Virus record (IMG/VR): IMGVR_UViG_3300039106_000357
Location: 6,739-33,303 of that record
Source of the DNA: a virus
Direction: 5' to 3' (one strand)
DNA: 26,565 bases
In this document: positions 1 to 26,565 of the stretch, in pieces
Position numbering within the stretch: position 1 is the stretch's first letter
Layout: every line of letters starts with the position of its first letter
Notes under the pieces: model-generated
Told to the model about the DNA's origin: nothing
The model's database searches: none
What the model saw: the letters and a program-made list of their open reading frames with translations, nothing else
Made by a program: the position numbers and the translations under genes

Positions 1-168
1 ATGCGTCAGGTATTACTAGACCCCAACAAGAGCGAAGATGAGCAATATGCAGTCTGGCGCAGAGACATGCCTGACAATCTAAGCGATGACGAAGTGCGTG
101 ACCTCATGCTGAAAGCCAAGGAGCGTCTAGCTGTCAGCAACGCACCCAAGCGCGGCAAAAAAGCCTAA
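1..168 (+). CDS. Small hypothetical protein, possibly 5'-truncated
   Basis: A 55-codon open frame starts with ATG at the first base of the window and ends at TAA 166-168. Because the window begins exactly there, this Met may be internal and the gene may extend upstream; no ribosome binding site can be checked. The product is highly charged: an acidic middle (residues about 10-32) and a basic Lys/Arg-rich end (PKRGKKA). I do not recognise the family. It lies just upstream of a late promoter and a virion-like gene, so it is probably the last gene of a preceding late unit. No terminator separates it from the next gene. Confidence 0.5.
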   Translation: MRQVLLDPNKSEDEQYAVWRRDMPDNLSDDEVRDLMLKAKERLAVSNAPKRGKKA

Positions 169-193
169 GAAACATGGCTTTTTTCAGTTTGGC

Positions 194-200
194 ATAAATA
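194..200 (+). promoter_or_regulatory. T4-type late promoter core (ATAAATA)
   Basis: ATAAATA matches the T4 late consensus TATAAATA at seven of eight positions. By T4 geometry (last A at -6) transcription would begin near 206, giving the gene at 239 a leader of about 33 nt with a good AGGAG at 227-231. The core lies in the palindrome TAAATATTTA (195-204), so the same hexamer also appears on the other strand. Confidence 0.6.
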
Positions 201-238
201 TTTACATGCGGTAAACGCAAATATTTAGGAGAAAAAAC

Positions 239-562
239 ATGACACAAGGCGTCGTAAGAGTAAACGGTGGCATCGTAGCCCCAGCATATACAACAGGTCG
301 TACACTACGTGGTTTAACACTAGGTGTTTCTGGTCTACACACCGGTTACGGTGCAGTTGACAGCGATCTAGAGAAGATCATCCGTGCTATTTCTACTGTA
401 GCTACAGTTGAATTGATCGGTACACCTGCTTCTAACAAAGCAAACGTATTCATCAGCGGTAACGATACAATCGGTCTAAACAGTGGTGGTTCTACAGCAA
501 CCCTAGAAAGCCTAGCTAACGCTGCGGTTTCTGGTGCTACTGTAACTGCTTTCACATTCTAA
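239..562 (+). CDS. Small putative virion protein, monocistronic
   Basis: This 107-residue protein is small, neutral, rich in Gly, Ala, Thr, Ser and Val, and has no Cys, Trp, signal peptide or obvious membrane segment. Beta-prone stretches (for example ANVFISGNDTIGLNSGG near residues 68-84) fit a capsid decoration or tail-tube-sized subunit, but I cannot place it in a named family. The start is supported by AGGAG at 227-231, 7 nt upstream. It is the only gene here with a private late promoter (194-200) immediately upstream and a perfect intrinsic terminator immediately downstream, so it is transcribed alone. Its codons look strongly selected (many GGT, CGT, CTA, GCT). Both points suggest a highly expressed structural protein. 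That is inference, not homology. Confidence 0.7.
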   Translation: MTQGVVRVNGGIVAPAYTTGRTLRGLTLGVSGLHTGYGAVDSDLEKIIRAISTVATVELIGTPASNKANVFISGNDTIGLNSGGSTATLESLANAAVSGATVTAFTF

Positions 563-585
563 TCTAAAGTTAGAATCGCAAGCAC

Positions 586-612
586 AAAAAGGGTACTTAG
601 GTACCCTTTTTT
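586..612 (+). terminator. Rho-independent terminator
   Basis: Perfect 11-bp stem AAAAAGGGTAC / GTACCCTTTTT around loop TTAG (597-600), running straight into the T tract. It begins 24 nt after the stop of the 239-562 gene. The A/T ends make it potentially bidirectional. Confidence 0.9.
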
Positions 613-633
613 CATCTGTGTGTACAACTGATG

Positions 634-639
634 TAAATA
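634..639 (+). promoter_or_regulatory. T4-type late promoter core (TAAATA), leaderless geometry
   Basis: TAAATA ends 6 nt before the ATG at 646. With the last A at -6, the first transcribed base would be about 645, so the mRNA would have a 0-1 nt leader. No Shine-Dalgarno sequence lies between the terminator and the ATG. Confidence 0.5.
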
Positions 640-645
640 TCCAGT

Positions 646-1119
646 ATGACACAAGAACTTCAAGAAAAAATTGAGCTGTATGGAATCAATCAGGTCATCC
701 TGTGCCAGACTCAAGTGGACATAACACCCACTGGCACATACAAAACCTTCACTGAACCCTTCACAGATGCCGCAGGCAACCTAATCAACAATCTAGCTGC
801 CTGGCAACACAGTAGGAATCAACAACGCAACTTTGACACACTACAGCAGGTGTTGAATCTTCGAACACAGAGCATGATACTGACTCCTGTTACTAGCAAG
901 ATGGACAAGGGAACAAGAACTTGGGAATTTGTGTTTGGTGTCACTCATGAATTCTACCTGGACACTAGTGTACCACTGGGTGGATTGCTGTCTGACTGTC
1001 ACCAGGTGCCAGTATGCACTGGATTAGATGAAACAGTAGAGCTGGATCCTGGTATGATTACCAGTCATGGTACCAATCCCAATATCTGCTTTTCTATAAT
1101 AACCGATAAATACATCTAA
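646..1119 (+). CDS. Conserved-type phage hypothetical protein, late
   Basis: A 157-residue soluble protein with no signal peptide or TM segment. The first 35 residues are mixed-charge and followed by a Thr/Pro stretch. The C-terminal half has several Cys (CHQVPVCTG near residues 121-129) and ends close to FSIITDKYI. I do not recognise a family. It has no ribosome binding site: a late-promoter core lies 6 nt before the ATG, so translation is likely leaderless. The last codons overlap the next late promoter (1106-1112). The setting between late promoters suggests a virion or assembly protein. Confidence 0.7.
   Translation: MTQELQEKIELYGINQVILCQTQVDITPTGTYKTFTEPFTDAAGNLINNLAAWQHSRNQQRNFDTLQQVLNLRTQSMILTPVTSKMDKGTRTWEFVFGVTHEFYLDTSVPLGGLLSDCHQVPVCTGLDETVELDPGMITSHGTNPNICFSIITDKYI
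1106..1112 (+). promoter_or_regulatory. T4-type late promoter core (ATAAATA)
   Basis: ATAAATA inside the last codons of the preceding gene. The predicted start is near 1118, upstream of a 15-codon ORF at 1124 and of the holin-like gene at 1184. Confidence 0.55.
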
Positions 1120-1123
1120 ACTC

Positions 1124-1171
1124 ATGGCATTTCCTTATGGCTCCCGAAGAAAGTTCTTTAACAACACCTAA
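1124..1171 (+). CDS. Possible 15-residue leader peptide
   Basis: ATG to TAA encodes MAFPYGSRRKFFNNT, basic and aromatic. It starts about 6 nt after the predicted late transcription start and ends 12 nt before the ATG of the holin-like gene. No Shine-Dalgarno is possible in so short a leader. It may be a real small peptide, a leader peptide affecting translation of the next gene, or chance. Sequence alone does not decide. Confidence 0.25.
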   Translation: MAFPYGSRRKFFNNT

Positions 1172-1183
1172 CAGGAATACGGA

Positions 1184-1447
1184 ATGTCCACCCGCACAAA
1201 TATTGAAAAGCAAAACCTTGAGGCGCACGTTGAGTTGTGCGCTGAACGATACGACCAACTGAAAGACAGCGTAGACATACTGAACAATCGTGTGACTACC
1301 ATGGAAGGTCACCTTATTGAAATTAAAACTAGCATAAACGCTGGCAATGACAGCAGGCAAAAGCAGATGCTCACCGCCGCTGTGAGCGTGATCGGCGTAC
1401 TTATCGCAGGTATCATTGGCCTAGTAACACACCTACTAACAAAATGA
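1184..1447 (+). CDS. XhlA-like coiled-coil protein with C-terminal TM, candidate holin
   Basis: An 87-residue protein. Residues about 8-50 form a heptad-like amphipathic helix (AERYDQLKDSVDILNNRV); residues about 63-85 are one hydrophobic helix (MLTAAVSVIGVLIAGIIGLV), followed by a short HLLTK tail. This layout and length fit the XhlA/haemolysin-type family of small phage membrane proteins often linked to lysis. The start is supported by a purine-rich ACAGGAATACGGA upstream. The stop overlaps the next ATG by 4 nt (ATGA). If it is the holin, it lies some 9.6 kb from the cell-wall hydrolase at 11066. Alternatives are a spanin-like or superinfection-exclusion membrane protein. Confidence 0.6.
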   Translation: MSTRTNIEKQNLEAHVELCAERYDQLKDSVDILNNRVTTMEGHLIEIKTSINAGNDSRQKQMLTAAVSVIGVLIAGIIGLVTHLLTK

Positions 1448-1674
1448 GAATCATTGAGCTGGCCCCAGAATTCAATCTCGCATTAAACAACGAGGAATAC
1501 TCGCTCATGCGCCGATTCACTGAGGACAAGCAAATCCCCCGTTCAGATCTAGACGAAAGAAATCAACACGTGGCTAATCAATTGGTAAATAAAAATGTAT
1601 TACTACGTATAAGAGAAAATGGAAAAACATTCTACAAAAGATCCCCTGGCACTGTTCGAGTCCCTGGCTTTTAA
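1444..1674 (+). CDS. Small hypothetical protein, possible winged-helix fold
   Basis: A 76-residue protein translationally coupled to the upstream holin-like gene through ATGA. The segment at residues about 35-66 (SDLDERNQHVANQLVNKN, then LLRIRENGKTFYKR) reads like a recognition helix followed by a beta wing, which would suit a small DNA-binding protein. This is a fold guess only. The 3' end overlaps the next gene by 56 nt in another frame, so the last 18 or so codons are shared with the start of that gene. The C-terminus is basic. Confidence 0.6.
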   Translation: MRIIELAPEFNLALNNEEYSLMRRFTEDKQIPRSDLDERNQHVANQLVNKNVLLRIRENGKTFYKRSPGTVRVPGF

Positions 1675-2113
1675 ATATCTACAATTTTACACAGATCAGC
1701 AAATTAACGAACTATCCAAAACCAGCAAGCTGCCCATTTGTTATTACACACACGATAAACTGCTTCGAGTTGGCAAATTCACAATAATCCCAAAAGACAA
1801 CCTTTTTAACGTAACCTCAGAAACCTCAGACAAGACGCTGACATTCAGCACCAAGCTGTCAGCGTTTTTCTACTGCTTTAACGAACAGCGTGGCCGCTAC
1901 AAAATCAGCGACGAGATACTGTTACAAGACGAGCGCCTACAGCGACATCTGCGAGAATTCAAATTGAGAAAACACCAGCTAAATAATAAAACACTTAGCA
2001 GTTGGAAGTACGAGCTTTACTTGGCCAAGTACAGTGATGTCAAGGTCAAGCTAGCAGATGCACAAAATGAACTACGAAAAGTTCTCCATTCAGCTAAATA
2101 CTATAAATTTTAG
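1619..2113 (+). CDS. Hypothetical protein
   Basis: A 164-residue basic protein with many Lys, Tyr and Phe, no signal peptide and no TM. The middle has a beta-rich stretch (HDKLLRVGKFTIIPKDNLF near residues 44-62); the C-terminal third is a long charged helix. I do not recognise it. The first in-frame ATG is at 1619, inside the previous gene (56-nt overlap). No later Met occurs near the N-terminus, so this start or an alternative non-ATG start must be used. A late-promoter core for the next gene lies inside its final codons. Confidence 0.6.
   Translation: MEKHSTKDPLALFESLAFKYLQFYTDQQINELSKTSKLPICYYTHDKLLRVGKFTIIPKDNLFNVTSETSDKTLTFSTKLSAFFYCFNEQRGRYKISDEILLQDERLQRHLREFKLRKHQLNNKTLSSWKYELYLAKYSDVKVKLADAQNELRKVLHSAKYYKF
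2095..2100 (+). promoter_or_regulatory. T4-type late promoter core (TAAATA)
   Basis: TAAATA inside the end of the preceding gene, followed by an AT-rich stretch. Predicted start near 2106, about 20 nt before the ATG at 2126. TAGGAA at 2111-2116 could be the ribosome binding site. Confidence 0.5.
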
Positions 2114-2125
2114 GAATTTCGGATC

Positions 2126-3031
2126 ATGAAATTAGATCACATGCAAACCAAGATGTCAGCTGACAAAATGAATAAAATATTGGAAACACGCTTCGGTTTC
2201 CGTATCGAGCTAGATACACTGACCCCAGCAAAAGCTGTATCCATTGCTGAAACATTGGACAAGCGCCTGGCTGGCCTGCGTAACAGCAAGGACTACCACA
2301 AAGCAGAAAACAACCCACAGTACATGGAAATGATGATGGTTCGTGAGAGCCTGGTCAAGTGGATGAAAGATTACACCCCCAACAACGGCGCACAGATGAC
2401 TGAATACAAGTCAGGCAAGAGCTCAGGTGTCAAGATGATGCCAGTGCGTGAATCACAAGTGGTTCGTGCTATTACTGAAGGCCGTAACCGCACAATGCTA
2501 ACTCGTGTTGCAGACCTAGCTAACCAAGGTAAGCCAGTTCCTGCCAAGTACATGGAAGCATTTGTTCCCCTATTCCAATACCTGTCACAAGCTCGCACCC
2601 TAACTGAAGGTGAAGTGGGCGAAGCAGAAGTCAAACTGGCTGCTAAAGACATGGTAGACACAATTCAGGGTATGGTTGAAGACATTGGTAAGTTGTTGAA
2701 CGAACAACTGCCACCACTAGTGGACAGCATCCGTGAACAACCCAATCTAGGTAACGAAAAAGCAGATGCATTCAAGACAGCCATGTCTACAGCATTGACC
2801 AATTTGCAAGCCGCAGTAGCAGCCAGCCGTGAAGAAGCAGATGCTGCTTCTAGAGCACTGTCTGGTGAAGCGGCAGCGCCCATGGCAATGCCAGGCGCAG
2901 AGCCAGCACCATCAGCAGAGATGCCTGAAGTTCCTGGCGCAGAAGTAAATGCTCCTGAACAAGGCGATGAGTTTGCAGCCGCTGATGCAGCCGCAGGTGG
3001 CACAGCCCCTGTCGGAAGAGAGCGTCAATAA
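2126..3031 (+). CDS. Putative prohead core / internal head protein
   Basis: A 301-residue protein in three parts. The N-terminal domain (about 1-75) holds the segment LETRFGFRIELDTLTPAKAV. The central region (about 95-215) is helical and charged. The C-terminal tail (about 235-301) is Ala/Pro/Glu-rich and low in complexity. Helical, acidic, Ala-rich proteins of this size under late promoters are often scaffold or core components, but I cannot align it to T4 gp22, gp67 or gp68. A KILE site at residues 17-20 fits the T4 prohead-protease rule (I/L-x-E). The stop shares a base with the next start (TAATG), and both gene and neighbour are late. Confidence 0.55.
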   Translation: MKLDHMQTKMSADKMNKILETRFGFRIELDTLTPAKAVSIAETLDKRLAGLRNSKDYHKAENNPQYMEMMMVRESLVKWMKDYTPNNGAQMTEYKSGKSSGVKMMPVRESQVVRAITEGRNRTMLTRVADLANQGKPVPAKYMEAFVPLFQYLSQARTLTEGEVGEAEVKLAAKDMVDTIQGMVEDIGKLLNEQLPPLVDSIREQPNLGNEKADAFKTAMSTALTNLQAAVAASREEADAASRALSGEAAAPMAMPGAEPAPSAEMPEVPGAEVNAPEQGDEFAAADAAAGGTAPVGRERQ

Positions 3032-3444
3032 TGCGTTTTGCAGAAATTATTCGTGAATCAGTGGTCGAAGATGAAGCCGACAGTCGCGGCGACGTTGCAC
3101 TAATCGACCGTCTGGAATTCCTACGCAACCGTGACCATGTAAAAACACACATGGTGCCACGTGTGCGTGTGGATTCACTGATTCAATTGGTACAAAAGCA
3201 ACCGGGCCATGAACAGTTTAATCTTCAGGGCTTAGAGCAGGCATATAAGACCAACCCAGCCGTCAAGAATCTGATTTCAGATATCAAAGACGACGAAAAG
3301 ACTGGTATCAAGTATGTGTACTTGACTCAGTTTGGTGATGAGTCAGATGCAGGTGAGCAGGCGCCAACATCCGCTGGTCCAACTATGGATCCACAAGCAG
3401 TTGTTGGCAGTATGGCTAAACGTGCATTGAAAAATCGCGAATAA
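3031..3444 (+). CDS. Putative virion/internal protein with CTS-like N-terminus
   Basis: A 137-residue acidic protein starting MRFAEIIRESVVEDEADS. The first nine residues, ending in IRE, resemble the capsid-targeting peptides of T4 internal proteins (such as MKTYQEFIAE), which the prohead protease removes after I/L-x-E. The rest is mixed-charge with a Ser/Ala/Gly/Pro-rich segment near residues 107-125 and a basic end (RALKNRE). Translation is coupled to the upstream gene by TAATG. Its 3' end contains an early-type promoter for the exonuclease, and an intrinsic terminator follows 22 nt after the stop. Function is not known; packaging in the head is inferred from the N-terminus. Confidence 0.65.
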   Translation: MRFAEIIRESVVEDEADSRGDVALIDRLEFLRNRDHVKTHMVPRVRVDSLIQLVQKQPGHEQFNLQGLEQAYKTNPAVKNLISDIKDDEKTGIKYVYLTQFGDESDAGEQAPTSAGPTMDPQAVVGSMAKRALKNRE

Positions 3445-3455
3445 GACTGTATACT
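3427..3455 (+). promoter_or_regulatory. Sigma70-type (early) promoter
   Basis: TTGAAA (3427-3432), 17-nt spacer, TATACT (3450-3455): five of six at each box with ideal spacing. The predicted start is about 3462, immediately before the terminator hairpin, so a transcript from here would begin with that hairpin and then reach the exonuclease at 3504. Confidence 0.6.
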
Positions 3456-3465
3456 TGTTATACCC

Positions 3466-3491
3466 AAAGCCACCTTTAGGGTGGCTTTTTT
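3466..3491 (+). terminator. Rho-independent terminator
   Basis: 9-bp stem AAAGCCACC / GGTGGCTTT around TTTAG, with a T run at 3486-3491. It ends the 2126-3444 unit. It lies 12 nt before the exonuclease ATG and directly after an early promoter, so it may also shape the 5' end of the exonuclease mRNA. Confidence 0.85.
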
Positions 3492-3503
3492 CAACTGTAC
3501 TGT

Positions 3504-4217
3504 ATGTTATTAAAATCTAAATTCAACTATCCCATAATCAATCGTGAAAATGTAAATGGCAGCCGCCGTTATGTAACACCAGATGGTCGCAAATTGCCCA
3601 GCGTGACCACAATCCTAGATAAGACCAAAAGCGAAGAAAGTCGGCAAGCTCTGGCCAACTGGAAAAAGCGAGTGGGTGAACAACAGGCACAGCAGATTAC
3701 TACAGAAGCGGCATCACGTGGCACACGTATGCACAAGTATCTAGAAGACTATATCAAGAATGGTGTAGTAACAGAGCCCGGCAGCAATCCATACAGTAAA
3801 CAGAGCCACAAGATGGCACTGACTGTGATTGATCAGGGACTGAAGAATGTCAGTGAAATCTGGGGTGTGGAAGTGCCATTGTATTACCCAGGACTGTATG
3901 CTGGTACTACAGACGGATGCGGCATCCATATGGGCAATGAAGCCATCCTGGACTACAAACAGACCAACAAACCCAAGAAGGAAGAATGGATTGAGGATTA
4001 TTTCATACAACTGGTTGCGTATGCACTGGCACACAATGAAATACATGACAGCAATATACAGAAGGGTGTGGTGCTCATGTGCGTGAAACCACCTGAAATT
4101 GAGCCAGGAATCTGGGGAGAACCACAGTATCAGGAGTTTATCTTGAGCCCCACAGACTTTACATATTGGGAGAATCGCTGGTGGGATCGAGTGGCTGAGT
4201 ATTATTCAAAGAACTAA
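3504..4217 (+). CDS. PD-(D/E)XK exonuclease (RecB/MGME1-like)
   Basis: A 237-residue nuclease of the PD-(D/E)XK superfamily, the type found in T4-like phages of bacterioplankton and related to the mitochondrial single-strand exonuclease MGME1. Visible motifs: SVTTILDKTK (33-42), RGTRMHKYLED (72-82), the acidic motif GTTDG with D137, the catalytic ILDYKQ with D150 and K152, and the RecB-type QLVAYALAH (169-177). All expected catalytic residues are present. It probably degrades host DNA or trims replication and recombination intermediates. No Shine-Dalgarno is visible: the leader after the terminator is only 12 nt (TCAACTGTACTGT context). An early-type promoter lies at 3427-3455. The stop codon TAA is also the start of the next late promoter. 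Confidence 0.88.
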   Translation: MLLKSKFNYPIINRENVNGSRRYVTPDGRKLPSVTTILDKTKSEESRQALANWKKRVGEQQAQQITTEAASRGTRMHKYLEDYIKNGVVTEPGSNPYSKQSHKMALTVIDQGLKNVSEIWGVEVPLYYPGLYAGTTDGCGIHMGNEAILDYKQTNKPKKEEWIEDYFIQLVAYALAHNEIHDSNIQKGVVLMCVKPPEIEPGIWGEPQYQEFILSPTDFTYWENRWWDRVAEYYSKN

Positions 4218-4220
4218 ATA
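4215..4220 (+). promoter_or_regulatory. T4-type late promoter core overlapping a stop codon
   Basis: The exonuclease stop TAA is the first half of TAAATA. Predicted start near 4226; the tail spike ATG is at 4244, with AACAGGATA upstream as a likely ribosome binding site. Confidence 0.55.
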
Positions 4221-4243
4221 TAAGAATAACAGGATAGTGCAAA

Positions 4244-5827
4244 ATGCCGATTACTCAAATTGCTAGAATTCAGCATCGCCGCGGCGTCAGCGATGATCTA
4301 CCCACACTGGCCAGTGCAGAGCTGGGTTGGGTTCTGGACCAGAAACGCCTTTACATTGGTAATGGCACCATTGAAGAAGGTGCGCCCAATCTAGGCAATA
4401 CAGAAATTTTAACCGAATACAGTGATGTGTTGGGACTAGCATCCACATACACATTCAAAGGTGATGCTGCCGGATTCACCGCACAAACAGGCACAACTGG
4501 TTCCAGCCCAGTAGTACGCAGCCTACAAAACAAACTGGACGATGCTGTCAACGTTCGCGACTTTGGTGCAGTGGGTGATGGCCTAACAGACGATACAGCA
4601 GCCATCAATCGTGCGCTGTTCCAGGTGTATGCTCGTTATAACAACACCACAGTGCGCCGCACTCTGTATTTCCCTGCTGGCGTCTATCTAGTATCTGACG
4701 TGGTCAAGATTCCCAGCTATGCTCGTATTCAGGGCGATGGCATTGACGCCAGTATCATTAAGCAATCTGCTTCAGGTGTTGACTGTGTGGTCAAACTGGC
4801 AGACAGCAAACAACAGGTGGATGGTAACATTGGCAACAACGGTGCCACACGCCCACAATACATGAGTGTTCAGGATATTACATTCTGGAATACTACAGAC
4901 AAACCAGTGCTGTTGATCACCAGCGCACAAAATTGTGCATTTACTCGTGTCAAGCTACAGGGTTCGTTCAGTGTGGCCAACAGTGTTAGTACATCTAGCC
5001 CATGCTTGAAAATCACCAGCACCCCCAGTTTAATCAGCAACAATATTGTCTTTGACAAATGTGAGTTTAGCGATCAGACCTATGCTTGTATTGCTGATGA
5101 TGATCAGTTTAACATTGTGTTTGCCAACAGCAAGTTCACCAACTTGTATCGTGGATTTAAGATTGGTGAATTTACAACTGGTTCAGGCTCCGCATTGGTA
5201 GGCGCACAGGGTATGAAGATTGTCAACTGTTTGTTTAACAGTGTGTACAAAGAAGGTATCCTGGGTTACAGCGTCAAGAAGATCAGCAGTATGGGCAACT
5301 ATTTCCGTGACGTGGGCAACCACTTCAACGGCACTGGCAGTCCACAAACCAACGTGATTGTGTTTGCGGCAGAAGACTGTGTTAGTATTGGTGATACTTT
5401 TGATCGCACCAATGCTGATGCCAGTTCCTATCCCCGATTGAGTGGTGCCGCATATGGCATCTACTCTGTAATTCCCAACGTGGGAGTGCAACATGGCAGC
5501 ACAGTGACTACACCAGGCCGCCAACAAACACTGACTGACAACACAGGCAGTGCTACAGCCACCACAATGACTGTGAACATTAATGATTCCAACACTGCAC
5601 AAATTTATTACCGCATCACTCGAGGTGCTACATATAGAACTGGAATTATCAAATTAGTACATAGTGCATCATCACAACTGATTGAAGATGATTACACAGA
5701 AACTGCCACTACATGTGGTGTAACATTCGCTACAAGCTACAGCAGTAATGTGACCACCATCACTTACACAACAACAAGCACTGGCACTGATGCCAATTTA
5801 AGATACGATATCAAATATAGTTTGTAA
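4244..5827 (+). CDS. Tail spike/fiber with Mtd-like N-terminus and pectate-lyase-type beta-helix
   Basis: A 527-residue receptor-binding type protein. Residues about 7-42 (RIQHRRGV... then LASAELGWVLDQKRLYIGNG) match the short N-terminal module seen in the major tropism determinant and many phage fibers, thought to attach the fiber to the particle. Residues 104-121 (VRDFGAVGDGLTDDTAAI) are the hallmark entry of the pectate_lyase_3 right-handed beta-helix, which then runs to about residue 410. The C-terminal 110 residues are Thr/Ser-rich beta-strand sequence. It could cleave or bind surface polysaccharide; no catalytic residues can be assigned by eye. It is driven by the late promoter at 4215 and isolated from other virion genes, just ahead of the nrd block. 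Confidence 0.85.
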   Translation: MPITQIARIQHRRGVSDDLPTLASAELGWVLDQKRLYIGNGTIEEGAPNLGNTEILTEYSDVLGLASTYTFKGDAAGFTAQTGTTGSSPVVRSLQNKLDDAVNVRDFGAVGDGLTDDTAAINRALFQVYARYNNTTVRRTLYFPAGVYLVSDVVKIPSYARIQGDGIDASIIKQSASGVDCVVKLADSKQQVDGNIGNNGATRPQYMSVQDITFWNTTDKPVLLITSAQNCAFTRVKLQGSFSVANSVSTSSPCLKITSTPSLISNNIVFDKCEFSDQTYACIADDDQFNIVFANSKFTNLYRGFKIGEFTTGSGSALVGAQGMKIVNCLFNSVYKEGILGYSVKKISSMGNYFRDVGNHFNGTGSPQTNVIVFAAEDCVSIGDTFDRTNADASSYPRLSGAAYGIYSVIPNVGVQHGSTVTTPGRQQTLTDNTGSATATTMTVNINDSNTAQIYYRITRGATYRTGIIKLVHSASSQLIEDDYTETATTCGVTFATSYSSNVTTITYTTTSTGTDANLRYDIKYSL

Positions 5828-5830
5828 TAG

Positions 5831-6274
5831 ATGTGGGATTTAAAAGCCCAGGACCGCTTGACGGCCTGGAGAGATTTTCGACAAACTATCTCGGAATTGT
5901 CTGAGATAGAAGCCATAGAACGGGTCAATACACTCTGGAGTAGTGCCCCGTTCGTTTTACACCATCTGGATTACGAAAACCCCCAAGACTGGCCTGATCC
6001 CTGGCAGTTATTGGCTGAAAACACCTATTGTAATGTTGCAAAAGCTCTGGGTATGCTGTATACTCTATACTATTCACGATGGCGTGATCTTGCAATGGAA
6101 ATAAGGGTGTATAAAGAAGGCAACGAATATTCGGATATAGTCTGGATCGCCGAAGGAAAATATGTTATTAATTACCAGCCGTGGGATGTTGTAAATAAAA
6201 CTACAATTAGTCAGACAGCAGTCCTAATTCACACGTTCACGCCGCAGAGTTTGCAGTTAGAAAAATATCAATAA
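5831..6274 (+). CDS. Conserved phage hypothetical protein
   Basis: A 147-residue Trp-rich soluble protein starting MWDLKAQDRLTAWRDFR. Features are an N-terminal charged helix, a W-x-D-P-W stretch (DWPDPWQLL, residues 53-61), a helical Tyr-rich middle, and a beta-rich C-terminal half. Proteins with this start are familiar in T4-like phages, but I know no function. It begins 3 nt after the tail-spike stop with no clear ribosome binding site (GTAATAG precedes the ATG), so translation may be coupled. It sits 17 nt upstream of nrdA and may be co-transcribed with it. Confidence 0.65.
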   Translation: MWDLKAQDRLTAWRDFRQTISELSEIEAIERVNTLWSSAPFVLHHLDYENPQDWPDPWQLLAENTYCNVAKALGMLYTLYYSRWRDLAMEIRVYKEGNEYSDIVWIAEGKYVINYQPWDVVNKTTISQTAVLIHTFTPQSLQLEKYQ

Positions 6275-6291
6275 GAGGTTTAGAAAAAACA

Positions 6292-8607
6292 ATGTCACAA
6301 ATTTTAGTTACGAAGAGAAACGGAGAGAAAACACCCCTGGATCTAGAAAAAATACACAAGGTAGTTTTTTGGGCAACAGAGGGAATTACTGGAGTGAGCG
6401 CCAGTGAAGTCGAAATCAAAAGCCATATTCAATTTTACAATGGCATCAAGACCACAACAATTCAGGAAACATTGATCAAGTCGGCAGCCGATCTGATCAG
6501 CGAAGAAACACCCAACTATCAGTATGTGGCTGGTAGACTGATCAACTATCACCTACGCAAAGAAGTGTACAACGGCTACGAGCCCTGGCCACTAAAGCAA
6601 CTGGTGGAGCAGAACATTGCCGCAGGGTTCTACGATGAGCCACTGCTGACCAAATACTCTGATGCCGAGTGGGCATTGATGAACAAAGAGATCCGCCACG
6701 AACGCGACCTGAACTTCACATACGTGGCCATGGAACAATGGCGTGGCAAGTACCTGGTACAGAACCGTGTCACTGGTCAGATTTATGAAACACCACAGGC
6801 AGCATACATGATGATTGCTGCCACATTGTTCCAGAACTATTCAACTGAAACACGTATGCAATGGGTCATTGACTATTACAATGCCATCAGCTTGCACGAC
6901 ATCAGCCTACCCACACCTGTCATGGCGGGTGTACGTACACCACAAAAACAATTCAGCTCATGTGTGCTGATTGAAACTGACGACAGCCTGGACAGCATCA
7001 GTGCTACCAGTGCTAGTATTGTCAAGTATGTGTCACAGAAGGCAGGCATCGGTATTGGCGCAGGCCGAATCCGCGCTCTTAACAGTCCCATTCGCAAGGG
7101 TGATGCATACCACACAGGCGTTATTCCTTTCTTTAAACTGTTCCAGAGTTCAGTCAAGAGTTGCAGCCAGGGCGGTGTGCGTGGCGGCGCAGCCACATTG
7201 TACTACCCAGTCTGGCACTTAGAAGTGGAAGACCTATTAGTATTGAAGAACAACAAGGGCACTGAAGACAATCGTGTACGTCAGATGGACTACGGCATTC
7301 AGTTTAACAAACTGATGTATGAGCGTCTGCTAACTGGCGGTGACATCACATTGTTCAGTCCGCACGATGTTCCTGAAATGTATGAAGCTTTCTTCAACAA
7401 TCAGGATCGTTTTAAAGAACTATACGAACGTGCAGAACGCAATACCAAGTTGCGTAAGAAGACCATCAAGGCTGTGGACTTGTTCAGCAAGTTTATGACT
7501 GAGCGTAAAGACACAGGTCGTATCTACTTGATGAACGTAGACCATGCCAACACGCACAGTCCGTTCAAGGAAGAACTGCATCCCATCAAGATGAGCAACT
7601 TGTGTACAGAGATTGATCTGCCCACAGTGCCACTGAAGGATGTGAACGATCCTGATGGCCGTATTGCATTGTGTACACTGAGCGCACAGAACTGGGGCAA
7701 CGTCAAGAGTCCCAAAGACTTTGAAAAGATGTGTACTCTAAGTGTACGTGGCCTAGATGCACTATTAAGCTATCAGAACTATCCTATCCTGGCCGCTGAA
7801 TTGGCAACAAAACAATTCCGCCCACTGGGCAACGGCATTATCAACTTTGCTTATTTCCTGGCCAAGAACGATGTCAGCTATTCTGATCCCAATGCACTGG
7901 CTCTGGTGGACGAGTATGCAGAAGCCTGGAGTTACTACCTAATCAAAGCATCAGCAGACCTGGCAGCAGAACAAGGACCATGTGAAGGCTGGCAAGACCT
8001 CAAGTATGCTGATGGCCGATTGCCAATCGACACACGCAAGATTGATATTGACGAACTGGTACCACATCAGGAGCGTATGCCCTGGGGTGAACTGCGTGAG
8101 CAAATCAAGAAGACTGGCATTCGCAATGCCACACTGATGGCATTGATGCCAGCAGAAACATCTGCACAGATCTCTAACGCCACCAACGGCATTGAGCCTC
8201 CACGTTCTTATGTCAGCGTCAAAGGCAGCAAGCATGGCCAACTGCGTCAAGTGGTGCCCGAGTACCGCAGACTCAAGAACAAATATGAACTGCTATGGGA
8301 TCAGAAGAGCCCAGAAGGTTATTTGAAGATTTGTGCAGTATTGCAGAAATATATCGACCAGGGTATTAGCACTAATACCAGCTACAATCCACATTTCTAC
8401 GAAGATGAAAAAATCCCCATGAGTGACATGCTCAAGGACATCATCCAGTTCTACAAGTACGGTGGCAAACAACTGTACTACTTCAATACTCACGACGGCC
8501 AGGGTGAGATTGATATTGACAAACTTTCAGCTGCCAAAGCTGAACCAGTAAGCGCAGAATCGTCCGCAACAGTTGATGACGACTACTGCGAAAGCTGTGT
8601 AATTTAA
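6292..8607 (+). CDS. nrdA: Ribonucleoside-diphosphate reductase class Ia, alpha subunit
   Basis: NrdA of 771 residues, close to the E. coli length (761) and alignable from end to end. It converts ribonucleoside diphosphates to deoxyribonucleotides for phage DNA synthesis. An N-terminal ATP-cone (VTKRNGEKTPLDLEKIHKVV, residues 6-25) indicates allosteric activity control. Catalytic residues are in place: C224 (FSSCVLIE), N436-C438-E440 (SNLCTEI), C461 (IALCTLSA), and the radical-transfer pair Y729-Y730 (KQLYYFNT). The C-terminal redox pair is compact, C766 and C769 in CESC, where E. coli has CESGAC; this tail would be re-reduced by the phage glutaredoxin encoded downstream. AGAGG and purines precede the ATG. 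No intron or frameshift was seen. Confidence 0.98.
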   Translation: MSQILVTKRNGEKTPLDLEKIHKVVFWATEGITGVSASEVEIKSHIQFYNGIKTTTIQETLIKSAADLISEETPNYQYVAGRLINYHLRKEVYNGYEPWPLKQLVEQNIAAGFYDEPLLTKYSDAEWALMNKEIRHERDLNFTYVAMEQWRGKYLVQNRVTGQIYETPQAAYMMIAATLFQNYSTETRMQWVIDYYNAISLHDISLPTPVMAGVRTPQKQFSSCVLIETDDSLDSISATSASIVKYVSQKAGIGIGAGRIRALNSPIRKGDAYHTGVIPFFKLFQSSVKSCSQGGVRGGAATLYYPVWHLEVEDLLVLKNNKGTEDNRVRQMDYGIQFNKLMYERLLTGGDITLFSPHDVPEMYEAFFNNQDRFKELYERAERNTKLRKKTIKAVDLFSKFMTERKDTGRIYLMNVDHANTHSPFKEELHPIKMSNLCTEIDLPTVPLKDVNDPDGRIALCTLSAQNWGNVKSPKDFEKMCTLSVRGLDALLSYQNYPILAAELATKQFRPLGNGIINFAYFLAKNDVSYSDPNALALVDEYAEAWSYYLIKASADLAAEQGPCEGWQDLKYADGRLPIDTRKIDIDELVPHQERMPWGELREQIKKTGIRNATLMALMPAETSAQISNATNGIEPPRSYVSVKGSKHGQLRQVVPEYRRLKNKYELLWDQKSPEGYLKICAVLQKYIDQGISTNTSYNPHFYEDEKIPMSDMLKDIIQFYKYGGKQLYYFNTHDGQGEIDIDKLSAAKAEPVSAESSATVDDDYCESCVI

Positions 8608-8621
8608 AGGTAACTAACACA

Positions 8622-9749
8622 ATGTCAGTTTTTGATTCAAAACAAAGTAAACATCACACTGAAAAATTGGCCTTCCTGGATGCCGCTGGACCCGTAACAG
8701 TCCAGCGTTATGACACCATGAAGTATCGCCAGTTTGACAAGTTAACAGATAAACAACTGGGCTTCTTTTGGCGCCCAGAAGAAGTAGACGTCAGTCGAGA
8801 CAGCAAGGACTTTAAAGAACTTACTGACTATGAGCAACATATTTTTACTAGTAACCTGAAACGTCAGATCCTACTAGACAGCGTACAAGGGCGCAGTCCC
8901 AATCTTGCGTTCTTGCCTTTTGTGTCAATCCCAGAATTGGAAACTTGGATCCAAACTTGGAGTTTCAACGAGACCATCCACAGTCGCAGTTATACACACA
9001 TCATTCGCAACGTGTTCAACAACCCCAGCGAAGTATTTGATGACATGTTGAACATTGAGCCTATTATGAACTGTGCAGTGGACATCAGCAAGTACTATGA
9101 CGATGTTATCGAGTACGGTGGTTATTTTAACCTACTGGGTGCAGGCACTCACACCATTAATGGTCGCGAGCTGGTACTGGACCGTTATGAACTCAAGAAG
9201 AAGATCTGGTTGGCTGTCAATTCAGTCAATGCACTGGAAGGCATTCGCTTCTATGTGAGCTTTGCTTGCAGTTGGGCCTTTGCTGAGTTGAAAAAGATGG
9301 AAGGCAATGCTAAAATTATCAAGCTGATCTGTCGTGATGAGAATGTCCACTTGGGTTCAACTCAGACACTGATTAAGATATTGCCACAAGATGACCCAGA
9401 CTTTGCTCGTGCTAAAGAAGAAACTAAAGCAGAATGTGAAGCCATGTTCCTACAGGCAGCACAGCAGGAAAAAGACTGGGCCAAGTTCCTGTTCAAAGGC
9501 GGCAGCATGATTGGTCTTAACGAGCAACTGTTGGCACAATATGTGGACTGGTTGACATGCAAACGCATGACAGCAGTGGGACTGGACTGCGGCATGAAGC
9601 CGGGTAGCAACCCATTGCCCTGGACACAGAAGTGGATTGCTGGTGCAGAAGTGCAAGTGGCTCCGCAAGAGACAGAAATTACCACTTACGTCATTGGTGG
9701 CACAAAACAAGACGTTACATCAGATACATTTAAAGGATTTAGTCTATGA
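8622..9749 (+). CDS. nrdB: Ribonucleoside-diphosphate reductase class Ia, beta subunit
   Basis: A 375-residue NrdB carrying the diiron-tyrosyl radical. All ligands can be seen: D86 (LLDSVQGRSP), E117 and H120 (ETIHSRSY), the radical tyrosine Y124, E206 (NALEGIRFYVSF), E240 and H243 (RDENVHLG). They lie exactly two residues later than in E. coli, so the enzyme should be of the canonical Fe-tyrosyl type (subclass Ia). The gene starts 14 nt after nrdA with AAAGG upstream, and its stop overlaps nrdC by 4 nt (ATGA). Unlike T4 nrdB it has no intron. Confidence 0.98.
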   Translation: MSVFDSKQSKHHTEKLAFLDAAGPVTVQRYDTMKYRQFDKLTDKQLGFFWRPEEVDVSRDSKDFKELTDYEQHIFTSNLKRQILLDSVQGRSPNLAFLPFVSIPELETWIQTWSFNETIHSRSYTHIIRNVFNNPSEVFDDMLNIEPIMNCAVDISKYYDDVIEYGGYFNLLGAGTHTINGRELVLDRYELKKKIWLAVNSVNALEGIRFYVSFACSWAFAELKKMEGNAKIIKLICRDENVHLGSTQTLIKILPQDDPDFARAKEETKAECEAMFLQAAQQEKDWAKFLFKGGSMIGLNEQLLAQYVDWLTCKRMTAVGLDCGMKPGSNPLPWTQKWIAGAEVQVAPQETEITTYVIGGTKQDVTSDTFKGFSL

Positions 9750-9994
9750 TTACAGTGTACAGCAAGGACCCATGTCCTTTCTGCGTTCAAGCCAAACGCT
9801 TGTTAGAAGCTCGCGGCATCGAGTATACCGAACTACGCATTGACCAGGACGAGACTGCTCGTCAGTTTGTGTTGAGTCAGGGCCACCGTACAGTGCCACA
9901 ACTGTACAAGGATGGCAAACTGTTTGTGGAAGGTGGTTATCAGGGTCTAACCAAGTTAACTGAAGAAGAACTTCGCACCAAAGCAATGCTATGA
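9746..9994 (+). CDS. nrdC: Glutaredoxin (ribonucleotide reductase reductant)
   Basis: An 82-residue glutaredoxin with active site CPFC at 10-13, the cis-proline segment TVPQLY (about 49-54) and the GGYQ glutathione-site motif (about 63-66). It should donate electrons to the CESC tail of NrdA. The gene is coupled to nrdB through ATGA and to the next small ORF in the same way, so nrdB, nrdC and that ORF are translated as a chain. Confidence 0.93.
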   Translation: MITVYSKDPCPFCVQAKRLLEARGIEYTELRIDQDETARQFVLSQGHRTVPQLYKDGKLFVEGGYQGLTKLTEEELRTKAML

Positions 9995-10218
9995 GTTTCA
10001 AAATCAGCTGGGATGTGGACAACATAACCACACAACTCCGCTCTGCCGCTCGTGAAGCAGGAAGCCCTTATAATGATGGCTTCAGCGGCATGATGTGTAA
10101 ACGGGACTTGTGGCAAATCAAGTGCATCCTGGATGATCTATACAGAGACTTGCCCACCTTTTCTGGCGAGGAGAAGTGGGAAGAAGAACGCACATTTGAA
10201 ATTCTAAAAAGGAAATAA
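9991..10218 (+). CDS. Small conserved phage hypothetical protein
   Basis: A 75-residue acidic helical protein starting MSFKISWDVDNITTQLRSA. It contains SPYNDGFSG (25-33) and a C-terminal run SGEEKWEEERTFEILKRK. Similar small proteins accompany nrd genes in T4-like phages, but no function is known to me. The start overlaps nrdC by 4 nt (ATGA), and the stop is 1 nt before the next ATG, so it belongs to the nrd transcript. Confidence 0.7.
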   Translation: MSFKISWDVDNITTQLRSAAREAGSPYNDGFSGMMCKRDLWQIKCILDDLYRDLPTFSGEEKWEEERTFEILKRK

Positions 10219-10219
10219 C

Positions 10220-10537
10220 ATGTTAATCAATAAAGCACAGGCATACGCAGTAGGAGACCTGGTGACATATAAGCTGGTGAATGGTGACGAAATCGTTGCA
10301 GAAATTACAGAATTGGGTGAGAGATCATGGCGTTTGAGCCGTCCTTGTACAGTAGTTCCCAGTGGACAGGGTATTGGCTTGATCCAGGCATTATTCACTG
10401 CCGACCTGAGTAAAGACGTCTGGTTGCATGAAGACAAAGTCATGCTACATGCCCCAACTACTGAGGCACTTCGCGCACACTATATCAAGACCACAACTGG
10501 TATTGAAACAATTCCTAGGCAGGGTATTATCACTTAA
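10220..10537 (+). CDS. Sm-like (LSM fold) phage protein, putative
   Basis: A 105-residue protein. The strand pair YKLVNGDEIVAEI (17-29), then WRLSRPCTVVP (37-47), resembles the Sm1 core (strand, NGDE turn, strand) of LSM/Hfq-like proteins; Sm-like proteins of cyanophage origin have been described. If so it may bind RNA and act in post-transcriptional control. The resemblance is by eye, and no Sm2 motif is clear. AAAAGGAAATAAC upstream gives a ribosome binding site. It is the last gene of the nrd run, and its stop shares the palindrome TTAA (10534-10537) with the stop of the convergent PAAR gene. Confidence 0.6.
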   Translation: MLINKAQAYAVGDLVTYKLVNGDEIVAEITELGERSWRLSRPCTVVPSGQGIGLIQALFTADLSKDVWLHEDKVMLHAPTTEALRAHYIKTTTGIETIPRQGIIT

Positions 10538-10857
10538 CCACTAGTGTTTGGTGATCCTTCGATCATTGTATAATCGCCACCACCTGGGTCAGTTACTATA
10601 CCGAGATCACCCACTCGGTGTATTGGCATACCATTAATGTACACGTTATTGGACCCAGTGGTTGCTTGTGTATGGTGACCGCAAGTGCCTACCCCTGTGC
10701 TGCCAACAAGTGCCACAGCCACACCGTTCATAAACACATTTGTTGACCCAGAGGTTAATTCCACAGTGACTTGTTTGGCAGTGCCTATTGGATAACCCGG
10801 ATGCCCTGCTCTGCAAGAACATTGTGCATGGTCTCCTACTCTTGCTACGCCTGGCAT
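10534..10857 (-). CDS. PAAR-domain tail-tip protein (T4 gp5.4-like)
   Basis: A 107-residue PAAR protein, the conical cap of the central spike in contractile tails (gp5.4 in T4; PAAR in type VI secretion). Motifs: ARVGDH (5-10) at the N-terminus, the repeats VFMNGVAVALVG (41-52) and VYINGMPIHRVGD (72-84), and a Gly-rich end. Metal ligands are probably among H10, C59, H61, H62 and H80. AGGAG lies 6 nt before the ATG and a late promoter further upstream. It is the only clear virion gene on the minus strand and stands alone between two plus-strand units. Confidence 0.92.
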   Translation of the reverse strand: MPGVARVGDHAQCSCRAGHPGYPIGTAKQVTVELTSGSTNVFMNGVAVALVGSTGVGTCGHHTQATTGSNNVYINGMPIHRVGDLGIVTDPGGGDYTMIEGSPNTSG

Positions 10858-10876
10858 AATATACTCCTATATCTAG

Positions 10877-10883
10877 TATTTAT
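10877..10883 (-). promoter_or_regulatory. T4-type late promoter core (ATAAATA) for the PAAR gene
   Basis: On the minus strand ATAAATACT lies 19 nt before the PAAR ATG. Predicted start near 10871, leaving a leader of about 14 nt that contains AGGAG. Confidence 0.65.
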
Positions 10884-10927
10884 GGGCCCAAACTGCTCTA
10901 AAACTCGCATCATGGCTGAATCACAGC

Positions 10928-10965
10928 TAAATACCATAGACTAATTCATTTTAAATTGTTACAAT
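10928..10965 (+). promoter_or_regulatory. Candidate overlapping late and sigma70-type promoters for the lysis gene
   Basis: TAAATA (10928-10933) is followed by TAGACT (10937-10942), a 17-nt spacer and TACAAT (10960-10965). Either could start a transcript with a leader of about 95-130 nt for the cell-wall hydrolase at 11066. The sigma70 match is only four to five of six per box. The rest of the gap 10884-11065 shows no other gene. Confidence 0.35.
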
Positions 10966-11020
10966 AGTCCAGTCGTTACTCGACGTTATTTGTTTGGCCT
11001 GATCCTGGGTCATATTCAAA

Positions 11021-11047
11021 ATGCAGCTCGTAAAATGCGGCCTGCAT
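11021..11047 (+). other. Inverted repeat in the hydrolase leader
   Basis: ATGCAG (11021-11026) pairs with CTGCAT (11042-11047), just upstream of the AAAGGAG (11051-11056) of the hydrolase gene. T4 lysozyme mRNA uses a leader hairpin to delay translation; here the stem stops short of the ribosome binding site, so a similar role is only possible. Confidence 0.35.
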
Positions 11048-11065
11048 CTTAAAGGAGAAAAAATC

Positions 11066-11677
11066 ATGAACGTAAAAATTGTACAGGTGCCTCGCTCTGT
11101 CATTTTTGTCGCTTTAATGTTTGTGCTCGTCAGTTTAAGCGCCAACATCAAATTGTTTTTTGACAACGCATATTACAAGTCATTAAACAACAGTGCCGAA
11201 GCCAAGAGTTTTATCATGCCAGTGGCTGGCAACAAAAGCATTGCTGACTTCAGCAGTATTATTAAACCAGTGGATGCAGCCGAGCTGAAATGTCTTGCAG
11301 ACAACATCTACTACGAAGCTGGCAATCAGAGCCTCATGGGTAAAATGGCTGTGGGCCAGGTGGTGTTAAACCGAATGAAACGTGGCGGCGATTATCCCAA
11401 GACTGCCTGCGGTGTTGTGTATCAGGGCAGTCGTAACAACATGACATTTTCCTGTCAGTTCAGCTGGACTTGTGATGGCAAGCAACACACTATCCGCAAT
11501 GGCCTACAATACCAGCAAAGCAAGGAAATAGCCTGGGGATTGTTGGCACTGAATGTGCCCAGCAAAGACATCACTGAAGGTGCCACTAACTTCCATGCAG
11601 AGAATGTCAAACCCGACTGGGCTGCCAAACTGACCCCTGTTGCCAAAGTAGATCAGCATATATTTTATCGTCAATAA
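11066..11677 (+). CDS. SleB/CwlJ-family cell-wall hydrolase with N-terminal anchor (endolysin candidate)
   Basis: A 203-residue protein. I chose ATG 11066 because AAAGGAG sits 9 nt upstream; an in-frame ATG at 11021 would add 15 residues but has no ribosome binding site. Residues about 11-31 (SVIFVALMFVLVSLSA) form a signal anchor. The catalytic domain starts near residue 73: CLADNIYYEAGNQ with the family's conserved Glu (E84), then MAVGQVVLNRMKRGGDYP, VYQ and CQFSWTCDG, and ends FHAENVKPDW...HIFYRQ. This is the Hydrolase_2 (SleB) fold, cleaving peptidoglycan glycan strands. With a membrane anchor it may act as a signal-anchor endolysin released at lysis. Confidence 0.85.
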   Translation: MNVKIVQVPRSVIFVALMFVLVSLSANIKLFFDNAYYKSLNNSAEAKSFIMPVAGNKSIADFSSIIKPVDAAELKCLADNIYYEAGNQSLMGKMAVGQVVLNRMKRGGDYPKTACGVVYQGSRNNMTFSCQFSWTCDGKQHTIRNGLQYQQSKEIAWGLLALNVPSKDITEGATNFHAENVKPDWAAKLTPVAKVDQHIFYRQ

Positions 11678-11715
11678 TGGGATAAGTACTTGTGTGTAAA
11701 TGCAAGTCTCCCATT
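11676..11715 (+). other. Long stem-loop between hydrolase and next gene
   Basis: AATGGGA (11676-11682) pairs with TCCCATT (11709-11715), and inside it ACTTG (11688-11692) pairs with CAAGT (11703-11707). It ends exactly where the AAAGGA ribosome binding site of the next gene begins. There is no T tract, so it is more likely a leader or processing structure than an intrinsic terminator. Confidence 0.45.
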
Positions 11716-11729
11716 AAAGGATCAAATAT

Positions 11730-11936
11730 ATGTCACGACAAGAAACAAGGGAAGATCTATACGATAGCGAAATCGGTGATGATGACTACGGGTTTATTTT
11801 TGGACCCGATGGTGAACTGAAGGCAGTGTTTATGCCTACTGATTTCGATTACAACGTACCTGAGCAAATAAGGAACGTTTTTGAACTGGCTGGAATACCT
11901 GATCCTTTAGCAGTCCAGGTACACACGATACACTAG
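11730..11936 (+). CDS. Small acidic hypothetical protein
   Basis: A 68-residue acidic protein starting MSRQETREDLYDSEIGDDDYGF. The middle GPDGELKAVFMPTDFDY (residues about 25-41) looks like a small beta unit. I do not recognise a family. AAAGGA lies 8 nt upstream of the ATG, directly after a stem-loop. The stop TAG shares the palindrome CTAG (11933-11936) with the stop of the convergent minus-strand gene. An acidic mini-protein could be an inhibitor or DNA mimic, but nothing here shows it. Confidence 0.6.
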   Translation: MSRQETREDLYDSEIGDDDYGFIFGPDGELKAVFMPTDFDYNVPEQIRNVFELAGIPDPLAVQVHTIH

Positions 11937-12097
11937 CGTTTTCGCAACTCTTCTCGTAGAGCCAACACTTCAGCAACAATGCTGATTAAGAATGCCAGTA
12001 GCACACTGGCAATTATACCCAGCCCACCTTCGATACTCTCTGAGATCAGAATGTAGACCAACAGGCCCAGGATGTAATGTTGATTTCTGCTTTTCAT
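11933..12097 (-). CDS. Small membrane protein
   Basis: A 54-residue protein starting at MKSRNQHYILG (ATG 12097-12095), one base after the stop of the phosphoesterase gene, so it is probably translated by coupling. Residues about 8-46 are almost wholly hydrophobic with a Glu-Gly-Gly break near 18-22 (SESIEGGLG), giving one long or two short TM helices, followed by the charged tail LREELRKR. A longer reading from 12190 exists but lies inside the upstream gene and lacks a ribosome binding site. Function unknown; it closes the minus-strand cluster. Confidence 0.6.
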   Translation of the reverse strand: MKSRNQHYILGLLVYILISESIEGGLGIIASVLLAFLISIVAEVLALREELRKR

Positions 12098-12098
12098 A

Positions 12099-12701
12099 TT
12101 ACATCGAGGGTCCGTTGCCGTTTTTAAATTCAATGCTACCACCTTCCTCGTGGATGCGTTTGACAACATCTTCCAACAAGATAGGAGCAAAGTCCGTGTG
12201 CTCTACACATACGCAATGGTAGCGCACATCGTTCTCGTCGCCGTACAAGACTTCGCCAGTACGTGCATCAACACCACGAGCCTTCTTAACGCGGTTGGCG
12301 TGCAAGTGTCCGTGGATGTTAACACCAAAACGACCCAAGCTGTCCGAGTGCAACGGGATGTGACTCAAGATCATACCGTTCAACACATGGTATGCTCGCA
12401 ACTCACGGAAATACTGTCTGTATTCCTCATCGCGAAAGATATCATGGTTGCCGCGGATCAACACCTTGTCGCCGTTCAAGCGAGCCATAGTAGACAAAGC
12501 ACGACGGTTGATCACCACATCACCCAAGTGATACACTTTGTCTGTGGGTCGCACTCGTTCGTTCCAGGCCTTGACCATGGCTTCGTCCATTTCCTCAGGT
12601 GAGTCCCAAGGCCGCAACTTCGTGACACCATCGTTGCGTGTAAACTTACACACACCCATGTGTCCAAAATGCGTATCGCTAACCAAAAAAGTTGCTGTCA
12701 T
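12099..12701 (-). CDS. Calcineurin-like metallophosphoesterase
   Basis: A 200-residue phosphoesterase. I start it at MTATFLVSDTHFGH (ATG 12701) because that ATG overlaps the upstream stop as TAATG; a start 36 nt earlier would lie inside the neighbour. All five metal motifs are present: D9-x-H11 (SDTHFGH), G60-D61 (HLGDVV), GNHD (84-87), H114 (LSHIPLH) and GHLH (131-134). The fold binds two metals and cleaves phosphomono- or diesters. Close relatives are bacterial and phage proteins of unknown substrate; nucleotide or RNA-end phosphates are plausible. It lies in a run of small, probably early genes. Confidence 0.92.
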   Translation of the reverse strand: MTATFLVSDTHFGHMGVCKFTRNDGVTKLRPWDSPEEMDEAMVKAWNERVRPTDKVYHLGDVVINRRALSTMARLNGDKVLIRGNHDIFRDEEYRQYFRELRAYHVLNGMILSHIPLHSDSLGRFGVNIHGHLHANRVKKARGVDARTGEVLYGDENDVRYHCVCVEHTDFAPILLEDVVKRIHEEGGSIEFKNGNGPSM

Positions 12702-13060
12702 TATTTGCTTTCCAATGTCTTTAAAATTATTTGCCATCCTGCTTCAGGATTATGTCCCTGGTTCAACAGTGTGACAAACGTCTGCATTTCTGCGTCGGGG
12801 ACTTTGAAGTAGATATTTGCATACGTGCTATCAAAATCACAATCGGCATCATGACTGTACCAGGGATGGTCTGACATTTCGTCAAACACATATTCGTAAC
12901 TTTCACGATTGCCACCACCACAACGTGTGTGAACAACAATGTATCCGTCTTCAACAAAGACGTCACGGTAACGACCGAAGTCGTCACGATCCAGTCCCAG
13001 TAATTTTAACAGATTGTCAGAACTGGGATTCTGACCAAATAGCATATTGTACAAGCTCAT
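12701..13060 (-). CDS. Conserved phage hypothetical protein (GGGNRE family)
   Basis: A 119-residue acidic protein starting MSLYNMLFGQNPSSDNLL. The core VHTRCGGGNRESYEYVF (about 43-59) and the acidic DADCDFDSTYANIYFKVP (about 71-88) recur, as I recall, in small proteins of many unrelated phages, always without a known role. The N-terminus overlaps the upstream stop by 4 nt (ATGA) and its stop overlaps the phosphoesterase start (TAATG), so it is coupled on both sides. Confidence 0.75.
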   Translation of the reverse strand: MSLYNMLFGQNPSSDNLLKLLGLDRDDFGRYRDVFVEDGYIVVHTRCGGGNRESYEYVFDEMSDHPWYSHDADCDFDSTYANIYFKVPDAEMQTFVTLLNQGHNPEAGWQIILKTLESK

Positions 13061-13233
13061 TTGTCGTACCTCGTTATTAGTTCACTGGCATTCACATCCA
13101 GTTGTTTCATATGCTGGTCCAGTTTCTTCTGGGCCGCATTACGATCCTTCTTTTCCTTTTGCCAGGCGTCCCAGAGCGCAAACGCTTCGGAATTTCTAGC
13201 TAGGATACTGTCTTTGTAAACCACATCCTTCAT
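13057..13233 (-). CDS. Small helical hypothetical protein
   Basis: A 58-residue, highly charged, helical protein. I start it at MKDVVYKDSILARN (ATG 13233), which shares a base with the upstream stop (TAATG); a longer frame up to 13308 would lie in the neighbour. Heptad-like spacing (WDAWQKEKKDRNAAQKKLD, residues about 21-39) suggests a coiled coil. The stop overlaps the next ATG by 4 nt. No function is known. Confidence 0.6.
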   Translation of the reverse strand: MKDVVYKDSILARNSEAFALWDAWQKEKKDRNAAQKKLDQHMKQLDVNASELITRYDK

Positions 13234-13469
13234 TATACTACTCTTTCTCGCTTGACGCGACCGATACGTGACGCTTTGTTCCAGTCGTAAGCAATGCCAT
13301 CTGGACACTTGCCATCACGAACTGAGTCCACGCCAAACATGCCGCATACTTCAAAATCGTCGCCTTTGATTGTCACAAAGGCACCTGTCACTTTGGCAAA
13401 CTTCATCGCTTCGCTCAGTGTGATAAAACTGTCTATTTCTTTGCCATCACGGCCAATTAATTTATACAT
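13233..13469 (-). CDS. Small hypothetical protein
   Basis: A 78-residue alpha/beta protein: MYKLIGRDGKEIDSFITLSE, then a strand GAFVTIKGDDFEVCGMFGVD and a basic C-terminus RIGRVKRERVV. AAGGA is 5 nt before the ATG. It overlaps the upstream gene by 8 nt and the downstream gene by 1 nt. Similar short proteins occur in phages; function unknown. Confidence 0.65.
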   Translation of the reverse strand: MYKLIGRDGKEIDSFITLSEAMKFAKVTGAFVTIKGDDFEVCGMFGVDSVRDGKCPDGIAYDWNKASRIGRVKRERVV

Positions 13470-13674
13470 CTAATTCCTTTTCGATACACTGTTCCACATC
13501 CTGCAAGATACGCTTGAGTTCGTCAATGTTGATTTCAAGGAACTCTCGGGTAGCAATTAGTGCCATACGTGCGCCTGGATCACGCACATCAAGGGTACTT
13601 TTAAGTCCACCAAGCATAGCTTCCTTGCCGGCGATTGTGTTACGCAGATTTTCTGCTACAGTTTGGATGTTCAT
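13462..13674 (-). CDS. Small coiled-coil hypothetical protein
   Basis: A 70-residue, almost fully helical protein with two heptad-rich parts: residues 1-28 (MNIQTVAENLRNTIAGKEAM) and about 36-68 (ARMALIATREFLEINIDELK). It probably forms a helical hairpin or dimer. It begins 3 nt after the upstream stop. No family is recognised. Confidence 0.6.
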   Translation of the reverse strand: MNIQTVAENLRNTIAGKEAMLGGLKSTLDVRDPGARMALIATREFLEINIDELKRILQDVEQCIEKELDV

Positions 13675-13677
13675 TCT

Positions 13678-13929
13678 TCAACTCCGAAATGTTTTAACAA
13701 CATCGTGTTCAACTTCAAAATGTTTAAGAATATCTGAATGAGAACCCCACTGACCAATGGCTCTTTTCAAATCGCCTTCAAATGCTACTTGGGCACATTC
13801 CTGCACAATCAACTCGGCGAACTTTTCTTTGTCAAAAAATTCTCGTGTGTGAGTAACTCCTGTGTCTGGATTAACAATCTCAATAACATCAGTAGCCTGC
13901 TCAGCAAGTTCTTGAATTCGTTCGTTCAT
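13678..13929 (-). CDS. Conserved phage hypothetical protein (MNERIQELAEQA type)
   Basis: An 83-residue acidic protein. I start at MNERIQELAEQATD (ATG 13929), one base after the stop of the 27-residue ORF and with AAGGA about 11 nt upstream; a Met four codons earlier is possible. Typical features are a helical N-terminus, FFDKEKFAELIVQECAQVA (about 32-50) and an end resembling DILKHFEVE. I recall this pattern as one of the most widespread unknown small proteins in marine T4-like phages and other tailed phages. Function unknown. Confidence 0.7.
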   Translation of the reverse strand: MNERIQELAEQATDVIEIVNPDTGVTHTREFFDKEKFAELIVQECAQVAFEGDLKRAIGQWGSHSDILKHFEVEHDVVKTFRS

Positions 13930-13930
13930 T

Positions 13931-14014
13931 TTAGAATCCATCCTTGATAATGATTGCCAGGCCCATGATAATGATAGGCATGAGCACAATAGCTAGATTG
14001 ATATATGGTGTCAT
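13931..14014 (-). CDS. 27-residue membrane miniprotein
   Basis: The ORF runs from ATG 14014-14012 to TAA 13933-13931. It encodes a polar MTPYIN start, a continuous hydrophobic stretch from about residue 7 to 22 (LAIVLMPIIIMGLAII) and the end IKDGF: one TM helix. It is too short for usual gene callers but fills the gap between its neighbours exactly. The upstream TGA is 2 nt before its ATG and the next ATG is 1 nt after its TAA. The ribosome binding site is weak (GGGG about 7 nt upstream), consistent with coupling. Confidence 0.55.
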   Translation of the reverse strand: MTPYINLAIVLMPIIIMGLAIIIKDGF

Positions 14015-14016
14015 GT

Positions 14017-14259
14017 TCAACCCCAATCTTTCTTGTCGCCACACTCTTCGTTAAAATCGTAACCAGCCATATAGGCTTCGTAGTCTGCACTGCCTTCGCT
14101 GAGCATTACCGGGTCACCATTATAGGTGCCAAATGGGTATTTGTGTGGATTGCGAGGACGATCATAGTAGCTGTCTGCACTGCCACGATCAAATGGGTTA
14201 CCATGCTGTTGGGCATAAGTTTTACCACGAAATTCCACTTTGGTTACTTCATCTAACAT
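14017..14259 (-). CDS. Conserved phage hypothetical protein (GNPFDRGSADSYY motif)
   Basis: An 80-residue protein. Two adjacent ATGs follow AAGGAG; the second (14259, MLDEVTKVEFRGK) has the better 6-nt spacing and is used here. The motif NPFDRGSADSYYDRPRNPHK (about 22-41), followed by FGTYNGDPV and EYMAGYDFNE-like residues, marks a small family common to many phages and some bacteria, with no known activity. The Asp/Tyr/Arg-rich core is Cys-poor. Confidence 0.75.
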   Translation of the reverse strand: MLDEVTKVEFRGKTYAQQHGNPFDRGSADSYYDRPRNPHKYPFGTYNGDPVMLSEGSADYEAYMAGYDFNEECGDKKDWG

Positions 14260-14269
14260 CATTCGCTCC

Positions 14270-14596
14270 TTAGTGAGTGTTGAGTGCAGGGTTAAATTCA
14301 CGAATCAGTTCACGTTCACGTTGATGTGCGGGCTTGCGGCCACGCACAACCTCCACTAGCCCATAAGTGTGAGCCAGTGTACCATGTTCGCGGATTGAAC
14401 GGCACAGCGCCCAATCTTTGTTTTCTGTTACAGCACGACGAACGTGCTTCTGGATACGGATTTTGAGTGCCTTGGCCGCTTGTCCGCCACACACGGTAAT
14501 ACCGATATACTGCTCACCAGTTACGGTGTTGGTAATGCAGTATACAGCATGACGTGTATCCTGACGGCGTTTGCGAGTGCGGTTTTTTGTTTCCAT
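14270..14596 (-). CDS. GIY-YIG nuclease domain protein
   Basis: A 108-residue protein with a compact GIY-YIG fold: VYCITN (18-23) in the GIY position, YIGIT (30-34), R47 on the following helix, the catalytic-helix Glu within AHQRERELI (90-98) and the closing FNPALNTH (101-108). The first motif is VYC rather than GIY, a common variant. It has no DNA-binding extension, so it is more likely a free-standing nuclease than a classic homing enzyme; a T4 Seg-like role cannot be excluded. A TTGACT-16-TATAAT promoter lies directly upstream with the predicted start on the ATG, so its message is probably leaderless. Confidence 0.82.
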   Translation of the reverse strand: METKNRTRKRRQDTRHAVYCITNTVTGEQYIGITVCGGQAAKALKIRIQKHVRRAVTENKDWALCRSIREHGTLAHTYGLVEVVRGRKPAHQRERELIREFNPALNTH

Positions 14597-14602
14597 GCCA
14601 TT

Positions 14603-14630
14603 ATTATAACAGCCTGGACCAGAAAGTCAA
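14603..14630 (-). promoter_or_regulatory. Sigma70-type early promoter, leaderless geometry
   Basis: Minus strand: TTGACT (14630-14625), 16-nt spacer, consensus TATAAT (14608-14603). The first transcribed base is predicted at about 14596, the A of the GIY-YIG ATG. It probably drives the whole run down to 11933. Confidence 0.75.
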
Positions 14631-14662
14631 CCAGAATTTTTTCGTGTGAAATCAACGGATTA

Positions 14663-14694
14663 CAGAAAGTAATACCCAAGTATTACATTTTCTG
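14663..14694. repeat. Inverted repeat in the 14597-14725 gap
   Basis: CAGAAA (14663-14668) and TAATAC (14670-14675) pair with GTATTA (14680-14685) and TTTCTG (14689-14694). No T tract follows on either strand. It could be a factor-independent pause site, an operator for the promoter at 14603-14630, or an RNA processing site. Confidence 0.45.
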
Positions 14695-14714
14695 CCCCGT
14701 GACCGCTGGGTTTC

Positions 14715-14732
14715 TCAGTAAGTGATTACTGA
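14715..14732. repeat. Perfect 7-bp inverted repeat over a stop codon
   Basis: TCAGTAA (14715-14721) and TTACTGA (14726-14732) around GTGA. It covers the stop of the His-rich gene (14726-14728). There is no U run, so termination is uncertain. Confidence 0.45.
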
Positions 14733-15031
14733 CACGTACGGGTTCGTGTAATTGACCCGTCCGGCATCATGGTCTCTAACCAGGGTGTGCAGGTCTGTTG
14801 TTGCCAGACATGTCCGCCCATGGGCTGTTGCTGAATTACAACAGGTGGCGGTTGTTGTACAACAACAGGTGGACGTGTCATGGCGTACACTACAGTACCG
14901 CCAATCACAGCAGGTGCGACCCAGCCCCAACCACCACCGTGACGGTGACCGCCGTGGTGGTGATGTTGCGCTGATGCGCTGGCGCTGACAGCCAAAATGC
15001 TAATTGCTAACAGTGTCTTGATCTTGCTCAT
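14726..15031 (-). CDS. Exported His/Gly/Pro/Gln-rich protein
   Basis: A 101-residue protein. Start ATG 15031 is chosen over 15037 because GAGGAG lies 7 nt upstream of the former and only 1 nt from the latter. Residues 1-21 form a classical signal peptide (MSKIKTLLAISILAVSASAS) with an A-x-A cleavage site, followed at once by a HHHHGGHRHGGGWGW stretch, a short hydrophobic region (VAPAVIGGTVVYAM), and a Pro/Gln/Val-rich segment. The C-terminus has two Cys. Similar secreted small proteins occur in bacteria. Metal binding or envelope association is likely. The gene overlaps the upstream one by 32 nt and has its own late promoter. Confidence 0.75.
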   Translation of the reverse strand: MSKIKTLLAISILAVSASASAQHHHHGGHRHGGGWGWVAPAVIGGTVVYAMTRPPVVVQQPPPVVIQQQPMGGHVWQQQTCTPWLETMMPDGSITRTRTCQ

Positions 15032-15788
15032 TTGCAATCTCCTCTACAATAGTATTTACCGGTTTGTACGCACTGTTCTGATAGATGCGTTTGACCAGTC
15101 TCGGCTCCATCAATTGTAACATACAAGCCTCAGTGATGGTGTTGAAGCCAAAAGCAGGCACCAGATACTTTTCTGCCCTGCCCACAGTTTTACGCCAGCC
15201 CCAGTCGCGGCCACTTTGCCAGTTCTTCATGGCATTGTTCATCCAGACGCCCGACCCAGTGCAGAATGCATGTACCCGTTTTAACAGTTCCACATCATAC
15301 AGCCCGTAATCACTTTCCACATAGAAAGCAGTGGGGGTGCGTGGCTTGTGAAATACTCCACTCACAGTGAGCACACCATCGTTGTATTCAGGCACATCCA
15401 GTTTGGGAGTCCAGAACTCCAGAATAAACATCTGACGATCCTGTTTGCTAATAGCACCCACAAACGCCAGCAGTGCTTCCGGTGTGACAAAATGCACTCG
15501 CTTGCAGTGCCATTCGTTACGCACTAGCGTTTCTTTCTCTGGCAGTTGAGCGACATGATTTTCCAGCAGACTCCACATGCGTAACAGACGTCGGCGTATT
15601 TGTTCACTAGTCCGATCTGCAGGAATGCGATGTTTGATCCTGCCCAACGCACTGGTGAGAGTCCAGGACGTGACAGGTGCAATCAGTTGCACACCATACT
15701 TGTGCCCGCCCTTGAGACTGCGTTTGGTATACTTGTGCGACTGGGCATCAACACCCAGATCGATAATTTTTTGTGCTAGATTATTCAT
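15000..15788 (-). CDS. Hypothetical protein, 262 aa
   Basis: The largest gene of the minus block and unrecognised. The N-terminal part is basic (HKYTKRSLKGGHKYG, residues about 18-32), followed by a helical Arg-rich segment (TSEQIRRRLLRMWSLL, about 60-75), a mixed alpha/beta centre and Trp-rich stretches (NWQSGRDWGWRKTVGRAEK). The end is acidic. Two positive patches and high Arg/Trp content suggest nucleic-acid contact, but no motif supports a function. It is coupled to the upstream gene by ATGA and its last codons hold the late promoter of the His-rich gene. Confidence 0.65.
   Translation of the reverse strand: MNNLAQKIIDLGVDAQSHKYTKRSLKGGHKYGVQLIAPVTSWTLTSALGRIKHRIPADRTSEQIRRRLLRMWSLLENHVAQLPEKETLVRNEWHCKRVHFVTPEALLAFVGAISKQDRQMFILEFWTPKLDVPEYNDGVLTVSGVFHKPRTPTAFYVESDYGLYDVELLKRVHAFCTGSGVWMNNAMKNWQSGRDWGWRKTVGRAEKYLVPAFGFNTITEACMLQLMEPRLVKRIYQNSAYKPVNTIVEEIANEQDQDTVSN
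15053..15058 (-). promoter_or_regulatory. T4-type late promoter core (TAAATA) for the His-rich gene
   Basis: Minus-strand GGTAAATACT lies inside the end of the upstream gene. Predicted start near 15047, leaving a 16-nt leader with GAGGAG at 15044-15039. Confidence 0.6.
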
Positions 15789-16135
15789 GTTATTACTCGT
15801 TTGGCAGCATCATCTCTGTCTGAATACACCTGCGTTCCACGTTTGCGGATCAGCTCTGCTGAATACTGTGGTGCTGAATCAAACATTTCCCTTACTTCAT
15901 CCTCAGTTACACTGTTGTCCACACTGAATATGTAGATTTCGTAGTTTCGTTGCGGGTTGACTCGAGCCCTTAGCATGAGACTGGTCACAATCTGGTTGAT
16001 TGGACGAGTCCGTAGACCGCGGGTTTCGCTGGTGGTCTTGAGTACTTCCCACATTTCCAATCCTCCAATCATGTCCAGATCCAGGAGTGACTCCAGACCG
16101 TGACAGTCCCAACTGGCTAAAAATGTTTTACTCAT
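15785..16135 (-). CDS. Conserved phage hypothetical protein (MSKTFLASWDCHGLE type)
   Basis: A 116-residue protein. I start at MSKTFLASWDCHGLESLLDL (ATG 16135), because this N-terminus recurs, as far as I recall, in T4-like phages; a start 24 nt upstream lacks support. Two segments stand out: MLRARVNPQRNYEIYIFSVD (about 53-72) and a C-terminal helix with AELIRKRGTQVYSDR. No function is known. No Shine-Dalgarno is seen (TTATATGT precedes the ATG). A TTGACA-17-TAAACT promoter lies upstream, so this is the first gene of an early minus-strand unit. Confidence 0.7.
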   Translation of the reverse strand: MSKTFLASWDCHGLESLLDLDMIGGLEMWEVLKTTSETRGLRTRPINQIVTSLMLRARVNPQRNYEIYIFSVDNSVTEDEVREMFDSAPQYSAELIRKRGTQVYSDRDDAAKRVIT

Positions 16136-16161
16136 ACATATAACGCGATTGATAGGCATTC

Positions 16162-16190
16162 AGTTTACAAGAGATCCTGTCGCGTGTCAA
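16162..16190 (-). promoter_or_regulatory. Sigma70-type early promoter
   Basis: Minus strand: perfect TTGACA (16190-16185), 17-nt spacer, TAAACT (16167-16162). Predicted start near 16155, leader about 20 nt. The -35 box is only 3 nt from the divergent late promoter core at 16194. Confidence 0.6.
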
Positions 16191-16193
16191 GCC

Positions 16194-16200
16194 ATAAATA
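16194..16200 (+). promoter_or_regulatory. T4-type late promoter core (ATAAATA)
   Basis: ATAAATA with predicted start near 16206 and a 15-nt leader containing AGAGGA (16207-16212) before ATG 16221. It opens the long plus-strand virion-gene region. Confidence 0.65.
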
Positions 16201-16220
16201 TCAGATAGAGGAAAAACCAT

Positions 16221-16520
16221 ATGCGAGCTAGTGAAATCATACGCTCTGTGCTGGATCTGATTGACGAGATAGAACAGTCAGACGCTGAAACAGAATCAGC
16301 AGAACAGTTCTATTCTGACGAGAAACGACGTTTTGATCAGGTGTCTGATCTGTTGTCTCCTGAGATCACTTTTGGTCCAGCCAATGCACCCAACGAACAA
16401 TATGCCGAAATAGAGGCAGTGACCACAGCCGCTGGCGGTGGTGTAAACGGACCCAAGCATCTTGCAGACATTCGCGCTGACAGTGTGGCCATGTATCCAG
16501 GAGCCAACCATGTCCGCTAA
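16221..16520 (+). CDS. Putative virion/internal protein, late
   Basis: A 99-residue acidic protein starting MRASEIIRSVLDLIDEIEQS. The opening M-R-x-x-E-I-I-R is shared with the protein at 3031, and an I-D-E site (residues 14-16) would suit prohead-protease removal of an N-terminal targeting peptide. The middle GPANAPNEQYAEIEAVTTAA (residues about 52-71), followed by GGGVNGPKH, recalls a small family in marine T4-like phages. The late promoter is immediately upstream and AGAGGA 9 nt before the ATG. Its last 11 nt overlap the next gene, whose ribosome binding site (CAGGAG) lies inside it. Confidence 0.7.
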   Translation: MRASEIIRSVLDLIDEIEQSDAETESAEQFYSDEKRRFDQVSDLLSPEITFGPANAPNEQYAEIEAVTTAAGGGVNGPKHLADIRADSVAMYPGANHVR

Positions 16521-17154
16521 TGGTATCGCACATTTGCCCACTAGAGAAGAACGCCAGGTGGCCAAATTGGCCTTGGCCGCAGCCAAACGTGCTGCCGATG
16601 GTAACCCCAGAGCCACACTAGACATTACATTGTTGCCCACTCAATTTGACGGCAATGACACTATAGATAACCCAAATACTGGCGGGCTGATAGAAGGCCG
16701 TCCCTGGATAGCAACTGTGAGCAATTTCACATTCTACGAAGCTATCAATACTACCAGTGCATTGTCAACTACACAGTATGTGCTGGGTAATAAAATTTAT
16801 GCATACTCATCAAGTTATGATGTTCCGTCTTATCAAAATGCAAGAGTAGTATCAAACGATATTGAACTATTAAATGTAAACACCAGGGGGCACCATTTGG
16901 TAGTGTTGGATCCATTAGGCGATCTTATTAGTGCAACTAGATTTGATACCTACATTGATCCAGCAAACTTAACAGCATTGGCCACTGCCCTTGGTGCAGT
17001 ATCAAGCGGTAATATTGCAGTATTAGTGACGTATGATGCTTGTGCCTTTAATGCCGCATGTCGTTCTGCTCTTACCACAGGATACGGCTGTACCAATAGC
17101 AATACCTGGACTGCAAGTCGCCACGATCATATTTTCATAGGTGTGAAGATTTAA
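16510..17154 (+). CDS. Virion protein with ILEI/FAM3-like C-terminal domain
   Basis: A 214-residue protein. ATG 16510 (MSANGIAHLPTREERQ) is preferred over an in-frame ATG 48 nt earlier because CAGGAG stands 8 nt upstream. The N-terminal 65 residues (KLALAAAKRAADGNP, then LDITLLPTQFDGNDTIDNP and GRPW) follow a linker type common in T4-like virion proteins. The C-terminal part, from about residue 126, matches the ILEI/FAM3 (PANDER-like) pattern: RGHHLVVLDPLGDLISATRF, DTYIDP, IAVLVTYD and the final HIFIGVKI. In other proteins this domain is linked to sugar or ligand binding. It is probably a fiber or appendage tip. The second half is more AT-rich than the first. Confidence 0.75.
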   Translation: MSANGIAHLPTREERQVAKLALAAAKRAADGNPRATLDITLLPTQFDGNDTIDNPNTGGLIEGRPWIATVSNFTFYEAINTTSALSTTQYVLGNKIYAYSSSYDVPSYQNARVVSNDIELLNVNTRGHHLVVLDPLGDLISATRFDTYIDPANLTALATALGAVSSGNIAVLVTYDACAFNAACRSALTTGYGCTNSNTWTASRHDHIFIGVKI

Positions 17155-17155
17155 C

Positions 17156-19429
17156 ATGGGCGTACAAAATCCCAACAGCACCAGTTACGTCCATCCAGAC
17201 GAACCCAACCTGTTAAACATCCACAAGGCAATGACCTACGACCCTGCCAATGGGGAACCGCACCTGCGAGTCACCCTTGGATCAGATAATATCACTGTAT
17301 CAGGCAACGTCAACCTAGTAGAAGCAGTAAGAGTCAACAACACAGAAGCACAAAAGATACCAGTTTACATTGTTGGCAATGTGTTGTCGGTCACACAGGG
17401 CACCGACCCCTGGGTGATCACTGGCAACGTGATTGCTTCTCAAGGCACCATTCCCTGGTCAGTTGTGGGCAATGCCAATATTACCAATACACCCAACGTA
17501 CACATAACCAATGTGCCTGATGTCACTGGTAACGTCATCATTACTAGTGGCAATATTAATGCCAATGTAACACAAGGTACTAGCCCTTGGGTCATCAGTG
17601 GCAATACCTCAGTTAACAGCAACACCAATCCATTGTATGTCAATTTCACCAATTCTAATATCAGTTTATCTTCAGGGTCTGCTAATATTGGTAATGTGGG
17701 TTTGGTAGGAAACCTAGCAGGTATTACTGGCAACTTGGCTGGCATAACGGGAAATATTGCAGGTATCACTGGTAACGTAAACATTGGAACAATGCCAGAA
17801 GTGGAAATTAAAAACGACAGTGGCAATCCTATACCGGTCAGTGCTAATACCTCATCTAACTCCGGCAGCAATCCAATCTATGTTAGTGCTAACATCGCCA
17901 ATACCACTCCTATCACAGTAGCACAGAGTGATGTCGGAGTTACAGCCTTTGACGAACCTATTGCTGTGCCTATTACTCCTGTTATTCAAGCAGACGCACA
18001 GTATGGACTAGACCCAGACTTTTGGATACAGACTAAACTACGTGGTGGTGACATTACCATTACTCCTTACAATACTTGGCAAGTGTCAAGTGGAACAAGT
18101 GCCGGTGGATATGCTAGATTAGCAACTAGCAAGTATATGAGTTATCAAGATGGACAAGGATCCTTGTACCGTTGGACAGCCGCATTTACTGCAACAGGTA
18201 CAGATAAAAATGCTGTAGGTGTTGATAACATAGTACAGAATACTGGTCCTATTGACCGTGAAGATGGTTATAGTTTTGGCTTCAGTGGTGATCCAGCAAA
18301 TCGCAAGATAGGCATACTACATCGCCGCAATGGTAGAACAGAAATAAGAACGCTGACTATTACTCGTGCTCCTACTGGCAATCAAACTGCTACTATCGTA
18401 CTTGACGGTGCGTCATATGATGTAGCAATCACAGCAGGTGATGTTTACCATTGTGCCAATCAAATAGCCACAGCATTAAAGGCTATTACCACAGCCACTA
18501 ACACTTGGGACATAGAAGGCTGTAATGGTGTTGTTAGTTTTACCTACTACAGTCCCGGAGCCCATAGTGGCACATACAGTTTTTCAAGTGCGGGCACAGG
18601 CACAACTGCTCTGGGCACCTTTGCTCAAGTGGCAGCAGGCACTACTCCTACTGATGTATGGACTTATGTGGATCAATGGGACAACCAAACAATAGCATTT
18701 GATCCGACTAAACTAAACGTATTCCAAATAGACATGAGGTGGTTAGGCGCCGGACGAGTTAGATTCTTTATGGAAGATCCGTTAACAGGCAAAATGGTTC
18801 TGGTGCATACACAGCGTTGGGCTGGCACAGATGTAGTTCCACACATAAACAAGCCTGCACTACGCATTGCCTATCGTAGCGGCACAACTAATCCTGCTGT
18901 CACTCCTAGCCAAAACGTCATAGTAACTGGTGCCAGTGTAATGTCAGGCGTACAAGGTATGAGAACACAAACAGGCAGCAGTCAAGGACGTTATAACATC
19001 GACAGTAGTACAAGAGCCAAAGATACTGTATGGCACTTAATGAGTCTACAGAATCCATTTGTTAGAAACGGTGGAGTTAACAAAGCCAGTCTAATGTTGC
19101 AGACATTAACAGTTGCGGCACAAGGTAACGACCCTAGTGTAATCTACATTGTAAAGGATGCGTTTGGTCTTAGTGATGTATTATCCTATATCTCCATACC
19201 TAACACTACTCCTGCTATGTTTGCTCAATATAGTATTGTACCAGTTAGCATTGACCTTAGTACTCAGCGTATCTGTAATGTACAGACATTGGGAATTAAC
19301 AGTAGTGCCACATTTGATTTGGCGGCGTATAATCTTACCTTGGCACCAGGTGAAACTATAAGTGTATTCATTAGTAGTAGTAACGCACTAAACAGAACTG
19401 CTACTGGGTTGACTTGGTTGGTTGATTAA
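17156..19429 (+). CDS. Large repeat-containing virion protein (fiber/appendage)
   Basis: A 757-residue protein dominated by Thr, Asn, Ser, Val and Gly. The N-terminal third is made of beta repeats with the phage-typical QGTxPWVI(S/T)G motif at 81-86, 96-101 and 140-145. A heptad tandem repeat (LAGITGN, LAGITGN, IAGITGN) follows at about 187-207, ahead of a central domain that starts around YGLDPDFWIQTKLRGG. The C-terminal half looks globular, with WLGAGRVRFFMEDPLTGKM near residues 529-547. Proteins of this build are structural in marine T4-like phages, often fibers or neck appendages. It starts 1 nt after the previous stop. No catalytic motif is visible. Confidence 0.8.
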   Translation: MGVQNPNSTSYVHPDEPNLLNIHKAMTYDPANGEPHLRVTLGSDNITVSGNVNLVEAVRVNNTEAQKIPVYIVGNVLSVTQGTDPWVITGNVIASQGTIPWSVVGNANITNTPNVHITNVPDVTGNVIITSGNINANVTQGTSPWVISGNTSVNSNTNPLYVNFTNSNISLSSGSANIGNVGLVGNLAGITGNLAGITGNIAGITGNVNIGTMPEVEIKNDSGNPIPVSANTSSNSGSNPIYVSANIANTTPITVAQSDVGVTAFDEPIAVPITPVIQADAQYGLDPDFWIQTKLRGGDITITPYNTWQVSSGTSAGGYARLATSKYMSYQDGQGSLYRWTAAFTATGTDKNAVGVDNIVQNTGPIDREDGYSFGFSGDPANRKIGILHRRNGRTEIRTLTITRAPTGNQTATIVLDGASYDVAITAGDVYHCANQIATALKAITTATNTWDIEGCNGVVSFTYYSPGAHSGTYSFSSAGTGTTALGTFAQVAAGTTPTDVWTYVDQWDNQTIAFDPTKLNVFQIDMRWLGAGRVRFFMEDPLTGKMVLVHTQRWAGTDVVPHINKPALRIAYRSGTTNPAVTPSQNVIVTGASVMSGVQGMRTQTGSSQGRYNIDSSTRAKDTVWHLMSLQNPFVRNGGVNKASLMLQTLTVAAQGNDPSVIYIVKDAFGLSDVLSYISIPNTTPAMFAQYSIVPVSIDLSTQRICNVQTLGINSSATFDLAAYNLTLAPGETISVFISSSNALNRTATGLTWLVD
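17711..17776 (+). repeat. Degenerate tandem heptapeptide-coding repeat
   Basis: Three consecutive 21-nt units code for (L/I)AGITGN. The DNA copies differ mainly at third codon positions (GGTATTACTGGC, GGCATAACGGGA, GGTATCACTGGT), so the peptide repeat is kept while the DNA has drifted. This argues for selection on the protein, not recent slippage. Confidence 0.7.
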
Positions 19430-19438
19430 TCAAAACAG

Positions 19439-19465
19439 TTGACACCAGCAAAATAGCTGTATAGA
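19439..19465 (+). promoter_or_regulatory. Weak sigma70-type promoter candidate
   Basis: TTGACA (19439-19444) and TATAGA (19460-19465) with a short 15-nt spacer, in the 67-nt gap before the 19497 gene. The spacing makes it doubtful; the late core at 19484 is the better candidate. Confidence 0.25.
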
Positions 19466-19483
19466 CTGACACCATATCTTTCA

Positions 19484-19490
19484 ATAAATA
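19484..19490 (+). promoter_or_regulatory. T4-type late promoter core (ATAAATA), leaderless geometry
   Basis: ATAAATA ends 6 nt before ATG 19497. Predicted start at 19496, so a 1-nt leader. No Shine-Dalgarno is present. Confidence 0.55.
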
Positions 19491-19496
19491 CTATCT

Positions 19497-21131
19497 ATGT
19501 TATTTGGATTCGGCATTCTGGCCACAGCACTCTTATTGAGTCTGGTGGCCGCATATTACTCTGTGGCAGGTCTCACTGCCATCTTCAGCGCGGCGGCCAT
19601 ACCGGTCATCATCATGGGCGGCAGCCTAGAACTAGGCAAAGTGGTTGCCACAGTCTGGCTACACAACAACTGGCGCCGCACACCATTCCTATTCAAAGCC
19701 TATCTGGTTCCAGCCATCGCATTCCTGATGTTGTTGACCAGCATGGGCATCTTTGGTTTCCTAAGCAAAGCACACAGTGACCAGAGTCTAGTAAGTGGTG
19801 ACAGCATGGCTAAAGTGGCCATTTATGATGAGAAGATCAAGACAGCAAAGGACAATATCGATGCGAACAGGAAGGCGCTTAAACAAATGGATGAAGCTGT
19901 GGACCAGGTTATGGGTCGAAGCAGTGATGAAAAAGGTGCCGACAAAGCTGTTGGCATTAGACGCAGTCAACAAAAAGAACGCACAAGACTTCAATCCGAG
20001 ATCCAGGCCGAACAGAAAACTATTGCCTCCCTTAGCGAAGAGGCGGCACCACTACGTGCTGAGTTCCGCAAGGTGGAAAGCGAAGTCGGCCCAATCAAGT
20101 ACATCGCGGCGCTGATATACGGAGACAGTACAGATCAAAACGTCCTGGAAAAGGCTGTTAGATTTGTGATCATAATGATTGTTTTGGTTTTTGATCCACT
20201 GGCACTTACTCTGATCCTGGCAGCAAACAAACAGTTTGAATGGGCTAGACATGGTGAAGGTGGATGGGTACATGACAAAGAGGACGAACAGCCTGTTACC
20301 GCGGCAAAAGAAAATACAGTACAGTTGGATAATGAAGAGGCCACGCCGCCCCCTCCTGAGTCATCAGTCACCGAAGCCATTACCAATCTAGAACAGGAAC
20401 TGACTGACACTCGACAACTGATTGACAACATGAGCAATCAGATTCTGGAAAGTGAACAGAATTATTTCCGAATGAAGGCAGCACTCAAGGCAGCTGAAAC
20501 GCAGTCTACAGAACAGTGGGCACAACAGGCTGAACAAGCACAAGCATTGACTGACTGGAAAAACAAATTTGACCGTCTAGCTGATCGTTACAAAGCATTA
20601 AAAGCAGTCAGTACTAAAGAGCGTGAAGTGGATCAGGATCGAATCCATGAACTGGAATCACTGATAGAAGAACTGGCCTCCCTACAAGCTGAGGTGCCAG
20701 TGACTGCACCCACAACTGACTCTGTCGAGCCAGTTAACCCACCTGAAGTGTTGCGTGTGGCTCCTGGTTACATCAGTGTTGATGGTAAAATCAGTGCTGA
20801 CAACACAGTGGATCCTTCGCTACTATTACAAGCTGACAATGTGCCAGGCCAGGCCGCTGTTGCCAGCTTTGGTTCCGAGTTCCCCACCAAGCCCAATCGC
20901 GGTGATGTGTTCCTGCGTGTGGATGTGTTGCCCAACAAACTGTACAAGTGGAACGGCGCACAGTGGATTCAGATTCCCAAAGAGGCCACAGACATCCTGG
21001 CTGACGACTGGCGCTATATTGAATACATTGCCAAGTCAATCGCACAAGGTGCATTGTCAATGGAAGATCTTAGCGACTACGAACAAGAACAACTGAACAA
21101 ATATCTTACCAACGGCGGTGCTGTTGGTTAA
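19497..21131 (+). CDS. Membrane-anchored coiled-coil protein with C-terminal virion-type module
   Basis: A 544-residue protein. TM segments lie at about 4-20, 25-41, 66-90 and 221-243 (VRFVIIMIVLVFDPLALTLI). Between TM3 and TM4, and again from about 295 to 400, are long coiled coils. A Pro-rich linker (TPPPPES) follows TM4. Near residues 461-495 is a small module (FPTKPNRGDVFLRVD, then NKLYKWNGAQWIQIPK) that occurs at the ends of many phage structural proteins. I recall the same layout in bacterioplankton T4-like phages, where it is annotated as a coil-containing structural protein. Membrane domains in a late protein could mean envelope remodelling, DNA-entry channel formation or lysis control. 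There is no Shine-Dalgarno, and the late core sits 6 nt upstream. Confidence 0.75.
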   Translation: MLFGFGILATALLLSLVAAYYSVAGLTAIFSAAAIPVIIMGGSLELGKVVATVWLHNNWRRTPFLFKAYLVPAIAFLMLLTSMGIFGFLSKAHSDQSLVSGDSMAKVAIYDEKIKTAKDNIDANRKALKQMDEAVDQVMGRSSDEKGADKAVGIRRSQQKERTRLQSEIQAEQKTIASLSEEAAPLRAEFRKVESEVGPIKYIAALIYGDSTDQNVLEKAVRFVIIMIVLVFDPLALTLILAANKQFEWARHGEGGWVHDKEDEQPVTAAKENTVQLDNEEATPPPPESSVTEAITNLEQELTDTRQLIDNMSNQILESEQNYFRMKAALKAAETQSTEQWAQQAEQAQALTDWKNKFDRLADRYKALKAVSTKEREVDQDRIHELESLIEELASLQAEVPVTAPTTDSVEPVNPPEVLRVAPGYISVDGKISADNTVDPSLLLQADNVPGQAAVASFGSEFPTKPNRGDVFLRVDVLPNKLYKWNGAQWIQIPKEATDILADDWRYIEYIAKSIAQGALSMEDLSDYEQEQLNKYLTNGGAVG

Positions 21132-21134
21132 ATA
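21129..21134 (+). promoter_or_regulatory. T4-type late promoter core overlapping a stop codon
   Basis: Stop TAA of the coiled-coil gene forms the first half of TAAATA. Predicted start near 21140, with a leader of about 23 nt holding a weak AAAGAAAG ribosome binding site before ATG 21163. Confidence 0.55.
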
Positions 21135-21162
21135 ATTTTAACTCAACTAAAGAAAGTCTTAC

Positions 21163-21882
21163 ATGAAACCCAAAATTAGTATCATGTTTCCCACACGGAA
21201 ACGCACTGACGCTCTGATCAAAAGTGTAGCCAGTCTGTTGCACTTTGCCCATGACACAGCCAACATTGAATTCCTAATTGTGTATGATCAGGATGACGAA
21301 GAAAGCCGTGAGTTCTTTGCCAATGAGTGGGAACCGTTCCTGGCACAAACCAAAGCCACCAGCAAGGTGTTTGCCAGTGTGCGTCATGGATATCTACGCC
21401 TACACAAGTATGTGAACCACCTGGCAACAGAAGCCGAGGGCGACTGGATTTGCAGTTGGAATGACGACTGCTACATGCTGACACAAGACTGGGATAAACA
21501 CATTATTGAAAACGACAACTTTTTTGGTCTGTTGCGTATGCCCTGCGCTAACATGGAACATCCGTTCGCACTGATGCCTGTTGTGCCCAGAGAATGGATC
21601 AATGTATTTGGCGAGGTCAGCGTGGTCAATCACATTGACTGGTGGATCTATCAGGTGTGCAAGTTCAACAATGCAGTGCGTGACATTCCTGTGCAGATCT
21701 ACCACGATCGTGCTGATGTGACTGGCAACAATAATGACAGCACTTATCAGGAACGCAGTTACGACCACGACGGCAAAAACCCCAACAACCCAGAAGATCA
21801 CAGTCACCCAGATCGCCGCCGCGACCTGCAGAACTGGATTGAAAAATTCCATAACCATGTGACTGCTGACCAGACTGCTTAA
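21163..21882 (+). CDS. GT-A family glycosyltransferase-like protein
   Basis: A 239-residue protein with a glycosyltransferase-2-like start: ISIMFPTRKRTDALIKSVAS (5-24), a second strand FLIVYDQDDEES (37-48), and WNDDCYMLTQDWD (99-111), whose D101-D102 stands where the nucleotide-sugar/metal DxD-type motif is expected. The C-terminal region is His/Asp-rich (QERSYDHDGKNPNNPEDHSH). It lacks a TM anchor. It might glycosylate phage DNA, a virion protein or a host surface component; T4-like relatives exist but targets are unknown. It is expressed late and lies among virion genes, which favours a virion or surface target. Its stop codon is part of the next late promoter. Confidence 0.75.
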   Translation: MKPKISIMFPTRKRTDALIKSVASLLHFAHDTANIEFLIVYDQDDEESREFFANEWEPFLAQTKATSKVFASVRHGYLRLHKYVNHLATEAEGDWICSWNDDCYMLTQDWDKHIIENDNFFGLLRMPCANMEHPFALMPVVPREWINVFGEVSVVNHIDWWIYQVCKFNNAVRDIPVQIYHDRADVTGNNNDSTYQERSYDHDGKNPNNPEDHSHPDRRRDLQNWIEKFHNHVTADQTA

Positions 21883-21885
21883 ATA
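21880..21885 (+). promoter_or_regulatory. T4-type late promoter core overlapping a stop codon, leaderless geometry
   Basis: Stop TAA of the glycosyltransferase gene is the first half of TAAATA; five bases later comes ATG 21891. With the last A at -6 the start falls exactly on the A of the ATG. Confidence 0.5.
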
Positions 21886-21890
21886 CCAGT

Positions 21891-22265
21891 ATGGAAGCTG
21901 TCAGCCGATTCATTACTGCCCCTGATCTGGACTACGGATTGTCCTACCGAGTCCTGTTGGTGGGCGCCACTGCTGATGACATCGCCCGTATCACATTCTT
22001 TTTCAAGCACTCGGACATTGCTGTAGACATCTATCTGCATGATGGCAATGTTGAAAATCAGGGCTGGTTGATGAATGTGGTGGATCAGGTGGAAGTCATA
22101 TTACTTAGAACATCCAAGCAACCGTCTCCAGTGGAACGATTGCTCATGCAGAATTACAAAACAATTCCGTTCTATGAACCCGAATTGCCAGTAAGCACCC
22201 GTTTTAAAACACCGTTGGACTTTTTTGAATGGTACTCTGAAAATGCCGGAAAAAGCAACAGCTAA
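21891..22265 (+). CDS. Conserved-type phage hypothetical protein
   Basis: A 124-residue soluble alpha/beta protein. The strand-turn-helix YRVLLVGATADDIARITFFF (about 19-38) followed by DIAVDIYLHDG and QVEVILLR looks like a Rossmann or receiver-type arrangement, without a recognisable phosphate-binding motif. It has no ribosome binding site and its ATG coincides with the predicted late start. The 3' end overlaps clpX by 23 nt in another frame. No function is known. Confidence 0.65.
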   Translation: MEAVSRFITAPDLDYGLSYRVLLVGATADDIARITFFFKHSDIAVDIYLHDGNVENQGWLMNVVDQVEVILLRTSKQPSPVERLLMQNYKTIPFYEPELPVSTRFKTPLDFFEWYSENAGKSNS

Positions 22266-23448
22266 AGAACAGATCAATTGCAACTTCTGCGGCAAGACTC
22301 GCAAAGAAGTGGCCAAATTGATTGTGGCTAACGATGCAGGCATCTGTAACGAGTGCATTGATTTATGCAACAACATACTAAAGACTTCTGCTAAAGTGGA
22401 AGTGACCAAGTACGATGCTGAGCGTCTGAATCCCGAAGCTATTAAGGAGTATCTGGATCAGTTCGTAATTGGGCAAGATGCGGCCAAACGTGCGCTGAGT
22501 GTGGCCGTGGTCAATCACTTCAAGCGTATTGGTAACACTACAGAGGTCACACTGGACAAAAGCAACATCATGATCCTGGGACCCACAGGCTCGGGCAAAA
22601 CACTGATGGCCAAGACGCTGGCCAAATATCTGGATCTACCCATTGTGATTGCTGATGCCACTACGCTGACTGAAGCAGGCTATGTGGGGCAGGATGTGGA
22701 CAGTGTGATCAGCAGTCTGTTTGTTGCTGCCAACTACGATGTGGACAAGTGCCAGCAGGGCATCATATTCCTGGACGAAGTGGACAAGATTGGCCGCAAG
22801 GGTGACGAAGGCAGTAACACCCGTGACGTATCTGGTGAGGGTGTACAACAGGCACTACTCAAACTGGTTGAAGGCACCAGATGCAAAATATCACCACCAG
22901 CTGGCAATCGCAAGTTCAATGTGTACGACCAGATTGAGATAGATACCAGCAACATTCTGTTTATTGCCAGCGGTGCGTTTGTGGGACTGGACAAAGTGAT
23001 CAGCAATCGCACCAGCAGTATCAGTATAGGCTTTAACGCCAACGTGGACAAAGCACCCAAAGACCCCAATGTAATACCCACAGATCTTATTAAATTCGGG
23101 CTGATTCCCGAGTTCTGTGGCAGATTCCCTGTGCTGGTACACACAAACGAGCTACAGTTGTCCGACTACTTGGCCATCCTGACCAACGTCAAGAACTCAG
23201 TTATTGAACAATCCAAAGTGTATTTTGACATAGACCAAGTACAGTTGGAGTTTACCACAGACGCACTAGAAGAAATAGCCACACAAGCACATAAATTGGG
23301 GTTGGGTGCTCGTGGGTTAAAAACCATAACAGAACGCATACTGATGCCCATCATGTATCAGTTGCCCAGGATACGAGCCCAGGGCCACAAGAATATACAA
23401 ATAAATGCGGAAACTGTTAAATATAACACTGACCCAATTTATGGATAA
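22243..23448 (+). CDS. clpX: ClpX-like AAA+ unfoldase
   Basis: A 401-residue ClpX. ATG 22243 is preferred (MPEKATAKEQ) because the zinc cysteines then fall at C13, C16, C35, C38, two residues from the E. coli numbering; an ATG 18 nt earlier is possible. The order is intact: zinc-binding domain, Walker A GPTGSGKT (113-120), pore loop GYVGQD (146-151), Walker B IIFLDEVDK (174-182), DVSGEGVQQALLKLVEG (195-211), ClpP-docking IGF (262-264), Arg finger in GRFPV (R294), sensor 2 GARGL (R357). The RKH loop reads RKF (223-225), and the protein ends about 20 residues short of E. coli ClpX. It may redirect host ClpP or act as a chaperone. No clpP is in this window. Confidence 0.93.
   Translation: MPEKATAKEQINCNFCGKTRKEVAKLIVANDAGICNECIDLCNNILKTSAKVEVTKYDAERLNPEAIKEYLDQFVIGQDAAKRALSVAVVNHFKRIGNTTEVTLDKSNIMILGPTGSGKTLMAKTLAKYLDLPIVIADATTLTEAGYVGQDVDSVISSLFVAANYDVDKCQQGIIFLDEVDKIGRKGDEGSNTRDVSGEGVQQALLKLVEGTRCKISPPAGNRKFNVYDQIEIDTSNILFIASGAFVGLDKVISNRTSSISIGFNANVDKAPKDPNVIPTDLIKFGLIPEFCGRFPVLVHTNELQLSDYLAILTNVKNSVIEQSKVYFDIDQVQLEFTTDALEEIATQAHKLGLGARGLKTITERILMPIMYQLPRIRAQGHKNIQINAETVKYNTDPIYG
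23418..23423 (+). promoter_or_regulatory. T4-type late promoter core (TAAATA)
   Basis: TTAAATATAAC inside the final codons of clpX. Predicted start near 23429; leader about 30 nt with GGAG at 23451-23454 before the bS21 ATG. Confidence 0.45.
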
Positions 23449-23458
23449 ACGGAGAAAC

Positions 23459-23692
23459 ATGAGTAAACCAGTTATATTATACGGAAGTGTAGTTCACGTT
23501 ACCGACGGTAATGTAGAGCGAGCTTTACGTAAATTCAAGAAAAAGATCCAGGATTCTGGCAAACTGCAAGAATTGCGTGACCGTGAGTTTTATGAAAAGC
23601 CCACAACACAGCGAAAGAAAGCAGCCAGCTCAGCCAAGAACCGCTGGAACAAAAAAATCGCGGCCCAATCACTACCTAAAAAGCTGTACTAA
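23459..23692 (+). CDS. rpsU: Ribosomal protein bS21
   Basis: A 77-residue bS21. The start MSKPVILYGSVVHV (ATG 23459) follows ACGGAG closely; an in-frame ATG 54 nt upstream lies inside clpX and would add a non-homologous extension. Family marks: NVERALRKFKKKIQDSGKL (18-36), REFYEKPTTQRKK (42-54) and the C-terminal LY. bS21 sits on the 30S platform near the anti-Shine-Dalgarno helix and affects initiation; phage copies are known and can enter host ribosomes. Here the N-terminus is a little longer (LYGSVVHVTD) than in E. coli. The stop shares a base with the radical SAM start (TAATG). Confidence 0.93.
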   Translation: MSKPVILYGSVVHVTDGNVERALRKFKKKIQDSGKLQELRDREFYEKPTTQRKKAASSAKNRWNKKIAAQSLPKKLY

Positions 23693-25248
23693 TGGCTTAT
23701 GACGTCGTAATATTCACCGATGCGATCGGTGGGTTCCTTCACCTTAAGCCCATGGGCGCCTATCGCATTGCATCCGAACTGCGAGCTCATGGATACACCA
23801 CCAAAGTGGTGGACTTGTCCTATCAGATCTTCAAGGATCGGGCACTGTCCATGCGTTTGCTCAACAAGCTGATTGGTGATAACACTCTATTTGTGGGATT
23901 CAGCACCACACACATGTACAAAGCTGACGTGCTAAAAGAAGACTTTAAAAATGACGGTCGCTTTAGCATTGAACAGGGACAAAAGCAGTATGCCTATCCC
24001 CTGGAAGAAAAGAGTTTCGACAAACTGCTGGGCTATTACAAAAACCGATTCCCACAACTGCGAGTGGTACTGGGTGGAGTTTATGCCACTGACAGTCTAC
24101 TAGCGCCCAAGACTGTGGACTACATGATCGACGGTTATGCTGATGTCATGGTGGTGGAACTGGCCAATCACTTGCGTAAGGGCACACCACTCAAGTGGCG
24201 CCCATCAGCAGTGCCACATGCCAAACTGATTGACTATGACAAACTGGGTCAGAGCTTTGACTTTGCTCACAGTGTCACACGTTACGAAGAATGGGATCAC
24301 ATTGCTCCTGGCGAGACCATGTGCCTGGAAACCAGCCGTGGCTGCATGTTCAAATGTCAGTTCTGTGATTACCCACTGCTGGGTCGCAAAAAGACTGATC
24401 CCACCTACGTCAAGTATGTGGACACACTGGCGGCGGAACTAAAAGATAATTGGGAACGATTTGGTGTCAAGACCTATGTGATTGTGGATTCCACATTTAA
24501 CGAAAGTACAGACAAGCTGTTGGCCATCTGGGAAGCTATCAAACAGTCGGGTGTGGACGTGAAGTTCAAAGCATTTATCCGAATTGATCTGTTATGGAAG
24601 TTCCCCGAGCAGGTGGAGATACTACGTGACATGGGACTGATATCAGCATTCTTTGGTATTGAAAGTCTCAATGCTGAGTCACTGAAATCCATCAATAAAA
24701 ACTACACCATGGAAAAACTACAGGAGTTCCTGCCAGTGCTGAATGCCGCCTGGGCAGGGCGTGTGTCCACCATGGCCAGTTTTATCATCGGCTTGCCACA
24801 TGAGACACCTGAAACGTTCAACAAGTGGTGGGGCTGGCTGGAAGAACATCCCGAATGTTTTGACAGCATGTTGTTGCACACACTGGAGATCCGTAACAAG
24901 AACAGCTGGAAGAGTATGTTTGGTACTGGGCCTGAACAGTTTGGTTACGAACTGATTGACCAGTTGCCTGGCGATGTTAGAATTAAACACACCTGGCAAA
25001 ACGAACACTGGAGCAACCTGGAGTGTGAGAACATCACACAGTCCAAGCGACAGTGGTTGCACTTTAACCGACGCATGACCATCAGCAACTGGTTGATTGT
25101 GGCGTTCATGAGTCTAGGGTACACGTTTGAAGAAATGTACCGCAAGCCCACACTGGACTGGGACTGGTTGGAATTAAATCGTCGACTGGATGCGTTCAAG
25201 CAGGACTACATCCGTCGCTTATGTGAATATGAAGGTGTTGAACTATGA
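23692..25248 (+). CDS. Radical SAM protein with N-terminal B12-binding-like domain
   Basis: A 518-residue protein. Residues 1-160 have the Rossmann layout of the cobalamin-binding domain of class B-type radical SAM enzymes (HLKPMGAYRIASELRAHGY at 17-35; VVLGGVYAT at 125-133), but no DxHxxG lower-ligand motif. The radical SAM core begins at CLETSRGCMFKCQFC, with cluster cysteines C218, C222, C225, and includes FFGIESLNAESLKSINK (GIES motif) later on. The last 110 residues are Trp-rich and unassigned. The substrate is unknown. It is coupled on both sides: TAATG with rpsU, ATGA with the DUF3050 gene. It may be a methyltransferase, a methylthiotransferase-like or another radical modification enzyme; no TRAM domain is visible. 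Confidence 0.88.
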   Translation: MAYDVVIFTDAIGGFLHLKPMGAYRIASELRAHGYTTKVVDLSYQIFKDRALSMRLLNKLIGDNTLFVGFSTTHMYKADVLKEDFKNDGRFSIEQGQKQYAYPLEEKSFDKLLGYYKNRFPQLRVVLGGVYATDSLLAPKTVDYMIDGYADVMVVELANHLRKGTPLKWRPSAVPHAKLIDYDKLGQSFDFAHSVTRYEEWDHIAPGETMCLETSRGCMFKCQFCDYPLLGRKKTDPTYVKYVDTLAAELKDNWERFGVKTYVIVDSTFNESTDKLLAIWEAIKQSGVDVKFKAFIRIDLLWKFPEQVEILRDMGLISAFFGIESLNAESLKSINKNYTMEKLQEFLPVLNAAWAGRVSTMASFIIGLPHETPETFNKWWGWLEEHPECFDSMLLHTLEIRNKNSWKSMFGTGPEQFGYELIDQLPGDVRIKHTWQNEHWSNLECENITQSKRQWLHFNRRMTISNWLIVAFMSLGYTFEEMYRKPTLDWDWLELNRRLDAFKQDYIRRLCEYEGVEL

Positions 25249-26012
25249 ACATGATACTGGATCGTATCCGTAAAGAACAATATGTGCTGGGCCAGCATCC
25301 GATCTTTGCCCAGCCCACAATACAGAACATTGAGGAACTGCGAACATTCATGGAGAGTCATGTGTATGCAGTCTGGGACTTTATGAGCCTGCTCAAGACT
25401 CTACAACACACACTGGCGCCCACCACTGTGCCCTGGGTGCCCACCACATACAATCGTTCCAAGAGCGCACGATTAATTAACGAGATCGTCATGGTGGAAG
25501 AGACTGACGAGTTTATCACTGGTGGCAGCACCAGCCACTTTGATCTGTATTGCCAGGCCATGATGGAGATTGGTGCTGACACTGGCCCCATTATGAATTT
25601 TATCGAGATGGTTAAAAGCAGGGGTGTGCCATCTGCACTGGAACTGGCATGTGTTCCGCCCGAGAGTGCTGCCTTTGTGCGTTCCACTTTTGATGTGATC
25701 AACAGCGGCAAGTTACATTGTGTGGCTGGGGTGTTCTGCTTCAGTAGGGAAACACTGATCAGCGACATGTTCCGCACACTGCTGGCACAGTTGAAAATTG
25801 GACAAGCCAATGCACCACGCTTCTATCACTATCTGGATCGCCATATCGAAATCGACGGCGATGCCCACGGTCCAGCCAGTCTGGATCTAATCGAACTGTT
25901 GTGCGAAAATCAACCCATGCGAGCTGTAGAAGCCGAGCAGGCAGCGATTGCGGCTATCCATGCCCGTATTGAATTGTGGGATCAGATCTACAAACGCATC
26001 AAGTCAAAATAA
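25245..26012 (+). CDS. DUF3050 / heme-oxygenase-like fold protein
   Basis: A 255-residue helical protein that I read as DUF3050. Features: HPIFAQ (18-23), the first helix FMESHVYAVWDFMSLLK (35-51), INEIVMVEETDE (78-89), SHFDLYCQAMMEIGAD (97-112), FDVINSG...VAGVFCFSRE (149-169) and the signature HIEIDGDAHGPASLDL (200-215). The helix order and spaced Glu/His (candidate ligands E37, H39, E85/E86, H98, H200, E202, D206, H208) fit the heme-oxygenase-like fold, some members of which are diiron oxidases. Metal use here is inferred. It overlaps the radical SAM gene by 4 nt, so the two may act in one pathway. Confidence 0.78.
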   Translation: MNMILDRIRKEQYVLGQHPIFAQPTIQNIEELRTFMESHVYAVWDFMSLLKTLQHTLAPTTVPWVPTTYNRSKSARLINEIVMVEETDEFITGGSTSHFDLYCQAMMEIGADTGPIMNFIEMVKSRGVPSALELACVPPESAAFVRSTFDVINSGKLHCVAGVFCFSRETLISDMFRTLLAQLKIGQANAPRFYHYLDRHIEIDGDAHGPASLDLIELLCENQPMRAVEAEQAAIAAIHARIELWDQIYKRIKSK

Positions 26013-26019
26013 TTGACTT
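26001..26019. repeat. Inverted repeat overlapping stop codon and -35 box
   Basis: AAGTCAA (26001-26007) and TTGACTT (26013-26019) around AATAA, which contains the DUF3050 stop. The right arm is the -35 box of the hsp20 promoter. It could be an operator or a weak AT-rich hairpin; no T run follows. Confidence 0.4.
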
Positions 26020-26045
26020 TAATTGCAATCTGTCTATAATAAATA
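26013..26045 (+). promoter_or_regulatory. Overlapping sigma70-type and late promoters for hsp20
   Basis: TTGACT (26013-26018), 16-nt spacer, consensus TATAAT (26035-26040), identical in boxes and spacing to the promoter at 14603-14630. The last T of TATAAT begins TAAATA (26040-26045, within AATAAATA). Early starts are expected near 26047 and late ones near 26051. Confidence 0.75.
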
Positions 26046-26047
26046 AC

Positions 26048-26075
26048 TGTGTAGTGCCGATGGTCGGGCTACACA
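26048..26075 (+). other. 5'-terminal stem-loop of hsp20 mRNA
   Basis: TGTGTAG (26048-26054) pairs with CTACACA (26069-26075) and, inside, CCGA (26057-26060) with TCGG (26064-26067), loop TGG. It starts within a base or two of the predicted early transcript end and lies well before the ribosome binding site (AAAGGAG, 26100-26106), so mRNA stabilisation is more likely than masking. Confidence 0.6.
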
Positions 26076-26113
26076 TCAAAATGTCATAACTTGCTTAATA
26101 AAGGAGAAATAAC

Positions 26114-26554
26114 ATGGCAGAACTACACCTACGTACTCTGGGTCTTCCTGAGTTTTCACGTCACGCTATTGGCTTTGACCGTTTATTCAACGAAATGGAA
26201 AAGACTTTTGCCAATACACGCACAGACAATTACCCACCATATAACATCGTCAAACTGGACGACACTCACTATATGATTGAGGTAGCCGTTGCTGGGTTCG
26301 CCGAAGATGAGATCGATATTGAACTAAAAGAGTCCACATTGATCATCAAGGGTGCTCAGGTCAAACGTGAAACAGAAGCCGAGTATGTTCACCGTGGAAT
26401 CAGCTCGCGCAGTTTTGAGCGCACATTCACTCTGGCAGACAACATGGAAGTTCGTAACGCATCAGTGCGTAACGGCGTCCTGAGTGTGGACCTAGAGCAT
26501 GTGGTTCCTGAAGAGCAGAAACCCAAGAAAATCCAGATTACTTTCCAGAAGTAA
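26114..26554 (+). CDS. Small heat-shock protein, Hsp20/IbpA-like
   Basis: A 146-residue Hsp20. A short N-terminal arm (LHLRTLGLPEFSRHAIGFDR) precedes the alpha-crystallin domain, about residues 40-135, with YNIVKLDDTHYMIEVAVAGF, then SFERTFTLADNMEV and ASVRNGVLSVDLEH. The C-terminal IxI anchor is present as I140-Q-I142, so oligomer assembly and holdase activity should be intact. Hsp20 genes are common in T4-like phages of bacterioplankton and may protect folding virion proteins. AAAGGAG lies 7 nt upstream. The gene has its own early plus late promoter and a structured leader, so it is probably expressed throughout infection. The window ends 11 nt after its stop. Confidence 0.95.
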   Translation: MAELHLRTLGLPEFSRHAIGFDRLFNEMEKTFANTRTDNYPPYNIVKLDDTHYMIEVAVAGFAEDEIDIELKESTLIIKGAQVKRETEAEYVHRGISSRSFERTFTLADNMEVRNASVRNGVLSVDLEHVVPEEQKPKKIQITFQK

Positions 26555-26565
26555 TTGAGTGATTT

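Follow-up and report, generated by a model that had tools for sequence, protein, structure and literature searches.

A full-length ClpX with an intact ClpP-docking loop in an uncultivated phage that lacks clpP at its conserved slot

The window, a stretch of 26,565 nucleotides from virus record IMGVR_UViG_3300039106_000357, carries a clpX gene (Table 1) whose product keeps its ClpP-docking loop, in a record where clpP is absent from the slot that it occupies in relatives. With a probability of about 0.55, we favor the reading that this is a working ClpX unfoldase of a long-standing phage lineage, that ClpP of the host is its likeliest partner, and that the RKF sequence in place of RKH weakens its recognition of the ssrA tag. 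The predicted assembly is an ATP-driven hexamer that unfolds substrates and passes them into a ClpP docked at its IGF loops; it would be one part of a phage Clp kit that includes ClpX, ClpA, ClpP, ClpS, and Hsp20. Jumbo phages equipped with unfoldases, adaptors, and proteases could rewrite host protein turnover, and the locus offers a natural example of a docking loop that persists where the protease gene is gone.

Table 1. Features of the clpX region, in window positions except where the record is named.
Feature	Position	Strand	Description or evidence
Putative 124-aa protein, directly 5' of clpX	21891..22265	+	ORF
clpX, 401 aa	22243..23448	+	full-length ClpX with zinc domain, IGF loop, and RKF replacing RKH
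ClpX zinc-binding domain, residues 13-38 (C13, C16, C35, C38)	22279..22356	+	PF06689; 4/4 Cys kept
RKH-loop position, RKF, residues 223-225	22909..22917	+	alignment
IGF ClpP-docking motif, residues 262-264	23026..23034	+	alignment
rpsU, ribosomal protein bS21	23459..23692	+	PF01165, TIGR00030
Radical SAM protein, inserted in the cassette of the window phage	23692..25248	+	PF04055
DUF3050 (haem-oxygenase-like) protein, inserted in the cassette	25245..26012	+	PF11251
hsp20, IbpA-like small heat-shock protein	26114..26554	+	PF00011
clpS	record 33339-33650, start 36 bp past the right edge of the window		PF02617, 5.6e-23

Identity and setting of the phage clpX

The gene encodes a bona fide full-length ClpX. 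Its product scores 470.7 against TIGR00382, the NCBIfam clpX equivalog (cut-off 370.75), over residues 7-396, and also passes NF003745; the zinc domain reaches 48.2 bits against PF06689 (cut-off 27). These matches bear out the initial annotation, which had called the ClpX complete, and the alignment contains every element listed there as kept: the zinc cysteines (CNFC and CNEC), the Walker motifs, the GYVG pore loop, sensor 2, and the IGF loop. The AAA+ set is intact, with Walker A and B, sensors 1 and 2, the arginine finger, and the pore-2 loop, and the motifs read besides GYVG are GPTGSGKT, FLDEVD, RDVSGEGVQQ, SIGFNANV, and GARGL. The alignment also agrees that RKF replaces RKH. The RKH motif, the ssrA contact loop, is typical of ClpX and not strictly defining; it varies among proteins that pass the ClpX family model, so RKF is no bar to membership. 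A single-chain AlphaFold2 model based on an alignment of 18 phage sequences has a mean pLDDT of 74, with low values in the IGF loop region (259-281), and its best Foldseek matches are ClpX chains in ClpXP structures (E down to 3.7e-41). One earlier claim, that the zinc domain is divergent in sequence, did not survive. Identity to bacterial ClpX (n=6) is nearly the same for the zinc domain (50.5%) and the AAA+ part (51.6%), and the gap between them ranks 94th of 105 counted from the most zinc-divergent, among the smallest in the viral set.

In the tree, the window ClpX falls in a starred viral clade (99*) within a larger phage clade that holds PA5oct, Phosso, and Atu_ph07, which rules out a recent host origin of the gene. 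The ClpX proteins of phage G and the Lak phages group with Bacilli-type and Bacteroidota-type sequences. No close relative came up when viral contigs were searched with the window ClpX as sole query. The window ClpX has the longest end branch among uncultivated viral ClpX, and this, together with the departure from RKH, could be read as decay under relaxed selection after the loss of clpP. Such decay is very unlikely: catalytic, pore, sensor, and docking residues are all intact in the 401-aa reading frame, and the pace of change is matched in other genes of this phage, the ratio of own to relatives' branches being 2-3.7 for clpX vs 0.7-3.9 for most of the others. The same relative-rate comparison rejects an acceleration specific to ClpX.

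The source is a 67,715-bp virus record, a fragment of a larger genome that is probably that of a 240-370 kb phage and of which it covers perhaps ~20-25%. The gene belongs to a strongly conserved cassette, clpX-rpsU-hsp20-clpS, for which a literature search of open-licence papers returned no description. Among 62 viral clpX loci for which 4.5 kb or more of downstream sequence is available, all selected by similarity to the window ClpX and some of them near-duplicate contigs, hsp20 and clpS lie within 5 kb downstream on the same strand in 61, and rpsU does so in 51. The likely start of rpsU at 23459 is preceded by GGAG, and a longer reading frame begins at 23405. Weak homologues of the 124-aa upstream protein adjoin clpX on its upstream side, or rpsU in relatives that lack clpX. 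The radical SAM gene has no equivalent around clpX in the nearest relatives, and the DUF3050 gene proved uninformative for identifying the host, its best bacterial matches (48-49%) lying in unrelated phyla.

A second phage group has the cassette without clpX. The ClpX zinc domain is absent from 29 of 30 records selected by clpS, several of which have ClpP, and from two records of near genome size (G117 and G118, the records of L228 and L229, at 357 and 339 kb) that encode ClpA and ClpP. Given these absences, clpX is dispensable in this phage group.

Other genes of the record are observations in their own right. An ILEI-domain (PF15711) protein at window 16510-17154 lies directly 5' of the virion structural genes, and window 4244-5827 encodes a tail-spike-like protein that combines an Mtd N-terminal domain with a pectate-lyase-like one. 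Outside the window, record 36025-38258 (window-equivalent 29287-31520) holds the curli secretion genes for CsgF and CsgG and a curlin-repeat protein. Pelagibacter phage HTVC008M and Methylophilales phage Melnitz encode homologues of CsgG (44-48%), and so do many viral contigs, the sibling L092 (96%) among them. Next to the curli genes, record 38421-44086 encodes a FecR-domain protein, an 852-aa protein, and a CHASE2-adenylate/guanylate cyclase that is 41-43% identical to the HTVC008M and Melnitz cyclases.

Docking loop and the missing clpP

Three ClpX side chains, Ile268, Phe270, and Val274, pack into ClpP (PMC7112951), and all three are kept in the window ClpX (IGFNANV). A search for IGF loss in relatives found the loop retained, with the phenylalanine present in 86/86 distinct viral ClpX and the isoleucine position occupied by I, M, or V. 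Because the three side chains are kept and the phenylalanine is invariant, feeding of a ClpP by the window ClpX is well supported at the level of sequence. Which ClpP this would be is a separate question, and it turns on a second locus.

The window record is syntenic with two relatives, G001 and the 320-kb G002. In 34 of the 36 relatives whose sequence extends far enough, clpP comes next after the SprT-like gene, in many cases at a distance of 4-56 bp, a count that leaves out the 29-bit entry of L214 (an amidoligase ORF); the weak ClpP-like match in an 819-aa ORF of relatives is an amidoligase. The order sprT-clpP-endonuclease-GP88 is seen in L198, L200, and L204. In the window record, the endonuclease gene comes ~57 bp after sprT (record 54220-54705), a clean junction with clpP absent from the slot, and neither Pfam PF00574 nor a sensitive profile from diverse phage ClpPs detects a ClpP in the 67,715 bp. 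The loss of clpP from its conserved slot is thus real. Because the record is a fragment, the initial statement that there is no ClpP stands for its 67.7 kb, and a copy relocated elsewhere in the genome is possible.

The family is not generally without ClpP, which is encoded in 28 of 35 clpX-bearing viral relatives, many with two copies. Among records >200 kb, ClpP and ClpA (with a Clp_N domain) are found together in 10/11 that have clpX and 3/3 that do not. In the first ClpP of these relatives, the Ser-His-Asp triad is intact, as are the docking pocket and the equivalent of Arg192. The second (L185-L189; about 100 bits), often 2-4 kb from the first, is divergent, with a full triad and without Arg192 and most IGF-pocket residues; it is possibly a mixed-ring subunit. 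All seven phage ClpAs examined (L177-L183; about 760 aa) carry an IGF loop at the position where E. coli ClpA has IGL. Judged from its genes, the family overall is equipped with phage-encoded ClpXP and ClpAP, served by a ClpS adaptor. In G002, ClpA lies ~98 kb from clpX; at that spacing clpA would fall outside the 67.7-kb record, among whose annotated ORFs it is not seen.

This distribution lends some weight to a second reading, in which the phage encodes its own ClpP in a part of the genome outside the record and ClpX pairs with it as in relatives. The share of relatives with ClpP and the completeness of the longer records, set against the shortness of this one, speak for it. The tight link of sprT and clpP in relatives and the clean junction that lacks clpP here speak against it, as do L214 and L215, the two remaining relatives in which clpP does not follow sprT, which have none elsewhere in 53 and 127 kb. 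We regard a phage ClpP encoded elsewhere as possible, though clearly the less probable arrangement.

A further reading dispenses with ClpP: the protein would be a chaperone that remodels complexes of phage replication or assembly, much as host ClpX does with the Mu transposase. Such a role would fit a record without ClpP and a clpX placed slightly downstream of the virion structural genes, and Iyer et al. propose that phage ClpX serves in assembly or as a translocase (PMC7824862). However, the IGF loop is intact here and conserved across the clade, and its loss would be expected over so long a branch in a protein freed from ClpP, which makes this role unlikely.

The use of host ClpP is the reading that we prefer. 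Because clpP has been lost from the slot beside sprT while the docking loop is intact, host ClpP would be the likeliest partner. The original suggestion that the phage unfoldase could feed host ClpP is therefore retained as plausible for the window phage, but not as a rule of the family, whose members encode a ClpP of their own, one with a docking pocket to match. Several points weigh against the preferred reading: most of the genome probably lies outside the record, clpX is dispensable in the group, the IGF loop is modelled with low confidence, and departures from RKH are common in phage ClpX, also where the phage has ClpP.

The RKF loop, ClpS, and substrate choice

The ssrA tag is contacted by the side chains of Tyr153, Val154, Thr199, Val202, Arg228, and His230 of ClpX, and the H230A substitution in E. 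coli ClpX raises the KM for GFP-ssrA from 1.3 to 140-240 uM (PMC7652416). Only one of these six, His230, is changed in the window ClpX, to phenylalanine. His230 is present in 36/36 bacterial ClpX and in 69/86 distinct viral ClpX, and the tree requires at least seven changes at the position. Loss of His230 is a recurrent feature of phage ClpX, found also in phages with ClpP. Since it recurs in phages and is absent from the 36 bacterial proteins, weaker ssrA recognition by the window ClpX is plausible. The change would lower recognition of ordinary host substrates that bear the ssrA tag, leaving the machine available for others chosen by the phage.

A tie between the loss of RKH and the loss of ClpP is not seen. 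Phages with RKS-, RKT-, RKN-, or RKM-type loops also encode ClpP, so variation of the loop is not specific to a switch of protease. A search for ssrA-like tags in phage proteins found none: 0 of 87 phage ORFs of at least 60 aa end in Ala-Ala. The earlier idea of retargeted proteolysis is thus only partly upheld. It is possible, given that His230 matters for ssrA and is repeatedly lost in phage ClpX, but its zinc-domain argument fails, and the fast evolution of clpX is common to other genes of the phage.

ClpS of the window phage is also altered. It matches PF02617 but falls below the NCBIfam ClpS equivalog cut-offs. Relative to E. coli ClpS, it keeps N34 and D35 and carries D36A, M40A, and H66D, five positions that we take to form the N-degron pocket. 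The sibling L092 (97%) has the same altered pocket as the window phage (L003:14339-14650), and His66 is kept in nearly all other viral ClpS. A bolder version of the preferred reading would have a lineage that once had its own ClpP drop it, change both substrate selectors (Phe for His230 in ClpX; Asp for His66, Ala for Asp36, and Ala for Met40 in ClpS), and take over host ClpP through degradation signals of its own, to the exclusion of the ordinary ssrA and N-degron substrates of the host. This extension is rather unlikely.

The close association of clpX and clpS, neighbors in nearly all of the clpX loci, could instead mean that phage ClpS is an adaptor for the window ClpX rather than for ClpA. 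That is very improbable: clpS is kept with hsp20 and rpsU when clpX is absent (clpX is near only 10 of 50 clpS loci), and phage ClpA is present in the lineages without clpX. At the positions of E79 and K84 of E. coli ClpS, its ClpA contacts, the viral ClpS proteins are almost invariant. A ClpS that serves ClpX only is disfavored by the same persistence and by the IGF loop that the ClpA of those lineages has of its own.

Comparison with known systems

The window ClpX resembles bacterial ClpX (TIGR00382; E. coli ClpX, PDB 6wrf, 6po1, 8e91) in domain order, zinc cysteines, Walker A and B, GYVG, IGF, and sensor 2, at ~50% identity. It differs in the phenylalanine at His230 and in its surroundings, a phage cassette of rpsU, hsp20, and clpS where bacterial clpX has clpP beside it. 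Human mitochondrial ClpX likewise has a residue other than histidine in place of His230, which fits an enzyme that does not recognize ssrA (PMC7652416), but it has leucine at Thr199, where the window ClpX keeps threonine.

ClpX, ClpA, ClpP, and ClpS of phage origin have already been reported in jumbo phages (PMC6102473, PMC11242549, PMC7824862). Atu_ph07, AP-J-162, and Phosso share with the window phage a phage-encoded ClpX, and several Clp proteins are reported for them, those named for Atu_ph07 being ClpA, ClpB, ClpP, and ClpS (PMC6102473, PMC11242549). The ClpX proteins of Atu_ph07 and Phosso belong to the same larger clade as the window ClpX, but they have RKN rather than RKF, and clpX in the three phages lies beside IF-3 and topoisomerase genes instead of in the rpsU-hsp20-clpS cassette. 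The Pseudomonas jumbo phage PA5oct (MK797984) has the order clpX-rpsU-..-hsp20-clpS, whereas its ClpX is 42% identical, its RKH loop is replaced (SNSMFS), and ftsH is nearby. Four uncultivated jumbo phages (L012-L015; 81-354 kb) have the same cassette, syntenic flanks, and 57-58% ClpX identity. Unlike the window phage, they have clpP, located beside sprT where examined (G001 and G002), and KKH in place of RKF, and ClpA is present in the three longer records.
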